Source: Sulfurospirillum multivorans DSM 12446 (lineage in GTDB: Bacteria > Campylobacterota > Campylobacteria > Campylobacterales > Sulfurospirillaceae). From it: a DNA stretch of 64,000 nt. This document shows positions 1-64,000 of this stretch, one piece after another. Position 1 is the first letter of the stretch. Each line of letters starts with the position of its first letter. The translations under genes were made by a program, and so were the position numbers. Where the stretch lies: positions 558,001 through 622,000 of the forward strand of contig NZ_CP007201.1 in the NCBI RefSeq assembly GCF_000568815.1, given 5' to 3'. The notes beneath the pieces are model-generated. The model did no database searches and was not told the origin of the DNA. It saw nothing but the letters and a program-made list of their open reading frames with translations.

Positions 1-785
1 ACAACCTTGCAACAGGCGGTGTTGATGGCATTAGTGCTGCAATCGGTCATGGTTGGACCGCCAACCCGCATCATCTGAACTCTCCAACGGTGTATAACTC
101 TGCCTTTTTTAAAGCACAATTTTGGGATGGCAGAAGCCCACACTTGGCCGATCAAGCACAAGGTCCTGTTCAAGCAGGCCCTGAGATGGCGGCACCTCCA
201 AAATTAGTTGAAGAGCGCATTAACTCCATTCCTGCCTATGTGGAAGAGTTTAAAGGTGCATATGGTGATAATGTGAAAATCTCATTTGAGAAAATTACAT
301 CCACGATTGCGATTTTTGAAAAAACCTTGGTTACCCCATCGCGTTTTGATGATTTTTTAAATGGCAATGCAAATGCATTGAGTAAAGCTGAAAAAGAGGG
401 GTTGGAAGTGTTTATGGATAAAGGGTGTGCGAGTTGTCATAATGGTATCGCCTTAGGCGGTACGATGCAACCTTTCCAAGTCGCTGGGAAATATAAATTT
501 GCGCAAGTCGGTGATTTTGCGGGCGATAAAAACGGATTGGTCAAAACACCAACGCTTCGCAATATCACAGAAACAGCACCATACTTCCACAACGGAGCGA
601 TCTGGACACTTAAAGATGCGATCAAAGAGATGGGAAGTACACAGCTTGGTATTAGCATCAATGACGTTGAGAGTGCTAAAATTGAAACATTCCTTAAAGC
701 GTTAAAAGGGAGAAAACCAGTGGTGATTTATCCTGAGCTTCCTGAGAGCAGTGAGAAAACGCCAAAACCTGACGCAAAACTTTAA
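1..785 (+). CDS. Di-haem cytochrome c peroxidase (CCP/MauG family), C-terminal part
   Basis: Partial gene: the frame is already open at base 3 and runs to TAA at 783-785, so the N-terminus and first haem domain lie outside the window. The visible part has the family's FWDGR segment, a CASCH haem-binding motif about 140 residues into the visible part, and PTLRNI followed by FHNG, all typical of the C-terminal haem domain. Family members are periplasmic and reduce H2O2 with electrons from c-type cytochromes. The last 20 residues are Pro/Lys-rich. The gene is convergent with nadD-rsfS. Without the N-terminal half I cannot separate a classical CCP from another MauG-like enzyme. Confidence 0.88.
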   Translation, partial: NLATGGVDGISAAIGHGWTANPHHLNSPTVYNSAFFKAQFWDGRSPHLADQAQGPVQAGPEMAAPPKLVEERINSIPAYVEEFKGAYGDNVKISFEKITSTIAIFEKTLVTPSRFDDFLNGNANALSKAEKEGLEVFMDKGCASCHNGIALGGTMQPFQVAGKYKFAQVGDFAGDKNGLVKTPTLRNITETAPYFHNGAIWTLKDAIKEMGSTQLGISINDVESAKIETFLKALKGRKPVVIYPELPESSEKTPKPDAKL

Positions 786-854
786 TAGACTTTTTCAAAA
801 TAGTCAAAAGTTTCTGCCTCAAAAGAGGCGAGCTTTAGTGCATAGCGCAGCGTA

Positions 855-879
855 GGCTCTTAGGCTTTGCCTAGGAGCC
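855..879. terminator. Hairpin between convergent genes
   Basis: GGCTCTTAGGC and GCCTAGGAGCC form an 11-bp stem (one G-U pair) around a TTT loop. It lies between the convergent peroxidase and nadD-rsfS genes. Neither side has a good T-tract, so it may be a weak bidirectional terminator or only an RNA 3'-end stabiliser. Confidence 0.45.
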
Positions 880-893
880 GTTATCAAATAAGA

Positions 894-1775
894 TTACTCT
901 ACGCCTCTTACTTTTTTCATCTCGTCTTCGCGCTCTTTGAGGAAAAGTTCAAGATTGTATTTTTGACGATACACTGGCGTCATAAGGTGAATTAAAATGT
1001 CTCCCATATCAATAACCGTCCAGTTATCATCGGCGTCGACGTTTAAAAAACTCTCCCCCGCACCTTTGAGTTCGGTTTTGAGGTGATCTAAAAGTGAAAG
1101 ACCATGTCTCTCTCCCATCGTGGTTGCAATCACAACCGTGTTGACAAAATAGTCTTTGCCTGTCATATCAAACACTTGTATCTCTTCTGCTTTTTTATCA
1201 CTGAGTGCTGTGACAATTCTTTCGATTCTGCTATCCATTGGATTCCTTGTATAAAACGCCATCACTTCATTTTCGATGCTTTTGGGAATAAATCTTCGAT
1301 CTAAAAATGAGCGGAGCTTTGAAGAACTGATATTAACATTAATTGGTAAAATTTTCAAGTCTTCAGGCGGGTGAAAAGCACCACGAGGAGCTACGACAAA
1401 TTCTACGTGAGAGCAAAGCTCGTCATAGCGGTTCCATTTGGGCAAAGCGGTGAAACTGTCACTTCCCACAATGAGATAAATCTTGGCATTTTTGTAAAGA
1501 TGCTTTACATGTAAAACCGTTTCAATGGTCGGAACCTGTCTTTTTTGATCGCATTCGTACGAAAAAATCTCTACTTTTTCCATGCCTTCAAACATCTTCG
1601 CAAGCCAACGTTGGCGCATCGGAGCAGGGGCACAAAAACTCTCCTTAAACGGACTTAAGTAGGTCGTTACGACTAAAAGTTTGTCAATATCGAGAATTTC
1701 AAGGGCTTTTTGGACAATGAGCTCATGCCCTGTGTGAGGAGGATCGAAAGAGCCTCCAAAAATAGCTATGTTCAA
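894..1775 (-). CDS. nadD-rsfS: Fused nicotinate-nucleotide adenylyltransferase and ribosomal silencing factor
   Basis: A 293-residue ORF with two domains. Residues 1-178 are NadD (nicotinate mononucleotide to deamido-NAD), with the nucleotidyltransferase motif GSFDPPHTGH at 8-17 and an ISSSKLR motif near 150. Residues 180-293 are RsfS/Iojap, which binds uL14 and blocks subunit joining in starvation; it contains the DMTGKDYFVNT and NWTVIDMGDILIHL segments. The start is TTG at 1775 with GGAG eight bases upstream. Met180 (codon at 1236-1238) has its own AAGGAA upstream, so RsfS may also be made separately. In most bacteria these are two adjacent genes. A lost stop codon or an assembly indel would both give this picture. 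Confidence 0.9.
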   Translation of the reverse strand: MNIAIFGGSFDPPHTGHELIVQKALEILDIDKLLVVTTYLSPFKESFCAPAPMRQRWLAKMFEGMEKVEIFSYECDQKRQVPTIETVLHVKHLYKNAKIYLIVGSDSFTALPKWNRYDELCSHVEFVVAPRGAFHPPEDLKILPINVNISSSKLRSFLDRRFIPKSIENEVMAFYTRNPMDSRIERIVTALSDKKAEEIQVFDMTGKDYFVNTVVIATTMGERHGLSLLDHLKTELKGAGESFLNVDADDNWTVIDMGDILIHLMTPVYRQKYNLELFLKEREDEMKKVRGVE

Positions 1776-1821
1776 CGGTGTGTCTCCATGGACTTTAAAC
1801 TTTTTTATACATCATTTTTGC

Positions 1822-1827
1822 TAAAAT
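1822..1827 (+). promoter_or_regulatory. Probable -10 box of the glycolytic operon
   Basis: TAAAAT preceded by TTGC lies about 60 bases before the gapA start, in the divergent gap with nadD-rsfS. Campylobacterota sigma-70 promoters often lack a clear -35, so only the -10 is called. Confidence 0.45.
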
Positions 1828-1887
1828 AATTCGCTTTTCTAAAAGCGAGTATGGATTAAAACGACTATTATATCAAAAGGAAGACCT

Positions 1888-2886
1888 ATGGCACTCAAAA
1901 TTGCTATAAATGGATTTGGTCGCATTGGAAGATGCGTTGCTAGAATTATTGATTCACGCGATGACGTTGAGCTCGTATGCGTTAACGATACGGCTAATCG
2001 TGCTATGACAAAACAGTTACTCAAATACGATAGCGTCCATGGAGTTTTCCAAGGTCACGTTGAATTACTCGAAGATGATTATATGCAGATAGGAAAAGCA
2101 AACGTTAAAATGTTTTCAACCCGCGATCCTAAAGCTTTAAATTTTGCAGATTACGGTGTCGATGTCGTTCTTGAATGTACGGGCGCACTTTTAACGCTCA
2201 AAGATACACAGGTTTTTATTGACAACGGCATCAAAAGAGTCGTCATGTCTGCTCCTGCAAAAGATGATACACCAACCTTTGTGATGGGTGTTAATGAACA
2301 CACCTATGCAGGTCAGAGCATTGTTTCTAATGCCAGCTGTACCACCAACTGTTTAGGACCTGTCGCCAAAATTTTGGACGATGCGTTTGGCATTGACAAA
2401 GGGTTGATGACAACCGTTCACTCGTATACCAACGATCAAAATATTTTAGATGTCAAACACAGCAAAGATTTGCGTCGTGCACGTGCTGCTGCGATCAATA
2501 TGATTCCAACGAGTACTGGAGCTGCTAAAGCGATTGGGCTGGTTCTTCCACACCTCAAAGGACGTTTGCACGGACAAAGTATACGTGTTCCAACACCGAA
2601 CGTTTCGATGGTCGATCTCAACGTTCTTCTTAAAAAAGAGACCACCAAAGAGGAGATTAATGCCCTCTTTACCGAACAAGCCAATGGCAAACTCAAAGGC
2701 ATTTTGGAAGTCGATGTGGAGCAACGTGTCTCTCAAGATTTCGTTACCAGCACGCTCAGTTCCATTGTTGCCTTAGATCTTACACAAGTCATCGGCGGCA
2801 CTATGGTCAAAGTGATGGCGTGGTATGACAATGAGTGGGGCTATTCAACCCGTTTGGTTGATATGGCTTTACATGTAAGCAAATAA
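1888..2886 (+). CDS. gapA: Glyceraldehyde-3-phosphate dehydrogenase
   Basis: Full-length, 332 residues. It oxidises and phosphorylates glyceraldehyde-3-phosphate to 1,3-bisphosphoglycerate in the cytoplasm. Visible motifs are the NAD-binding INGFGRIGR at the N-terminus, the catalytic SNASCTTNC near residue 150, and WYDNEWGYS near the C-terminus. The ATG follows AAGGAAG. It is the first gene of a tight cluster with pgk (15-base gap), tpiA and fabI, the order I recall from Campylobacter jejuni. The last codons carry a copy of the TTACATGTAA palindrome (2869-2878) read as Leu-His-Val. In an organism without complete glycolysis the enzyme probably serves gluconeogenesis, which is inference. Confidence 0.97.
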   Translation: MALKIAINGFGRIGRCVARIIDSRDDVELVCVNDTANRAMTKQLLKYDSVHGVFQGHVELLEDDYMQIGKANVKMFSTRDPKALNFADYGVDVVLECTGALLTLKDTQVFIDNGIKRVVMSAPAKDDTPTFVMGVNEHTYAGQSIVSNASCTTNCLGPVAKILDDAFGIDKGLMTTVHSYTNDQNILDVKHSKDLRRARAAAINMIPTSTGAAKAIGLVLPHLKGRLHGQSIRVPTPNVSMVDLNVLLKKETTKEEINALFTEQANGKLKGILEVDVEQRVSQDFVTSTLSSIVALDLTQVIGGTMVKVMAWYDNEWGYSTRLVDMALHVSK

Positions 2887-2901
2887 ACGTAAGGATAAGG
2901 A

Positions 2902-4101
2902 ATGATTCGCTCCATTAGAGACCTCGATATTGCAGGTAAAAAAGTATTTATTCGTTGTGATTTCAATGTGCCTTTAGATGAGTTTACCAATATCACCGAT
3001 GACAGACGAGTACGCTCGGCGATCCCTACGATTCGTTACTGTTTGGATCATGGCTGTTCGATTATTTTAGCCAGCCACTTAGGTCGTCCCAAAGGTGCTG
3101 TGGATGAAAAATATTCCTTAGCTCCCGTTCAAATGAGACTTAAACGACTTTTAGACAAAGAGGTTCTTTTAAGCTCTGATGTCATTGGGAAAGATGCGCA
3201 AGAAAAAGCGACACATTTACAAGCAGGGGAAGTGCTTTTATTGGAAAATTTACGTTTTCACAAAGGTGAAACGGCAAATGATGAAGAGTTTGCTAAAGCC
3301 CTTGCGGACATGGCAGAAGTGTACATCAACGATGCCTTTGGTGTGTGTCACCGTGCGCATGCTTCGGTGGAAGCCATTACGCACTATTTCAATGAAAAAA
3401 GTTCTGCCGCTGGATTTTTACTTCAAAAAGAGGTTGAATTTTCCAAAAACTTGCTTCGCCGTCCAACACGTCCGTTTGTCGCCGTTGTGGGTGGTAGCAA
3501 AGTCAGTGGAAAACTTCAAGCACTGGTAAATTTACTTCCTCGTGTCGATAAACTCGTTATTGGTGGCGGTATGGCGTTTACGTTTTTAAAAGCGCAAGGG
3601 TTAGACATTGGTAACTCCTTGGTTGAAGATGAACTTCTAGATGAAGCCAATCGCGTTATGGAAGAGGCAAAACGTTTGGGCGTTAAACTTTACTTGCCAG
3701 TGGATGTTGTGGCGGCACAAACCTGCTCACAAGACGCAACGATCAAATTTGTGACGGTTCAAGAGATTCCTAAAGGCTGGATGGGCTTGGACATTGGACC
3801 TGCCACATCACGTCTGTTTAGAGAAGCACTCGCCGATGCGCAAACGATTCTTTGGAATGGACCGATGGGCGTTTTTGAACTTGAAAAATTCTCCAAAGGC
3901 AGTTTTAAAATGTCTCATGTGATCGCAGAAGCGCACGCAACAACCGTTGTGGGTGGTGGCGATACGGCTGATGTCGTCGCTCGCGCAGGTGATGCTGATG
4001 AGATGACCTTTATCTCCACAGGTGGGGGAGCGAGCTTAGAATTGATCGAAGGCAAAGAGCTTCCTGGCGTTAAAGTACTGAGCCAAAGTGAGACTGAGTA
4101 A
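2902..4101 (+). CDS. pgk: Phosphoglycerate kinase
   Basis: Full-length, 399 residues, cytoplasmic, interconverting 1,3-bisphosphoglycerate plus ADP with 3-phosphoglycerate plus ATP. The sequence shows [10 protein letters not shown] near residue 20, the ASHLGRPKG substrate loop near 58, and the nucleotide-binding GGGDTADV segment near 353. The ATG follows AAGGATAAGG. It sits 15 bases after gapA and two bases before tpiA, so the three are almost certainly co-transcribed and possibly translationally coupled. Confidence 0.97.
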
Positions 4102-4103
4102 GC

Positions 4104-4817
4104 ATGATCATTGCTTCAAATTTTAAAACCAACTACACCAGAGGCTCTGCAAAGGCGTTTATCCAAGCGATCCAAGCGTTTATTGCCAACACCAAAAGTG
4201 AGCAACAAGTGCGCATTTTTGCCCCCTTTACAGCGTTAGATCGCTTTGATGAGGTTGAGACTCTTAAAGTGGGAGCACAAAATTTTTACCCTGTGCAAAA
4301 TGGCTCCTTTACGGGCGAAATTGGCTTTGAACAGCTCGAAGAGTTTGGCATTCAAACCGTTTTGATTGGGCACAGTGAGAGACGTCATATCTTAAAAGAG
4401 TCACAAAGTTTGAGTGCTCAGAAGTATGATTTTGCAAAAGCCAGGGAATCTGAGATCATCTATTGTATTGGTGAGCCTGCTGAGATTCGAGTGCAGGGCA
4501 TTGATGCCGTGATGAGCTATCTTTGGGAACAGTTTGAAGGCATTGATATCAGTTACGACAAACTCATCATTGCGTATGAGCCTGTTTGGGCGATTGGCAC
4601 GGGTTTAACCGCTAGTTTGGAAGACATTGAAGAGGTGTTAACACGCCTGCGTGATAAACTCTGCGCACCCCTGCTGTATGGCGGTAGCGTGAAAGTTGAA
4701 AACATTGAAACGATCTTACATGTAAACGCATGTGATGGTGTTTTGGTGGGAACGGCAAGTTGGAATGAAAACGCGTTTTGCGAGATGATTCGCATCGCAG
4801 ATAACGTCAAAAAATAA
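4104..4817 (+). CDS. tpiA: Triosephosphate isomerase
   Basis: Converts dihydroxyacetone phosphate to glyceraldehyde-3-phosphate. At 237 residues it is slightly shorter than the usual ~250, as in other Campylobacterota. It shows the N-terminal ASNFKTN, the catalytic-His segment IGHSERR near residue 92, the catalytic-Glu segment YEPVWAIGTG near 155, and the phosphate-binding GGSV near 193. The ATG is two bases after the pgk stop. A TTACATGTAA copy (4716-4725) is read as Leu-His-Val near residue 206. Confidence 0.97.
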   Translation: MIIASNFKTNYTRGSAKAFIQAIQAFIANTKSEQQVRIFAPFTALDRFDEVETLKVGAQNFYPVQNGSFTGEIGFEQLEEFGIQTVLIGHSERRHILKESQSLSAQKYDFAKARESEIIYCIGEPAEIRVQGIDAVMSYLWEQFEGIDISYDKLIIAYEPVWAIGTGLTASLEDIEEVLTRLRDKLCAPLLYGGSVKVENIETILHVNACDGVLVGTASWNENAFCEMIRIADNVKK

Positions 4818-4828
4818 GAGGAGAGTGA

Positions 4829-5653
<825 letters not shown>

Positions 5654-5662
5654 GGAAATCGC

Positions 5663-6628
5663 ATGAAATTAGTGCTGCAAAAATTTGGATATGTAGTACT
5701 GATGCTCTGCATTATTTCTCTGATCTCTTTTGGAGCCATTCATTTGGCTCCCAACTCTTTCTTCGCCAGTGGCGAGCTTAATCCCAATATTACCCCCGAA
5801 TCCCTCGAACAACTCAAACGTGTTTACGGGCTTGACCAATCCCTCCCAGCGCAATTTTTCGCATGGTTTAAAGCGATGCTCCAGCTTGACTTTGGCATCT
5901 CCTTTGCCAGTGGAAAAGCCGTACGTGATGAGATATTAGAGCGCCTTCCAATCACCCTTTTAATGAACGTCATCAGTATGATTATTGTCTTTATCTTAGC
6001 GCTTTATTGGGGCATTAAATCGGCGATGAAGCATTCAAAGCTTTACGATAAAAGTATCAAGCAAGTGGCGCTCATTAGTTATGCGATGCCTTCGTTTTAC
6101 CTTGCCCTTTTGCTGGTCATTCTTTTGGCGGTTCAGTGGAAACTGTTCCCCATTTCGGGGCTTCATTCACAAGGTGTGAGCAACGATACTTTCGCGTATA
6201 TGGCAGATATGGCGTGGCATTTAGTTTTGCCCATTTTTGTCATGGTTTTTGGAGGTTTGGGAAGTTTGATCTTGTATGTGCGAAGTTTGACACTCAATAT
6301 TTTAAAAAGTGACTATATCTTCTTTGCCAAGAGCAGAGGCATTGAAGGAAAAGCGCTTTTGATGCGTTTTATTTTACCCAATCTCTCACCTCCCATTGTA
6401 ACCATTTTGGGGCTTTCTCTGCCGGGGCTCATCGGCGGCAGTGTCATCTTAGAGTCGATTTTTGCGATCAATGGTATGGGGTTGCTTTTTTACCAAAGTG
6501 CTTTAAGCAGGGATTATCCTGTGATTATGGGGATACTGATTATCTCCTCATTTTTGACCTTACTGGGGAATATGATTGCTGATTTGATTTTAACAAAACT
6601 CAATCCTCATTTTAAACGCAGAGGATAA
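5663..6628 (+). CDS. Lone DppB/OppB-type ABC transporter permease
   Basis: A 321-residue inner-membrane protein with about six hydrophobic segments. It has the N-terminal IHLAPNSFF...YGLDQSLPAQFFAW signature of DppB-type subunits and an EAA-like cytoplasmic loop (KSRGIEGKALLMRFILPN near residue 223). Such permeases normally work with a DppC partner, two ATPases and a binding protein for peptides, nickel or similar substrates. None of these is encoded next to it. The gene follows fabI by nine bases and looks co-transcribed. It may pair with subunits encoded elsewhere, so the substrate cannot be inferred. Confidence 0.85.
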   Translation: MKLVLQKFGYVVLMLCIISLISFGAIHLAPNSFFASGELNPNITPESLEQLKRVYGLDQSLPAQFFAWFKAMLQLDFGISFASGKAVRDEILERLPITLLMNVISMIIVFILALYWGIKSAMKHSKLYDKSIKQVALISYAMPSFYLALLLVILLAVQWKLFPISGLHSQGVSNDTFAYMADMAWHLVLPIFVMVFGGLGSLILYVRSLTLNILKSDYIFFAKSRGIEGKALLMRFILPNLSPPIVTILGLSLPGLIGGSVILESIFAINGMGLLFYQSALSRDYPVIMGILIISSFLTLLGNMIADLILTKLNPHFKRRG

Positions 6629-6649
6629 AACACTTTAAAGGAAAAAACA

Positions 6650-6802
6650 ATGAAAACTACTTTTTTTACGCTCATCATCGTTGGACTGATGAGTGGGTGC
6701 GCGACGTGGGGAGGCATTAAAAAAGATGCCAAAGATGGTGCTGAGTGGACCAAAGAGAAGATCAATAATGGAGCGAGTTACGTGAAAGAGAAGACGGAAT
6801 AA
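6650..6802 (+). CDS. Small entericidin-like lipoprotein
   Basis: A 50-residue ORF. It begins MKTTFFTLIIVGLMSGCATW, giving a lipobox (LMSGC) with the lipidated Cys at position 17. The mature part is short, charged and probably helical, with repeated Lys-Asp/Glu patterns, like the entericidin (EcnA/EcnB) family. AAAGGA lies upstream of the ATG, and the gap to the permease gene is 21 bases. It should be membrane-anchored. Entericidin function in this phylum is not established. The call rests on the lipobox, the size and the composition. Confidence 0.7.
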   Translation: MKTTFFTLIIVGLMSGCATWGGIKKDAKDGAEWTKEKINNGASYVKEKTE

Positions 6803-6817
6803 AGAGGAAAAAGAAGG

Positions 6818-6851
6818 TTTACATGTAAAGCGTTTTCGCTTTACATGTAAA
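6818..6851. terminator. Hairpin made of two TTTACATGTAAA copies
   Basis: TTTACATGTAAAGCG, a TTTT loop and CGCTTTACATGTAAA form a perfect 15-bp stem, followed by AAAA on the plus strand (a U-run when read from nusA). It sits between the convergent lipoprotein and nusA genes. It probably acts as a bidirectional terminator, better for nusA, and is built entirely from the genome's iterated palindrome. Confidence 0.6.
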
Positions 6852-6856
6852 AAATA

Positions 6857-7981
6857 TTAAAGTCCACCAAAAAGGTTTTTAAGGGCGTTTGGATCGCGTT
6901 GTTCGGCTGTCTCATCGCTGTTTGGATTCGCATTTGCACTTGCGCCACCTGATTCGACCAGTTCGATTTCAAACCCTGTCAGCATAGACGTGAGGCGAAT
7001 GTTGATGCCGTTTTTGCCAATCGCTTTTGATTTTTGATCGCTTGGAAGTGTGACGATGGCTTTGCCATTTTGAATTTTGACATTGGAGATAATGGCAGGA
7101 CTGAGAGCACGCGCGATGAAAATTTCAGGAACGTTTGAAAACTCAATACAGTCGATATTTTCATTGTGAAGCTCTCTACTGACCGCATTAATTCTCACAC
7201 CTTTGGTTCCAACCGTTGCACCCACGGCGTCAATATTAGGGTGAAGTGAGGTTAATGCAATTTTTGCTCGCTCCCCTGGGATTCTGGCACTGCCGATGAT
7301 TTTGATCAGTTCATCTTTGATTTCAGGAACTTCGAGTTCTAATAAAGACTCTAAGAATTTAGGACTGGTACGAGAAAGCTCTACATACATGCCTTGAGAT
7401 TTATCGATAAGTACTTTACGAATCACGCTTTTAACGACGTTTCCGACTTTAAACTTTTCACCTTTAATACGGTTTTTACGTGGCAATACCGCTCTAATTT
7501 CTTCAATTTCAATGTAGGTATTTTCATCATTATCCACGCGTACCACGGTTCCAAAAACGGTTTTGCCCACAAGTTTTTGGTATTTTTCAAAAATATTATT
7601 TTCTAAAAGGCGTTGAATGTGATACTCTAGCTCTTTTTGAAGTGTTGCAGCAGCCGTTCTTCCGAGGTTATCGAGTGGCAATTCATAGGTTAGTTCATCG
7701 CCAATTTCAATATCAGGATCAACCTCTTTGGCATCTTTAATGGCGATAAAATTTTCATTTCCTTCTAAAAGTCTTGCATCATCAGGTTCAACTACGATGA
7801 CTTTTTGATACAGTTTAAGTGTTTTTGTCGCAGGGTCAATCTCTGCGCCGTATTCGTATTCTGCGCCGTAAATACGTTTTGCAGTCTTGATGAGTGCCAA
7901 GGTTACGGTGTTCTTAACTTCTTTAATGTCGAGCCCTTTTTCATGGGCAATAGATTCTATAATGTCTACAATTTTTTCCAT
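6857..7981 (-). CDS. nusA: Transcription termination/antitermination factor NusA (short form)
   Basis: 374 residues: an N-terminal polymerase-binding domain (1-120), an S1 domain (about 130-200) and two KH domains (about 205-345, with GTKGVRINAVSREL and AIGKNGINIRL). The C-terminal acidic repeats of E. coli NusA are absent, as in other Campylobacterota. The tail is Ala/Asn/Glu-rich. It binds RNA polymerase and nascent RNA to modulate pausing and termination. The ATG at 7981 follows AAGGAAAC. It is transcribed divergently from the HP0268-family gene and miaB, an arrangement I recall from Campylobacter. Confidence 0.95.
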   Translation of the reverse strand: MEKIVDIIESIAHEKGLDIKEVKNTVTLALIKTAKRIYGAEYEYGAEIDPATKTLKLYQKVIVVEPDDARLLEGNENFIAIKDAKEVDPDIEIGDELTYELPLDNLGRTAAATLQKELEYHIQRLLENNIFEKYQKLVGKTVFGTVVRVDNDENTYIEIEEIRAVLPRKNRIKGEKFKVGNVVKSVIRKVLIDKSQGMYVELSRTSPKFLESLLELEVPEIKDELIKIIGSARIPGERAKIALTSLHPNIDAVGATVGTKGVRINAVSRELHNENIDCIEFSNVPEIFIARALSPAIISNVKIQNGKAIVTLPSDQKSKAIGKNGINIRLTSMLTGFEIELVESGGASANANPNSDETAEQRDPNALKNLFGGL

Positions 7982-8235
7982 AAGTTTCCTTAATAAAGAT
8001 ACATATTTTTTATGTCATGTGTGATATTCGCAATGATGAAAAATCAAAAATGGAAATTTAAACGATTGCGGTGAAGAGTAAGGATTATAACTAAAATCTT
8101 CTTTTATTTTTCTTTATGAGAAAGCAGTTGTTTGCTTTTAATGAGGAATTTATCGAAAACAAAGTATACTTCGCGATATATCTTTGTGCATGTTGTACAC
8201 ATACGATAATTTTTGCGATAGAAAAGAGGTTTACA

Positions 8236-8478
8236 ATGGAAATCAAATTAGCACGAAATGAAATTAATGGAAAACCAAAGACAATTACATTGGACAAAGT
8301 GACAGAGATTATTGAGAAAGAGGGACAAAAGATTTTTTATTTTGACAAAGAAAATTCTCATAAAGACCTCGTGGCACTGGTCGAGCACTTTGAAGCACAA
8401 GGCTTTAGCGTCTATTTAAGAGACATTCGTTATGGCTTGGGTGAGAGCGATTACATGTACGAAGTACATATCCTCTAA
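8236..8478 (+). CDS. HP0268-family small protein
   Basis: 80 residues starting MEIKLARNEI. The frame stays open further upstream, but this ATG matches the family length and has AAGAGG ahead of it. Helicobacter pylori HP0268 is the type member; its structure was reported as a small Smr-like fold with nicking or RNase activity, which is literature knowledge and not visible here. In H. pylori it is also adjacent to miaB. The stop lies nine bases before the miaB start, so the two are probably co-transcribed. The family seems restricted to this phylum. Confidence 0.85.
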   Translation: MEIKLARNEINGKPKTITLDKVTEIIEKEGQKIFYFDKENSHKDLVALVEHFEAQGFSVYLRDIRYGLGESDYMYEVHIL

Positions 8479-8487
8479 GGCTGGATT

Positions 8488-9804
8488 TTGGGTATAGCAG
8501 AAGCGAAAAAGCTTTATATCGAAACCCTTGGTTGTGCGATGAATGTGCGGGACTCTGAGCACATTATCGCCGAGCTTGGGGATAAAGAAAATTATGTTTT
8601 AACGAACAATCTACAAGAAGCAGACCTGATCTTGGTTAATACCTGTAGTGTGCGTGAAAAACCGGTCAGTAAACTTTTTTCAGAGATCGGTAAATACAAC
8701 CTTCAAAAAAAAGAGGGCGCGAAGATCGGCGTGTGCGGATGTACGGCAAGTCATTTGGGCAAAGAGATCTTTAGACGTGCTCCATATGTGAGCTTCGTCA
8801 TCGGCGCACGCAACGTCTCCAAAATCTCCACAGCAGTCAATACCGAAAAATTTCTCAGTGTTGACACCGACTACGATGAGAGCACCTACGCGTTTGGCGA
8901 ATACCGCAACAGTTTGTATAAAGCCTACGTCAACATCTCCATCGGGTGTGATAAAAAATGTACCTACTGCATCGTGCCACAAACCAGAGGCGATGAAATC
9001 TCTATTCCTGCGGATTTGATTGTCAATGAAGCACGAAAAGCAGCCCAAAATGGGGCTAAAGAGATCTTTTTACTTGGGCAAAATGTCAACAATTATGGCA
9101 GACGTTTTAGCGGTAATGTCGAGCGCTCCATGGATTTTTCAGACCTGCTTAACCTTATCAGTGAAATTCCCGAAGTCGAGCGCATTCGTTTTACCTCTCC
9201 GCATCCCCTTCACATGGACGATAAATTTTTAGAGACCTTTGCTAACAATCCTAAAGTCTGCAAATCGATGCACATGCCATTGCAAAGCGGTTCAACGCAT
9301 ATTTTAGAGCAGATGAAACGTGGCTATAGCAAAGAGTGGTTTTTAAATCGCGCGTTAAAACTTCGTGAAATGATTCCCGATGTTTCGATCAGTACTGACA
9401 TTATCGTCGCTTTCCCAGGCGAGAGTGAGGCTGATTTTGACGATACTTTGGATGTCATACGACAGGTCAAATTTGAGCAAATTTTTGCGTTTAAATACTC
9501 TCCTCGACCGCTCACTAAAGCGGCTGAATTTACGAACCAAATTGATTCTGAAATAGGCTCAGCTAGATTGGAGCGCTTGCAGCTTTTGCAAGATGAAATT
9601 TTAGATGAGATTGCTGCAAAACACCTCAATAAAACCTATCCAGTTTATATTGATGAACTTCGTAACAGTGGTTTTTTAGCCGGTCGAAGCGATAACAATG
9701 CCCTTGTGCAAATTAAAGGTGATGAGAGCTTGCTCGGGCAAACAGTTACCATCAAAATCACCAATCCAAAACGTCTCTCCCTCTATGGCGAAATTGTTCT
9801 CTAA
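8488..9804 (+). CDS. miaB: tRNA-2-methylthio-N6-dimethylallyladenosine synthase
   Basis: 438 residues, a radical-SAM methylthiotransferase that adds the ms2 group to i6A37 of tRNAs reading UNN codons. The N-terminal cluster cysteines are in TLGCAMN, NTCSVRE and CGCTAS. The radical-SAM motif is [16 protein letters not shown] near residue 152. A TRAM domain occupies about 370-438. The start is TTG at 8488 with AAGG seven bases upstream. A second methylthiotransferase, rimO, lies 4 kb downstream on the other strand. The last 20 bases overlap the acyltransferase gene. Confidence 0.95.
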
Positions 9805-10429
9805 AGAGACCAAACGCAAACTCTTGGTGTGGATTCTTCCACGCCTTGCTTACGCGCTTATGAACCTTCTTTTCTTTACATGTAAAAAGAAATTTTACTA
9901 TCAGCAACATGTTTTTGGTACTCCTACGCTTTATGCTATGTGGCATGGGGAGTTACTGATGGCAGCGTTAGCCTACCGACATTATTCGCAATGCACCCAC
10001 ATTAACACCGTTGATACGATCATCAGTCACCATTTTGATGGGGAGATGATCGCAAAATTGATGGGTTTTTATGGAGCAAAAGCGATTCGTGGAAGTTCTT
10101 CAAAAGGGGGTGTGTCTGTTTTGAGACATGCGTTAAAATCGCTTCAAAATGGGCGCGATATTGGTATCACCCCTGATGGTCCTAGAGGGCCAAGACACAG
10201 TGTTGCCGATGGCGTTGTAGCGCTTGCACGGATGAAAAAAGTGCCTATCATTGCTATGAATTGCAGACCAACGTCGTATTGGAAAATGAAAAGTTGGGAT
10301 CAGTTTTGCATTCCAAAACCCTTTTGCACGTTAGAGTTCTACTACAGTGATCCTTTCTATGTGCATGAACTTTCACTCGAAGAGGCAAAGACGTTGATTC
10401 AAAAACGTCTTTTAGAACACGCTGTTTGA
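9785..10429 (+). CDS. DUF374 lysophospholipid acyltransferase-like protein
   Basis: 214 residues from the ATG inside the miaB 3' end (20-base overlap). The frame is open further upstream, but that part lies wholly within miaB. The DUF374 signature is clear: [11 protein letters not shown] near residue 50, the RGSSSKGG loop near 100 and [15 protein letters not shown] near 130. It belongs to the PlsC-like acyltransferase superfamily and probably acts at the inner-membrane face on lipid or lipid-A-type acceptors; the substrate is unknown. A TTACATGTAA copy at 9876 is read as Phe-Thr-Cys-Lys. The neighbourhood with miaB is one I recall from Campylobacter. Confidence 0.85.
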
Positions 10430-10444
10430 TGCACTTCGCCCAAA

Positions 10445-10460
10445 TGGCACCGCTTTTGCT
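10445..10460 (+). promoter_or_regulatory. Predicted sigma-54 (RpoN) promoter
   Basis: TGGCAC, five bases (CGCTT), then TTGCT. The GG (-24) and GC (-12) elements are exactly at consensus spacing (TGGCACGNNNNTTGC), with one mismatch at the G after CAC. The predicted start near 10471 lies about 80 bases before the PilM-like gene, in the only sizeable gap of this cluster. In Campylobacterota RpoN mainly drives flagellar genes. The match is from sequence only. Confidence 0.55.
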
Positions 10461-10553
10461 TAATATTTTACAAAACTTAAGCAAGATTAGTCTAATATAT
10501 AGTACTAATACAAATTAACACAAGAGTAGTGATGTGAACAAAGAGTCAGTAAC

Positions 10554-11639
10554 ATGGGCATAAGAACTGTTCTTCAGAAAAAATTTCAGAACCTTTTTGT
10601 GGCTGTTGTGTTAAGTGAGACTGAATGTACACTGCGTTGCAAGGTGCTCAAAGAGGGTGCCATTACCAGAACGTTTACCAAAACCTTTACGTTGTCTCCT
10701 CCACTGGATGCGCTTGATAAAAATCTTGAAAATTATTTGATGAATTTGCAAGATGAGTATCAGTTTGTCTACATCGCTTTTTTACTGGGTTCTCTAGGGC
10801 AAGGTGCCATTTCAGGTACGGGGAACAGTGCTTTTAGCAAGCACAGCGTTGATATGCAAAATGTTTACAACGTCGCTTTATTCAACCAATGGTCCGCGTA
10901 TGCTTCGTTCATTGAGATCAAATGGGCTAAGAATCTCTTTTCTGAAGTAGGACTGGATTTTATCTACTCACCTTTTATTCTTTTAAGTGATTTTGTCGTT
11001 TCACAAAAACTTAAAAACAAGCCTACGTGCTATATTCTCAACTGCCAAGATTTCTTTATTTTAGCGATTTTCGAAGAGCGACAACTGCACTTTGGTGCTT
11101 TTTTCAAAACGCAAACGGACACAGCATTTACCCACAGCAACGATATGAATGATTGGGAAAACGAACAAGAAGAAGAGGGTGTGATCGATTCTCCTGAAGA
11201 GATGTCCGAAATGGCAACAGCCAATGATGATGAAGAGGCACAAGAAGAAGGCATTGAAGAACTCAGCGAACTGGGTGAAATTAGTGAGCTTGAAGATATT
11301 GATGATTTGCGCTCCACTGACTCTTTTTCGGATGTGAATGATAGATCCTTGAGTCAATTAAGGGGCATGGACGCTTTTAAAGATGAAGACATCAGCCTAG
11401 AGCTTTACGGGCGTGATCTTTTAGTCTATAAATACCTTAAAACAGCCCTCGAAGAGTATTATCACAATCCTTTGTATGTCAGCAAATTTATTGATGAGAT
11501 TATCATTTTTGATGGGTATGAGATCAGTTCCGATTTGATTCATCAACTCGAAGATGAGCTGATGATGGATGTGGAGATTCATAAAGTCGATGTGAGTGAT
11601 CGTATGTGTGACATCGCGATTAAAGAGGTTTTTAAATGA
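10554..11639 (+). CDS. PilM-like cytoplasmic protein with acidic insert (hypothetical)
   Basis: 361 residues, no signal peptide and no membrane segment. The N-terminal half reads like a degenerate actin-like or PilM/GspL cytoplasmic domain (FVAVVLSETECTLRCKVL near residue 15). A low-complexity Glu/Asp/Ser-rich stretch occupies about 202-250, and a compact C-terminal part follows. I do not recognise a named family. The PilM-like reading rests mostly on context: it is followed at once by two single-pass proteins of PilN and PilO size and layout, with start/stop overlaps. The operon has a sigma-54-like promoter. Alternative: an unrelated assembly scaffold of this phylum. Confidence 0.55.
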   Translation: MGIRTVLQKKFQNLFVAVVLSETECTLRCKVLKEGAITRTFTKTFTLSPPLDALDKNLENYLMNLQDEYQFVYIAFLLGSLGQGAISGTGNSAFSKHSVDMQNVYNVALFNQWSAYASFIEIKWAKNLFSEVGLDFIYSPFILLSDFVVSQKLKNKPTCYILNCQDFFILAIFEERQLHFGAFFKTQTDTAFTHSNDMNDWENEQEEEGVIDSPEEMSEMATANDDEEAQEEGIEELSELGEISELEDIDDLRSTDSFSDVNDRSLSQLRGMDAFKDEDISLELYGRDLLVYKYLKTALEEYYHNPLYVSKFIDEIIIFDGYEISSDLIHQLEDELMMDVEIHKVDVSDRMCDIAIKEVFK

Positions 11640-12157
11640 GACTAAGTTTCATCGCACCTCGCCCAAAGCCCTTTTTATCGCTCTTTAGTAAAATGTGGGT
11701 GATTTTTATTGCTCTGATGTCTCTGTTTATGATTATTTTCAATTTTTACATCGTGATTGAGATGAGCTCCTTTAAAAATGGCGTGGTTGATCTGACCAAA
11801 GAGCGTGAAATGCTTGAACAAAAGATCGATGAAGACGATGCAACCATTGGCTTGATTTTGCGCCAAAAAGCGCTCTCCGAAGAGATCTTTTCAAACAATA
11901 CCCTCTTAAAAGAGAGCATGAAAAATCTGTTTGATTTAGTGCCGGATCAAATTACGCTCAAAAAAGTGCAGATGGAGCGCAACTCGCTTATTTTATACGG
12001 CATCTCCCCAACGCAAGATACCTTTAATTTCTTGTTAGCCGCACCGCTCAAATCGATTTTTCATACCAGTAACACTAACTTTTACCTGACAAAAGAGGGA
12101 TGGTATAACTTTGTGAGCATTAACAAAATTATTGGCGAGGATGGCTTAGGTGAATAG
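11636..12157 (+). CDS. PilN-like single-pass membrane protein (hypothetical)
   Basis: 173 residues: a short basic cytoplasmic N-terminus (RLSFIAPRPKP), one transmembrane segment at about 18-42, a coiled-coil region at about 45-85 rich in Glu/Lys, then a small periplasmic domain with LVPDQITLKKVQMERNSLILYG near 103. That last phrase matches the general PilN/GspL pattern, in which the text before the domain describes what a mutation-tolerant sheet packs against. The start overlaps the previous stop (ATGA) and the end overlaps the next gene by eight bases, so the three are translationally coupled. The family assignment is inferred from architecture. Confidence 0.55.
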   Translation: MRLSFIAPRPKPFLSLFSKMWVIFIALMSLFMIIFNFYIVIEMSSFKNGVVDLTKEREMLEQKIDEDDATIGLILRQKALSEEIFSNNTLLKESMKNLFDLVPDQITLKKVQMERNSLILYGISPTQDTFNFLLAAPLKSIFHTSNTNFYLTKEGWYNFVSINKIIGEDGLGE

Positions 12158-12689
12158 TTTTGACCGCAGTTTAGACAAAATCGACATGATGAAATTGCTC
12201 ATTTTCTTAATGGTTTTTATTATTGTGACCTTTGCGTTTGTTTTTTTATTGATTATCCCTAATGTGAAAGATCACCGCATCTTACAAGCAGAATACAAAC
12301 GCGTTTTAGTCCATAAAACCAGGGTCGAAAACCTCTTTTTAGAGCGCGAAGCAGAACTTTCAAAACTCAAAGCAGAGAACGTGCATGTGATTTCCGCGTT
12401 TAAACACCCGTTTACGCAAGAGGAGTTTATGCGCTATGCAGGGAAATTTTTTACCCACGTTTCACTTACTGAAATCACCAAGTCGGAGTATAAAAAAGAG
12501 TTTGTTGAGTATGAGCTCAATGCCACATCAACGCTTAAAACACCAACCAATTTTTACAACTTTTTAGAAGGGCTTAATCGCTACACCAGCATTGTTCAAG
12601 CTGATTTCCCGATCTATTTGGAATCAGGCAAAGAGAGCATTAGCTCAACGTTTAAAATTAAAGTGTACGATCTTAACGCAACGCGTTAG
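12150..12689 (+). CDS. PilO-like single-pass membrane protein (hypothetical)
   Basis: 179 residues: a cytoplasmic N-terminus of about 13, one transmembrane segment (about 14-36), a coiled coil (about 40-85: AEYKRVLVHKTRVENLFLER), then a ferredoxin-like-sized periplasmic domain containing FYNFLEGLNRY near 142, as in PilO/GspM proteins. The start is GTG at 12150, inside the previous gene. The 3' end overlaps tilS (convergent) by 17 bases. The three genes together have the order and topology of a type IV pilus or type II secretion alignment subcomplex. No secretin or pilin gene is near. Confidence 0.55.
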   Translation: MNSFDRSLDKIDMMKLLIFLMVFIIVTFAFVFLLIIPNVKDHRILQAEYKRVLVHKTRVENLFLEREAELSKLKAENVHVISAFKHPFTQEEFMRYAGKFFTHVSLTEITKSEYKKEFVEYELNATSTLKTPTNFYNFLEGLNRYTSIVQADFPIYLESGKESISSTFKIKVYDLNATR

Positions 12690-13680
12690 GATCAAGACCA
12701 CACGCGCAGAGATACGGGCGTATTTTTAGAGGAATACGCTCTTTTCGGCACGCCTCTTTAAACGTTTTTTCCATCGTATGTTTAAGATAAGGTGCTATAA
12801 AAATTCTCTCCTCTTCAAAACAAACGGCAATTTTCCCGCCCACCACACAGTTTTTGGTTCTTAAAATCTCATCTCTTTGCGCTTTGGTCAAAAGCGTTCC
12901 CATTTGTTTGATAATTTTGTCAATTTGACGAATGTTAATAAGATCATCTGCATCTCTTGCGAGTATAAAAAGATCTTGGATATGCTTAGCCTGATGAGGC
13001 AAAAGTCGTTTACGATCTTCGTACAAATAAACAAAACTTTTAGCAATGCCCTCTTCATACGCATCCATCAATGGGGTCGCAAACTCATGTCGGAATTGGT
13101 TGCGTAAGTGTTTGAGCGATTCATTGCTTTCATCGTTAAAGTAGGTAATTTTGTGCTCACAAAGATAGTTTTGAAGCGTTTTTTTGCTTACATGTAAAAG
13201 CGGACGAACCAGAGTATACGTTTTTCGCATTTCCACTTCTTGCATGCCTAGCATCTCCACAAGTCCCGCTCCACGGCTGAGTTGCATTAAAAACCATTCG
13301 AGTTGATCGCCCAGATGGTGCGCCATTAAAAGCGTTTCGTAGCCGTGTTCTTGGATGATTGTTTCAAAAAAAGCGTAGCGCTCTTCTCTGGCATGGTGCT
13401 CAAAATTGCTTTCTTCCAGTTTACATGTAAGGCTAAAAAGGTGTTTATGATGCGTTGTGGCAAGCGTTTTAGCATACGCCTCTTCGGCATCACTTTGCGC
13501 GCGTGTTTGGTAATTAACATGCGCTATATCAAAAGCAATGCCGTGTTCTAGCAGTAAAAAAAAGAGGGCAGTGGAGTCTCCACCGCCTGAAAATGCCACT
13601 AAATTTTTAGATGTTTTAAGAAGCTCAATCGTTGCTTTATGCAACAGTAGTGATGGTTGCAATGAGTTGATCCCCAGCAC
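12673..13680 (-). CDS. tilS: tRNA(Ile)-lysidine synthase
   Basis: 335 residues. It attaches lysine to C34 of tRNA-Ile(CAU) using ATP. The PP-loop motif [11 protein letters not shown] is near residue 30, and a conserved [19 protein letters not shown] segment is near 120. The start is uncertain: GTG at 13680 lies 44 bases inside rimO, whereas TTG at 13644 would give an eight-base overlap and a more typical N-terminus. It carries two TTACATGTAA copies, read Leu-His-Val (13188) and Leu-Thr-Cys-Lys (13421). The rimO-tilS order next to prfB is one I recall from Campylobacter. Confidence 0.93.
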
Positions 13681-14965
13681 ATTCTGTAATGGTCGCGCGG
13701 TAGCAAAGTCCTACTTCAATGTTCTCAATATCGGAGTCATTGACCAAGACTTCCCCATCAATGCTCGGTGCCCAGAGAAGTTCGCGTGCGCCCATAAAAT
13801 ATTCATGCTCGCTACTTTCTCCTTCCACTAAAATGATAACCACTTTACCAATTTCGTTTTCAAAGCTCTTTTTTGTTTTTGCTTGGACGAGTTTATCGAG
13901 TTGTTTAATGCGTTTATTGATCGTTTTCGTGTCGATCTTCTCTTCCATTTCATACGCTGATGTATCCTCTTCATTCGAATATGCAAAGATGTTGACACGG
14001 TCAAAATCAAACGCTTTGGCAAAGTCCAAAAGCTCTTTAAATTCCGCGTCGCTCTCTCCTGGGTGTCCGACAATAAAACTGGTGCGAATAAAGCTATTGG
14101 GCGCTTTTTTCATCAGCTCTAACTGTTCAATGATGCGCTCACGTCCAGCGCCACGTTTCATGCGTTTGAGCATTGAATCGCTGATGTGTTGGATCGGCAT
14201 ATCAAAGTAGTTGTGAAACAACGGTGAGCTAATGATGCGCTCAATCAGAGCATTAGATGTTGTCGTTGGGTAAAGATACAAAATACGTGCACTTTTAACA
14301 CCATCGATCTGCTCAACCGCGTCAATCAGTTTAATAAGCCCCTCTTTTTCACCCACATCGCGAAGAAAGGAGCTGCTATCTTGTGAGATAAAACTAAAGT
14401 CATAAAAGCCTTTTGCAACAAGCGCTTTGACCTCTTTAATCAATGATTCAAGGGTGCGTGAATGCAGTTTGCCCTTAAAACCAGGAATCGCGCAAAAGCT
14501 ACAGGCTTGATTACAGCCTTCAGAGAGTTTGACATACGCATGCGCATTGGAACCCGTGATAACGCGTTCTTCTTCATTGAGTAAGTATGTCGCGGGGCTG
14601 AAACGGTTTTGGCGAAGAGCGATGATCTCATCGATCTTGTCATAATCGCCGACACCCGTAAAAAGATCGACCTCTTTAAGCTCTTTGGTCAGATCTTCTT
14701 TGTAACGCTCCGTCAAACAGCCTGCCATAACGAGCAGAGAGCCTTTTTTACGTGCTTCATGCAGTGAAAAAATGGTGTTAAGACTCTCCTCTTTAGCAGG
14801 TCCAATAAAACCACAGGTATTAACGATCAGTACGTCAGCCTGACTGGGGTCATCGCACATCTCGTAGGCTTGAAGTTTGCCTAACATCACTTCGCTATCG
14901 ACGAGATTTTTATTACAGCCCAGTGAGACTAAATGTAGTTTTTTCAATGTATTCCTTAAATCCAT
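13637..14965 (-). CDS. rimO: Ribosomal protein S12 methylthiotransferase
   Basis: 442 residues, a radical-SAM enzyme that methylthiolates the conserved Asp of ribosomal protein uS12. Cluster cysteines are in [24 protein letters not shown] and AGCLTERY; the radical-SAM motif is [19 protein letters not shown] near residue 148; a TRAM domain is at the C-terminus. KNLVDSE and GFIGPAKEE separate it from MiaB. ATG at 14965 follows AAGGAAT. It overlaps panC by ten bases and tilS by up to 44. A YcaO homologue, which supports RimO in E. coli, is encoded at 38.6 kb. Confidence 0.95.
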
Positions 14966-15777
14966 AAATTATCAATGAGGCGGGTGGTGCCAACTTTGGC
15001 GCAGACGAGAATGATAGAGTTGCCTATTTCAATGGTTTCTATTGTATCAAAATCACGATTTAAAATTTCCACGTATTCTACATGTAAAGATTCTAGGGTG
15101 TGTACCATTTCAGCTTTAAGGGTTGCAATATCGCGTTCTCCTGCAATAATAGCATGCGTCGCAACTTTGAGTGATTCGCACAGAAGCAGTGCTTTTTGGC
15201 GCTCTTGGGGATTGAGATACGCATTGCGACTGGAAAGCGCTAGACCATCATCTTCTCGGATAATTTCACACGGAATAATCTCCAAATCCAAAAAGAAACT
15301 TTTGACCATATTTTGCAAAAGATAAAGCTGTTGTGCATCTTTTTTACCAAAATAAGCCCGTGTTGGTTTCGTGAGATGAAACAGTTTGAGTACGACACGT
15401 AAAACGCCATCAAAATGCCCAGGGCGCGCTAAGCCTTCTAAAATGTAGGCTTTGGCACTAGGAGCAAGGATGGTTGGCTCCATCTTTGCGTACATCATCT
15501 CAGAAGTAGGCATAAACAAAATGCTCACGCCTGCAAGTTCACAGATTTTGATATCGGCTTGGGTGCGTTGTGGGTAGGTACTAAAATCTTCTCCTGCTAA
15601 AAACTGTGTAGGATTGACAAAAACAGAGACAATGGTATGCTCATTCTCAGCGATGGATTGTTGCATCAACGAGAGGTGTCCGTTGTGCAAGGCTCCCATG
15701 GTTGGCACGAAGCCAATGGAGCCTTGAAGCTCTTTTCTTGCTTGGGATAAATCTTCGATGGTTTTTACTATTTTCAT
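14956..15777 (-). CDS. panC: Pantothenate synthetase
   Basis: About 273 residues. It condenses pantoate and beta-alanine with ATP (vitamin B5/CoA pathway). Motifs: [16 protein letters not shown] near residue 27 (HIGH-like), FVNPTQF near 55, and [14 protein letters not shown] near 175. The start is taken as the ATG at 15777 ([10 protein letters not shown]), which fits the family; a GTG three codons upstream (15786) is also possible. Neither has a strong ribosome-binding site. It heads the panC-rimO-tilS minus-strand run, divergent from prfB. Confidence 0.95.
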
Positions 15778-15878
15778 TTTAGGCACTTTTGAGTAAAATA
15801 TAAGAATAGACTTCTAAGAAACGGTCCTTATGAGAGGTCTCTTAAATTGAAGCGAGTATTATAGCAAAAGGAAACCAT

Positions 15879-16973
15879 TTGGATAGTTACGAATACACCG
15901 AACTTCTCAAAAAATTAACCACAAAAGTGGACAACATCGCGCAGATTATCAAGCCAGAAGATTTGACTTCAAGGCTAGGTGAGATTGAGATGATCGAGCA
16001 AGACCCCGAATTTTGGAATGATGCGAAGAAGGCTGCTGAGTTACAAAAAGAAAAAACCGCTTTAAACTCCTTACTGACCCGTTACACCAAAGCTAAAAAT
16101 GTGGTGGTGGACGCAGTGGATTTGTACGAGATGGCAAACAGTGAAAACGATGAAGCGACCATCGAAGAGCTTTACAAAGATGCAGAACATCTTGAAGATC
16201 ACATCACCAATTTAGAGATCGCCATGATGCTCAGTGGCGAAAATGATAACAACAATGCCATCATCTCGATTCATCCAGGAGCGGGTGGAACGGAGAGCCA
16301 AGACTGGGCGAGTATGTTGTACCGTATGTATTTAAGATGGGCGGAACGTTCAGGTTTTAAAGTCGAAGTGCTGGACTACCAAGAGGGTGATGAGGCAGGG
16401 CTGAAAGATGTGAGTTTTATCATCAGTGGCGAGAATGCGTATGGCTACCTTAAAGTCGAAAATGGCATTCACCGTTTGGTGCGTATTAGCCCCTTTGATG
16501 CCAATGCCAAACGTCACACGTCGTTTAGTTCTGTGATGGTTTCGCCTGAGGTGGATGATGACATTGACATCGTCATCGAAGATCGTGATCTTAAAGTGGA
16601 CACCTACCGTTCAGGCGGATCAGGAGGTCAGCACGTCAATAAAACCGACAGTGCGATTCGTATCACTCACATGCCAACAGGCATTGTGGTACAGTGTCAA
16701 AATGATCGTTCTCAACATAAAAACAGAGCAACAGCGATGAAAATGTTGAAGTCACGTTTGTATGAGTTTGAACTTGAAAAACAACAAGCGGTGAAAGATG
16801 GCGTTGAAAAGAGTGAAATTGGTTGGGGCCATCAGATACGCAGTTACGTTTTAGCGCCATACCAACAAGTCAAAGACAATCGAAGTAACATTGCCTATTC
16901 ACAAGTGAACAACATTTTAGATGGCGATATTTCAAAAATGATCGAAGATGTGCTGATCGCACAAAAACGTTAA
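15879..16973 (+). CDS. prfB: Peptide chain release factor 2, no programmed frameshift
   Basis: 364 residues in one uninterrupted frame, so the autoregulatory +1 frameshift of E. coli prfB is absent. It has the stop-codon recognition motif SPF ([19 protein letters not shown]) and the catalytic GGQ loop ([17 protein letters not shown] near 245). It releases peptides at UGA and UAA. The start is TTG at 15879 with AAAAGGA upstream. It is divergent from panC and is followed by a small unknown gene after 26 bases. Confidence 0.96.
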
Positions 16974-16999
16974 AAACACTCTATACAAGGAAGAAACCA

Positions 17000-17323
17000 A
17001 TGGAAAAACAAGCAATCTTAACACAACTAGGCTACAGTGTTACACCAAAGTCTGAAGCGCAACTTGAGTGCGTTATCAACAATACCATAGGGTTTGAACA
17101 TGTTGGCAAACATCTGCTCGCACTGCACGATGCACTGAAAGTTCATCACTCTTTTGTGGCACTCTCTAGTAACAAAGATTACTTCAAAATTAAAAACGAA
17201 GCTACCAGCGCTGATCTGATTGACGAAGTCAATGAAATGATTAGTAAATGGGCGGCAAAATATAAAGTTACTTTGGAAAAAGTTCCTCACAAAAACACCT
17301 ATTACGTCATAGGCTACAAATAA
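17000..17323 (+). CDS. Conserved hypothetical protein, 107 residues
   Basis: Soluble, no signal peptide. I do not recognise a named domain. The C-terminal half (SKWAAKYKVTLEKVPHKNTYYVIGYK) looks like a small alpha/beta fold. The ATG follows AAGGAAG. It sits 26 bases after prfB and 12 bases before the DUF945 gene, so it is probably co-transcribed with both. Length, codon use and a good ribosome-binding site support a real gene. Confidence 0.7.
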   Translation: MEKQAILTQLGYSVTPKSEAQLECVINNTIGFEHVGKHLLALHDALKVHHSFVALSSNKDYFKIKNEATSADLIDEVNEMISKWAAKYKVTLEKVPHKNTYYVIGYK

Positions 17324-17335
17324 CAAAGGCTCTGT

Positions 17336-18730
17336 ATGTCAAAAACAAAATACCTGCTTATCGCGGCAGTGGTTGTATCCGCTCTTGGTGTAGCGCCACT
17401 GGTTGTTTCTCACAACGTTGATAGCATCATTGAAACCAATAGCGCACTGCTTGAAAAAAATGGGCTTAAGCAAGTGATTTTAAGCAAAAGTGGCTATTTC
17501 ACCAGCGTGCGAACCTTTAGCCTTGAAGTGATCGATGCTAAAAAAGCACGCGACTTTTTACTGACGCAGTTGGTTGCGAAAAACGCCCAGTACACGCTTT
17601 TTGCCGAGGCGATGAAAGAAGAGAGCAATCATAGCATCAACGAATCGTTTGATGGTCTCACCTTCAAAGGGCAAATGATCCACTCCAATCTTTTGCCAGG
17701 TGATGTCAAACTCTCTTTATCCTTGGATCAACTCCCCAAATCAGTTCAAGAAGAGCTTGCCAATAACAAAGCAGCGAGCGATGCGATTATCCCGCTATTG
17801 ACACGCGGTGTTTTAGCGGTTGATATGACCTTAACGAGCGATCAAAAACTCAAAGATCTAAAGTTCAAAGACATCAAAGAAGAGATCAAAGCTGAAGGTG
17901 CTGTGCTGAACATTGACACGCAAAACCAGCGAATGACGTTAAACGAGCGTGGTGACGTCGTGCAAGGTGTTTTAGGCGTTGACAAACAAAACCTTGGCGT
18001 TACGGGTGAGATGTTTATGTTTAAAAGTGAGCTCAAAGATTTTGTCTATAACTTTAACTACAAAGATGAACTCAATAACAAAGGCGATATGAGCATTGGC
18101 ACGTATGCGCTTGAAATGAACGATGAGTATACCAATGTCAAATTTGACCTAGGTTTTCTCAAAGCGAACAGCAGTATTGAGGATGTGCAAAAAGACCTTC
18201 AAGTCAAAGCAGACTATACGCTTGGGAACATCGCACTGCTTAGCGATACGGATGATATTAAACTGGACACACTTTTTGCCAAACTCTTTTTACGTGGGGT
18301 TCATTCCGACACGATGAAAAAAGTACAAGCAGACTACAATGCGTTGCTCCTTGGTACCACAACGGTTGAAGACAAAGTGCTGATTGATGACTTTGTAGCA
18401 CTTGTGAACCATGGGGTAAAAATAGATTTAGACATCGCTATGAAGGGGCTTGCAACACAAATGCTGAACTTGAAAGACGTGAGTGTCGATACGAAGCTTG
18501 AAATTGCTCCAAACAGTTACAACGACACACAAAGCCCTCTTGCGCTCATTGGACTTGTGGACATTACGTCTAAAGTGAAAGTGCACAAAGATGACCGTGT
18601 GATGCTTGAATTGATGGGGTTGACTTCCGCGGAAGATTTTGCGCGAGGCAAGGCTGAGGGTGATTTTTTCATCTATGAAATTGCGATGAAAAAAGGTGCC
18701 ATTAGCGTTAATGGTCAAACCATCCAGTAA
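17336..18730 (+). CDS. DUF945 (YdgA-like) membrane-anchored protein
   Basis: 464 residues with one N-terminal hydrophobic segment (about 5-25) and a long extracytoplasmic part of beta-rich repeats. The GYFTSVRTFSLEV opening and late SVDTKLEIAPN sections fit the DUF945/YdgA family, whose function is unknown (linked to envelope biogenesis and motility in some bacteria). ATG at 17336, 12 bases after the previous gene. The stop is three bases before the EI24 gene, so the two envelope genes are coupled. Confidence 0.75.
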   Translation: MSKTKYLLIAAVVVSALGVAPLVVSHNVDSIIETNSALLEKNGLKQVILSKSGYFTSVRTFSLEVIDAKKARDFLLTQLVAKNAQYTLFAEAMKEESNHSINESFDGLTFKGQMIHSNLLPGDVKLSLSLDQLPKSVQEELANNKAASDAIIPLLTRGVLAVDMTLTSDQKLKDLKFKDIKEEIKAEGAVLNIDTQNQRMTLNERGDVVQGVLGVDKQNLGVTGEMFMFKSELKDFVYNFNYKDELNNKGDMSIGTYALEMNDEYTNVKFDLGFLKANSSIEDVQKDLQVKADYTLGNIALLSDTDDIKLDTLFAKLFLRGVHSDTMKKVQADYNALLLGTTTVEDKVLIDDFVALVNHGVKIDLDIAMKGLATQMLNLKDVSVDTKLEIAPNSYNDTQSPLALIGLVDITSKVKVHKDDRVMLELMGLTSAEDFARGKAEGDFFIYEIAMKKGAISVNGQTIQ

Positions 18731-18733
18731 ATC

Positions 18734-19480
18734 ATGAACACACCCACTCAAACCAACATTTTTGCCCTAGCTCTTGGAGATACACTCTCTCCAAGGGTTT
18801 TACTGGTTTCCCTGCTCTCGTTTATCTTAACCATTGTCGTTTTTATAGGTGCGATTTGGCTGTTATTTGGCGGTATGGGCGCACTCTCCGAATGGGTCGC
18901 ACAGAGTTTGCAAAGTTTTGAAGGGAGCATCGAGCAGAGTTGGTTTTTGAGTATGGTCTCACTCATTTTTATCACTAAAACGGTGGTGGCGATTCTCTTC
19001 TTTTTTACCTCTGCGATGGTTACGTACTATCTTTTTTTGATGGTTTACTCGGTCATTGTAGGGCTTTTTGCGGGCTATTTTATCAAAGAGATCGGCACAA
19101 CGTACTACCCAAGTGTTGCCTTTCGTGGCATTGGGCTTTTAAGTTATCTGTGGATGGTGCTAAAGACGCTGTTATGGACAACGCTGATGTTTCTGCTGCT
19201 CTCCCCTTTGGTCTTTATCCCTGTGCTCAATTTCGCGCTTTTGGTGCCTGTGTATTACCTGTTCCATAAACTCTTAGTCTTGGATGTCGCTTCGATGCTT
19301 AATTCAACGCAGGAGTATAGGGAGCTTAAACGCTTGTATGCAGGGCAGATGAGGGGAATTTCGTTGGTCTGTTTTGCGCTGACGGTTATTCCGTTTTTAG
19401 GGGTGGTCATCTACCCTTATTATGTGATTGTGATGAGTCACTTTCTGTTTCGTAAAACGAAGGGGATGCGAGCCCTTTAA
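18734..19480 (+). CDS. EI24-domain integral membrane protein
   Basis: 248 residues with four to six hydrophobic segments (about 25-50, 78-115, 135-165, 170-185, 210-235). The FFFTSAMVTYYLFLMVYSVIVGLFAGYF and LLSPLVFIPVLNFALLVPVYYLFHKL regions fit the EI24/CysZ family. CysZ is a sulfate permease in E. coli, but most EI24 proteins are uncharacterised and this one is only distantly similar. It follows the DUF945 gene by three bases and ends against the convergent asparaginase gene (four-base overlap). Confidence 0.75.
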   Translation: MNTPTQTNIFALALGDTLSPRVLLVSLLSFILTIVVFIGAIWLLFGGMGALSEWVAQSLQSFEGSIEQSWFLSMVSLIFITKTVVAILFFFTSAMVTYYLFLMVYSVIVGLFAGYFIKEIGTTYYPSVAFRGIGLLSYLWMVLKTLLWTTLMFLLLSPLVFIPVLNFALLVPVYYLFHKLLVLDVASMLNSTQEYRELKRLYAGQMRGISLVCFALTVIPFLGVVIYPYYVIVMSHFLFRKTKGMRAL

Positions 19481-19971
19481 CAGAGCTCAAAAATCCCTTT
19501 TTGGCGGTTTTTATAGATACTTCCATGGCTAGCAATCGCTCCGTGCATCGCAAGGTAGACGCCGTTTTTCTCTCTTACATGTAAATCACCCAGTGCCATC
19601 ATGAAATTCGCGGTTGCTTCGACGGTATCGATGCTAAAAGGCACCATTGCGCTTGTTAGAGAGATGATTTTGTCTTTTACATGTAAGGCTAAAAACGTGG
19701 CGGTCACATCCATCGTGTCAGTACCGTGGATGATCAAAACTTTACGAGCGGGTGATGCTTGAATCGTTTGAACGATCAGCTCACGATCCTCTTCGCTCAT
19801 CTCTAGGCTGTCTTTGTGAATGATGTTTAAAAGTTCATACGAAGTGTTGTAACAGTAGCGTAAAATGGACTCAACAGCGATGCCATCTTGAGGCACTTCA
19901 AGCTCTCCTTTGAGGGGATTGTAGCGTTTGTTAAACGTGCCACCGGTGTTGAGAATAAGGATTTTCTCCAT
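19477..19971 (-). CDS. Stand-alone asparaginase N-terminal domain
   Basis: 164 residues, about half the length of a normal L-asparaginase (~330). It retains the first catalytic threonine motif (NTGGTFNKRYN near residue 8) and the second (HGTDTMDVTA near 81), but the whole C-terminal domain and the active-site residues it supplies are missing. The reading frame ends cleanly and closely fits between dnaX (three-base gap) and the EI24 gene, so it looks like a genuine short protein rather than a fresh truncation. Two palindrome copies (19575, 19677) are read as Leu-His-Val. Catalytic activity is uncertain. Confidence 0.8.
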   Translation of the reverse strand: MEKILILNTGGTFNKRYNPLKGELEVPQDGIAVESILRYCYNTSYELLNIIHKDSLEMSEEDRELIVQTIQASPARKVLIIHGTDTMDVTATFLALHVKDKIISLTSAMVPFSIDTVEATANFMMALGDLHVREKNGVYLAMHGAIASHGSIYKNRQKGIFELC

Positions 19972-19974
19972 AAA

Positions 19975-21642
19975 TTAGACCTTTTGACGAATTTGAATTT
20001 TTTGAGGATCAAACAGCTCCGTGGCTTTTTGAACAAAAGGGGTGTTCAGCACCTCTTTGGCATCGATCTCTTTTTTATCTGCCATCAATGCACCTGCGGC
20101 ACAACTATCGCCCTGAGGTGCCTCTTCAAAGGCAAGATTTTCCATCATTGAGGAGCTTTGATCGTTGGCGTTGAACTCTGCTTCGCTCATTTGAAGCGCT
20201 TCGTTTGGGTCGAAAGTCGGTTCAGGCTCTGGAAGGCGCGATTGGATTTTCGTGATTTTTATTTTGGCTTCTACCCCAAAAAGATCTTGCACAAAATGTT
20301 TGATGATGCTATAGTGGGTATTGAGCGTTTTACTCGCTTCACCTTCGGCGTTAGAGGTAAGGGCCAATAATTCATCCTCAAAGCTGATAAACCGAATGTG
20401 CGTTTTAAAGCATTCGCCGAGTTCCGCGTTACGGTCAAACAGTTTGTCGCAAAGACGTGCAAAAAGCATTGCAGAAGTGACGCCTTGATCGTTTACATGT
20501 AAAGGCGCTTCCACCTTTGGTGTCGGTGTTTGCACACTTGTTTCTATCTCAGGTTTTGCCTGAGTTTCTGGAAGGTGATACTTCTCATTTTCAAGCGAAT
20601 CAATCATCTCTTCAACGGTTTTAATGTTGGTCGCCTCGATCATTTTAAAGAAGATCAGTGAAAGCACAAACCCATTGTTGGCGTTGATGTAAAGAAGGCT
20701 CTTTGCTTCACTGAGAATTTTGAAAAAACGCTCATACAACAGTGTTGAGAAACGGCGATCTTGTGCAAAAAAAGCATTTTTAAGATAGGCAATCAACTCA
20801 TCGATGACGATTTCGCACTCATAACTCTCAAGCTCTTTAATGAGGTGAAGCATCTCGTTTTTGTTTCCGCTTAAAAGGGTGGTAAAGATGGATTCAAGCT
20901 GATTTGGGTCTAAAAGCCCCAACATCGTCGCAACGTTCTCAGGGGTAATGTACCCTTTGGAGAAGATGATAGCTTGATCCATAAGCGTCAACGTATCGCG
21001 CAGTGAGCCATTTCCTGCGCGCGAAAGCATCTCAAGGGCTTCTTTTTCATACTCAATATTTTCAAGGTTTAAAATATGACAGAGGTGGTTGACGACGTCA
21101 CTTTGTTTGATCTGTTTAAAGCGAAAATGTTGTGCACGAGATAAAATCGTTGCAGGAAGTTTCAGTGGATCGGTCGTTGCGAGGATGAATTTCACATAAC
21201 TTGGAGGCTCTTCGAGGGTTTTTAAAAGTGCATTAAACGCTTGTGTGGTGAGCATATGGACTTCATCGATGATGAAGATTTTAAAGCGCGCACTGGTGGG
21301 TTTGTATTTGGTACTCTCGATCAGTTCACGAATATCGTCAATCCCACGATTCGATGCTGCATCCATCTCGATGATGTCGATGTGGCGGTTTTCATTCGCA
21401 CTGAGGCAGTGTTCACACACTTCGCAGGGTGTTGAGGTTGGTCCTTGGTCACACACGAGCGCTTTGGCAAAGATGCGTGCTGTGGAGGTTTTGCCACTGC
21501 CCCTAAGTCCTGAGAAGAGATAGGCGTGTGAGAGCCTATCTTGATTCAGTGCTAATGAAAGTGTTTGGGTGATCGACTCTTGGCCGATCAACTTATCAAA
21601 CGAGGAAGGACGGTATTTTAGAGCAAGTACTTGATGTGACAC
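19975..21642 (-). CDS. dnaX: DNA polymerase III subunit gamma/tau
   Basis: 555 residues, the clamp-loader ATPase. Walker A is GLRGSGKTSTA near residue 45; the zinc cysteines are CDQGPTSTPCEVCEHC (64-79); Walker B is IIDEVHMLTTQAFNALLKTLEEPP near 118; the sensor segment SRAQHF is near 165. The C-terminal third is the tau-like domain, with a variable linker around 365. I saw no convincing slippery A-run followed by a hairpin, so a separate gamma form is not predicted. Transcribed after rho, 19 bases downstream. Confidence 0.95.
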   Translation of the reverse strand: MSHQVLALKYRPSSFDKLIGQESITQTLSLALNQDRLSHAYLFSGLRGSGKTSTARIFAKALVCDQGPTSTPCEVCEHCLSANENRHIDIIEMDAASNRGIDDIRELIESTKYKPTSARFKIFIIDEVHMLTTQAFNALLKTLEEPPSYVKFILATTDPLKLPATILSRAQHFRFKQIKQSDVVNHLCHILNLENIEYEKEALEMLSRAGNGSLRDTLTLMDQAIIFSKGYITPENVATMLGLLDPNQLESIFTTLLSGNKNEMLHLIKELESYECEIVIDELIAYLKNAFFAQDRRFSTLLYERFFKILSEAKSLLYINANNGFVLSLIFFKMIEATNIKTVEEMIDSLENEKYHLPETQAKPEIETSVQTPTPKVEAPLHVNDQGVTSAMLFARLCDKLFDRNAELGECFKTHIRFISFEDELLALTSNAEGEASKTLNTHYSIIKHFVQDLFGVEAKIKITKIQSRLPEPEPTFDPNEALQMSEAEFNANDQSSSMMENLAFEEAPQGDSCAAGALMADKKEIDAKEVLNTPFVQKATELFDPQKIQIRQKV

Positions 21643-21660
21643 AGTGCAACCTTTAGGTTT

Positions 21661-23076
21661 TTAGTCATTCATAATAGATAAAAGTTCTTCATTGTCCTTG
21701 GTTTTAAGCATTTTAGCATACAAGAATTTAAGCGCTTCAATGTCATCCATTTGGCTGATAGCACTACGAAGTGCCCAGATTTTTTGAAGACGATCAGGGG
21801 AGAGAAGAAGCTCTTCTTTACGGGTTCCTGATTTCATAATGTTAATCGCTGGGTAAATTCTTCTATCGGAGATATTACGATCCAGAACGATTTCGCTGTT
21901 ACCAGTCCCTTTGAACTCTTCAAAGATAACTTCATCCATTCTACTTCCCGTCTCGATCAATGCGGTTGAAATGATGGTCAAACTACCACCAAATTCGATG
22001 TTTCTTGCCGCACCAAAAAAGCGTTTTGGTTTGTGCAATGCGTTGGCATCCACACCACCACTGAGCACTTTTCCACTCGAAGGTGTTACGGTGTTGTATG
22101 CACGTGCAAGTCGTGTGATCGAATCTAAAAGAATGATGACATCTTTGCCCATTTCAACGCGACGCTTGGCTTTTTCAATGACAAGATTGGCAACGCGAAC
22201 GTGGTTGGAGGCTGGCATATCAAAGGTTGAGCTGTAGACTTCACCTTGGACACAACGCTGCATATCGGTGACCTCTTCAGGTCGTTCATCGACAAGTAAA
22301 ACGATCAACTCCGCTTCGGGATGATTGCGTGAGATACCGTGTGCGAGCTCTTTCATAAGTTCGGTTTTACCACTTCGTGGAGGGGCAACGATCAGACCAC
22401 GCTGACCTTTACCGATAGGCGTAAAGAGATCAAGGGCACGACCTGTGATTTTCATCGGGTCGTATTCAAGTTTAATTTTTTCGGTTGGATACAGTGGTGT
22501 TAAGTTTTCAAAAAGAGGACGTTTCTTACTCTCAATAAGGGGAAGATAGTTGATCGCTTCGATTTTCAGAAGGGCGTAATAACGCTCTTGATCTTTAGGA
22601 GGTCTGACTTGTCCTGTGACGATGTCACCCGTACGAAGTGCAAATTTCTTAACTTGCGTACTGCTGACGTAGGCGTCATTGGCACTATCAGAGAAGTTGG
22701 CATCGGTGGCACGTAAGAAACCATACCCTTCACCCGCGATCTCCAAGATACCCGTAAACAGAATGAATCCACCTTGGTTGACTTGCGATTTTAAAATTTC
22801 AAACATCAAATCTTGGCGTTTTAATTCGTTGGGGTTTTCAATGCCAAGCTCTGTCGCGATCTCTAAGAGTTTTTCCAGTGGTGTGGTTCTAAGACCTTCG
22901 ATTTTGTAGCCATCGACGGGAACGTGCGTGCGCGTTTTGTTATAGTGGGTTGGTTTTGTTTGTCCGTTTCCGTTCGTGTTTCCGTTGGGTTGGGTTGTAT
23001 TCGCGCAGGATTGATTGTTTGAGGTAGGAGTGTTTCCGCTCATTGTGCCTTCTTTGTTGTTAGTTTGATCGTTCAT
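21661..23076 (-). CDS. rho: Transcription termination factor Rho
   Basis: 471 residues, the hexameric RNA helicase. The first ~45 residues are an Asn/Gln/Thr-rich low-complexity tail, longer than in E. coli. Then come the Rho N-terminal helices ([19 protein letters not shown] near 65), the OSB-fold RNA-binding part ([10 protein letters not shown] near 118), Walker [18 protein letters not shown] near 230, [15 protein letters not shown] near 263, and the C-terminal secondary site. It is followed by dnaX. A 199-base gap with an AT-rich promoter-like stretch separates it from uppS. Confidence 0.96.
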
Positions 23077-23275
23077 GAAGCTAGAGTCTCTTGTATGGTG
23101 AAAGGATTCCCAAAGATAGAGTTGCTTGAGTCGATTGTTATGAGACTACTTTGTGAGAATTCTAAAAAGTAGTGATGGTGTAATTTTAGTCAAAGCGGCA
23201 AGATTTGTCAAGGTGGGCTAAAGAGAAAAAAGATAAAATGGCGCTCATAAATTGTAAGCTCAAAAGAAGTAAAGA

Positions 23276-23953
23276 ATGAATGATTTAGTGCATTTGGCAA
23301 TTATTATGGATGGCAATGGCAGATGGGCTCAGCGTCAAGGCAAAGAGCGCTCTTTTGGACACAAAGAGGGTGCAAAAAAGGTACGCGAGATCACGAAGTA
23401 TGCCGCAAAAATGGGCATCAAATACCTAACACTCTACGCGTTTAGCACTGAAAACTGGGATCGCCCCAAAGCGGAAGTCACGGTTTTGATGAAACTGCTC
23501 TCCAAATATTTGCACAGTGAACTTCCAACTCTGTTAGAAAACAACATTCGTTTTGATGTCATCGGCGATATGAGCAAATTTTCCGCGTCACTTCAAAAAG
23601 AGATCGCGTATGCCAAAGAGATGACCGAGCACTGCACGGGGCTTAGGCAAGTCCTTGCGATCAATTATGGAGCGCACGATGAGATCCTTCGCGCGATCAA
23701 TAAATGTTTACATGTAAAGGGTGAAATCACCAAAGAGATATTAGAGTCCAACCTCGATACTGCAGGCATTCCCGATGTTGATCTTCTGCTTAGAACGGGA
23801 GGTGACTACCGTCTTTCAAACTTCTTACTCTGGCAGGCTGCGTACGCGGAACTTTTCTTCACAAAAACGCTTTGGCCAGAGTTTTCCACAGGCGAACTCG
23901 AAGCGATTATCTCCGAATACACATCCACCGAAAGACGTTATGGCAAAATTTAA
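23276..23953 (+). CDS. uppS: Undecaprenyl diphosphate synthase
   Basis: 225 residues. It extends farnesyl diphosphate to the C55 carrier lipid for peptidoglycan and glycan assembly. Motifs: IIMDGNGRWAQ near residue 8, ITLYAFSTENWDRP near 55 (here LTLYAFSTENW), and DLLLRTGGDYRLSNFLLWQAAYAELFF near 168. The ATG follows AAGTAAAGA. A TTACATGTAA copy at 23708 is read as Leu-His-Val. Slightly short compared with E. coli (253). Confidence 0.95.
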   Translation: MNDLVHLAIIMDGNGRWAQRQGKERSFGHKEGAKKVREITKYAAKMGIKYLTLYAFSTENWDRPKAEVTVLMKLLSKYLHSELPTLLENNIRFDVIGDMSKFSASLQKEIAYAKEMTEHCTGLRQVLAINYGAHDEILRAINKCLHVKGEITKEILESNLDTAGIPDVDLLLRTGGDYRLSNFLLWQAAYAELFFTKTLWPEFSTGELEAIISEYTSTERRYGKI

Positions 23954-23997
23954 TCTTTTTAATGTAAAAAACAAAAACGTGACACTTTAATTTTTGC

Positions 23998-24003
23998 TAT
24001 AAT
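23998..24003 (+). promoter_or_regulatory. -10 box of the GGDEF-EAL gene
   Basis: TATAAT preceded by TTTTTGC, 88 bases before the ATG of the large sensor gene. No convincing -35 is present. Confidence 0.5.
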
Positions 24004-24090
24004 AAGAAAGAATTACAAATATCATTAAATAGAATAGTGCTATACTGATCTTAGAAGTTTTGATAATTCGTTAAAATACAGTGAGTTATC

Positions 24091-27000
24091 ATGAAAAAGA
24101 TTATCGTAAGCCTCTTATTTTGTTTATGTCAATTTTTAAGTGCAGAAGAAGCTCTTCGCCTTGGAATTTTAGCCTTCCGCCCTAAAGAGCAAGCGCTGAG
24201 TCAGTGGCAACCTTTTGCAACTTACCTTCAAGATACTATCAAGAAACCTATTGCCCTTCACATCTACAATTACCCAGAATTTACACACGCCGTTGCCAAT
24301 CATGAAGTTGACATCATTTTAACCAATCCTGGGCATTACATTGTTCTCAAAAACAGGCATAAACTTTCCGCTCCTCTTGTGACACAAATCACTCAAAAAA
24401 ATCACACTATTCTCACCCAATTTGCAGGAGTCATTTTCACACGCCACGACTCACCGCTAAGAGCGCTGAACGATCTTAAAAACGTGAAAATTGCTGTCAC
24501 CAACACAGACTCTCTTGGCGGGTATCAGATGCAAGCGTATGAGTTGGCACTGAAGGGCATTATGCCCAAGCAGACGCATTTGGTAATCACAGGTATGCCC
24601 CATGATAAGGTCATTGAATCAGTTCTCTCACGTAAAGCCGATGTGGGATTTGTACGTACCAATGTTGTGGAAGATATGAGGGAAGAAGGCAAATTAGCGT
24701 TGTCCGATATTAAAATCATCAATGAACAAAACGATCTAAACTTCCCTTACATTCGCTCCACCAGACTTTATCCCGAATGGCCTTTGGTGGTGGTTGCAGG
24801 CTTTGATGAACATGTGGCACGCGCTTTAACGGTGGCGCTTTTGGCCCTTTCTCCTGAGAGTGAAGCGGCTAGAAGTGCGCAGATTTATGGTTTTACGGTT
24901 CCCGCGGATTATAAAGGGGTGGAAGATGCGCTCAGAACCCTTCGTGTACCGCCGTTTGAAGGGGCTCCAAAATTTACCTTAGCCGATTTTTGGGCGCGTT
25001 ATGCCAACCATATTGCCCTGATGCTCTTTGCTTTCCTCATTTTTCTGATGAGTGTTGGCTTTCAGTTGTACCGTCAAAACAAGCGTATTCGCCACAATGA
25101 AAAGCACCTACTTTTAGTTCAAGACAATCTGCAAAGCACTCTCGATGCCATTCCCGATGCGCTGTTTGAAATGAGCCTTGATGGGGTCTATTTCCGTGTG
25201 GGGCGAGCACATGCCAATGTGAGCGCCTCTTTGTCTCAAGAGATGATGGGTAAAAATGTGTATGAGATTTATCCCAAGGATGTTGCGGACATTTTTATCC
25301 AAGCACTGCGCGAAGCCGACCAAGAGGGGCATGCGTTTGGGTATCAATTTTCCATCGAAGAAAACGCTAAAACGCTCTGGTTTGAACTCTCGGTTTCAAA
25401 GAAAAAAGAGTCTCATGAGGTGGCGCATTTCATTGTTTTATCGCATGAAATCACCCACCGCAAAGAGGCAGAAGCAAAGCTCAAACTGGCTGCTAGTGTC
25501 TTTACCTACGCGAGAGAAGGGATTATGATCACCAACGCTTCGGGTGAGATCGTTGAGGTTAACGATACCTTTACCTGTATTACGGGCTATGAGCACCAAG
25601 AGGTGGTTGGGCAAAATCCACGACTGCTAAAATCAGGCAGGCAAAGTGAGTCGTTTTACAAACAAATGTGGCAATCCCTGCTTGAAAAAGGGCACTGGTA
25701 CGGCGAAATCTCCAACCGTCGTAAGTCGGGCGAAGTCTATGTGCAGATGACAAGCATCAGTGCCATCTACGATGAACATGAGGTCGTTCAATCCTATGTT
25801 GCGCTTTTTACGGACATCACAACGATGAAAGAGCATGAAAAGCAGTTGGAGTATGTTGCCCATTATGACGCGCTGACCTCGTTACCGAATCGTGTGTTAT
25901 TTGCCGATCGACTCAGACAAGCGATGGCGCAAACGGAGCGAAGGAAAAAAGAGTTGGCGGTTGTCTATTTGGATCTCGATGGCTTTAAAGTCATCAATGA
26001 CCAATACGGGCATCACGTAGGTGACGAGCTTTTAGTCATTATCGCCGAGCGTATGCAAGAGGCATTGCGCCAAGGTGATACCATTTCAAGGCTTGGTGGC
26101 GATGAGTTTGTGGCTGTTTTGACCGACCTTTCCAATCAAGACGAGTGCATCCCCATCTTAGATCGCCTTCTTAAAGCAACGTCTGATCCTATCGTGATCG
26201 ATAAAAATATCATCCAAGTCTCCAGCAGCATCGGCGTGACCCTTTACCCCAAAGATGGTGTCGATGCCGATCAGCTTTTACGGCACGCTGATCTTGCGAT
26301 GTATCAGTCGAAACAATCGGGAAAAAACCGTTACCACTTTTTTGACGTCGAGTCTGATCGTGCGATCAAAAAACACAATGAGAGCCTTGAGAGCATTTTA
26401 TCGGCGATTATCAATGATGAATTTTTGCTCTACTATCAACCCAAAGTAAACCTTGAAACACGTGAACTTGTTAGTGTCGAGGCGCTGATACGGTGGCAAC
26501 ATCCCGAAAAAGGCTTCTTGCTTCCGCACGCTTTTTTGCCGATCGTGGAAGATCATGTTCTGAGCATTAGGCTTGGCGAATGGGTCATCGAGCGAGCATT
26601 TAAGCAGATGAGCGCTTGGATCAAAGAGGGGCTCAGCCTCTCGGTAAGCATCAACGTGGGTGCTCGTCAACTGCAAGACTCAAGTTTTACAGAGTATCTG
26701 CAAACGATGTTGCTGCGTTATCCCGATGTGCCCGCGCACCTTGTTGAGTTGGAGATCTTAGAGACGAGTGCCCTTGAAGATATGGTGCATGTTTCGCAAA
26801 TCATGCACGCGTGTAAAAGCCTTGGGGTACGTTTTGCACTGGATGATTTTGGGACGGGGTATTCGTCGCTGAGTTATTTGCGAAAATTGCCAATCGATAT
26901 TTTGAAAATAGACCAAAGCTTTATCTGCAATCTGTTGCATGACAACGACGATCTCGCCATTGTCGAGGCGATTGTGGGCTTAAGCAAAGCATTTGATCTT

Positions 27001-27147
27001 CACGTGATTGCCGAAGGTGTTGAAACGCAAGAACACGCAGAACTACTCTTAAAACACGGCTGTGAGTTAGCCCAAGGTTTTGGCATCGCCCGCCCGATGC
27101 ATCCCGATGCCATCATCGCTTGGAAAGATTCGAGTCTTTACATGTAA
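24091..27147 (+). CDS. Diguanylate cyclase/phosphodiesterase with periplasmic PhnD-like sensor and PAS domains
   Basis: 1018 residues. Order: signal peptide (1-18), PhnD/phosphonate-binding-like periplasmic domain (about 20-280, beginning LRLGILAFRPKEQALSQWQPF), transmembrane segment (about 306-330), two PAS domains (about 345-460 and 465-585), GGDEF domain with intact RLGGDEFVAVL (near 667) and EAL domain with EALIRW (near 796) and DDFGTGYSSLSYL. Both catalytic signatures are intact, so it could make or degrade cyclic-di-GMP; the substrate-binding domain implies control by a small periplasmic ligand. Its stop codon lies inside a TTACATGTAA copy (27138-27147). It stands alone, with its own promoter. 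Confidence 0.93.
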   Translation: MKKIIVSLLFCLCQFLSAEEALRLGILAFRPKEQALSQWQPFATYLQDTIKKPIALHIYNYPEFTHAVANHEVDIILTNPGHYIVLKNRHKLSAPLVTQITQKNHTILTQFAGVIFTRHDSPLRALNDLKNVKIAVTNTDSLGGYQMQAYELALKGIMPKQTHLVITGMPHDKVIESVLSRKADVGFVRTNVVEDMREEGKLALSDIKIINEQNDLNFPYIRSTRLYPEWPLVVVAGFDEHVARALTVALLALSPESEAARSAQIYGFTVPADYKGVEDALRTLRVPPFEGAPKFTLADFWARYANHIALMLFAFLIFLMSVGFQLYRQNKRIRHNEKHLLLVQDNLQSTLDAIPDALFEMSLDGVYFRVGRAHANVSASLSQEMMGKNVYEIYPKDVADIFIQALREADQEGHAFGYQFSIEENAKTLWFELSVSKKKESHEVAHFIVLSHEITHRKEAEAKLKLAASVFTYAREGIMITNASGEIVEVNDTFTCITGYEHQEVVGQNPRLLKSGRQSESFYKQMWQSLLEKGHWYGEISNRRKSGEVYVQMTSISAIYDEHEVVQSYVALFTDITTMKEHEKQLEYVAHYDALTSLPNRVLFADRLRQAMAQTERRKKELAVVYLDLDGFKVINDQYGHHVGDELLVIIAERMQEALRQGDTISRLGGDEFVAVLTDLSNQDECIPILDRLLKATSDPIVIDKNIIQVSSSIGVTLYPKDGVDADQLLRHADLAMYQSKQSGKNRYHFFDVESDRAIKKHNESLESILSAIINDEFLLYYQPKVNLETRELVSVEALIRWQHPEKGFLLPHAFLPIVEDHVLSIRLGEWVIERAFKQMSAWIKEGLSLSVSINVGARQLQDSSFTEYLQTMLLRYPDVPAHLVELEILETSALEDMVHVSQIMHACKSLGVRFALDDFGTGYSSLSYLRKLPIDILKIDQSFICNLLHDNDDLAIVEAIVGLSKAFDLHVIAEGVETQEHAELLLKHGCELAQGFGIARPMHPDAIIAWKDSSLYM

Positions 27148-27151
27148 AGCC

Positions 27152-27165
27152 TTGATTGAGATCAA
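27152..27165 (+). promoter_or_regulatory. FNR/CRP-family operator upstream of hcp
   Basis: TTGAT, TGAG, ATCAA: a perfect TTGATNNNNATCAA box. It lies about 35 bases before a plausible -10 (TAAGAT at 27192-27197). The centre is about 45 bases before the predicted start site, fitting an activator position. Hybrid-cluster protein genes are commonly controlled by FNR-family regulators responding to low oxygen or nitrosative stress (HcpR, NssR, FNR). Which member binds here is unknown. Confidence 0.65.
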
Positions 27166-27225
27166 TCAATGACTTACTTCTCTCCTCTTGCTAAGATGCT
27201 GGAAATTTTTCAAAGAGGATAAAAA

Positions 27226-28557
27226 ATGTCTTTAAACATGTTATGTGATCAATGCTCTATGAGTGCCATCGGTGGCTGCGGTTCTAAAGGTCAAGAGGTA
27301 GGAACCTGTGGCAAAGATGCCAACTTAGCGAAACTTCAAGACATCATGATTTACGGTCTTAAAGGTTTGAGTGCTTATCGAACACACGCCAATGAATTTG
27401 GTGCCAATACCAAAGAAGTCGATGACGTCATCGCTCAAACACTTTACTTTACACTGACCAATGTTAACTTCAACTTTGACGACCACATCGCTCAACTGAT
27501 GAAAATCGGCTCTGCGGGTGTTAAAATGATGGACATCCTAAGTGATGCACACACCTCTCACCTTGGCGTTCCAACGCCTGTTCAAATCAGTCAAAACAGA
27601 GCGGAAGGTAAAGCGATCTTAGTAAGCGGTCACAATCTTGACATGTTCTTAGAGCTTTTGAAACAAACTGAAGGTAAAGGCATCAATGTTTATACGCATT
27701 CAGAAATGCTTCCAGCCCATGCGTATCCTGAGCTTAAAAAATACCCTCACCTTAAAGGTAACATCGGTAAATCATGGTTTGATCAAACCAAACTCTTTGA
27801 AGAGTGGGGCGGAACGATCATCGTAAACACCAACTGTATCGTACCTCCAAAATCAAACTCAACCTACATTGATAGACTCTATACGTACGACATCGTAGGC
27901 ATCAAAGAGGGCAAAAAAATCCACAATAACGATTTTAGCGAAGTCATCGCTCAAACATTGGCACTTTCAGATGTCACAGGTTTTGACAGTAACGAAACAC
28001 TCGTAACAGGTCACCACTATAAAACCATCCTTGGTCTTGCACCTCAAATTCTTGAAGCAGTTCAAGCAGGCAAAATCAGCCAGTTCTTCGTCATCGCAGG
28101 TTGTGACGCTCCAGGAAGCGGCGGCGAATACTACCGAAAAATGGCAGAGAGCCTTCCAAATGACTGTGTCATCTTGACTTCAAGTTGTGGTAAATTTAGA
28201 TTTAACGACATCGACTTTGGAACCGTTGCAGACACAGGCATTCCTCGCTACCTAGACCTCGGTCAATGTAATGATAGCAATGGCGCTGTTCACATCGCTC
28301 TAGCCCTTGCCGGCGCACTGGGTGTGACAGTACACGATCTTCCAGTTTCTATCGTTCTTAGTTGGATGGAGCAAAAAGCCGTTCTTATTCTTCTAGGACT
28401 CTTTAGCCTTGGCATCAAAAATATCTACCTAGGACCAAAACCACCACAATTTGTCAATGACGACATCTTCGCGTTCTTGCAAGAGAACTTTAATTTGCAT
28501 TTGACGGATGATGCGGCATCAGATGTGGAAAAATTACTGCTTAAAAAACCTGCATAA
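27226..28557 (+). CDS. hcp: Hybrid-cluster protein (hydroxylamine reductase), short class III type
   Basis: 443 residues against about 550 in E. coli, matching the class III form that lacks part of the N-terminal helical domain. The first Fe-S cluster ligands are in LCDQCSMSAIGGCGSKGQEVGTC near the N-terminus. The hybrid-cluster ligands lie in the C-terminal two thirds (VNTNCIVPP, AGCDAPGSG, SSCGKFRF, GQCNDSNGA). Hcp reduces NO and hydroxylamine and protects against nitrosative stress, as expected for a nitrate/nitrite-respiring organism. No hcr reductase gene is adjacent. The ATG follows AAGAGGA. It has its own FNR-type box. Confidence 0.95.
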   Translation: MSLNMLCDQCSMSAIGGCGSKGQEVGTCGKDANLAKLQDIMIYGLKGLSAYRTHANEFGANTKEVDDVIAQTLYFTLTNVNFNFDDHIAQLMKIGSAGVKMMDILSDAHTSHLGVPTPVQISQNRAEGKAILVSGHNLDMFLELLKQTEGKGINVYTHSEMLPAHAYPELKKYPHLKGNIGKSWFDQTKLFEEWGGTIIVNTNCIVPPKSNSTYIDRLYTYDIVGIKEGKKIHNNDFSEVIAQTLALSDVTGFDSNETLVTGHHYKTILGLAPQILEAVQAGKISQFFVIAGCDAPGSGGEYYRKMAESLPNDCVILTSSCGKFRFNDIDFGTVADTGIPRYLDLGQCNDSNGAVHIALALAGALGVTVHDLPVSIVLSWMEQKAVLILLGLFSLGIKNIYLGPKPPQFVNDDIFAFLQENFNLHLTDDAASDVEKLLLKKPA

Positions 28558-28560
28558 GGT

Positions 28561-28639
28561 TTACATGTAAAGATGGGGAAGCCTTTAAAAGGCTTTCCTG
28601 AACTTCTTACCCCCTTCATCTTTACTTTACATGTAAAGA
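28561..28639. terminator. Nested hairpins with flanking palindromes after hcp
   Basis: Two TTTACATGTAAAG copies (28561-28570 and 28627-28636 cores) flank a region in which GTAAAGATG pairs with CATCTTTAC. An inner hairpin is GGGAAGCCTT, TAAA, AAGGCTTTCC. The whole stretch can fold on either strand. It probably ends hcp transcription. Confidence 0.5.
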
Positions 28640-28700
28640 AGAAAAAGCTTTGAAAAAATATGCTAAAATGGACTTATTAAAGATCAATAAGGAGCATAGG

Positions 28701-28925
28701 ATGAGCACAACAGTTACCATTAAGTCATCGAAACGAAGCGGTAAACCTTGCATTAGAAATTTACGAATTACGGTTTATGATGTACTCAATATGCTTGCAA
28801 ACGGTATGAGTTACGATGAAATTTTAGAAGACTTCCCAAAACTGACTAAAGAAGACATTTTAGCCGCCCTTGCTTATGCCGCCGATAGAGAGCATAAAAC
28901 GCTTACGGCAAAACTCAGTGCATAA
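28701..28925 (+). CDS. DUF433 antitoxin (VapB45-like)
   Basis: 74 residues from the ATG at 28701, which has AAGGAG ahead. The frame is open further upstream but lacks a ribosome-binding site there. GKPCIRNLRITVYDVLNML and GMSYDEILEDFPKLTKEDILAALAYAADRE are the DUF433 helix-turn-helix signature. It overlaps the DUF5615 gene by eight bases, the usual DUF433/DUF5615 pair, a probable type II toxin-antitoxin system. A TAAAAT -10 lies near 28660. Confidence 0.88.
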   Translation: MSTTVTIKSSKRSGKPCIRNLRITVYDVLNMLANGMSYDEILEDFPKLTKEDILAALAYAADREHKTLTAKLSA

Positions 28926-29250
28926 ACTCCTTTTTGACAATAACATCTCCCATCGTGTCTTGTCAAAAATAGCAGACATCTTTCCCAATTCTTTACATGT
29001 AATGCTCAAAAACCTTGACGAATCAACCGACTTGGAAGTATGGCGATATGCAAAAATTCACGGCTTTGCCATCGTTACCAAAGATTCTGATTTTAACGAT
29101 TTGGCAATTTATCGAGGGATTCCACCTAAAATTATCTGGATTAAACTTGGAAATTGTAAGGTTGATGCTATCGCTACGGTGTTGCGAGAGAATTATGAGA
29201 GCATTGTAGAATTTTTAGAAGATGACGTGAGTGCTATTTTGGAGATATGA
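28918..29250 (+). CDS. DUF5615 PIN-like toxin
   Basis: 110 residues from GTG at 28918, overlapping the antitoxin by eight bases. KLLFDNNISHRVL at the N-terminus and IVTKDSDFNDLA near 55 carry the acidic residues of a PIN-like nuclease (Mut7-C/DUF5615). It is the probable toxin of the DUF433 pair; RNA cleavage is expected from the family, not shown. A TTACATGTAA copy at 28993 is read as Leu-His-Val. Confidence 0.85.
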   Translation: MHKLLFDNNISHRVLSKIADIFPNSLHVMLKNLDESTDLEVWRYAKIHGFAIVTKDSDFNDLAIYRGIPPKIIWIKLGNCKVDAIATVLRENYESIVEFLEDDVSAILEI

Positions 29251-29272
29251 AAAGTTAAATAGGAATTTTACT

Positions 29273-29866
29273 ATGTCGATGAAATATACTTACAAATTTC
29301 AACAAGAGATCCAAAATAGAAAAAGAGAATCTGCACATGGATTCTCAAATCAAAAATACAAATTCTTTAATAATCCTTTGAAATATTTTTTTCTAGCTAT
29401 TGGTGCAATAATCTTAGCTTTTAGCATATTTAATCCTAATTTTTCTTCTGAAAAAAGTACCAATCCCAAAAAAGAACAAGTTCTACCCTTACCTAATAAT
29501 GGACAAATACAAATTTTTACAGATAAGGAATTGCTTGCTCCTTTGGGAATTATCGCTTCTTCAGATAAAAATTGTTTTTTTAAATTTTATGACACTAAAG
29601 AAAATCTAGTTTTTACTTTATTCGTAAGGAAAAATTCTTCTATTAACTTAAAAGTTCCTTTAGGTGAGTATGTTGTCAAATATGCTATTGGTGATGAATG
29701 GTATGGCGTTGATACGTTATTTGGATTTTCTACTAATGTCTATGAATTTAACAAAAGGCTACTTTTTTATCGTGAAGGGACAACCATAAACGGGCATACC
29801 TTAACATTGAATGAAGTCTTAAATGGGAATCTTCCTAAAAGAACTATATCCAAATCAAGTTTTTAG
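29273..29866 (+). CDS. AT-rich hypothetical membrane-anchored protein
   Basis: 197 residues from ATG 29273 (AGGAAT upstream). A charged N-terminus is followed by one transmembrane segment near residues 35-55, then a soluble extracytoplasmic domain of about 140 residues that contains ASSDKNCFFKFYD near 90 and ends with basic residues. I do not recognise a family. Codon use is clearly more AT-rich than the surrounding core genes, which together with its toxin-antitoxin neighbours suggests horizontal transfer. Confidence 0.6.
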   Translation: MSMKYTYKFQQEIQNRKRESAHGFSNQKYKFFNNPLKYFFLAIGAIILAFSIFNPNFSSEKSTNPKKEQVLPLPNNGQIQIFTDKELLAPLGIIASSDKNCFFKFYDTKENLVFTLFVRKNSSINLKVPLGEYVVKYAIGDEWYGVDTLFGFSTNVYEFNKRLLFYREGTTINGHTLTLNEVLNGNLPKRTISKSSF

Positions 29867-29890
29867 TCTTTATACATACAAAGGAATCAA

Positions 29891-30100
29891 ATGAAAAAAG
29901 AATATGATTTTACCAATGGTGTTCGAGGAAAGTTTCTTCACAAAGATGCTACGTTTGAAATTCCCGTTTACCTTGAACCCAAAAATGAGATATTTGTGCG
30001 TAAAATAGCTGAAGAAAAAAAGATGACACTCAGCGAAATCGTCAATCAGCTGATTACAAAAAATAAAGAGATTATTTCACTTGCTGGAAGTCGGGATTAA
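29891..30100 (+). CDS. Orphan antitoxin-like small protein
   Basis: 69 residues. The start KKEYDFTNGVRGKF and the C-terminal helix-turn-helix-like KIAEEKKMTLSEIVNQLI resemble antitoxins of relBE/BrnA-type loci. AAAGGAA precedes the ATG. No toxin gene follows: the next gene is a UPF0489 protein on a different scale, so it looks like an orphan or a solitary regulator. Confidence in the antitoxin reading is moderate. Confidence 0.55.
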   Translation: MKKEYDFTNGVRGKFLHKDATFEIPVYLEPKNEIFVRKIAEEKKMTLSEIVNQLITKNKEIISLAGSRD

Positions 30101-30145
30101 AAGTTAAATACTAATTTTCATTAATTTAGACCTTATGGAGTTATT

Positions 30146-30838
30146 ATGATTGATAAGATATCTTATAAAAAAAATCCTTTGTATTTTGAAGAGTTATATC
30201 CCAATATATGGATCATGGATAATCACAAGTGGGCATATTACGCATGGGAAAAATATTTCCATGAGAATAAATCAATACCAAACACATTAGTTCATCTTGA
30301 TTTTCACTGGGATGCTGTTAGTGATTTTCATCAGAGTGATGAAAAACAAGATTTATCATGGTTTTTTAAGTTAAGCCTAGAAGAAATAAAAAAACTAATC
30401 GCAAAAAATACATATATAAAATTGGATTCTTTTATAGCACCGGCATTAATAAAAAAATATTTTAAAAAGATTCATTTTAATTGTTTTCAATACGATGAGG
30501 AAATTGGGTTTTATCATCCAATATTAGAAGAGTATCAAGTTTCTCAATTTGTTCATGAAAGTATAAACGATCTTGTTAGTGCGATTCAACCAAATACTCC
30601 TATTGTCTTTGATTTTGATATAGACATCTTTAATCGTTCTGATCAAATGTATGACAAAGGAGACTTATGGTCTGAAGCTGATATAAGGTCATATCTTAAA
30701 AGTTGTGAACCTTTGATTTTAAATGCAAAAGTAATTACAATTTCCATGTCTTATGGTTATTCAGGAGATTCTGATGATACAAGATATTTAACCGAATTGG
30801 TATTATCATCAATAATAGATATGAAACAGAAGACATAA
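30146..30838 (+). CDS. UPF0489-family protein with arginase-like metal motifs
   Basis: 230 residues, cytoplasmic. VHLDFHWDAV puts His50, Asp52, His54, Asp56 in the spacing of an arginase/deacetylase metal motif, and VFDFDIDIFN (Asp156, 158, 160) supplies a second acidic set. UPF0489 (C5orf22-like) proteins are uncharacterised. The gene is AT-rich, has only AT-rich orphans upstream and ends before a small hairpin, so it is probably acquired. A ureohydrolase-like activity is a hypothesis from the motifs only. The ATG follows ATGGAG. Confidence 0.7.
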   Translation: MIDKISYKKNPLYFEELYPNIWIMDNHKWAYYAWEKYFHENKSIPNTLVHLDFHWDAVSDFHQSDEKQDLSWFFKLSLEEIKKLIAKNTYIKLDSFIAPALIKKYFKKIHFNCFQYDEEIGFYHPILEEYQVSQFVHESINDLVSAIQPNTPIVFDFDIDIFNRSDQMYDKGDLWSEADIRSYLKSCEPLILNAKVITISMSYGYSGDSDDTRYLTELVLSSIIDMKQKT

Positions 30839-30871
30839 CAATTGACTGAAAAAATAGTTAGTATAAACATA

Positions 30872-30895
30872 GGGCTAAACATTAAAATTTAGCCC
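30872..30895. terminator. Hairpin between UPF0489 and ppk2 genes
   Basis: GGGCTAAA and TTTAGCCC form an 8-bp stem with an eight-base AT-rich loop, between convergent genes. It lacks a T-tract, so termination strength is uncertain. Confidence 0.45.
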
Positions 30896-30899
30896 ACCT

Positions 30900-31775
30900 T
30901 CACTCCTCCTCAACCAACCTCTGTCGAATCCCCTGCAACTCTTCTTTCCGCTTGTCATCCGTTTCGGGGTAGTGCATATCAAGCGCCTTAAACGTATCCA
31001 AAAGAATGTTAGAGATGATAAGACGAGCATTTTTTTTGTCATCAGCAGGTACTATGTACCATGGGGCGTTTTTGGTGCTGGTTGCGCTGAGGCAGGATTC
31101 GTAGGCGTGCATGTACTGTTTCCAGTATTTTCGCTCTTCCAGATCTGCAATGCTAAATTTCCAATTTTTGTTGGGTTTATCGATGCGTTCAAGAAAGCGT
31201 TTTTTCTGCTCATCTTTGGAGAGATGGAGGAAAAATTTGATGATTTTCGTGCCATTTCGGTGGAGATGGTTTTCCAAATCAGTGATAGAGCGGTACCTCT
31301 CTTTCCAAACCGTCTCTTCATCCAGCACGCTATCGGGAAGTCCTTGCCCTTGCAAAATCTCAGGATGCACACGAACGATGAGCACTTCTTCATAATACGA
31401 ACGGTTAAAAACGCCTATCTGCCCACGCTCTGGAAGAACACACGTCGTGCGCCAGAGAAAATCATGCTCAAGTTCAGCGGCAACAGGGTGTTTGAAACTG
31501 AAAACCTGACAGCCTTGAGGGTTGATACCTGAGAGAACATGCCGTATAACGCCGTCTTTTCCTGCCGCGTCCATCGCTTGAAAGATCAACAGTATGGCGT
31601 ATTTGTTGGAGGCGTAAAGCAGTTCTTGCAGGTCGCTTAACTCTTTTACGCCCTCTTTGAGCGCATCTTCGTAGTCCTCTTTGTCTTTGTAAAATGGTTT
31701 AACAAGGGTAGGGGACTTTTTAAGGTCAACCTTTGCGCCCTCGTGCACGAGAAAATCTTCTGTTTTTAGTTTCAT
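30900..31775 (-). CDS. ppk2: Polyphosphate kinase 2 family protein
   Basis: 291 residues. PPK2 enzymes transfer phosphate between polyphosphate and nucleoside mono- or diphosphates. Walker A is [16 protein letters not shown] near residue 67; the lid and substrate region shows [22 protein letters not shown] near 117 and [18 protein letters not shown] near 180. All key lysine/arginine positions appear intact. ATG at 31775. Class (I, II or III) cannot be settled by eye. It is separated from the S4 gene by a palindrome copy. Confidence 0.9.
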
Positions 31776-31812
31776 AATTCATCTTTGTCCTTACATGTAA
31801 AGTCTAAATGGG

Positions 31813-32028
31813 CTATTGTAAAGCACTCTCAACTTCTATCTTCTCATCGCCCACTTCAATAATCTCGCCTGAGACGATTTTAGCGCGTTTTCTAAGCTCA
31901 ACTTCACCATTTCGTTTAACCTGTTCCTCTTCAATGAGCATCTTAGCTTGCGCGCCACTCTCTGCAACTCCTGTCACTTTGAGAAGTTTAAATAACTCTA
32001 TGTATTCTTCTTCTAATTCAAATTTCAT
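31813..32028 (-). CDS. S4-domain RNA-binding protein (YbcJ-like)
   Basis: 71 residues from ATG 32028, which has AAGGAA seven bases upstream; the frame extends further upstream without a better start. The pattern FIELFKLLKxxG..ESGAQAKMLIEEEQVKRNGEVELRKRAKI is the S4 alpha-L RNA-binding motif, as in YbcJ/YaaA-type small proteins. It probably binds RNA or ribosomes. TTACATGTAA copies lie on both sides (31791 and 32069). Confidence 0.85.
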   Translation of the reverse strand: MKFELEEEYIELFKLLKVTGVAESGAQAKMLIEEEQVKRNGEVELRKRAKIVSGEIIEVGDEKIEVESALQ

Positions 32029-32082
32029 TGTATTCCTTTGTTTCTCACCATAATACCCCAATCTATCTTTACATGTAAACGT

Positions 32083-32736
32083 TTACGAGAGCTCTTCAAG
32101 CAAGAATTTTGGCGCATGAAGTGCTAGTTCTTTATACTGTGGTGCAGGGTCGATGAAGTCTATCTCCATCTCATAAATTTGCATCAAGTCTTTAGATGTG
32201 ACAATGACTTCAAGTGCCTTTTTTAAAGCGCTTAGATGCTCTTTCGAAAATGCTCCACCTGCCAAAGAATCTTGAATAAGCAAAGGATTTTTAGACATGC
32301 CCAAGGCGATGTCAAAGATGTCACGGGTATTGCCTTTGTCGCCTCTGAAACGAATCTTTTTAGAAAGAATCTCTTCAATACTTTCAATGTAAACATTTTC
32401 AAATCCCCACAAGTTTGTGCAAACACGAGGTGCATTTGTGCGTGGCGTTGTTTCAAAAAACTGTATCTTTTCACTCGGGCTAAGATGTACCTCCACATAA
32501 TGCCCCGGAAAACGGATGTCATACTTTACATGTAAAGATGCAAAGTAGGCGCGTATGTCGTTTAAGGTGTTAGAATTGTCGATGAACAGGTCGATGTCGG
32601 TGGAGTAACGATGCTCCCAATAATAAGCACTCAGTGCCGTTCCCCCACCCAAACTCGCATCTTCATAAATGCCGATGGATCTCAGCGCATCGATAGCAAG
32701 AGCTAACATGTTGGCTTGTTTGGAAAAGTCATACAT
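32083..32736 (-). CDS. AbiEii-like nucleotidyltransferase toxin
   Basis: 217 residues from ATG 32736, which overlaps the upstream gene's stop (GTATGA), the usual coupled arrangement. SLGGGTALSAYYWEHRYSTDIDLFI is the AbiEii/AbiGii nucleotidyltransferase signature (GGT...DxDL). It is paired with the 149-residue protein upstream, giving an AbiE-like type IV toxin-antitoxin or abortive-infection system. A TTACATGTAA copy at 32526 is read Leu-His-Val. Confidence 0.83.
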   Translation of the reverse strand: MYDFSKQANMLALAIDALRSIGIYEDASLGGGTALSAYYWEHRYSTDIDLFIDNSNTLNDIRAYFASLHVKYDIRFPGHYVEVHLSPSEKIQFFETTPRTNAPRVCTNLWGFENVYIESIEEILSKKIRFRGDKGNTRDIFDIALGMSKNPLLIQDSLAGGAFSKEHLSALKKALEVIVTSKDLMQIYEMEIDFIDPAPQYKELALHAPKFLLEELS

Positions 32737-33178
32737 GTGAAAGTTCCTGAGTAAGTCTTGCTTCAAACGAAGAAAATGCGTCAAGCTTCGCAAACGGTGA
32801 ACCGTGAAAGAGATGTAAAAATGCCTTTTGGGTTGTGACTTTGTGTGAAAAAAGTTGTGCTAGTGTTTCGTCATCGTTTAGTTCACGTACCAATTTAGCA
32901 AAGGCTACACGTTCTCTTGATGTAAGTTTGGCATAGCTTTTTTTGGAGAAAAGCTTGAAAATCTCATCATTTTTAAACTGCTCAGTCTCTTTAATATTGC
33001 GATTGAGAAGGATCAAAATGGGTCTTGGCACGCTTTGTGTGATGGCTTGAAGGGCACGTTTTGCATCGGTGTGTTTGATGAGCAAATAGAGTTTATGCTT
33101 GGCATGTTCAGGCTTGCTCCACTCTTTAAGCGTGCTTCTAGGAATGTTTAAAAGTTTGAGGGCTTCGCTTTCTTGCAT
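32729..33178 (-). CDS. AbiEi-like partner of the AbiEii toxin (hypothetical)
   Basis: 149 residues. The N-terminal section ESEALKLLNIPRSTLKEWSK looks like a helix-turn-helix that could bind its own promoter. The rest is basic and helical. It overlaps the toxin gene by eight bases and is translated first, as AbiEi-type antitoxins are. I do not recognise the exact family; the partner role is from context. ATG at 33178, AAGGAG upstream. Confidence 0.6.
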   Translation of the reverse strand: MQESEALKLLNIPRSTLKEWSKPEHAKHKLYLLIKHTDAKRALQAITQSVPRPILILLNRNIKETEQFKNDEIFKLFSKKSYAKLTSRERVAFAKLVRELNDDETLAQLFSHKVTTQKAFLHLFHGSPFAKLDAFSSFEARLTQELSHV

Positions 33179-33315
33179 GATGTGCTCCTTTGTGTGAAAT
33201 TATAGCCGAATATCGTCTATAAATCAATGAATATGTAAGCCTCATAAAAGTCAGTTAAATTGCATTAATGGAATTTTGGTAAAATGGCTATGCGTAAAGC
33301 ATGGCTTAAAGGAAA

Positions 33316-33822
33316 ATGGGGATGGATAGAAACCGAAGACTGGTGAATTACTCGCTCTTAGCGCTTACGGGGACGGGTGTGTATTACACGGTCGGTACGA
33401 TGTTCCAGTCCTTAGAACCACCCAAAAAAGCACTCCTTGATGCGGCTACTTACATAGATACAACGTCGTTACCGCTCAATGAAATTGCCTATTTTTCGTG
33501 GCAGAAAAAACCACTTTTTATCCTCAAAAAAGATGCTTCGCTGACTCTCGATAAAAAACGAGACATTAAAATTGGCGACTATTATTACACGTTGATGGTT
33601 GGGATTTGTACTCATTTGGGCTGTGTTCCTAAGTATGATGCTGCCGTTAAACGCTTTATCTGCCCCTGTCATAACGGGCATTTTGATTACAATGGCAACG
33701 CACTCTCTGGCCCTGTCACAAAGCCCTTAGTCATTCCTCCTTTTAAAGTGCAGGATGAGACGATTATCGTCGGAGAAATAGGTGAGGCGTACCTCCAACT
33801 CCTTGAGGCGGCAAAAGCATGA
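33316..33822 (+). CDS. petA: Rieske iron-sulfur protein
   Basis: 168 residues. An N-terminal anchor with twin arginines (DRNRRLVNYSLLALTG, Tat-like) is followed by a Rieske domain with both cluster loops, CTHLGC and CPCHNGHF (near 99 and 118). It is the 2Fe-2S subunit of a menaquinol-cytochrome c reductase. The ATG follows AAAGGAA. The stop overlaps petB (ATGA). A TAAAAT -10 lies near 33282. Confidence 0.93.
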   Translation: MGMDRNRRLVNYSLLALTGTGVYYTVGTMFQSLEPPKKALLDAATYIDTTSLPLNEIAYFSWQKKPLFILKKDASLTLDKKRDIKIGDYYYTLMVGICTHLGCVPKYDAAVKRFICPCHNGHFDYNGNALSGPVTKPLVIPPFKVQDETIIVGEIGEAYLQLLEAAKA

Positions 33823-34979
33823 ATGCGAAACTCAAAAACTTCAATATTTTACTCTATAGCGGCGCTATCATGGTGGTTTTGTGCCTTTTGATGTTGGTTT
33901 CGGGCATTTTCCTCTCTATGCATTATATCCCCGATGCGGAGAAAGCCTTTGAAAGTGTCCATACAACCATCATGCAAGAAGTCAATTACGGTTGGTTGTG
34001 GCGAAAAATTCACGCGGTTGGCTCAACCTTTTTCTTTTTACTGCTCTACATTCATCTTTTAGGCATGCTCTATTTTGGGTTTTACAAACACGGAAAAACG
34101 AAGTATTGGTACAGTGGCATGGTGCTTTATTTTTGCTGTATGGTCATCGGTTTTACGGGATATGTGCTTCCGATGGGGCAGATGAGTTACTGGGCGGCGC
34201 AAGTCATCACCAGTTTGTTGGAGTATATCCCAGGCGCAGGTGAGGACATCGTGCTGTGGGTTCGAGGCGATTTTAGCGTAAGTGGCATTACGTTGTTGCG
34301 CTTTTACACTTTGCACATTGTGGTGATGCCTTTAAGCATTGTCTTGATGATACTGGTGCATACGGATTTTGTAAAGTGGTACGCGACCACGAAGCTTTCA
34401 TGGAATCGCAAAGGCTTACATGTAAGCAAAGAGGAGCGTTTTAGTAAACACGACATCACCCCAAAAGAGCCAAAACCATTTTTCTCCAATGCCGTTTTAA
34501 AGCCATTGTTGGCATGTACACTCTTTTTGGCACTCTTTTTTTATTGCGTCTTTTTTCATGATTACCTAGCGTTTGATGCGCTCAACCTCACCCCTGCGAA
34601 TCCGAGCGATACCCCTTCCCATATCTATCCTGAGTGGTATTTTTTATGGATGTTACAGTTGCTTAAGAGCTTTTTCTTTGACATCTTGATGATTAAAGGC
34701 TCGTACATCGGTATGGCTTCCTTGGTCGTGGTGAATGTTGGGCTTTTGCTGATGCCACTGTTAGACAGAAATCCTCGTCGCATTCCTGCACATCAGCGCC
34801 CTTACTTTTTAGTGTGGTTTTGGGCATTGGTAGTCTCTTTAATAGGGCTTACGATTTTAGGAAAATTACCAAGTTCGACGCTTACTTTGTGGATAGGGCT
34901 ATTCTTCTCCACTGTGCTGATGGCACTTTTTTTCATTTTGCCATTTCTTTCTGGGAAGGAGTCTCATGCCAAATCTTAA
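33819..34979 (+). CDS. petB: Cytochrome b of a bc-type complex
   Basis: 386 residues with about nine hydrophobic segments. Haem ligands are in IHAVGSTFFFLLLYIHLLG (near 70 and 83) and the matching helix LHIVVMPLSIVLMILVHTDF (near 167 and 182). The quinol-site PEWYFLW is near residue 271. It carries the b6 and subunit IV regions in one chain, as in bc1. It overlaps petA by four bases and the next small gene by 14. A palindrome copy at 34416 is read Leu-His-Val. Confidence 0.93.
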   Translation: MNAKLKNFNILLYSGAIMVVLCLLMLVSGIFLSMHYIPDAEKAFESVHTTIMQEVNYGWLWRKIHAVGSTFFFLLLYIHLLGMLYFGFYKHGKTKYWYSGMVLYFCCMVIGFTGYVLPMGQMSYWAAQVITSLLEYIPGAGEDIVLWVRGDFSVSGITLLRFYTLHIVVMPLSIVLMILVHTDFVKWYATTKLSWNRKGLHVSKEERFSKHDITPKEPKPFFSNAVLKPLLACTLFLALFFYCVFFHDYLAFDALNLTPANPSDTPSHIYPEWYFLWMLQLLKSFFFDILMIKGSYIGMASLVVVNVGLLLMPLLDRNPRRIPAHQRPYFLVWFWALVVSLIGLTILGKLPSSTLTLWIGLFFSTVLMALFFILPFLSGKESHAKS

Positions 34980-35235
34980 AATTTTTGCGGCAATCGTGAT
35001 GTGCGTTTTTGTCCTTGTCATTGGGCTTGAGTGGTTGCCAAAACAGTATGCCTCACAGAGTAACATTGTTGTAGAACAGACACTTAAAACACATACGAAT
35101 GAAGAAAAAGCGATTTACGAAAAAGAGATGAGCCGACGTGATACCATCGGATACAGCATTGTGGGGTATTTTCTTTTGCTCTCAGCGCTTTTATACCTTA
35201 AAATTGCTCTGCAACGCTCCAAGCCAACCGAGTAA
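34966..35235 (+). CDS. Small two-helix membrane protein in place of cytochrome c1
   Basis: 89 residues with two hydrophobic segments (about 5-22 and 62-80) and a charged loop between. There is no CxxCH, so it is not a cytochrome c. It overlaps petB by 14 bases (ATG at 34966, GGAAGGA upstream) and completes the operon where petC normally stands. I do not recognise the family. It may stabilise the complex or be an alternative electron-exit partner anchor. Confidence 0.6.
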   Translation: MPNLKIFAAIVMCVFVLVIGLEWLPKQYASQSNIVVEQTLKTHTNEEKAIYEKEMSRRDTIGYSIVGYFLLLSALLYLKIALQRSKPTE

Positions 35236-35257
35236 ACAAACACTTTACATGTAAAGA

Positions 35258-35773
35258 TTAGGGTTTCTTTTTTCCATCCAAAATCACGTCGATTATCATC
35301 GCAAAAATACCTAAAGTAATGAGGGTAAATGCCCATGAAAAACTCTTGGTGATAACGTATCCGACAATTAAAATAGCGAGTGCTGTCGGAACTTCATTGT
35401 AAGCTCTGAAAAATTTTCCACTTTTAGTGCAGGTGTCATTAGCAAGTTCCAAACGGTACTTTTCGAGTGAAAACGAGTAGAGTGTGAGCGCAATGAGTAC
35501 CGTAAACTTCGCATAAATCCATCCACCGCTTGAGAGCAGTTGTGGGTCAAACACTATCATGCCAAGACCACTGGCTAAGGTTGCCCAAAAGGCAGGAAGC
35601 CCAATGTACTTATAGATTTTGTACTCTTGAATTTTCACAACTTCCACAAACTCTTTTTTTTCTGCATGCTCAACATGATACACAAAAAGCCGTGGCAAGT
35701 AAAATAACATCGCCATCCACGACATCAACGCTATAATGTGAAAAGCAAGAATCCATTTATAGTGTTCCAACAT
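35258..35773 (-). CDS. hemJ: HemJ-type protoporphyrinogen oxidase
   Basis: 171 residues with four transmembrane segments. KWILAFHIIALMSWMAMLFYLPRLFVYH carries the conserved His of the UPF0093/HemJ family, and RAYNEVPTALAILIVG sits near the third helix. HemJ oxidises protoporphyrinogen IX in haem synthesis, fitting the haem-rich neighbourhood (petAB). ATG at 35773. Convergent with petAB; the gap contains a palindrome copy at 35245. Confidence 0.92.
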   Translation of the reverse strand: MLEHYKWILAFHIIALMSWMAMLFYLPRLFVYHVEHAEKKEFVEVVKIQEYKIYKYIGLPAFWATLASGLGMIVFDPQLLSSGGWIYAKFTVLIALTLYSFSLEKYRLELANDTCTKSGKFFRAYNEVPTALAILIVGYVITKSFSWAFTLITLGIFAMIIDVILDGKKKP

Positions 35774-35910
35774 CTATCCTTTTTACATTTTACAGACGCA
35801 TTATAACACCACAAACTTACCCTAAACTGGCTTTACATGTAAACGCCTCAAACCTCCTCTAAAGTGAAACTATTCTACAATGCCGACAAAGACACAAAGG
35901 ATGCCAAATC

Positions 35911-37152
35911 ATGCCATTTTCTACCCTCAAACTCTGCCCTCAAATCCTCCAAGCGCTTGCTGAGGTTGGCTATACACAACCAACTTCCATTCAAGAAAAA
36001 GTGATTCCGCTTGTGTTGGAGCGAAAAGACATCATGGCAAGAGCCCAAACAGGAAGTGGTAAAAGTGCTTCGTTTGTGCTACCGATGTTGGAACTTTGGA
36101 GTGCAAGCAAAGGCGAGGGTAAAGCGAAGATCAAGGCATTGGTTTTAACGCCTACGAGGGAGCTAACCGTACAAGTCGCGGAGGCGTTTGTCACCTTTGG
36201 AAAATTCTTACATGTAAAGCCCAAAGTGGTCAGTGTCATCGGTGGGGAGAAGATCGGTGAGCAACTCTATGACATTCAACAAGGGTGCGACATCGTGGTT
36301 GCAACTTCGGGGCGTCTGCTTGACATTATGAGCAAAAAGCAAATCGATCTTTCTCGTGTCGAGTTTTTTGTGCTCGATGAAGCAGACAAGATGCTTGACC
36401 TTGGTTTTGAGCAAGAGTTAGGCTCTATACTTGAGGCGTTGCCTGCCAAACGACAAAATCTTCTTTTCTCTGCGACCTATCCCGAAAAGATGCAAGCTAT
36501 TGCTTCCAAGATAACCAAAAATGCTGTGGACGTGAGCATCGAAGCCGAAGCGCCAACAGTTGAGCTTATAAAGCAACGTGCTATCGAGGTCAACAAAGAG
36601 AACCGTGCACCACTTTTGCGCCAGTTACTACGTGAAAACAAATGGGAACTGGTTTTGGTGTTTATGGCAAACAAACGCGCCGCCGATAACATCGCCGTGA
36701 AGTTTCGTAAACATGGCTTTTTAGCGGAATCATTTCATGGAGATTTACTTCAAGAAGACCGTTCGTGGACGTTGAAGTCGTTTAAAGAGCGCAAGATTCG
36801 CGTTTTGTTTGCCACCGACATCGCTTCGCGTGGGCTTGACATCGATGATGTGAGTTGTGTCATCAACTTTGATTTACCGCGTGCAACGGAAGACTACATT
36901 CACCGTATCGGACGAACGGGACGTGCAGGCAAAGAGGGTTTGGCGATCTCGTTTATAGACCATGAAGACAAGGCGCATTTTGCACTGATTCAGAAACGGT
37001 GTGGTGTGAAGCTTGAAACAGAGCAGATCAAGGGTTTTGAGTTAGAAGGCGTTGCTCCCCAAAAAGAGAAGGGAAGTGCGCCCATCAAGGGAAAACGCAA
37101 GAGTAAAAAAGACAAGTTAAGAGAAGCACAAAAAGAGGGTGCAAGCTCCTAA
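35911..37152 (+). CDS. DEAD-box RNA helicase
   Basis: 413 residues with motifs in order: FSTLKLCPQIL...PTSIQEKVIP (Q motif), ARAQTGSGKSASF (I), PTRELTVQ (Ia), VLDEADKMLDLGF (II), FSATYP (III), and HRIGRTGRAG (VI). A basic C-terminal tail (KGKRKSKKDKLREAQKEG) probably binds RNA. It most resembles the RhlE group. It should remodel rRNA or mRNA, mainly in cold. A palindrome copy at 36208 is read Leu-His-Val. ATG at 35911, AAAGGA upstream. Confidence 0.93.
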   Translation: MPFSTLKLCPQILQALAEVGYTQPTSIQEKVIPLVLERKDIMARAQTGSGKSASFVLPMLELWSASKGEGKAKIKALVLTPTRELTVQVAEAFVTFGKFLHVKPKVVSVIGGEKIGEQLYDIQQGCDIVVATSGRLLDIMSKKQIDLSRVEFFVLDEADKMLDLGFEQELGSILEALPAKRQNLLFSATYPEKMQAIASKITKNAVDVSIEAEAPTVELIKQRAIEVNKENRAPLLRQLLRENKWELVLVFMANKRAADNIAVKFRKHGFLAESFHGDLLQEDRSWTLKSFKERKIRVLFATDIASRGLDIDDVSCVINFDLPRATEDYIHRIGRTGRAGKEGLAISFIDHEDKAHFALIQKRCGVKLETEQIKGFELEGVAPQKEKGSAPIKGKRKSKKDKLREAQKEGASS

Positions 37153-37173
37153 GAGCCTGCACCTAAAAGAGCA

Positions 37174-38514
37174 TTAAATAAAGATAACAGACATAACATA
37201 AACGATTGCAATGGTCACAAGTCCTTGTACTAAAGTTGCCATAGTAAATGCCTTGTACGCGGTTGGAACATCCATTTGACTGAAACGTGAGACAACCCAA
37301 AAGAAACTATCATTTGCGTGACTGACCGTCATCGCTCCAGCGCCAATCGCCATAACGGTGAGAACTTTACCCATTTCACTGTCTAATCCTAAACTTGCAA
37401 GAAGCGGATACATAATGGTCGAAGTCACCACCAGTGCCGTTGTTGAAGAGCCTTGCGCGGTTTTAAGCGCTGCTGCGATGATGAAGGGCACAAAGATACC
37501 AAGGCTAAGGGTTTGAAGCGTTAGCCCAAGGTAATCACCAATGCCACTGGCTTTAAGAACCGCCCCCAGCGCACCACCCGCTCCTGTGATGATGAGAATC
37601 TCACCTGCATTTTTAACACCTTCACCGACCCACCCTGCTAAACGCTCTTCGTCCCATTTTGGAAGTAAAAGGCTGGCAAAAAGCACACCGACTAAAAGCG
37701 CATTGGCAGGGTGACCTAAGAAAACAAAAAATTTATAGATAAACGTTTCACTAGAGCCTTTAAAGGCGAGCTTTGCGATACTTTCTATTGCCATCAAAAG
37801 AACAGGGACAAAAATAGGCGCAAAAGATTTGAACGCACTGGGAAGCGTGCCGTATTTGGCTTGGACTTCGCTGTCTTTTTCCAAGTCAATATCAAGGTCT
37901 TCGCCACTTTGATACAATGGGCCTCGTTTGATCGCCCAAAAATAACCTGCAAGCATCGTAAAAATAGCGACAAACAGACCCACGAGAATAACAAGACCAA
38001 GATTTCCAACCATCAAGTTACCCGCCGCCGCAATAGGGCCAGGTGTCGGAGGAACCAGCGTATGGGTGGCATAAAGCCCCGTTGCGAGTGCGACACTCAT
38101 TGCCACACCGGAGACTTTAAGCTGTTTGACCATCGAGCGCTTGAGTGCGTTTAAGATGACAAATCCGCTGTCACAAAACACAGGAATCGAGACGATGTAG
38201 CCGATGATGGACATCGCTAGAATTGGGCGCTCTTTACCCACAAGTTTAAGAACAACGTTTGCCATTTTAATCGCAGCGCCACTTTTTTCCAAGATGACAC
38301 CAATGATGGTTCCAAGCACAATGACGATACCAATATACGCTAAAATGCCGCCAAAGCCTGATGTGATGGTTTTTGCGATGTCGGCGTACTTCATACCGAC
38401 ACTAAACGCGATTCCATACGCCGCAATAAGAAGGGCAATAAAAGGGTGCAATTTCCATTTGCTGGTTGAAAGTACGATAAATCCTATCGCTACGAGTAAG
38501 ATAACGATTAACAT
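37174..38514 (-). CDS. GntP-family gluconate/organic acid permease
   Basis: 446 residues with about twelve hydrophobic segments. The phrases GKERPILAMSIIGYIVSIPVF and CDSGFVILNALKR and THTLVPPTPGPIAAA fit GntP/DsdX transporters (gluconate, D-serine, or hydroxy-acids). The stop is 21 bases from the convergent helicase gene. No catabolic gene is adjacent, so the substrate is open. The start is ATG at 38514. Confidence 0.9.
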   Translation of the reverse strand: MLIVILLVAIGFIVLSTSKWKLHPFIALLIAAYGIAFSVGMKYADIAKTITSGFGGILAYIGIVIVLGTIIGVILEKSGAAIKMANVVLKLVGKERPILAMSIIGYIVSIPVFCDSGFVILNALKRSMVKQLKVSGVAMSVALATGLYATHTLVPPTPGPIAAAGNLMVGNLGLVILVGLFVAIFTMLAGYFWAIKRGPLYQSGEDLDIDLEKDSEVQAKYGTLPSAFKSFAPIFVPVLLMAIESIAKLAFKGSSETFIYKFFVFLGHPANALLVGVLFASLLLPKWDEERLAGWVGEGVKNAGEILIITGAGGALGAVLKASGIGDYLGLTLQTLSLGIFVPFIIAAALKTAQGSSTTALVVTSTIMYPLLASLGLDSEMGKVLTVMAIGAGAMTVSHANDSFFWVVSRFSQMDVPTAYKAFTMATLVQGLVTIAIVYVMSVIFI

Positions 38515-38648
38515 TCTGACTCCTTCGTGAGTTTTTTAACTTAAACTATATGCTTAAATTTAAACAGGTAATTATAGTCTAAAAGGAGTCATTTGAAGAC
38601 GAAAAAACGTAAAGAATGAATCGTTTACGTTTTTTACATGTAAAGGTT

Positions 38649-40271
38649 TTAAGCGACGATAGCAGCTTTCTTAACTTCGAGTCTATCGTACATATCGAGG
38701 ATATTGACATAATGTTGATGTAGGCTAACATCGATGAGGTACGCTTTACCATCTAAGATGTTTAAGGCATGTTCGACTTTTTCTTTGCCAAAGATGTCCC
38801 AAAGGGCACTTTCATACTCAGCCCAAACCAGTTTTTGCTCTCTCAAAGAGAGGATTTCGCAGAGAAGTTTGCTCATAGGGTTTTGACTAAAAGAGAGCAG
38901 CATTTGAGCCTCTTCGTAATTTTCCAACAGCAGATGCACTTGCGCTTTAAGCTCGATCATCTGAAAATTTTGCTCGAAAATCACGCCGATGTATTTTTCC
39001 ATATTGAGTGAATCTTCCAGCGGTTCGATCGCTTCAAGCAAGGCTTCGTGGTCTTCTTCTTTGAAGTTGAGCACGCTATGGCGTATGAATTTACCACTGT
39101 TTCGGTTTTGATAGACCATATCTTCGATAGGGTAAACCTCGGAGATGCTAGGAACGAGCATATGGCATGAATAAAAGTCTAAGTAGGTGTATTCACGCAG
39201 GTAAATCTCTTTACCCATTGATTTGACGATGTCGCATAAAAAAGCGTACTCCGCTTCGCTTCCCTCACCCTTGTAATCCCATGGTGCATACTCAAAACTT
39301 TTGATAGCATTTAAAAAGCCAAAGCCGATTTTACCGTTAGAATCGATGAAGTGAGCTTCAAGGTTGAAAGTGTCGCCTACGATGCTCATGTCAAACGTTG
39401 GCATCTCAAACGCGTCAAGATTTTCAACGCCTCGTCCTTGCATCAGCTCGCTCATGGTGCGCTCCAAACTGACCTCTAAAATCGGGTGGGCGCCAAAGGA
39501 GACAAACAGCGTGCCATTGCGTGGGTTAATGAGCGAGATAGCCGTTACGGGGAACTTTCCACCCAAAGAGGCATCAAGCACTTCAACGATGAAGCCTGCT
39601 TTTCTAAGCTCAGCTAAATCAGCCTGAAGTTTAGGAAATGTAGCGATGATCGCTTCGGGGTATTTTGGAAGGGCATACCCATTTTGGATGATCTCAATTT
39701 TGGCATGACGCTCAAAGATCTCACTCAGCGCCTGCACTTTCGCTTCATCAGGCGTGTTTCCGCTCGCAAGTCCGTTACTGACATAAAGATTGCTCAGAAT
39801 GTTGAGGGGAATGTAAACCTCTTCTTTCCCAAAAAAGCTCTGAAAAGGGAGTGCCACAATTTTGTCCAGATAGTCACTGTTGAAGTCGACCAAGTCTTCG
39901 TGGCTCATTTCATGGGATGGATTATAGATTACATGTAAAGAAGGATTGAGGTACTCACCACCAAATTCAAACACCTTTTGGTCAGGGTAATAGGCACGAT
40001 TTGGAAGGTGAAAATCGATAAAACAGTTATTGGTTTGAAGGCGTTCGATGTACTCGCCAAGTGCGCTCGCTTTAGAAGCAAGAGAAAGTGTGCCTTTGCC
40101 GTTAGAGTAGATGTGATTAGGCGCTTCGATGGAAGCTAAATTGACCGAGTAGCAGTGTGTAAGGGGATGCTTCTCGGTTGCAAATTTCATGCCACAACCA
40201 AGGTCTTTTAAAATTGTTTCCATTTTTAAAATAGAAGCTTCAAGGGGTGCATTTTTTGAGAGAATATTCAT
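38649..40271 (-). CDS. ycaO: YcaO-family protein (RimO accessory-type)
   Basis: About 540 residues from ATG 40271, which gives MNILSKNAPLEASI, the standard family start; the frame is open 27 codons further upstream. ATP-binding YcaO core (about 30-380: NGKGTLSLASKASALGEYIERLQTN, ALSEIFERHAKIEII) plus the C-terminal TPR-like helical part typical of E. coli YcaO. E. coli YcaO promotes RimO-dependent methylthiolation of ribosomal protein S12; rimO is in this window at 13.6 kb. No leader-peptide gene is near, so a RiPP role is unlikely. One palindrome copy (39929) is read Leu-His-Val. Confidence 0.88.
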   Translation of the reverse strand: MNILSKNAPLEASILKMETILKDLGCGMKFATEKHPLTHCYSVNLASIEAPNHIYSNGKGTLSLASKASALGEYIERLQTNNCFIDFHLPNRAYYPDQKVFEFGGEYLNPSLHVIYNPSHEMSHEDLVDFNSDYLDKIVALPFQSFFGKEEVYIPLNILSNLYVSNGLASGNTPDEAKVQALSEIFERHAKIEIIQNGYALPKYPEAIIATFPKLQADLAELRKAGFIVEVLDASLGGKFPVTAISLINPRNGTLFVSFGAHPILEVSLERTMSELMQGRGVENLDAFEMPTFDMSIVGDTFNLEAHFIDSNGKIGFGFLNAIKSFEYAPWDYKGEGSEAEYAFLCDIVKSMGKEIYLREYTYLDFYSCHMLVPSISEVYPIEDMVYQNRNSGKFIRHSVLNFKEEDHEALLEAIEPLEDSLNMEKYIGVIFEQNFQMIELKAQVHLLLENYEEAQMLLSFSQNPMSKLLCEILSLREQKLVWAEYESALWDIFGKEKVEHALNILDGKAYLIDVSLHQHYVNILDMYDRLEVKKAAIVA

Positions 40272-40340
40272 AATGTCATAATTCCTTTTGGGTGTAACGC
40301 GATATGGTAAAATGGGTAAAAGTTGAGTAGGTTTAGGAAG

Positions 40341-40387
40341 TAACGTGGTCACACTAGAAGTTTAGAACTTCCATTGTGACCACGTTA
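40341..40387. terminator. Long hairpin between ycaO and ssrA
   Basis: A 13-bp perfect stem (TAACGTGGTCACA with TGTGACCACGTTA) encloses a second small hairpin (GAAGTT, TAG, AACTTC). It lies 14 bases downstream of the tmRNA 3' end. No T-tract follows, so it could be a terminator, a processing signal or a transcription barrier. Confidence 0.5.
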
Positions 40388-40400
40388 AAATCAATTCGAA

Positions 40401-40776
40401 TGGTGGAGCTGTGGGGGATTGAACCCCAGTCCAAAAATAGCCACCTATGACGTCTACATGCTTAGATATTGTTGATAGTGTTTAATTTTGCTTCGTACAA
40501 CAATCAGAAAACTACGCAAAACGAGCCTTTAACTTCGCTGCATGTAAAGGCGTTCATGCAGTATATCTATCATAGCTATGATACTTCCCAATCCTCCTTA
40601 GATAGCATTAAAGGGAGAAGCAGTCCTTATGTATTAAACTTATGCAGCTAGTGCGTAAGCAGGACGATAGTTACTGTTGTTAGCAGTTATTGATTGAAGG
40701 TTGTGTAACGGAAGACCCTCACTTCCGACATGCAGCCATAAGCTAAAACTACTCCTGTCGAAGCCATGTCAGCCCC
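40401..40776 (-). ncRNA. ssrA: Transfer-messenger RNA
   Basis: 376 nt. The 5' end GGGGCTG pairs with CAGCTCC before the encoded ACCA at 40401; the T-arm is GGGGTTCAATCCCC. The tag ORF runs from 40684 to the TAA at 40640-40642 and reads ANNSNYRPAYALAA. It rescues stalled ribosomes. The mRNA-like and pseudoknot regions fill the middle. Start taken as GGGGCT at 40776; a -10 (TAAAAT, minus strand, 40790-40795) lies just upstream. It is divergent from the lipoprotein gene. Confidence 0.96.
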
Positions 40777-40818
40777 ATTCGAGGATACGATTTTACCATA
40801 ATAAATAGGAAACTTTGC

Positions 40819-40824
40819 TATAAT
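40819..40824 (+). promoter_or_regulatory. -10 box of the lipoprotein gene
   Basis: TATAAT preceded by TTTGC, 26 bases before the TTG start, in the divergent gap with ssrA. Confidence 0.5.
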
Positions 40825-40850
40825 CCGCAAAAATATAGAAGGATTTTGTT

Positions 40851-41369
40851 TTGAAAAGATTTTTATCGTATCTTTGTGTAGCACTTTTGGTCTTATTGAT
40901 GCAAGGATGCGCTTCTCGTACACCTCCCGCTTCAACGGTTACAACCTTTGCCAATGAAAAGCCAGATACTACCAACCCGAAACTTTCTAAGCTAGTTGGT
41001 AAAAACTATATCAAGGGAATTGTTCGCTCTTTGAAACAAGAGGCAAATTCGCAATTATGGAATTATGAGATTGATGGTATTGATACAACCAATGGAAAAT
41101 TACCTTATGTGAACTTCAACCACAAAACAGTTCTTGCAAACGAGGGGGATCTCGTTTATGCTTCGTTTGATGGTATGCGTTTAACGGAGATGTTTGTGAT
41201 CAAAGAGGGCTTTTACAAAGGTGGAAAACGTAATACCTACACACCGCCTGTTAAGAAAAAAAGCACCAGTACCAGTAAAAGTAAAAGCAGCGATGATGGT
41301 GGTGCAGGAAAACGTGACAAAGCGCACCAAGTGATAGGCGTTCCAAAAGAAGAGACCATTAAATTCTAA
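40851..41369 (+). CDS. Hypothetical lipoprotein
   Basis: 172 residues. A type II signal peptide ends in LLMQGC (lipidated Cys at 20). The mature domain (YIKGIVRSLKQEANSQLWNYEI... TEMFVIKEGFYKG) is small and beta-rich, and the C-terminus is Ser/Lys-rich low complexity (about 130-150). The start is TTG at 40851 with AGAAGGA ahead; no ATG is available. I do not recognise a family. Probably outer-membrane-anchored. Confidence 0.75.
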   Translation: MKRFLSYLCVALLVLLMQGCASRTPPASTVTTFANEKPDTTNPKLSKLVGKNYIKGIVRSLKQEANSQLWNYEIDGIDTTNGKLPYVNFNHKTVLANEGDLVYASFDGMRLTEMFVIKEGFYKGGKRNTYTPPVKKKSTSTSKSKSSDDGGAGKRDKAHQVIGVPKEETIKF

Positions 41370-41454
41370 AGGTTTACTTTTGTTAACCGATCGTTTACTT
41401 TGAGTTCCTATACTTCTCTTAGCGAATTTCATATTTTCTTCTGAAAGTGAAGAC

Positions 41455-43053
41455 TCAAAGGGGCGATCCGCCAAGCGTCTCTTTGAAACCTTTCTCCAAC
41501 TCTATCGTAAAAATAGCTCCCCCATTTTCATTTCGTGCTTCAAGTTTTCCTCTCATACTTTTTTCAATGATCAGTTTTGCCATATAAAGCCCAATGCCTG
41601 TGCCTTCATTTTGCTCTTTGGTGCTCACATAAGGCTCAAAGATCTTCTCAATAGGCACTATCTTTATTCCCCCACCATTATCTTCAATGCTAAGACGTAC
41701 CATTTGTTCGTCACTTCCAAGGCTAATGGTAATTTTACCACCTTGTCTTTCTGAAGTGATGATGGCATCTTTGGCGTTAGAGAGAAGGTTGAGAACAACT
41801 TGTTCGTACTCACTTTTGTAGCCTATGATAAATTCATCGTGTAAGATATTGACCTCTATTTCGATCTCTTGATTGGTAATAGACATAGCAATGATGCGCA
41901 AAACGTCGTCGATAGACGTTTGAATGCTAAACATTTTTTTGTCTTTGTTGGGCATAAAGAAATTACGAAAATCATCGATGGTGTGGGACATATACTCGAC
42001 AATGGTTTCTGCTTCAACGCATTTAATCTCCATTGCTGTTTTATCGAGCTTGTCCATATTGTATTTTAGTTTGAGCGTCATTAAAAGGGCTGAGAGCTGT
42101 GAGAGCGGTTGTCGCCATTGGTGTGCGATGTTGCTGATCATCTCTCCAAGGGCGATAAATTTGGATTTTTGGATGAGTAGTTGCTCTTGTTCGCGGTTTT
42201 TCTTGATCTCTTCTGTTACACGACTCTCTAGTGTTTTGTTGAGGTTTTCAAGCTCAAGTGTTTTTTGCTGAACCTGTTTATGGTAAGTGTTTAAAAAGCG
42301 TTCGATCCGTTTGCCTAGCATGACGGCAAAGGTATTGGCAATGAGTGCAAAAAGAAGAAAGATGATGATCGCTGATGTGATTTCAAGCTCCATCTTTTTT
42401 TTAAAGGCTGCTTTAGCGATGTCGATCTCTTTGTCAATATCATCGGTGTAAGCGCCTGCGGCAATGATGATATTCCACTCTTTGTAGAGCTTAAAGTAAG
42501 AGACTTTGGGGCGAATGATGTTGCTATCAGGTTTTTTGTAGATGTATTCGACAAAGGAGTACCCTTTTTCGTGAATATCTTGCAAAAATATTTTACGAAA
42601 TGCCTTACCATTTTCATCGGTATACGCATCGGAGATGTATTCACCTTCTAAATCAGGACGATTGGGATTGATGAGCATTTTGGCAAACTTGTCTCCACCG
42701 CTCATATGTTCAACCTGATACACAAAAATATAGTTGTGCTCTTGCCCACCGTAGCGAATATGGCGTATCCAGTCATACACCTCATGATGTAAAGCCTCTA
42801 AGGCACTTGGCTCCATAAGGTTTGTTCGGCTCTTTTTAAATTCGATAAATTCAATAATGGCATCCACTTCACGTTTTAGAACATTACGTTTATTTTCAAC
42901 GAATGTTTTTTTAGTATCTTCGATCTGCGCTTGCAAAATCTCATACTGCTTGGTAATGAAAAAATACCCGTTAAAAAGCATGAGTGAGCTGATAATAAAA
43001 ATGGTACTAACGATAATGATCGTAGAGATATTGCTCTCTTTAATAATCTTCAC
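41455..43053 (-). CDS. Sensor histidine kinase with extracytoplasmic Cache domain
   Basis: 532 residues: transmembrane segments at about 10-32 and 222-245 flank a single-Cache domain (sCache_2-like) with HNYIFVYQVEHMSGG and NPNRPDLEGEYISDAYTDENGKAFRKIF. A coiled coil precedes the H-box NIAHQWRQPLSQLSALL (His near 311), then N, G1 and G2 boxes (LLSNAKDAII, DNGGGI, GTGIGLYMAK). It is divergent from a response regulator and 1 kb from a DctPQM transporter, so it probably senses an organic acid. Confidence 0.92.
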   Translation of the reverse strand: MKIIKESNISTIIIVSTIFIISSLMLFNGYFFITKQYEILQAQIEDTKKTFVENKRNVLKREVDAIIEFIEFKKSRTNLMEPSALEALHHEVYDWIRHIRYGGQEHNYIFVYQVEHMSGGDKFAKMLINPNRPDLEGEYISDAYTDENGKAFRKIFLQDIHEKGYSFVEYIYKKPDSNIIRPKVSYFKLYKEWNIIIAAGAYTDDIDKEIDIAKAAFKKKMELEITSAIIIFLLFALIANTFAVMLGKRIERFLNTYHKQVQQKTLELENLNKTLESRVTEEIKKNREQEQLLIQKSKFIALGEMISNIAHQWRQPLSQLSALLMTLKLKYNMDKLDKTAMEIKCVEAETIVEYMSHTIDDFRNFFMPNKDKKMFSIQTSIDDVLRIIAMSITNQEIEIEVNILHDEFIIGYKSEYEQVVLNLLSNAKDAIITSERQGGKITISLGSDEQMVRLSIEDNGGGIKIVPIEKIFEPYVSTKEQNEGTGIGLYMAKLIIEKSMRGKLEARNENGGAIFTIELEKGFKETLGGSPL

Positions 43054-43136
43054 AAAAAACTCCCACAGTGACTGCTATAATAATGAAAACGAAAAAGAAT
43101 CATAGTCATTCTTTTGAGAAATGTAAAGGGTTGTAA

Positions 43137-43811
43137 ATGGATGAAAAGATGTTAAAAAAGCTTGCGCCATATAGAGTTTTGTATGCCGAAGATGACGTAG
43201 GAGTACGTAAAAATGTCTATGAACTGCTCAGCCTTCTTTTCAAAGAGGTCTATCTTGCGACGGATGGGGAAGAAGCGTACACACTTTTCGTGCAACACAA
43301 ACCCGATCTCATCATTACCGACATTAAGATGCCGCATTTAAGTGGTATTGATTTGGCAAAAAAGATTCGCCAGAACGATCATAAAGCCCATATGATTATC
43401 ATCACCGCGTACACGGAGGTAGATTTTATGCTTGAAGCGATTGAACTCTCTTTGCTTCGCTACATCGTTAAGCCCATCACAGAGCCTAAACTGTTTGATG
43501 CACTGGAAAAATTTTTGCAAGCAAAAGAGAAAGCACACCTTCAAGAATTAGCACCCAGTTGGTATTATGATTCATTGCAAAAAACCATTACACATGAGAG
43601 TGACATTTATGAGCTTACCAAGAAAGAGGCAAAGCTTATTGAACTTCTGTTACAAAAAGATTCGATCATCTCTTATGAAGAGATTGAGCAGAAATTATGG
43701 GAGAGTGAGTACATGAGTCTCAACGCCCTTCGTTTGATGATTAAGAACTTAAGAAAGAAGTTACCAGAGGGGACTTTAAAAAATATTCAAGGAATTGGTT
43801 ACAAATTGTAA
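43137..43811 (+). CDS. Response regulator with winged-helix DNA-binding domain
   Basis: 224 residues. Receiver domain (1-125) with the acidic pair EDD near 19, phospho-acceptor Asp in LIITDIKMP near 61 and KPI near 113; C-terminal OmpR-type winged helix (about 140-224: LTKKEAKLIELLLQ, ALRLMIKNLRKKLPEG, IQGIGYKL). Partner of the divergent Cache kinase, and directly upstream of dctP, which is its likely target. ATG at 43137. Confidence 0.92.
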   Translation: MDEKMLKKLAPYRVLYAEDDVGVRKNVYELLSLLFKEVYLATDGEEAYTLFVQHKPDLIITDIKMPHLSGIDLAKKIRQNDHKAHMIIITAYTEVDFMLEAIELSLLRYIVKPITEPKLFDALEKFLQAKEKAHLQELAPSWYYDSLQKTITHESDIYELTKKEAKLIELLLQKDSIISYEEIEQKLWESEYMSLNALRLMIKNLRKKLPEGTLKNIQGIGYKL

Positions 43812-43935
43812 CATAAAAAATCAAGAAAAGTTTAATTTTACCCAGTTTAGTTACAAAAAGAAACCATTGGAGCGTTATTCGTAATACTTTGAAGCTTTAC
43901 ATGTAAAGATACATAACTTTGACATAATTTTCACC

Positions 43936-43941
43936 TATAAT
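43936..43941 (+). promoter_or_regulatory. -10 box of the TRAP operon
   Basis: TATAAT preceded by TTTCACC, 33 bases before the dctP start, in the gap downstream of the response regulator. A palindrome copy lies at 43897-43906. Confidence 0.5.
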
Positions 43942-43974
43942 CGACAGTGAAAATACTATGAATAAGGAGTCAAC

Positions 43975-44964
43975 ATGACTAAGTTTCTTAAAGTAATGGC
44001 GCTAGCAACGCTTCTTGTTTCCTCTGCTATTGCTGCAGAATATACCATCAAAGTGACACACGTCGTCAGTCCAAATACCCCAAAAGGTATGGGTGCTGAT
44101 TTCTTTGCAAAAAGAGTCGGTGAGCTCACAGGCGGCAAAGTTGAAGTTGTTGTTTTCCCAAACTCACAGTTATACGGTGATGGCGAAGAGATGAAAGCCC
44201 TCAAACTTGGAAATGCTCACATCGCAATGCCAAGCTTCTCAAAATTTACCAGTATTGTTCCAGAGATGCAACTTTTCGATCTTCCTTTCATCTTTAGAGA
44301 CAAAGATCATCTTTATAAAGTCTTAGATGGCGAAGTAGGGCAAGTTCTGAAAGATAAAGTCACCGCAAAAGGTTTCGTTGCGCTTGATTATTGGGATGCA
44401 GGCTTTAAACACCTCTCTTCCAATAAAAAAGCAATTTTGACCCCACAAGATGCGGAAGGTCAGAAGTTTCGTATTATGAGCTCACACGTTTTGGAAGCTC
44501 AATTCAAAGCGATTGGCGCAAATCCACAAGTCTTGCCATTTTCAGAGGTTTACTCAGCATTGCAACAAGGTGTTGTCGATGGTGCTGAAAATCCACTTTC
44601 AAACTTCTATACCAAAAAGTTTAACGAAGTTCAAACAGACTTAACCCTCTCTGACCATGGTTATCTTGGTTACTTGGTCATTATGAGTGAGAGCTTTTGG
44701 AAAAAATTCCCAAATGACCTCAAACCAATGGTGCTTCAAGCGATGAAAGAAGCCACCGTGTATGAGCGAAAGCTAGCGGCGCAAGATGATGAAGAGATGC
44801 TTACGAAGTTAAAAGAGTATGCAAAAACATCAGGCAACCTCAAAATTCATACATTAACAGCAGAGCAAAAAGCGGTATGGCAAAAAGCGATGGAAGCGAT
44901 CTATCCACAGTTTTACAAGGTCATCGGTGAAGATCTCATTAAAAAAGTTCAAGCGGTTAAATAA
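43975..44964 (+). CDS. dctP: TRAP transporter substrate-binding protein DctP
   Basis: 329 residues. Signal peptide cleaved near residue 21 (AIAA-EY). The periplasmic DctP fold shows HVVSPNTPKGMGADFFAKRVGELTGGKVEV, FKHLSSNKKAILTPQDAEGQKFR (conserved substrate Arg) and GAENPLSNFYT. DctP-type proteins of this kind bind C4-dicarboxylates or other organic acids. AAGGAG before the ATG. A terminator-like hairpin follows the gene, so DctP is probably made in excess over the membrane subunits. Confidence 0.94.
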   Translation: MTKFLKVMALATLLVSSAIAAEYTIKVTHVVSPNTPKGMGADFFAKRVGELTGGKVEVVVFPNSQLYGDGEEMKALKLGNAHIAMPSFSKFTSIVPEMQLFDLPFIFRDKDHLYKVLDGEVGQVLKDKVTAKGFVALDYWDAGFKHLSSNKKAILTPQDAEGQKFRIMSSHVLEAQFKAIGANPQVLPFSEVYSALQQGVVDGAENPLSNFYTKKFNEVQTDLTLSDHGYLGYLVIMSESFWKKFPNDLKPMVLQAMKEATVYERKLAAQDDEEMLTKLKEYAKTSGNLKIHTLTAEQKAVWQKAMEAIYPQFYKVIGEDLIKKVQAVK

Positions 44965-44974
44965 CCTAAGAGAA

Positions 44975-45008
44975 GGCACTTTGTTACAAATGCAAGGTGC
45001 CTTTTTTT
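44975..45008 (+). terminator. Intercistronic terminator between dctP and dctQ
   Basis: GGCACTTTG and CAAGGTGCC form a 9-bp stem (one G-U) with a nine-base loop, followed by seven T. As it lies inside the operon it should allow only partial read-through to dctQM. Confidence 0.8.
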
Positions 45009-45069
45009 GTATCTGCGCCTTTATGGCTTAAAAGACTTTATGTAAAAAGTTTGGATAAAAAGAGAAGAG

Positions 45070-45633
45070 ATGAAAAAATATTTTACAATCCTCGATTTAG
45101 GGGTTATGGCAATCAATAAAAATATTGCAGTTTTTGGCATTGCCTTGGGTGTTATTCTTGCCTTTACAAACGTGGTACTGCGCTATTTTTTTGAGATGAG
45201 TCTTACGTGGGCAGGAGAGCTTACCAACTATCTTTTTATGTGGTCAGCGCTTTTTGGTGCCGCGTATGGTTTCAAAAAAGGGGTTCATATCTCTGTGACA
45301 ATGCTTTTGGAGAAATTACCACCCATGATGGCAAAAATTATTCTGATGGGGGCACATCTGTTTAGTTGTCTCTACCTTGCATTGATGTCCTATTTTGGGT
45401 ACGAATTGGTTTTGATGTTGATTGATTTTGGTGAAATGAGCATCGATCTACGCATTCCGATGTGGATTCCACACCTTGTTTTGCCTTTTGCTTTTATTGG
45501 CGCGGCATTTCGTGCAGGAGAGAAAATCTTTGAAGTGGCTGCAACGGACGCACATAAAGTGGTCGTAAACAGCGAACTTGAAACATTGCACGATTCATTA
45601 GAAATTAGAGGAGTTAAAGATGTTAATGCTTAG
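45070..45633 (+). CDS. dctQ: TRAP transporter small permease DctQ
   Basis: 187 residues with four transmembrane segments. VVLRYFFEMSLTWAGELTNYLFMWSALFGAAYGFKKGVHI is the DctQ signature (ELxxxLFxWxxFLGAA-like). It forms the Na+-coupled transporter with DctM. The C-terminal ~35 residues are a hydrophilic tail. The last 14 bases overlap dctM. GAGAAG precedes the ATG. Confidence 0.93.
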   Translation: MKKYFTILDLGVMAINKNIAVFGIALGVILAFTNVVLRYFFEMSLTWAGELTNYLFMWSALFGAAYGFKKGVHISVTMLLEKLPPMMAKIILMGAHLFSCLYLALMSYFGYELVLMLIDFGEMSIDLRIPMWIPHLVLPFAFIGAAFRAGEKIFEVAATDAHKVVVNSELETLHDSLEIRGVKDVNA

Positions 45634-46903
45634 TATATTTGGATTACTCTTTCTCCTAATGTTCCTAGGCGTTCCTGTCTCTGTAGCGTTGGGTTCCAGT
45701 ACACTGATTACCGCTTATTTCTTTACCGATATGGATTTACTGGGTATTACGTCACATGTGTTTGATGGGCTCAACAAGTATTCGCTCATGGCAATTCCTA
45801 TGTTCATTTTAGCAGGTTCTTTCCTTTCAAAAGGTGGAGCGGCACATCGTATTATTGAGTTTGCAAAGTCGATCGTTGGGCACCTTCCAGGTGGTCTTCC
45901 TATCGCAGCTATTTTTGCTTCGATGATCTTTGCAGCCGTCAGTGGTAGTTCACCGGCAACGGTTGCGGCGATTGGCTCGGTTATGTTTAGCGCGATCAAA
46001 GAGGCAGGCTATCCAAGAGGTTATGCCATCGGTACGATTGCGACATCAGGAAGTTTGGGTATTTTGATTCCTCCTTCCATTGTTTTCATCGTTTACGGTG
46101 TTACCGCAGATCTTTCTATCGGTAAGCTGTTTATGGCGGGTGTTGTACCTGGTCTTTTGTTAGGTTTTATGCTGATGGCGCTAACGTATGTCGGTGCAGT
46201 ACGGTTAGGCTTTAAACGAACCGAACCGGCTTCTTTTAAAGAGCGTTTGAAAAAATTTAAAGAGGCATTTTGGGCGTTGATGCTGATTGTTTTGGTTATT
46301 GGTGGAATTTATGGTGGTATTTTTACGCCAACAGAAGCAGGTGCGGCGAGCGCAGTGTACGCATTTTTTGTTTCAGTTTTCGTTTATAGAGATTTGAAAC
46401 TCAAAGATGTCTATCCTATTATATTAGAATCAGCACTCACCAGTGCGATGATCTTTTTCGTCATCGCCAATGCAATGATCTTTGCGCACTTCTTAACCGA
46501 TGAGACGATTCCTCAACAAATTACAAGAATGATTATGGACGCGAATGTTGGACCGATTATGTTCTTGGTTATTGTCAATATTTTGCTTCTTTTAATGGGA
46601 CAATTTATGGAACCCAGTTCCATCGTTATGATCACGGTGCCATTGTTATTGCCATTGGTTATGGCACTTGGCATCGATCCGATTCATTTTGGTGTTATTA
46701 TGGTCGTTAACATGGAAATCGGCATGATAACCCCACCCGTGGGACTCAATCTCTTTGTGGCGGCGGGTATGACAGGACTGAGCCTCAAAGAGGTCGTTGT
46801 AGCGGCTCTTCCTTGGGTCGCTGTTTTATTTGTAGGACTTCTATTAGTAACCTACATTCCTATGATCTCTTTGTGGTTACCGCAACTGATGTATGGCATT
46901 TAA
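45620..46903 (+). CDS. dctM: TRAP transporter large permease DctM
   Basis: 427 residues with about twelve hydrophobic segments. AVSGSSPATVAAIGSVMFSAIKEAGYPRGYAIGTIATSGSLGILIPPSI and MGQFMEPSSIVMITVPLLLP and ITPPVGLNLFVAAG are the family motifs of the DctM elevator domain. ATG at 45620, overlapping dctQ by 14 bases. A hairpin and a palindrome copy follow the stop. Confidence 0.95.
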   Translation: MLMLSIFGLLFLLMFLGVPVSVALGSSTLITAYFFTDMDLLGITSHVFDGLNKYSLMAIPMFILAGSFLSKGGAAHRIIEFAKSIVGHLPGGLPIAAIFASMIFAAVSGSSPATVAAIGSVMFSAIKEAGYPRGYAIGTIATSGSLGILIPPSIVFIVYGVTADLSIGKLFMAGVVPGLLLGFMLMALTYVGAVRLGFKRTEPASFKERLKKFKEAFWALMLIVLVIGGIYGGIFTPTEAGAASAVYAFFVSVFVYRDLKLKDVYPIILESALTSAMIFFVIANAMIFAHFLTDETIPQQITRMIMDANVGPIMFLVIVNILLLLMGQFMEPSSIVMITVPLLLPLVMALGIDPIHFGVIMVVNMEIGMITPPVGLNLFVAAGMTGLSLKEVVVAALPWVAVLFVGLLLVTYIPMISLWLPQLMYGI

Positions 46904-46917
46904 GCTTTACATGTAAA

Positions 46918-46950
46918 GCATTCAGAAAGCAGTTTCTGCTTTCTGAATGC
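46918..46950 (+). terminator. Hairpin after dctM
   Basis: GCATTCAGAAAGCAG, a TTT loop and CTGCTTTCTGAATGC: a perfect 15-bp stem, starting two bases after a TTACATGTAA copy. There is no T-tract, but it probably ends the TRAP operon and protects its 3' end. Confidence 0.6.
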
Positions 46951-46966
46951 CCACTACCATTTATGC

Positions 46967-46972
46967 TATAAT
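46967..46972 (+). promoter_or_regulatory. -10 box of the MNT/HepT module
   Basis: TATAAT preceded by TTATGC, 36 bases before the nucleotidyltransferase start. Confidence 0.5.
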
Positions 46973-47007
46973 TTTCCTGCTTTAGCATTTCACTAGGGAG
47001 GTTCTTC

Positions 47008-47301
47008 ATGGATAAAAAAATAATTCTTGATTATTTAGCCAAAAATAAAGAGATTTTCAAAGAAAAATATGGTGTAACGAAAATTGGACTCTTTGGAAGT
47101 TATGTAAGAAATGAACAACGTGATGACAGTGATATCGATATTGCCGTAGAAATGATAGAAGAGAAAAAAACGCTTCGTACATTTTTCGGATTTAAACAAG
47201 AAGTTGAGCTGGCTTTTGGTAAAAAAGTAGATTTAGGTATTGAAAGTACACTCAAACCTATTGCAAAAGAGTATATTTTAAAAGAAATCATTTATGTCTA
47301 A
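47008..47301 (+). CDS. mntA: MNT-type nucleotidyltransferase antitoxin
   Basis: 97 residues. KIGLFGSYVRNEQRDDSDIDIAVEM carries the GSx10DxD signature of minimal nucleotidyltransferases, which neutralise HepT toxins by AMPylation. AGGGAGG precedes the ATG. It overlaps hepT by eight bases. A paralogue (53322) shares VTKIGLFGSY and lies at the far side of the island. Confidence 0.9.
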   Translation: MDKKIILDYLAKNKEIFKEKYGVTKIGLFGSYVRNEQRDDSDIDIAVEMIEEKKTLRTFFGFKQEVELAFGKKVDLGIESTLKPIAKEYILKEIIYV

Positions 47302-47647
47302 AAGAGACTTGCGGTTATTTATTTACGACATTAAAGAGTCTGTAGAGGCGATTTTGTCTTATGTAGATGGTATAACCCTTGAAGTATTTATGCATGATCG
47401 AAAGACCTACAGTGCCGTCATCCGTGAATTTGAAATCATTGGCGAAGCAACAAAACATTTACCCGACACTTTAACACAACACTATACTGATGTAGCATGG
47501 AGAGACGTTAAAGATTTTAGAAATCTTTTAATCCATGAGTATTTTGGTATTGACCATCGCATTGTTTGGAATACAATTTTATATGATTTACCAAAATTAA
47601 AAATCATCATAGAACAAATCATTATCGAAACGCAAACCAAAAGTTAA
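47294..47647 (+). CDS. hepT: HepT-like RNase toxin (DUF86)
   Basis: 117 residues, helical. WRDVKDFRNLLIHEYFGID near 76-94 contains the HEPN RNase motif (R-N-x3-H-x-Y), intact. It cleaves RNA unless modified by the MNT partner. ATG at 47294, eight-base overlap with mntA. Its last codons overlap a dispersed repeat arm (47639-47664) that marks the edge of the porin segment. Confidence 0.9.
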   Translation: MSKRDLRLFIYDIKESVEAILSYVDGITLEVFMHDRKTYSAVIREFEIIGEATKHLPDTLTQHYTDVAWRDVKDFRNLLIHEYFGIDHRIVWNTILYDLPKLKIIIEQIIIETQTKS

Positions 47648-47664
47648 AAGTTTAGCCCTGACCC
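47639..47664. repeat. Dispersed repeat arm 1 (inverted orientation)
   Basis: A 26-base sequence (AAAGTTAAAAG...CCCTGACCCC) whose reverse complement recurs at 49182-49207 with two internal mismatches and at 49903-49928 with about three. With the 49182 copy it brackets the first porin gene in inverted orientation. It includes the HepT stop codon. Confidence 0.7.
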
Positions 47665-47728
47665 CATTTTGCTTTATAACAATTTGATTACGAAATGCCA
47701 CATTGTGTGACATTTCTTTAAGAATTTA

Positions 47729-47757
47729 TTGTAATTTTTTATTTTTTGTGATAGACT
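47729..47757 (+). promoter_or_regulatory. Promoter of the first porin gene
   Basis: TTGTAA (47729-47734), 17 bases, TAGACT (47752-47757), 33 bases before the ATG. Weak but properly spaced sigma-70 elements. Confidence 0.35.
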
Positions 47758-47789
47758 TATTTCGCCTTTAAAAAATTCAAGGAGATAAT

Positions 47790-49118
47790 ATGAAATTAGC
47801 TAAACTTAGCTTGGCGGCTATCGTAGTTGCAGGTCTTGCATCTAGTTCTTTTGCAGCAAGTGAAACTCTTGCAGACGCATTTAAAAACGGTAAAGTAAAC
47901 GGTGAATTAAGAGCATGGTATTTTGACAGAGATACTGGTACAACATCCGAAGACCTTTTTAGTACAGGTGTTATGCTTGGTTACGTTACTGATTCATTCT
48001 ACGGGTTGAGTTTGGGACTAACAATGCAATCAAACTATGCACCAGATGCAGATACATCAGCAAAACAAATGTATGATGGTGACATGTATGGTTCAGGTGC
48101 GGTACTTTCTGAAGCGTATATCGCATACACAATTGGAAAAACGACTGCAAAAGTAGGTCGCCAATTTATCTCTACTCCATTGGTTAATGGTTCTGGTTCA
48201 CGTATGATCAAAGAGTCCTTTGAAGGTGCATTACTCCTTAACACAGACTTACCACAAACAACATTGGCAGCAGGGTATGTTTCTAAATTCCAAGGAAGAA
48301 CATCTCAAGTAACTGGTGATGGATACCCAACTGCTGTTAATGGTGAAAGCGATATTCCTGACTTTTCAAAAAATGCAGTATTCTATGGCGCAAGTAACTT
48401 TACATTTGATGGTGCTTACACTATCTTAGCTATCAATAAATCAATTCCAAACTTAACCATTACAGGTCAATACGTATTAGTTAATGATGTAGCTGGAGCA
48501 ACAGTCGGCGATACTGATGTTTGGGTTGGTGGATTGGGTTATGTAGTACCTATGAGCAACTTTAAAATCGGTTTAGATGGTGGGTATCAAGCATCTAAAA
48601 CTGATAAATACAATGCTGCTGGTAATGCAGGCATTGGTTATGACGGTGGTATGTTCGGACTTCAAGCGTCACTCATTGATCTTGCGGGCTTTGGTCTAAA
48701 AACAGCGTATACATCCGTATCAAGTGACGACAATGTTATTCTTGGTATGGGTAATGGTGCTGGTGGTGCTGTTGCATTTACTGCTCCACTTATCGCTGGT
48801 GCAAGTAAAGTATCAACGGCTGATACGGATGCGTATAAAATCGAAGCATCTTATGATTTTACAAAAGTGGGCGTTGCTGGTTTAAAATTAATGGCTAACT
48901 ATATCTCAATTTCTGCTGATGGTACTGTTACCGGCACCACTACTAAAGTAATTAGGTCAACAGATTGGACATATTGGGCAGGTCAAGTTGCTTATGATAT
49001 CCCCGCAGTTAAAGGCTTGACATTATCTCTTGAATACGAAGATGCTAAACAAGAGCCAGATGGACTAGCATCAGTTAATAGCGATGAACTTAGATTCAGA
49101 GCTAACTACAAATTCTAA
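47790..49118 (+). CDS. OprD-like outer-membrane porin 1
   Basis: 442 residues. Signal peptide of 22-23 residues (AIVVAGLASSSFA). Then an alternating beta-strand pattern of a 16- to 18-strand barrel with a C-terminal Phe (FRANYKF). LADAFKNGKVNGELRAWYFDR and GGDMYGSGAVLSEAYIAY-like segments match Campylobacterota OprD-family/MOMP porins. It shares the first 22 residues with the paralogue at 51877. AAGGAG before the ATG, a strong terminator after. Bracketed by inverted repeat arms. Confidence 0.88.
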   Translation: MKLAKLSLAAIVVAGLASSSFAASETLADAFKNGKVNGELRAWYFDRDTGTTSEDLFSTGVMLGYVTDSFYGLSLGLTMQSNYAPDADTSAKQMYDGDMYGSGAVLSEAYIAYTIGKTTAKVGRQFISTPLVNGSGSRMIKESFEGALLLNTDLPQTTLAAGYVSKFQGRTSQVTGDGYPTAVNGESDIPDFSKNAVFYGASNFTFDGAYTILAINKSIPNLTITGQYVLVNDVAGATVGDTDVWVGGLGYVVPMSNFKIGLDGGYQASKTDKYNAAGNAGIGYDGGMFGLQASLIDLAGFGLKTAYTSVSSDDNVILGMGNGAGGAVAFTAPLIAGASKVSTADTDAYKIEASYDFTKVGVAGLKLMANYISISADGTVTGTTTKVIRSTDWTYWAGQVAYDIPAVKGLTLSLEYEDAKQEPDGLASVNSDELRFRANYKF

Positions 49119-49141
49119 TTTGTACGATTCTTAAATCGTAA

Positions 49142-49168
49142 GGAGTGGCGCTTGCCACTCCTTTTTTT
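49142..49168 (+). terminator. Rho-independent terminator of porin 1
   Basis: GGAGTGGC, GCTT loop, GCCACTCC, then seven T: a textbook terminator 24 bases after the porin stop codon. Confidence 0.92.
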
Positions 49169-49169
49169 A

Positions 49170-49207
49170 TCCTCCCTTCTCGGGGTCGGAGCTAAACTTT
49201 TAACTTT
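49170..49207. repeat. Dispersed repeat arm 2
   Basis: A 38-base unit starting TCCTCCCTT and ending TAAACTTTTAACTTT. A direct copy lies at 49891-49928 (about six mismatches). Its last 26 bases are the inverse of arm 1 at 47639-47664. It starts two bases after the porin terminator. Confidence 0.7.
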
Positions 49208-49280
49208 CCAATATACGCATTTAATACCAAATTAAGTCTTTATTTAATACTATGGTACCATCTTGAAAGAGGAGGAAACA

Positions 49281-49562
49281 GTGTATTTAAGTCAAGACAT
49301 TAAGCCAATCAGCTATCTCAAATCAAATACAGCACATGTTGTCAATAGTGTTACGGAAACACGAAGAGCCATCTATATAACACAAAATGGTGAGGCGAAA
49401 GTTGTCGTTCAAGACATCAAATCATTTGAAAATACTCAAAATATGCTGACACTTCTTAAGTTAATTGTGCAAAGTGAAAATGAGATGAATGACACTAAAA
49501 TAATTGAACAAGAAGGTATGTTTCTTTCCCTTGAAGCGAAACTTTTTCATGAAACTATATGA
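49281..49562 (+). CDS. Phd/YefM-type antitoxin
   Basis: 93 residues from GTG 49281, which has a strong AGGAGG seven bases upstream; a TTG 18 bases earlier is less likely. YLSQDIKPISYLKSNTAHVVNSV and ITQNGEAKVVVQD are the Phd/YefM fold. It overlaps the ParE/RelE toxin gene by 14 bases. Between two repeat units, within the toxin-antitoxin island. Confidence 0.88.
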   Translation: MYLSQDIKPISYLKSNTAHVVNSVTETRRAIYITQNGEAKVVVQDIKSFENTQNMLTLLKLIVQSENEMNDTKIIEQEGMFLSLEAKLFHETI

Positions 49563-49872
49563 GGTTTATTGGACACATAGTGCACAAGGAGATTTAGAAC
49601 ATAGTGTTGAGTATATAAAGCTGGATAGTTTAGATCTTGCTAAAAAGGTCTTTTTTGAAATCAAAGAGTCTTGCGATGCGTTGTACCATTTTCCAGAACG
49701 AAAAAGAGTTGTGCCAGAACTGAGCTATATTGGCATCACCCATTATCGAGAAGTTATCCATAAACGATGGCGAATCATTTTTAAAATAGAACGAAATGCT
49801 GTCTTTGTTTTATTGGTAGCAGATAGCAGTCGAAATTTTGAAGATCTCCTTTTGCAACGCCTCCTTAAATAG
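49549..49872 (+). CDS. ParE/RelE-superfamily toxin
   Basis: 107 residues from ATG 49549 (14-base overlap with the antitoxin). KLYEVYWTHSAQGDLEHSVEYI, and HYREVIHKRWRIIFKIERNAVFVLLVADSSRNFEDLL, match RelE/ParE toxins (ribosome-dependent RNase or gyrase inhibitor; not resolvable by eye). Followed by the second copy of the 38-base repeat. Confidence 0.88.
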   Translation: MKLYEVYWTHSAQGDLEHSVEYIKLDSLDLAKKVFFEIKESCDALYHFPERKRVVPELSYIGITHYREVIHKRWRIIFKIERNAVFVLLVADSSRNFEDLLLQRLLK

Positions 49873-49890
49873 TTCAAATAAATTTCCATA

Positions 49891-49928
49891 TCCTCCCTTT
49901 TCAAGGTCAGGGTTAAACTTTTAACTTT
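49891..49928. repeat. Dispersed repeat arm 3
   Basis: Direct copy of the 49170-49207 unit, between the ParE/RelE toxin and the DUF4258 pair. The two direct copies enclose exactly one toxin-antitoxin module. Confidence 0.7.
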
Positions 49929-49972
49929 TTACAACAAAATATATAATCTCTTTGTTCAACTTTATATTTTGA

Positions 49973-49978
49973 TATAAT
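49973..49978 (+). promoter_or_regulatory. -10 box of the DUF4258/DUF2283 pair
   Basis: TATAAT ends only six bases before the ATG at 49985, so the predicted start site coincides with the start codon, which suggests a leaderless mRNA. No ribosome-binding site lies between them. Confidence 0.4.
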
Positions 49979-49984
49979 GACACA

Positions 49985-50239
49985 ATGAAATATAAATTAA
50001 CTGGGCATGCTATAGATGTCATGACTTCAAGAGGTATCACGATAGAGTGGATTGAACGGGCAGTTGAGTCTCCATCTTTTCACACCAGCATTTCTGATTT
50101 TGAAGAACATTTTTTTAAAACTATTGAAGAAGTTTCAAATTGGTGCTTAAAAGTAGTGGTTAATCCAACAAGTATGAAGATAGTCACTGCCTATTTTGAT
50201 AGAAACATGAGAAAAAAAGGATGCAAAGATGAAAATTAA
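49985..50239 (+). CDS. DUF4258 protein, probable toxin
   Basis: 84 residues. KLTGHAIDVMTSRGITIEWIERAVESP and LKVVVNPTSMKIVTAYFDR are the DUF4258 signature. In toxin-antitoxin context it is commonly paired with DUF2283, as here (11-base overlap). Probably a RelE-fold-like toxin; not shown experimentally to my knowledge for this pair. No ribosome-binding site; possibly leaderless. Confidence 0.82.
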   Translation: MKYKLTGHAIDVMTSRGITIEWIERAVESPSFHTSISDFEEHFFKTIEEVSNWCLKVVVNPTSMKIVTAYFDRNMRKKGCKDEN

Positions 50240-50426
50240 ATACGATAAAGAGATAGATGCCATTTATGTCATACTATCATCTGACGTGATAGTTGAGAGT
50301 GAAGAAAAATTGAAAGATATCATCGTTGATTACAATGACAAAGATGAAGTTGTTGCGATAGAAGTATTGAATGTCAAAGAAACTACACACGAAATTGATT
50401 TGCCATTTATTCTAAAAACTGCATAA
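50229..50426 (+). CDS. DUF2283 protein, probable antitoxin
   Basis: 65 residues. IKYDKEIDAIYVILS and IVDYNDKDEVVAIEVLNVKE are the DUF2283 signature. It overlaps the DUF4258 gene by 11 bases. GGATG precedes its start, overlapping the previous coding end. Antitoxin role inferred from the pairing. Confidence 0.82.
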   Translation: MKIKYDKEIDAIYVILSSDVIVESEEKLKDIIVDYNDKDEVVAIEVLNVKETTHEIDLPFILKTA

Positions 50427-50468
50427 CCGAAAAATTATCAAGCAAATAAAATCTTTAGGAGGAATGAA

Positions 50469-50555
50469 ATGAGTACTTTAATCTTACTTATGGGAGTATC
50501 TTTTTTTAGTGTTTTGGGTTATATTGTTTATACTTCTCTTAATTTAGAACTCTAA
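50469..50555 (+). CDS. Small membrane protein, 28 residues
   Basis: ATG at 50469, preceded by AGGAGGA with six-base spacing, the best ribosome-binding site of the region, and a 28-codon ORF ending TAA. The peptide (MSTLILLMGVSFFSVLGYIV...) is a single transmembrane helix with a short polar tail. No homologue recognised. It could be a type I-like toxin peptide or a small membrane regulator. The strong ribosome-binding site, the short length and the position between two toxin-antitoxin modules support it. Confidence 0.5.
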   Translation: MSTLILLMGVSFFSVLGYIVYTSLNLEL

Positions 50556-50661
50556 AAAGATTATCGCTTATCAATAAGGAGTTATACTTTTAACTCTTCA
50601 ACCTAATAAATTTGCCCCTCAAAGTATGGTATACTATGGTAATTATTTTAAGGAAAATACC

Positions 50662-50877
50662 ATGACTAAAAAAATAACCATTACTTTGGAAGAGACTCTT
50701 ATTGATGAATTAGGTCTTATTGCACTCGAAAGTGGAAAGAAAAAAGCTCAGGTCATTCGTGAAGCCTTACAAGATTATTTTGATGTACAAGCTGTTAGTA
50801 AAACAGTACAAGAGTACAAAATGGGTATGCTCAAAACCATCTCTCACAAAGATATAAAGGCTGAACTTGGCTTATGA
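50662..50877 (+). CDS. Ribbon-helix-helix antitoxin
   Basis: 71 residues from ATG 50662 (AAGGAAA upstream; the frame extends further without a ribosome-binding site). KKITITLEETLIDELGLIALESGKKKAQVIREALQDYF is an RHH/CopG DNA-binding domain. Overlaps the RelE toxin by 11 bases. A TATACT -10 (50630-50635) lies just upstream. Confidence 0.87.
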   Translation: MTKKITITLEETLIDELGLIALESGKKKAQVIREALQDYFDVQAVSKTVQEYKMGMLKTISHKDIKAELGL

Positions 50878-51121
50878 TATTATTTATGACCCAAAAGTTC
50901 TCAAACAACTCAAAAAATTAGACAAAGAGATAGCTTCTTTGATACTTGAGGGTATAGAATCTTTCGCAAAGAGTCCTGTGCTTACCAAAATTAAAAAACT
51001 TAAAACACCGTTTGATGGGGCATATAGACTTCGCATTGGTGATTATAGAGTTATTTTTTATCATGAAGAAAATCTAATGCTTATTTCTAAAGTTGCGCAC
51101 CGAAAAGATGTTTATCTGTAA
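50867..51121 (+). CDS. relE: RelE-family toxin
   Basis: 84 residues from TTG at 50867, coupled to the antitoxin (11-base overlap). AYDIIYDPKVLKQLKKLDKEIASLI and LKTPFDGAYRLRIGDYRVIFYHEENLMLISKVAHRKDVYL are a classical RelE/StbE. mRNA interferase on the ribosome. Confidence 0.92.
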   Translation: MAYDIIYDPKVLKQLKKLDKEIASLILEGIESFAKSPVLTKIKKLKTPFDGAYRLRIGDYRVIFYHEENLMLISKVAHRKDVYL

Positions 51122-51130
51122 ATTATAGCA

Positions 51131-51156
51131 TTAAACGTTTACATGTAAACGTTTAA
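51131..51156. terminator. Perfect 26-bp palindrome built around TTACATGTAA
   Basis: The iterated motif at 51139-51148 is extended on both sides by AAACG/CGTTT and TT/AA, making a 26-base perfect palindrome ten bases after the relE stop. Could extrude as a hairpin or bind a dimeric protein. No T-tract. Confidence 0.55.
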
Positions 51157-51188
51157 AGTTCAGTCCTCCCCGATAAATTCACATCGTC

Positions 51189-51217
51189 TTGACAAATAAA
51201 CTATCTTGTATTAAAAT
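51189..51217 (+). promoter_or_regulatory. Promoter of the yefM-yoeB module
   Basis: TTGACA (51189-51194), 17 bases, TAAAAT (51212-51217): near-consensus sigma-70 promoter, about 29 bases before the ATG. Confidence 0.65.
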
Positions 51218-51245
51218 GCCAATATATTGTCAAAAGGAGCTTTAG

Positions 51246-51494
51246 ATGCAAGCCATTTTTTATTCACAGGCTAGAAATAACCTAAGAAGTATTATAAGCA
51301 AAGCATGCACGGATTTTGATCAGTTCATCATTACAACAAAAGATAATCAGTCTGTTGTGCTCATGTCCTACGATGAATACAGTGCCATCAAAGAAACAAT
51401 GTACCTACTTTCTTCAAAAACTAATAGAGATAGGCTCTTAGATGCTGTTGAAGAGATTGAAGGTATGAAATTTACATGTAAAGAAATTGCATGA
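51246..51494 (+). CDS. yefM: YefM antitoxin
   Basis: 82 residues. MQAIFYSQARNNLRSIISKA and VVLMSYDEYSAIKETMYLLSS are the Phd/YefM signature. Overlaps yoeB by four bases (ATGA). AAAGGAGC precedes the ATG. A TTACATGTAA copy at 51472 is read as Phe-Thr-Cys-Lys in its C-terminus. Confidence 0.93.
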   Translation: MQAIFYSQARNNLRSIISKACTDFDQFIITTKDNQSVVLMSYDEYSAIKETMYLLSSKTNRDRLLDAVEEIEGMKFTCKEIA

Positions 51495-51751
51495 TCATTG
51501 GCTTTGCCGCGAAAGGATGGGAAGATTATCTTTATTGGCAAGAAAATGATAAAAAAATTGTAAAACGCATCAATCTACTTTTAGAAGATATTAAACGAAA
51601 TCCACATGATAGCAATGGTATTGGAAAACCAGAACGACTAAAAGGTGACTTGGAAAAATACTTTTCAAGGCGTATTACTGCAGAGCATCGATTGGTTTAT
51701 AAATTTTTGGATGATTTAATTATTGTGGCACAATGCAGATTTCATTATTAA
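51491..51751 (+). CDS. yoeB: YoeB toxin
   Basis: 86 residues. GFAAKGWEDYLYWQENDKKIVKRINLLLEDI, GIGKPERLKGDLEKYFSRRITAEHRLVYK and the C-terminal CRFHY are the full YoeB/Txe set; the catalytic Glu, Arg and His positions are intact. Ribosome-dependent mRNA interferase. Paired with yefM. Confidence 0.95.
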   Translation: MIIGFAAKGWEDYLYWQENDKKIVKRINLLLEDIKRNPHDSNGIGKPERLKGDLEKYFSRRITAEHRLVYKFLDDLIIVAQCRFHY

Positions 51752-51806
51752 ATTTTTTTAAACCTCTTTAATTTCTAAAAAGCTTACTATTTCATCACAC
51801 ATTTAT

Positions 51807-51834
51807 TTGACTTTATTACTTTTTTTTGTATACT
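51807..51834 (+). promoter_or_regulatory. Promoter of the second porin gene
   Basis: TTGACT (51807-51812), 16 bases, TATACT (51829-51834), 43 bases before the ATG. Confidence 0.5.
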
Positions 51835-51876
51835 TCTGATTGTAACCGAATGGTAACCAAAATTTAAGGAGAAAAT

Positions 51877-53163
51877 ATGAAATTAGCTAAACTTAGCTTG
51901 GCGGCTATCGTTGTTGCTGGACTTGCATCTAGCTCATTCGCAGCAGACACACTTGCTGACGCTTTTAAAAATGGTACAGTAAATGGTGAGCTTAAAGCTT
52001 ATTATTTTACAAGAGATAATGGTAATGATGATTCAGATATCTTTACAACAGGTGTTATGCTTGGCTATAAAACAGCATCATTCTATGGCTTTACTCTTGG
52101 ATTAACGGCTCAAGGTAGTTCATCTCCTTTTGCTGATGATGATGCAAAAGGTGAGAATGGCAATACTGCAAGTTTTGTAAGTGATATGTATGGTTCAGGT
52201 GCTGTACTATCAGAGGCCTATATCGCATATAACATCGGTAAAACAACAGCAATGGTCGGACGTATGTTCTTAGATACTCCTCTTGTTGCTTCTTCTGGTA
52301 ACCGTATAATTAAAGAAGCGTTTGAAGGCGCTGCTGTAATCAATACAGATCTTCCAAACACTACTTTAATTGCTGGGTATGTTCAAAAATTCCAATCAAG
52401 AACAGACCGTGATGGCAATATTGGTGAATTTACTAAAACATTCTCAACAAACTCTTCAGTTAATGCAGAACTTGATAATGGTGGATATACATTTGCCGTT
52501 ATCAATAAATCAATCACTGGTTTAACCTTAACAGGCGCATATGCTTATGCAGATGCTTATTATGAAACAGATGCTGGCGTAGTAGCTGTTGATGGTGGTG
52601 TTAATGTTGGTTATGTTGAAGCATTGTATGAAGGTAAAGTTGGCGAGGTTGGCTTTACACTTGGTGCACAAGACTATTATAATAGTTTTGAAGATTCTAC
52701 AACAGCTGATGATAGCATTAATTTATATGCATTTAAAGCTGGTCTAAGCTTTAAAGGTATCAACGGTACTGTAGCATATTCTCAAGTAAGTGATGATGCC
52801 GTAGCAGGTGATGCCCTTATTTCTGGATTAGGTAATGGCGCTGATCTTCTTTATACTGACCCAGTTATTGCAATGAACGGTTACAACAGAGATACAAAAT
52901 CATACCTTATTGATTTAAATTATGATATAACTGAAGCAGCAAACATTGGTGTACGTTACGTACTTGCTGATGGATATTTAGGTGCAACATCAAATCCAAA
53001 GACTGTTACATCAGATAAATACGAAGCTTCTTCTTCAGCTGTGTATGGTTCTTATAAATTTGCAGGTGCTCTTAAAGGATTTAGCCTTGGTGCTCAATAT
53101 GAGAAACAAGATAAAGATGTTGATGGCGACGACCTTTGGGTTAAAGCTAACTACAAATTCTAA
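51877..53163 (+). CDS. OprD-like outer-membrane porin 2
   Basis: 428 residues. The signal peptide is identical to that of porin 1 for its first 22 residues, with the same TLADAFKNG opening and KANYKF end. The inner loops differ, so the paralogues probably differ in pore specificity. AAGGAG precedes the ATG. Four toxin-antitoxin modules and one small ORF lie between the two porins. A weak hairpin follows the stop. Confidence 0.88.
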   Translation: MKLAKLSLAAIVVAGLASSSFAADTLADAFKNGTVNGELKAYYFTRDNGNDDSDIFTTGVMLGYKTASFYGFTLGLTAQGSSSPFADDDAKGENGNTASFVSDMYGSGAVLSEAYIAYNIGKTTAMVGRMFLDTPLVASSGNRIIKEAFEGAAVINTDLPNTTLIAGYVQKFQSRTDRDGNIGEFTKTFSTNSSVNAELDNGGYTFAVINKSITGLTLTGAYAYADAYYETDAGVVAVDGGVNVGYVEALYEGKVGEVGFTLGAQDYYNSFEDSTTADDSINLYAFKAGLSFKGINGTVAYSQVSDDAVAGDALISGLGNGADLLYTDPVIAMNGYNRDTKSYLIDLNYDITEAANIGVRYVLADGYLGATSNPKTVTSDKYEASSSAVYGSYKFAGALKGFSLGAQYEKQDKDVDGDDLWVKANYKF

Positions 53164-53287
53164 TTCTCACTTTTTAATCGCTCCGTCTTGTTATGAGGCG
53201 GAGTTACTCTCTCTTCCCTATAACGTGTTCTTCGCTATAAATTACGAATCATACTCCAATAGATTTCTTGCACAGCACCGAATGTGT

Positions 53288-53293
53288 TATAAT
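53288..53293 (+). promoter_or_regulatory. -10 box of the second MNT gene
   Basis: TATAAT 29 bases before the ATG at 53322. Confidence 0.45.
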
Positions 53294-53321
53294 GTAAGTA
53301 ATCAATTTATAGGAGGCAGAT

Positions 53322-53612
53322 ATGAGTCGTGAAGATATTTTATCTTTTTTACAATCACATAAAGATGAATTCTATCAAAAGTATTCTGTCACAAAAATTG
53401 GCTTATTTGGTAGTTATGCAAAAGGTACAGCAAGCAGTGAGAGTGACGTGGATGTCATTGTTCAGCTTGATAAACCAAACCTTTTAACGCTCTCAGCGAT
53501 TCGCCAAGAATTGCAAGAAACTTTTAAAATACCTGTCGATGTCATTCGTCTCAGAGAGACAATGAATCCTTTTCTCAAACAGCAAATTACACAAGAAGCC
53601 ATTTATGTCTGA
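53322..53612 (+). CDS. MNT-type nucleotidyltransferase, second copy
   Basis: 96 residues. KIGLFGSYAKGTASSESDVDVIVQL has an intact GSx10DxD. Close relative of the 47008 gene, but not identical. AGGAGG precedes the ATG. Its HepT partner is reduced to a fragment starting at 53605, so this antitoxin-type enzyme is orphaned. Confidence 0.88.
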   Translation: MSREDILSFLQSHKDEFYQKYSVTKIGLFGSYAKGTASSESDVDVIVQLDKPNLLTLSAIRQELQETFKIPVDVIRLRETMNPFLKQQITQEAIYV

Positions 53613-53694
53613 TGCTTCAGTATTAGAGACACTAAAACAAATCGCAAGTGCAGCAGAAAGAATCTTATTGAAAAGTGATCTTCAAGCTTCTTAA
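53605..53694 (+). pseudogene. Truncated hepT remnant
   Basis: 29 codons from ATG 53605 (eight-base overlap with the MNT gene, the normal arrangement): SDASVLETLKQIASAAERIL is a HepT N-terminus. It then runs into a sequence that recurs at 54207 and stops. The HEPN catalytic motif is gone, so no toxin is made. The breakpoint is at about 53670. Confidence 0.7.
53673..53693. repeat. Direct repeat, left copy
   Basis: 21 bases beginning AAGTGATCTTCAAGC. Copy at 54207-54227 with one mismatch. The two enclose a two-gene segment of small membrane proteins. The left copy sits at the hepT breakpoint. Confidence 0.7.
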
Positions 53695-53781
53695 CAGCCC
53701 CGACTTTTCTTACCAATTTTTTGTCTTCTTGATCACTACTTTACTCTAACTTATAAAAGCTTATTTTTTTATTGTTTTTGT

Positions 53782-53787
53782 TATAAT
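53782..53787 (+). promoter_or_regulatory. -10 box of the small membrane protein pair
   Basis: TATAAT in TTTTGTTATAATG, 43 bases before the ATG at 53830. Confidence 0.5.
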
Positions 53788-53829
53788 GATTTCTATAAGG
53801 TTTCAACTCTTATGATCTGGAGTATAAAC

Positions 53830-54084
53830 ATGCCACCTATTGATAAACTTAAAGAAGAACTTGCTGTTTTAAGAGAAGAATATAAAAATCTTTTTATTTT
53901 CTTTTTAGCTACAATTACGGGAACGGTAACAACTTTTTATCAAGCATTGACACATCAAGTAGAGTTTTATATTATTATCTTGTCTGCACTTGGGTTTGGC
54001 GTTTCGACTTTTGTATTGCTTCTTTTGAAAAAAGTCAGAGAGAAAATTGATAAAAATATTGATGAACTAGGGAGTTTAAAATGA
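53830..54084 (+). CDS. Small two-helix membrane protein
   Basis: 84 residues from ATG 53830 (TGGAG upstream; an in-frame ATG at 53812 is possible). A charged N-terminal helix (DKLKEELAVLREEYKNL), then two transmembrane segments (about 22-42 and 47-67), then a charged C-terminus. No named family recognised, though I recall similar short proteins as paired hypothetical genes in Campylobacterota. It overlaps the next tiny gene (ATGATGA). Confidence 0.6.
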   Translation: MPPIDKLKEELAVLREEYKNLFIFFLATITGTVTTFYQALTHQVEFYIIILSALGFGVSTFVLLLLKKVREKIDKNIDELGSLK

Positions 54085-54167
54085 TGATACTAACGACAAT
54101 CATAGGTGGCATCTTAATTGCAGGGCTTTTAATGTATGCGGCGAAAATAATGGTCAGTGTCAAATAA
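54081..54167 (+). CDS. 28-residue membrane peptide, partner of the previous gene
   Basis: ATG 54081 overlaps the upstream stop; GGGAG six bases before it. The 28-residue peptide (MMILTTIIGGILIAGLLMYA...) is one transmembrane helix ending in Lys. Overlap, length and partner suggest a real, coupled small ORF. Function unknown. Confidence 0.55.
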   Translation: MMILTTIIGGILIAGLLMYAAKIMVSVK

Positions 54168-54205
54168 ACATAAGTGATGAAGTACGCCTTTACATGTAAA
54201 TGTAA

Positions 54206-54279
54206 GAAGTGATCTTCAAGCCTCTTAGGAGCTCTTCTTAATCTTAGTAACAACCTTAATTTCTTTTGAAGGTCACTTC
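54206..54279. repeat. Inverted repeat containing right direct-repeat copy
   Basis: GAAGTGATCTTCAA (54206-54219) and TTGAAGGTCACTTC (54266-54279) form a 14-bp stem with one G-U pair and a 46-base loop. The left arm is the right copy of the 21-base direct repeat (54207-54227). A palindrome copy lies at 54190-54199. Confidence 0.65.
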
Positions 54280-54379
54280 CTTTATCTGCACATTTTTTAT
54301 ACAGCAACCCTCCAACTTTACATTCAACCTTAAGTAACTTTCTTGTAATATATTTTCACAACTATACTAAGGAGTTTTC

Positions 54380-55498
54380 ATGAAGAAACTAGCTCTGCTT
54401 GCTACCTCTGTTGTGCTTTTAGCATCGTCTTCTTTTGCAAAAGAGATCAGCGTAGGTGTTACGATGTCTATGAGTGGTCCGCTTGCTGCGTACGGACAAA
54501 CTGCGTATGAAGGTATTGAGTTTGCAAATGCTTTGCAGCCAAAACTTAAAAATGGAGACACCATTAAATTGGTACTCATCGATACCAAAGGTGATAAAGT
54601 AGAATCTGCGAATGCGGCGACACGACTTATCAGTTCTGACAAAGTTGTGGGAATCATTGGTGAGCTTACGAGCACCAATACCGCTCAAGTCATGGCAATT
54701 GCTGAGAAAAAACAGATCCCTGTTATCTCTCCTGTTGCAACCAATGATAAACTGACTGAGCAAAAAGAGTTTGCAAACCGTGTTTGTTTTACGGACTCTT
54801 TCCAAGGCGCTGTCGTTGCTAACTATGCAACAAAAGACCTCAAACTCAAAACTGCAGTTGTTGTCGTTGATCAAGCGCAAGTTTACTCTCTTGGTCTTGC
54901 AAAAGCCTTTGTGGAGGCATTTACAAAAGCTGGTGGTAAAGTAGTCAAAGAGATCAAAGTAAGCTCAGGCGATAAAGACTTTAAAGCGGTTGTTTCTCAA
55001 ATTAAAGCTGCAAATCCTGACATGCTCTTCTTGCCAATGTATCACCCTGAAGTTTCTATGATCGCGCGTCAAGCAAAACAAATTGGGCTTGTTAAACCAA
55101 TGTTCTCAGGCGATGGTGTTGCCAATCAAACCTTTATCGATTTAGGTGGCGACGCGGTTGAGGGTTACATGTTTACAGACTTCTTTGACTATGCTGCACC
55201 TCCGACACAACGTTCAAAAGATTTTATTGCGGCATATGCTCAAAAAACTGGCAAACAAGAGGTTAACTCTTTTGTGGCGCTTGGTGCAGATGCGTATAAC
55301 GTTATGCTTGATGCAATGAATCGTTGTGCCAATCCAGAAGACAGCATTTGTATCAACAAAGAGATCAAAGCTACGGCTAACTTTGAAGGCGTATCGGGTG
55401 TTATCAACATGGATAAAACCGGTAACTCTACACGTTCAGCGGTTATCAAAGTCGTTCAAAATGGCAAAGCAGTTTACAAAGCAACTGTCAATCCATAA
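54380..55498 (+). CDS. livK: Branched-chain amino-acid ABC transporter, substrate-binding protein
   Basis: 372 residues. Signal peptide about 1-19 (ASSSFA-KE). Type I periplasmic binding fold (ISVGVTMSMSGPLAAYGQTAYEGIEFA, IGELTSTNTAQVMAIAEKKQIPVISPVATND). It supplies Leu/Ile/Val or similar amino acids. AAGGAG before the ATG. Separated from livH by two strong hairpins, so it is probably expressed above the rest. Confidence 0.93.
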   Translation: MKKLALLATSVVLLASSSFAKEISVGVTMSMSGPLAAYGQTAYEGIEFANALQPKLKNGDTIKLVLIDTKGDKVESANAATRLISSDKVVGIIGELTSTNTAQVMAIAEKKQIPVISPVATNDKLTEQKEFANRVCFTDSFQGAVVANYATKDLKLKTAVVVVDQAQVYSLGLAKAFVEAFTKAGGKVVKEIKVSSGDKDFKAVVSQIKAANPDMLFLPMYHPEVSMIARQAKQIGLVKPMFSGDGVANQTFIDLGGDAVEGYMFTDFFDYAAPPTQRSKDFIAAYAQKTGKQEVNSFVALGADAYNVMLDAMNRCANPEDSICINKEIKATANFEGVSGVINMDKTGNSTRSAVIKVVQNGKAVYKATVNP

Positions 55499-55505
55499 AT
55501 TCTTT

Positions 55506-55581
55506 TCTCTCTTTACATGTAAAGGTGTAAAGAGAGATTTTAGAGCAATTTCCACTTGCAAAAGTGGGCATTGCTCTAAAA
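55506..55581 (+). terminator. Two tandem hairpins between livK and livH
   Basis: First: TCTCTCTTTACA with TGTAAAGAGAGA, a perfect 12-bp stem with an eight-base loop, followed by TTTT; it contains a TTACATGTAA copy (55513). Second: TTTTAGAGCAAT with ATTGCTCTAAAA, 12 bp, enclosing an inner stem CCACTT/AAGTGG. Probably partial termination and mRNA protection setting the ratio of binding protein to permease. Confidence 0.7.
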
Positions 55582-55598
55582 TATTTTAGGAGATCTAT

Positions 55599-56495
55599 TT
55601 GGATTTAACAATGTTTATGCAACAAATGATCAATGGCTTTAGCCTTGGTAGTATGTATGCGCTGATTGCCATTGGTTATACGATGGTATATGGAGTATTA
55701 AGACTCATTAACTTCGCGCATGGCGATATTATGATGGTGGGTGGATTTTTAGGTTATTTTGGTATTGCTGTACTAGGGCTTCCTTTTGGAGCAGCTGTTA
55801 TTTTGGCTATTGTTGGTTCAGCGCTTTTGGGTATGGCGAGCGATCGTATTGCGTATCGACCCTTGCGAAGTGCTCCTAAAATTTCACTTTTAATTACCGC
55901 TATTGGTGTCAGCTTCTTTCTTGAAAATGCGTTTAACGTCTTTTTTGGTGGCGTTCCTAGAGCGTTCCCTGTGCCTGCTTATTTGGAAGAAGTGGTTAAC
56001 TTTATGGGCTTAATGATGCCTGTTTCAGCGATTATCGTGCCAATTATCACCGCATTTTTACTGGCAGTTATTTTATGGGTTTTGTTTAAAACAAAATATG
56101 GAATGGCAATTCGTGCCCTTGCTTTTGATGTTGGAACGGTCAATCTGATGGGCATTGATGCCAATCGTATCATCACCCTTGTTTTTGGTATAGGATCAGC
56201 GCTTGCCGCCGTCGGCGGTATCTTTTGGGCGGTGAATTACCCTTCCGTTGAGCCGATGATGGGTGTGCTTGTAGGACTCAAAGCGTTCGCCGCTGCGGTT
56301 GTTGGAGGTATTGGTAGTGTTGGAGGTGCCGTACTTGGAGGTTTAATTATCGGTTTTACGGAAGTCGTTGTGATTGCTTTCTTCCCCGAACTGGGTGGTT
56401 ATAAAGACGCCTTTGCGTTTATTTTCCTGATCTTAATCCTTCTCTTTAAGCCCACAGGTATTTTGGGCATTGATTTTGAAAAAAGTAGGTTTTAA
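55599..56495 (+). CDS. livH: Branched-chain amino-acid ABC permease LivH
   Basis: 298 residues from TTG 55599 (AGGAGA upstream). About eight membrane segments; GSMYALIAIGYTMVYGVLRLINFAHGDIMMVG is the LivH signature, with VGGIGSVGGAVLGGLIIG near 235. Inner-membrane channel subunit with LivM. Next gene starts two bases after the stop. Confidence 0.95.
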   Translation: MDLTMFMQQMINGFSLGSMYALIAIGYTMVYGVLRLINFAHGDIMMVGGFLGYFGIAVLGLPFGAAVILAIVGSALLGMASDRIAYRPLRSAPKISLLITAIGVSFFLENAFNVFFGGVPRAFPVPAYLEEVVNFMGLMMPVSAIIVPIITAFLLAVILWVLFKTKYGMAIRALAFDVGTVNLMGIDANRIITLVFGIGSALAAVGGIFWAVNYPSVEPMMGVLVGLKAFAAAVVGGIGSVGGAVLGGLIIGFTEVVVIAFFPELGGYKDAFAFIFLILILLFKPTGILGIDFEKSRF

Positions 56496-56496
56496 G

Positions 56497-57537
56497 ATGA
56501 ATACACTTATGCTAAAAAAAGAACAGTGGCTCAAAATTTCATTTGTTGCCATTGCCGTGTGGTTTATCTGGTTTTCAAATTCTCATTTTGATGAATACAC
56601 GATTCGAATTTTAAATAACATCGCTATTTTTATTATCTTGGCGGTAAGTTACAATCTGATCAATGGTGTGACCGGTCAGTTTTCCTTGGAGCCCAATGGT
56701 TTTGTTGCCATCGGTGCTTATGTCGCAGCGCTTTTGTTGACGAGTCCTGAAGCAAAACAGTACCAATACGCGATCGTCGATCCCTATCCGTTTGTTTTAA
56801 CCTTGCATGCAAATTTTGTGGTAGCGCTTCTTTTAGGAGGTGCTTTTGCCGCAAGCTTAGCAGCGTGCCTCTCGTTTCCTGTGTTTCGAGTACGCGGCGA
56901 TTACCTTGCTATCGTAACCCTTGGCTTTGGATTTATTATCAAAATTCTAGCGATTAACGTTCCTGAAGTGACCAATGGTTCTTTAGGCATCAATGACATT
57001 CCTGAGTTCTCCAACCTCTACTGGACGGGTGGCATCGCGATGATTGCGGTCATTGTCGTGCTAAACATCATCAACTCCAAATTTGGTCGTGCGATGAAAG
57101 CGGTTAGAGATGACGAAGATGCTGCGATTGCGATGGGTGTGAATACCTTTAAAGCCAAAACACTTGCTTTTTGTACGAGTGCCTTTTTTGAAGGCGTGGG
57201 TGGTGGACTTTTAGCAGCACTTCTGACGAGCATTTCTCCCGATCTTTTCGACTTTTTCTTTACGTTCCAATTGCTCATTATCATCGTTTTGGGTGGTCTT
57301 GGCAGTACAACGGGTGCGATTATTGGTACGGTGCTTGTCATGGGAGGCAGTGAGTGGATGCGTTTCTTGGATGAGCCGATGAACCTCTTAGGGTACGAAA
57401 CAACGGCAATGCCTGGTATGCGCATGGTTGTCTTCTCTCTTGGACTTATTTTGATTATGCTTTTTGCGCGCGAGGGTGTTATGGGAAAACGTGAGTTGAC
57501 AGACCTCTTGAAATGGCGTAGAAAGGGTGGCAAATGA
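56497..57537 (+). CDS. livM: Branched-chain amino-acid ABC permease LivM
   Basis: 346 residues from ATG 56497 (TAAG from the livH stop; an in-frame start 27 bases earlier is inside livH). About eight membrane segments; NLINGVTGQFSLEPNGFVAIGAYVAALL and RVRGDYLAIVTLGFGFII are LivM motifs. Overlaps livG by four bases. Confidence 0.95.
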   Translation: MNTLMLKKEQWLKISFVAIAVWFIWFSNSHFDEYTIRILNNIAIFIILAVSYNLINGVTGQFSLEPNGFVAIGAYVAALLLTSPEAKQYQYAIVDPYPFVLTLHANFVVALLLGGAFAASLAACLSFPVFRVRGDYLAIVTLGFGFIIKILAINVPEVTNGSLGINDIPEFSNLYWTGGIAMIAVIVVLNIINSKFGRAMKAVRDDEDAAIAMGVNTFKAKTLAFCTSAFFEGVGGGLLAALLTSISPDLFDFFFTFQLLIIIVLGGLGSTTGAIIGTVLVMGGSEWMRFLDEPMNLLGYETTAMPGMRMVVFSLGLILIMLFAREGVMGKRELTDLLKWRRKGGK

Positions 57538-58301
57538 TCTTGAAAATTGACAATGTCACGAAAAATTTTGGTGGCGTTACAGCCATCAAAGAGACCAGTT
57601 TTAGTGTAGCACCTAAAGAAATTTTTGGACTGATTGGTCCTAATGGTGCGGGTAAAACCACGATGTTTAACATCATTACGGGCAATTATGTCCCAACATC
57701 GGGTGAAGTGATTTTTAGAAACGAAGCGATTAGTGGGCTTAAGCCTCACCATATTGTTCGCAAGGGCATCGCACGAACCTTTCAAAATATCAGGCTTTTT
57801 TCAAGCATGAGTGTTTTAGACAATATTTTAATCGGGTTTGATTTCCAAGCACGCTATGGATTTTTTGAATCCATCATCCGTTTTCCTCGTTTTATCACAG
57901 AAGAGAGACGTATTAAAGCGCGTGCAATGGAAATTTTGGACTATTTTGACATGAGCGCATTGGCGCATGAAAAAGCGGTTGATCTCAGCTACGGACAACA
58001 ACGCAAAGTAGAAATCGCGCGAGCACTTGCGACCAATCCAGACCTTTTGCTTCTTGATGAACCAGCAGCGGGCATGAATCCTTCTGAAACGGAAGAGCTT
58101 GGTGACATCATCAAAAAAGCACGTGTTGATTTTGATTTGACGGTTCTTTTAATCGAACACGACATGAAATTTGTCAACCAACTGTGCGACAAAGTTTTAG
58201 TGCTTGATTATGGTAAAACAATTTTTGAGGGTAAACCCGCTGACGCGATTCAAGACCCTGAAGTGATAGCAGCGTATTTAGGAGATTTTCATAATGATTA
58301 G
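57534..58301 (+). CDS. livG: Branched-chain amino-acid ABC ATPase LivG
   Basis: 255 residues. Walker A GPNGAGKTTMFN near 37, LSYGQQRKVEIARAL (signature) near 148, Walker B LLLLDEPAAGM near 165, H-loop IEHDM near 203. The long insert between Walker A and signature (IGFDFQARYGFFESI...) is typical of LivG. ATG overlaps livM's stop. Confidence 0.96.
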   Translation: MILKIDNVTKNFGGVTAIKETSFSVAPKEIFGLIGPNGAGKTTMFNIITGNYVPTSGEVIFRNEAISGLKPHHIVRKGIARTFQNIRLFSSMSVLDNILIGFDFQARYGFFESIIRFPRFITEERRIKARAMEILDYFDMSALAHEKAVDLSYGQQRKVEIARALATNPDLLLLDEPAAGMNPSETEELGDIIKKARVDFDLTVLLIEHDMKFVNQLCDKVLVLDYGKTIFEGKPADAIQDPEVIAAYLGDFHND

Positions 58302-58989
58302 TGTTAAAAATTTACATGTCTATTATGGACTGATCGAGGCTGTTAAAGGGATTGATTTTGAGGTGAAAGAAGGGCAGATTGTCTCGTTGATTGGCTCCAA
58401 TGGTGCGGGTAAAAGCTCAACGCTGAAAGCCCTTTTAAACAGCGTGAAAAAAACGGGCGATATTAATTTTCTAGGCTACGACACGCGTAATCATAAAACG
58501 CACACGCTGGTACAACATGGTCTTTCTTTGGTACCTGAGGGGCGTAAAATTTTCATCAACTTAACGGTTGAAGAAAACCTTCGTATGGGTGCGTTTAACA
58601 ACGATGAAAACTACGAACACCTGCGCGATACGATGTATGAGCTTTTCCCTCGCATCAAAGACAAGCGCTATCAGCTTGCAGGAACGATGAGTGGTGGTGA
58701 GCAACAGATGCTTGCGATCTCAAGGGCGCTTATGGGTGAGCCTAAGCTTTTAATGTTGGATGAGCCGAGTCTTGGGCTTGCGCCAAAGATCGTTGGGGAA
58801 GTGTTTGAGATTATTATGCGATTACGCGATGAGGGCATTACGATTCTTTTGGTCGAGCAAAATGCTTTTGCGGCACTTAAAATCTCAGACTATGCGTATG
58901 TGCTTGAAAATGGCAAAATTGTGATGAATGGCATTGCGAAAGAGATGATCGGCGATGATACGATTCGCAAAAAATACCTCGGCGGATAA
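58294..58989 (+). CDS. livF: Branched-chain amino-acid ABC ATPase LivF
   Basis: 231 residues. Walker A GSNGAGKSSTLKA, signature MSGGEQQMLAISRAL, Walker B LLMLDEPSLGL, H-loop position Gln (LVEQNA), as usual for LivF. Overlaps livG by eight bases. Ends the operon; a terminator follows. Confidence 0.96.
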   Translation: MISVKNLHVYYGLIEAVKGIDFEVKEGQIVSLIGSNGAGKSSTLKALLNSVKKTGDINFLGYDTRNHKTHTLVQHGLSLVPEGRKIFINLTVEENLRMGAFNNDENYEHLRDTMYELFPRIKDKRYQLAGTMSGGEQQMLAISRALMGEPKLLMLDEPSLGLAPKIVGEVFEIIMRLRDEGITILLVEQNAFAALKISDYAYVLENGKIVMNGIAKEMIGDDTIRKKYLGG

Positions 58990-59012
58990 GCCAAAACTGC
59001 TTTACATGTAAG

Positions 59013-59033
59013 CCTCTAAATCTTAGAGGTTTT
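59013..59033 (+). terminator. Terminator of the liv operon
   Basis: CCTCTAA, ATC, TTAGAGG followed by TTTT: 7-bp stem, short T-run, one base after a TTACATGTAA copy (59002-59011). Confidence 0.7.
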
Positions 59034-59219
59034 CTCCAAAATAAGACTTTTTGCACGGACACATATATTTAATATTGTTATGTAAGGAAAGTCTTATGAT
59101 TTATAAATTATTTACTCTAAAAAGGTACCATAATCACCAGACTTCTTTCATCGCGTTTCGTCGCCATGCACGTTAAAAACACGATGAAAGAAGTCTTATT
59201 TTCCAGCCGAGGGAGTTTT

Positions 59220-62200
59220 ATGGATTTTGTATTGAAGCAGGTTTTTTCGATGAAGTCAGCGATCATTCTTTTACTGTTTTTTGGACTTTTTAGTGGTGTT
59301 GCTACGTTTATTGAAAATGATTTTGGTGTCGAAACCAGTTGGGCACTGATTTATACCTCTTGGTGGTTTGAGCTACTTCAAGTCGCCTTATGTGTCATTC
59401 TCATCTACAATATGATCCGATATAAAATTTATACCCTCGATAAACTTCCTTCCTTTCTTTTCCATATCAGTTTTATTTTTATCCTTATAGGCTCTGGCGT
59501 TACGCGCTATTTTGGCTTTGAAGGATCTTTACATGTAAGAAATGGAATGCTGGAAAATAAGGTCGTCTCTAGCGATGCGTTTATTCAAGCCAGTGCTCTT
59601 AAAGAGGGAAAAACCTACAGCTATGCCAAGCCTCAACTGATTTCACATGTTGGCGGCAATCGATTTTCGTTTGCATTTGATGTGGGTGGCGATCAAGCGG
59701 CGGTGAAATTTAAAGAGTATCTGCCTAATGCAACGGCAAAAGTTGTGGATGATGCTTTTGGCGTGCCAATGATTTCAATGATGCTCAGTGGATATGGTGA
59801 AAGCTTGAGCGTTGTGCTCAAAGAGGGCGAAACATACGAAACCAGTGAATATATTTTTAGTTTCAATGCCAAACCTGTGCAAAGTGCTAAAGAGATCATC
59901 GCGTTTACCCTTGAAGAGGGCAAATTTTACTTCTCCTCAAAATCGAAAATCGCATGGTTTAAAATGGTTGAGAACAAACGGGGCGAATACGAAGCCAATA
60001 CCAAAGAGGACTTCATCACAGGACAGCTTTATACCATTGGCAATGTCAATTTTGCTCCACGCTACATCGGCTTAAAAGGTAAAGAAAAAGTCATTGAAGA
60101 TAAAACGCCTATGGCAAAAGGCAATGCGACATCTGCGGTCATTGTCGATGTCAGCTTTAAAGGGGAAACCAAAGAGGTCGCTATGTTTGGTCATGGCAAA
60201 GGAAGTCAGGGTGCACCAACCAAAGAGATGATTGCAGGTATTCCTTTTATCTTTGAATGGGGTTCACAAATTTTTGAACTTCCCTTTGACATCAAACTCA
60301 ATGAATTTCAACTCGATCGTTACCCTGGCTCTATGTCACCGATGTCCTATGCCAGTGAAGTTGAAGTGGTGGACACAGAAAAAGGTGTGCATATGCCATT
60401 TCGTATTTATATGAACCACGTACTCGACTACCGGGGCTTTCGTTTCTTCCAAAGCTCGTACGATACCGATGAAAAAGGAACCATTTTGTCTGTCAATAAC
60501 GATCCTGGAAAAATTCCAACGTATTTTGGTTATTTTCTGTTATCTCTTGGTCTTTTTCTCAATCTTCTCAATCCCAAGAGTCGTTTCCGTAAACTAGCAA
60601 GCATGGTGCAAAGAGATATGACAAAGATGAAATCTCTCTTTTTAGCACTTTTTATAGGGCTTTCTTTGATGCACAGCAGCGGTTTACAGGCTGCTACGAC
60701 GTACACGAATGAAGATTACATCGCTTTTTTAAAACAGTACGATGTCAAACATGCCGATCAATTTGGAAGGCTGTTGGCTCAAAGTGCCGATGGAAGAATC
60801 AAACCTATCGATACAATTTCCACGGAGCTTTTGAATAAAATTTATGGTGGCTCTACATTTGAGGGCATGAGTGCCAATCAAGTGGCTCTCAGTATGATGA
60901 GTTCACCTGCGGAGTGGCAAAGTTTGCCGATTATTAAGGTGTTTCATCCTGAACTTAAAAAAATCATCGGCATTGCGGAAAATCAAAAATACGCCTCATT
61001 TAATGACTTTTTTGAAAAAGAGGGCGATCATGCCTTTAAACTGACGAAATACTCAGAAGAGGCGAATCGTAAAAAACCAGCTCTTCGCAATCAGTTCGAT
61101 AAAGACATTCTCAAAGTAGACGAACGCGTTAACATCTGCTATATGGTCTATACGGGTGAAGTTTTCAAAATGATTCCAAAGCAAAATGACCTCTCCAAAC
61201 GTTGGTTCGCACCTCAAGAAGCGGTGATGAATTTCTCCAAACAAGAGGGCGATGAAGTAAGAGCGCTCCTTGGTGGCTATTTTGAAGCGATCAGTGAAGG
61301 ACTGGAAAAAAGCAGTTGGGAAAGTGCCAATAAAGCACTTGAAAAGCTTCAGTCGTATCAAGAGCAGTATGGTTCTGAAATTATCCCCAGTGAGAGTCGC
61401 ATTAAAGCGGAGATTTTCTTTAACCATGCGAAGATTTTTGATCGTTTGACCCCTGTTTATCTCTTGAGCGGTTTAGTATTGCTCTGTTTTATTTTTGCTA
61501 AAATGATTAACCCAGCTTTACGCATTGTGACAGTGACAAAAATTGTTTTTGCAATCAATTTTATGGCATTTTTAGCGCATACAGGAGGCTTAGGGCTTAG
61601 GTGGTATATCTCAACCCATGCGCCATGGAGTGATGGCTATGAGTCGATGATCTACATTGCGTGGGCGTTAGCCTTGGCAGGTATTTTCTTCTCGCGTCAA
61701 TCGGTTGTCTCGCTTGCCCTGACCTCTATCTTAACGGGTGTGACGCTCTTTGTGGCACATCTAAGTTGGATGGACCCCCAGATTACGAATCTTGTTCCGG
61801 TTTTAAAATCCTACTGGCTTAATATCCACGTTTCGGTGATTACGGCGAGTTATGGTTTCTTTGGATTGTGTGCCATTTTAGGCTTATTTACATTGATTCT
61901 TTTCATTTTGCGTGACAAAAAAACCTCTAAACGTAACCAAGAGATTGATCGAAATATCATTGAAGCAACGCGTATCAACGAAATGGCGATGATCTTAGGC
62001 CTAAGTCTTCTTGCCGTGGGTAACTTTTTAGGTGGCGTTTGGGCGAATGAGTCTTGGGGAAGGTATTGGGGTTGGGATCCAAAAGAGACATGGGCATTGG
62101 TCTCAATTTTGATTTATGCCGCGATTGTGCATTTTAGATTTGTTCCTAAACTCAGCACTCCTTTTGTTTTTGCGGTTGCCTCAACCGTTGCCTTCTCTTC

Positions 62201-62366
62201 GATCATTATGACCTATTTTGGTGTGAACTTTTACCTCTCAGGCATGCACTCGTACGCCGCAGGTGACCCGATCCCTATTCCAACGTTTGTCTACTACACC
62301 GTTGCCATTGTAAGCCTTGTCATAGCCTTTGCCTATCCTAAACGCGATATCACAAAAACAGCGTAA
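59220..62366 (+). CDS. ccsBA: Cytochrome c biogenesis protein CcsBA (ResB-CcsA fusion)
   Basis: 1048 residues from ATG 59220 (GGGAG upstream; in-frame ATGs further up lack this). N-terminal ResB/CcsB region (membrane segments near 15 and 60 and a long periplasmic loop to about 440), a fourth segment, then a second periplasmic section and the CcsA part with about eight membrane segments and the haem-handling WWD segment WGRYWGWDPKETWALV near 965. System II haem export and attachment to apocytochromes at the periplasmic face. The fused form is usual in Campylobacterota. It serves the many c-type cytochromes such as the peroxidase at base 1. A palindrome copy (59530) is read Leu-His-Val. Confidence 0.95.
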   Translation: MDFVLKQVFSMKSAIILLLFFGLFSGVATFIENDFGVETSWALIYTSWWFELLQVALCVILIYNMIRYKIYTLDKLPSFLFHISFIFILIGSGVTRYFGFEGSLHVRNGMLENKVVSSDAFIQASALKEGKTYSYAKPQLISHVGGNRFSFAFDVGGDQAAVKFKEYLPNATAKVVDDAFGVPMISMMLSGYGESLSVVLKEGETYETSEYIFSFNAKPVQSAKEIIAFTLEEGKFYFSSKSKIAWFKMVENKRGEYEANTKEDFITGQLYTIGNVNFAPRYIGLKGKEKVIEDKTPMAKGNATSAVIVDVSFKGETKEVAMFGHGKGSQGAPTKEMIAGIPFIFEWGSQIFELPFDIKLNEFQLDRYPGSMSPMSYASEVEVVDTEKGVHMPFRIYMNHVLDYRGFRFFQSSYDTDEKGTILSVNNDPGKIPTYFGYFLLSLGLFLNLLNPKSRFRKLASMVQRDMTKMKSLFLALFIGLSLMHSSGLQAATTYTNEDYIAFLKQYDVKHADQFGRLLAQSADGRIKPIDTISTELLNKIYGGSTFEGMSANQVALSMMSSPAEWQSLPIIKVFHPELKKIIGIAENQKYASFNDFFEKEGDHAFKLTKYSEEANRKKPALRNQFDKDILKVDERVNICYMVYTGEVFKMIPKQNDLSKRWFAPQEAVMNFSKQEGDEVRALLGGYFEAISEGLEKSSWESANKALEKLQSYQEQYGSEIIPSESRIKAEIFFNHAKIFDRLTPVYLLSGLVLLCFIFAKMINPALRIVTVTKIVFAINFMAFLAHTGGLGLRWYISTHAPWSDGYESMIYIAWALALAGIFFSRQSVVSLALTSILTGVTLFVAHLSWMDPQITNLVPVLKSYWLNIHVSVITASYGFFGLCAILGLFTLILFILRDKKTSKRNQEIDRNIIEATRINEMAMILGLSLLAVGNFLGGVWANESWGRYWGWDPKETWALVSILIYAAIVHFRFVPKLSTPFVFAVASTVAFSSIIMTYFGVNFYLSGMHSYAAGDPIPIPTFVYYTVAIVSLVIAFAYPKRDITKTA

Positions 62367-62370
62367 ATGA

Positions 62371-62395
62371 AAAGAGGGGAACTTTTCCCCTCTTT
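62371..62395. terminator. Terminator after ccsBA
   Basis: AAAGAGGGGAA, CTT loop, TTCCCCTCTTT: 11-bp perfect stem ending in TTT, five bases after the stop. Confidence 0.75.
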
Positions 62396-62406
62396 CTAAG
62401 TTGTGC

Positions 62407-62412
62407 TATAAT
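62407..62412 (+). promoter_or_regulatory. -10 box of the small anchored-protein gene
   Basis: TATAAT preceded by TTGTGC, 28 bases before the ATG at 62440. Confidence 0.5.
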
Positions 62413-62439
62413 AGGCAAAAATTTAAGAGGCGCTCCTTC

Positions 62440-62883
62440 ATGCAAGAGAATTATCTCATTATCACGGTTGTGGTTGTTATTGCTATCGTCTTAATCTCTC
62501 TTTTTATTCTTGTCTCCAATATGCAAAAAACAGTGATTATTGAAGTCTCTCATACGCCCGAACAAGAAGAGAAAGAGCGAAAAATTGCTATTGAAGCGCT
62601 CATTGATATTGCAGCAAAACGTAGCACAACGCGCAATGAGCTCACCAGTGCTATTTTAAAAGCAGCCAAAGAGTGTCCTTTTCCGCTCAAAGAAAAAGGC
62701 ATGGCTCCTAAAGTTGCGAAAATCTATCTCAATTTTGTTTTATTGGTAGCCAGCCATCACAATGCAGATGCAAAATTAATCGCTTTTATGGATGAAGAGC
62801 TTAAAAAAGCCAATCCTGAGTATAAACATGAAATTGATGTGTATGAAAATGAAGGAATAAACCAAAGAGGTAATAGAGTTTAA
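62440..62883 (+). CDS. Hypothetical N-terminally anchored protein
   Basis: 147 residues. One transmembrane segment (about 5-27), then a helical cytoplasmic domain (EQEEKERKIAIEALIDIAAKRSTTRNELTSAILKAAKECPF). No named family recognised; the helical half could be a conserved Campylobacterota-specific fold. GAGGCG lies upstream of the ATG. It ends 12 bases from the convergent tRNA-Glu gene. Confidence 0.72.
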   Translation: MQENYLIITVVVVIAIVLISLFILVSNMQKTVIIEVSHTPEQEEKERKIAIEALIDIAAKRSTTRNELTSAILKAAKECPFPLKEKGMAPKVAKIYLNFVLLVASHHNADAKLIAFMDEELKKANPEYKHEIDVYENEGINQRGNRV

Positions 62884-62894
62884 TCTAGGGAAAA

Positions 62895-62969
62895 TGGCGA
62901 CCCCAGGGGGACTTGAACCCCCGTTCCCGCCTTGAGAGGGCGGTGTCCTAACCACTAGACGATGGGGTC
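62895..62969 (-). tRNA. tRNA-Glu (CTC)
   Basis: 75 nt with encoded CCA. Acceptor GACCCCA pairs with TGGGGTC; anticodon loop CTCTCAA gives CTC; T-arm GTTCAAG. Differs from the other Glu tRNA (TTC) in loops. Confidence 0.95.
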
Positions 62970-62994
62970 GCACAAGTGTGTTTGTTTAGGACAA

Positions 62995-63070
62995 TGGTGA
63001 CCCGTGATGGATTCGAACCATCGACCACCTCCTTAAAAGGGAGATGCTCTACCGACTGAGCTAACGAGTC
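62995..63070 (-). tRNA. tRNA-Lys (TTT), copy 1
   Basis: 76 nt with CCA. Anticodon loop CTTTTAA; acceptor GACTCGT. Its body is identical by eye to the copy at 63401. Confidence 0.95.
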
Positions 63071-63123
63071 ATGCTCAGGCAGTTTCATAACAAATGAGAA
63101 AATGCTGAGGGAAAACAAAATCG

Positions 63124-63200
63124 TGGCGCGGCGGACGGGGCTCGAACCCGCGACCCCCGGCGTGACAGGCCGATATTCTAACCAACTGAACTACCGCCGC
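63124..63200 (-). tRNA. tRNA-Asp (GTC)
   Basis: 77 nt with CCA. Acceptor GCGGCGG; anticodon loop CTGTCAC gives GTC; T-arm GGTTCGAGCC. Confidence 0.95.
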
Positions 63201-63207
63201 GCGTAAA

Positions 63208-63283
63208 TGGTGGTCGCTATAAGACTCGAACTTATGACATCCACCTTGTAAGGGTGGCGCTCTACCAACTGAGCTAAGCGACC
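63208..63283 (-). tRNA. tRNA-Val (TAC)
   Basis: 76 nt with CCA. Acceptor GGTCGCT; anticodon loop CTTACAA gives TAC. Confidence 0.95.
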
Positions 63284-63311
63284 ATCTGGGACACTAAAGA
63301 AGAAACATATA

Positions 63312-63387
63312 TGGCGACCCCAAGGGGATTTGAACCCCTGTAACCGCCGTGAAAGGGCGGGATCCTGGACCACTAGACGATGGGGTC
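63312..63387 (-). tRNA. tRNA-Glu (TTC)
   Basis: 76 nt with CCA. Acceptor GACCCCA; anticodon loop CTTTCAC gives TTC. Same acceptor as the CTC isoacceptor. Confidence 0.95.
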
Positions 63388-63400
63388 GCACAGATAAAAG

Positions 63401-63476
63401 TGGTGACCCGTGATGGATTCGAACCATCGACCACCTCCTTAAAAGGGAGATGCTCTACCGACTGAGCTAACGAGTC
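63401..63476 (-). tRNA. tRNA-Lys (TTT), copy 2
   Basis: 76 nt with CCA. First gene of the tRNA transcript (minus strand), identical by eye to the copy at 62995. Confidence 0.95.
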
Positions 63477-63506
63477 GTTCACCGTTCTTCTCGTAATGAG
63501 GCTGAA

Positions 63507-63535
63507 ATTATAGAGAAAAAAATCTCATTTGTCAA
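63507..63535 (-). promoter_or_regulatory. Consensus sigma-70 promoter of the tRNA operon
   Basis: On the minus strand TTGACA (63530-63535), 17 bases, TATAAT (63507-63512), ending 30 bases before the first tRNA-Lys. Both boxes and the spacing are consensus. The -35 overlaps the cinA stop region. Confidence 0.85.
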
Positions 63536-64000
63536 GACATTTTTTCACTTTTTAAAAAAATGCTTTCGCCTACATGTAAAAGCAACTTTAAAGCATGGTA
63601 GGCACTTTGGGTTTGTATGTACTCACGGTCACCCTCTAAAAGAAGCCTTTCGATGAGAACATCACCCATTTTATTGCGTGCGCCTACGTAAACGGTTCCG
63701 ACGGGTTTTTCGATGCTTCCTCCCGTAGGGCCTGCTACACCACTGGTGGCGATCGCGTAGTCAGAGAGACTCGCATTGAGCACACCTTCAAGCATTTCAC
63801 GCACGCACAGCTCACTCACGGCGCCAAACTGATCGATCGTCTCAGGACTCACACCCAGCCACGACTCTTTAATTTCATTGGAGTAGGTCACCAGTCCACC
63901 TTTGAAAACAGCCGATACACCTGAACGTTTGGTGAGCATTGAGGCAATCAAGCCTCCCGTGCAACTCTCAGCAATGCTGAGTGTCTGTCCTTCACTTTCC
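63532..64000 (-). CDS. CinA-family nicotinamide-nucleotide amidohydrolase domain, partial
   Basis: The gene runs off the window end. The visible part covers the C-terminal CinA amidase domain: the partial LSIAESCTGGLIASML at the window edge, VFKGGLVTYSNEIKESWLGV and ATSGVAGPTGGS...KPVGTVYVG. The enzyme deamidates nicotinamide mononucleotide (NAD salvage) and is linked to competence in some bacteria. Whether it is the short or the full-length form cannot be seen. Confidence 0.9.
   Translation of the reverse strand, partial: ESEGQTLSIAESCTGGLIASMLTKRSGVSAVFKGGLVTYSNEIKESWLGVSPETIDQFGAVSELCVREMLEGVLNASLSDYAIATSGVAGPTGGSIEKPVGTVYVGARNKMGDVLIERLLLEGDREYIQTQSAYHALKLLLHVGESIFLKSEKMS

Follow-up and report, generated by a model that had tools for sequence, protein, structure and literature searches.

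The locus analysed here raises the question of whether a nicotinate-nucleotide adenylyltransferase (NadD) and a ribosome silencing factor (RsfS) that share one reading frame are made only as a joined protein, or whether rsfS is still expressed from within that frame as a gene of its own. Proteins of the RsfS family bind uL14 and block subunit joining.

Reading frame and domain assignment

The fused nadD-rsfS frame occupies positions 894–1775 (minus strand) of the window, that is, of the whole stretch of 64,000 nucleotides that was analysed. It comprises 293 codons from a TTG start codon (1773–1775, minus strand, with GGAG upstream) to a TAA stop codon (896–894), and the window sequence contains no stop codon between the two domains. 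The sequence-only reading had placed nadD and rsfS in a single 293-residue frame, and this was confirmed: the frame is unbroken and both families score above their curated cut-offs. By NCBIfam score the protein belongs both to NadD (TIGR00482, 129.8 bits, cut-off 112.45) and to RsfS (TIGR00090, 85.1 bits, cut-off 56.9). The corresponding Pfam matches are CTP_transf_like (residues 5–156, 60.8 bits, cut-off 21) and RsfS (PF02410, residues 186–276, 74.7 bits, cut-off 21.6), and the profile matches together place NadD at residues 5–172 and RsfS at residues 184–277 of the 293-residue protein. Codons 1–179 (1239–1775, minus strand) are thus assigned to a predicted NadD, and Met180 to Glu293 (894–1238, minus strand) to a predicted RsfS, which is encoded by its own gene in split relatives. 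The NadD residues G7, G8, F10, D11, P12, H14, H17, S150, S151, and R155 are invariant among 36 aligned fusions.

The source genome (3.18 Mb) contains a single match to the whole NadD-RsfS protein; a second TIGR00482 match there is partial (32.9 bits) and lies below the cut-off of 112.45 bits. Eleven genomes of family f15 (G057, G074, G088, G101, G113, G125, G137, G148, G178, G188, and G198) gave an RsfS match together with just partial NadD hits below the cut-off, like the weak second one in G000; judged from these matches, the family may lack this NadD. The weak start codon of nadD is conserved (22 of the 23 genus rows have TTG and the remaining one GTG), whereas the internal start codon of rsfS is ATG in all 18 fused genomes of the genus. 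A tiny leader frame that overlaps the TTG start codon was rejected for want of a conserved ATG.

Distribution of the fused and split states

As the sequence-only reading had suggested, the fusion was searched for in related genomes, and 18 of the 24 genus genomes and at least 40 genomes of an even draw of 248 from the order proved to carry it. Within the genus, 23 of the 24 genomes gave a match: 18 are fused (a number that covers the source genome and several genomes in a single contig), four are split (G013, G018, G021, and G022), and one is frameshifted; the genome without a match is G015. Protein identity among the fused members of the genus is 73–100%. The closest named relatives are from Sulfurospirillum, and the named fused records are those of S. 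diekertiae (L041), S. cavolei (L044), and four strains of Campylobacter concisus. An assembly or sequencing indel as the source of the fusion, in favour of which a frameshift inside nadD can be cited from one metagenome-assembled genome (MAG) of the genus (G020), is refuted by relatives with an uninterrupted frame and has virtually no probability left, the same frame recurring in numerous independent genomes, among them single-contig ones and those of S. diekertiae and S. cavolei.

The search of the family gave a match in 39 of 44 genomes, and 234 of the 248 order genomes matched. Fused frames were seen in nine families (f1, f4, f6, f7, f10, f11, f14, f17, and f20); the count of 40 is a lower bound, because 105 order genomes were inspected on fetched DNA (40 fused, 65 split) and the remaining ones were judged from match tables alone. 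By these tables 80 genomes were placed, in none of which any single frame is long enough for both parts under one match, and five (G252, G255, G260, G261, and G268) were left unplaced; for about 13 order genomes the tables show just one of the two parts. A further 150 genomes drawn from the phylum, every one of them listed under the same order, added more uninterrupted matches, chiefly in genus g15 of family f11 according to the match listing.

Some individual loci deserve mention. The MAG G110 carries fused and split copies on different contigs (L086 and L124) and is probably a mixed bin; it was counted as fused despite the split copy. The fused frame L165 (G233) has a NadD part that stops soon after SSTKLR and passes directly into RsfS, so that the last NadD helix is missing, and this genome, with its shortened NadD end, was excluded from the Shine-Dalgarno counts. 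At L019, the locus of G020, the fused junction is unchanged next to the frameshift within nadD, which reflects an error in sequencing or else a break of recent origin. Two loci named as Acidobacteria (L074 and L075) gave weak RsfS hits that overlap nadD by four bases.

Changes between the two states

A tree of NadD plus RsfS with 118 rows required 15 changes between the fused and the split state. After removal of four doubtful rows (114 rows, two programs), 14 changes were required, as compared with 28–41 in 20 shuffles of the labels; the exact number is soft because fork support is poor (37 of 114 forks open), four rows have long branches, and the row sample is non-random, with fused loci favoured because loci were taken best match first. 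The state changes often in these trees and fusion is recurrent, and both states occur in each of six genera (g1, g8, g14, g21, g27, and g56).

The four split species of the genus fall inside fused lineages (supports 86–97), which suggests re-splitting within the genus; the direction of change cannot be proved by counting changes. In one alignment, the linker is longer than in fused species by one base in G021, G022, and G013 and by five bases in G018, and all four species retain AAGGAA and ATG downstream of the linker change. The sequence-only reading had proposed that two separate genes were joined by loss of a stop codon. Their separateness holds for many relatives; simple stop loss has been replaced, for this genus, by changes in linker length. 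It is a possible route in other families, given the reading frames of the split pairs: among 67 split tree rows, rsfS shares the frame of nadD in 13 and lies in a different one in 54. When the rsfS start codon nearest to the RsfS match is used, the two genes overlap in 46 of these rows, touch in three, and are gapped in 18, and an SD-like (Shine-Dalgarno-like) 4-mer precedes that start codon in 63 of the 67.

These observations are consistent with neutral drift of the frame, in which the linker of an overlapping pair would shift from one frame to another and selection would see NadD, RsfS, and the rsfS start signals alone. The 14–15 changes of state, the genera holding both states, and the three split junction types found within one genus all favour such drift, and on balance we lean towards it. 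A stable-looking fusion would speak against it, as in genus g15 of family f11, which is fused in 6 of 6 tree rows; this objection is weak, given that rows were chosen best match first, and is weakened further by separate frames in genomes of g2, g4, and g5 (family search listing) and in G280, G318, and G326 of g15 itself (match listing). Neutral drift refines, and does not oppose, the explanation of rsfS as a nested gene that is developed below.

A probable internal translation start of rsfS

The rsfS part begins with an in-frame ATG (Met180, 1236–1238, minus strand), which is preceded by the Shine-Dalgarno (SD) sequence AAGGAA (1243–1248, minus strand), the AGG of which encodes Arg177. Both elements had been pointed out in the sequence-only reading with a distance of six bases; the elements stand, and the gap was corrected to four bases (five when counted from AAGGA).

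The strength of this site was compared with that of other in-frame codons. An SD energy of −5 kcal/mol or lower was found at the internal start of 45 of 49 fused genes and at 59 of 623 other in-frame ATG, GTG, or TTG codons, with a slight bias in favour of the junction, for which the best SD within nine codons was taken. Gene by gene, the junction SD is the strongest internal site in just 17 of the 49 fused genes, and synonymous shuffles of single fused genes gave p≤0.05 in just 18 of 49.

Codon choice was examined by a scan of 53 rows of families f1, f7, f10, and f22 (two odd rows excluded; 146 columns with a common residue), the expectation being each gene's own codon usage, shrunk to the pool. 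The ranks of the columns are comparable because all columns share one tree, and z-values are inflated by relatedness. Arg177 is read as AGG in 32 of 32 rows with Arg (3.8 expected) and is the second most biased column; for all Arg residues within the five codons before the internal start, AGG was used in 37 of 39 cases versus 43 of 586 elsewhere (the rows being related). Translation of the SD gives Arg (AGG) in f1, f10, f17, f20, and six of seven f7 rows. In f4, f6, f11, f14, and one f7 row, where the spacing differs, AAGGA is read as x-Gly (GGA). Two codon readings of the same SD show that bases are kept rather than residues. In six-codon windows over the genus, the junction (start 176) ranks ninth lowest of 287 in synonymous diversity; the windows with lower diversity start at 144, 138, 168, 169, and 145–148.

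The internal signals are thus under constraint at the nucleotide level, and a conserved in-frame start with a Shine-Dalgarno sequence, as expected by sequence of a dual-product gene, is present. It is probable that the site before Met180 is a functional ribosome-binding site, and the proposal of the sequence-only reading that free RsfS could still be made gains comparative support from its conservation.

A candidate internal promoter within nadD

The most biased of the 146 columns is Leu140, which is TTG in 51 of 51 cases (7.9 expected), and the third most biased is Ile149 (ATC in 40 of 52, 13.6 expected). From Leu140 to Ile149 the window reads TTGAAA-N17-TAATAT. A candidate promoter was located here at 1330–1358 (minus strand) from a consensus scan together with codon conservation: TTGAAA at 1358–1353, a 17-base spacer ending in TGT, which places TG ahead of the second hexamer, and TAATAT at 1335–1330. 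The consensus scan found five promoter-like sites in the region versus a mean of 2.0 in shuffles and therefore carries little weight on its own. Conservation at third codon positions is higher in the hexamers than in the spacer: it is 0.98/0.98 in codons 140–141 and 0.91–0.96 in codons 146–148, as compared with 0.43–0.70 in spacer codons 142–145 and 0.57–0.75 in codons 149–151. Two conserved hexamers at the 16–18-base spacing looked for in a sigma-70 promoter are present.

TTG140 occurs in 51 of 53 rows of f1, f7, f10, and f22, and TAnnAT in 50 of 53. Since TTG140 is found in split (16 of 18) and fused rows (35 of 35) alike, the promoter-like element is independent of the fusion. In f11, seven rows have both halves, six have neither, and two have one alone; outside these families, the second half occurs by itself in a single f5 row and the other anchored rows have neither, two rows being without the anchor motif for the comparison. 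The element is absent from the anchored rows of f4, f6, f9, f14, f16, f17, f18, and f20, some of which are fused, and so is not needed in general.

The conserved block might also represent another nucleotide signal, such as a regulator or RNase site or mRNA structure, or in part a codon preference around the conserved ISSSKLR motif of NadD. In line with this, the biased codons extend to Ser151 and Lys153, and TAATAT is not enriched upstream of reading frames in the source genome: in the upstream regions of 140 ORFs within 400 kb it occurs 0.45 times per kb versus 1.48 in shuffles. The form of the −10 element that is enriched there is TGnTAWAAT (0.79 versus 0.10), of which the candidate has TG and TA..AT, and TTG stands 16–18 bases before TAnAAT at 3 of 81 sites. 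Against another signal or codon preference speak the spacing of 17 bases, the TG before the second hexamer, and the freer spacer between conserved hexamers, and TTG140 falls outside the ISSS motif of NadD. We give a signal of this other kind a lesser but appreciable chance. An internal rsfS promoter inside nadD is somewhat favoured by the sequence comparison, below the confidence given to the ribosome-binding site, because TAATAT is not a favoured form in this genome and few TTG motifs lie at promoter spacing. The start site named in the sequence-only reading is probably accompanied by a promoter, which was overlooked there.

Structural model and possible role of the fused protein

An AlphaFold model built with 36 fused sequences (mean pLDDT 89.3, pTM 0.63) predicts a single helix at residues 165–193, in which the last NadD helix continues into the first RsfS helix. 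No solved structure spanning both domains was found among 30 matched sequences, as judged by the best stretch of each.

Were the fusion the only product, NadD-RsfS would be truly bifunctional and the internal AAGGAA and ATG a relic of the joining of two genes. The frame uninterrupted in 18 of 24 genus genomes and the unbroken helix joining the modelled domains fit this reading. Set against them are the uncertain domain placement (pTM 0.63) and AGG177, which never changes although the codons of other Arg residues do; a relic would be expected to have drifted across proteins of 73–100% identity. We consider a fusion made alone to be unlikely.

It is also conceivable that NadD-RsfS docks on the 50S subunit through RsfS and so brings an NAD enzyme to idle ribosomes and bulk against subunit joining, with RsfS from the nested gene setting the ratio and frame changes between species tuning it. 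Such docking is decidedly improbable, and because the relative placement of the domains is uncertain, no claim about it is based on the model. The coupling of NAD level or starvation through a fused protein, which the sequence-only reading had raised, is not supported here and stays speculation.

Proposed origin and expression of the nested gene

The explanation that we prefer, and regard as likely from the comparisons above, is that rsfS persists as a gene nested in the fused frame, equipped with a ribosome-binding site and probably also a promoter of its own, and that NadD-RsfS is made together with separate RsfS. The two genes are adjacent in many Campylobacterales, and split pairs mostly overlap, so that the rsfS start signals would lie within the 3' end of nadD. 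Small indels, and in some families perhaps stop loss, would bring the two frames together. Once they are joined, each ribosome finishing nadD would run on into rsfS and yield NadD-RsfS, as follows from the sequence. The start signals of rsfS would persist, initiation at Met180 on AAGGAA presumably continuing, and the promoter in nadD codons 140–149 would probably give a short rsfS mRNA and hence free RsfS; for both steps we infer activity, and the formation of both products, from conservation at the nucleotide level. Free RsfS would presumably bind uL14 and block subunit joining. The RsfS tail on NadD appears to be at least tolerated, and any role of the fusion itself may be neutral.

Relation to known systems

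Wolinella succinogenes belongs to the Campylobacterota. Its NadD-YbeB (RsfS) fusion, in which the same two families form one uninterrupted protein as they do here, has already been published (PMC3223725) and is mentioned too in PMC5462765. In the available part of PMC3223725, E. coli YbeB and the Wolinella fusion are described as being without pyrophosphatase or NAD cleavage activity, and an NAD-dependent ribosomal modification is proposed. The fusion as such is therefore known. As far as the accessible text of both accounts goes, by which the likeness is judged, no internal start, internal promoter, or change between fused and split states is described. No earlier report of comparative evidence for a separate rsfS inside the fused frame, with its nested start or promoter, was found in the literature search, a weak negative with subscription papers mostly outside its reach; none is contained in the available parts of PMC10832277, PMC3229698, PMC7549365, PMC5462765, PMC3223725, PMC13243776, PMC10490939, and PMC3814617.

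NadD (TIGR00482) and RsfS/YbeB/Iojap (TIGR00090) are known as separate neighbouring genes, the arrangement also seen in the split relatives; unlike them, the frame studied here has no stop codon between the parts and has the rsfS start in frame inside the ORF. NF005519 (PRK07152), which we take to be a model of a NadD-HD (YqeK-like) fusion, likewise describes a longer protein that begins with NadD; the present protein does not belong to it, matching over residues 1–158 only with 127.1 bits against a cut-off of 315 bits. Mitochondrial MALSU1 has additional proteins bound to it, which increase the bulk that opposes subunit joining. It is likewise an RsfS-family protein, seen on the large subunit of the mitochondrial ribosome (PDB 5ool and others); unlike in NadD-RsfS, its bulk is bound rather than covalent and includes no NAD enzyme.

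We presume that cj1404 is nadD of C. jejuni. It is listed among genes that were predicted or identified as essential (PMC3229698, in the part available), and in C. coli CCN182 rsfS transposon insertions are reported, in the accessible text, among those affecting the peroxide response (PMC10832277). According to the available part of PMC7549365, nadD, yqeK, lytR, and rsfS form one conserved cluster in Negativicutes. Archaeal Cas11b genes, as described in the accessible part of PMC11899642, give two products from one frame, the shorter from an internal start, as is predicted here; unlike theirs, the shorter product here makes up a complete family of its own, encoded by a stand-alone gene in sister species.

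Biological meaning

Between overlap and fusion, the locus and its relatives offer a clean natural series that shows regulatory signals persisting within coding sequence. They also serve as a warning that an annotated bifunctional protein can conceal a separately expressed gene. If free RsfS is the working form, the Wolinella fusion may be the wrong protein for the published negative assay (PMC3223725, as far as its available part describes it). The family is, moreover, a simple system for asking whether a large N-terminal partner is put to use by RsfS or just tolerated.
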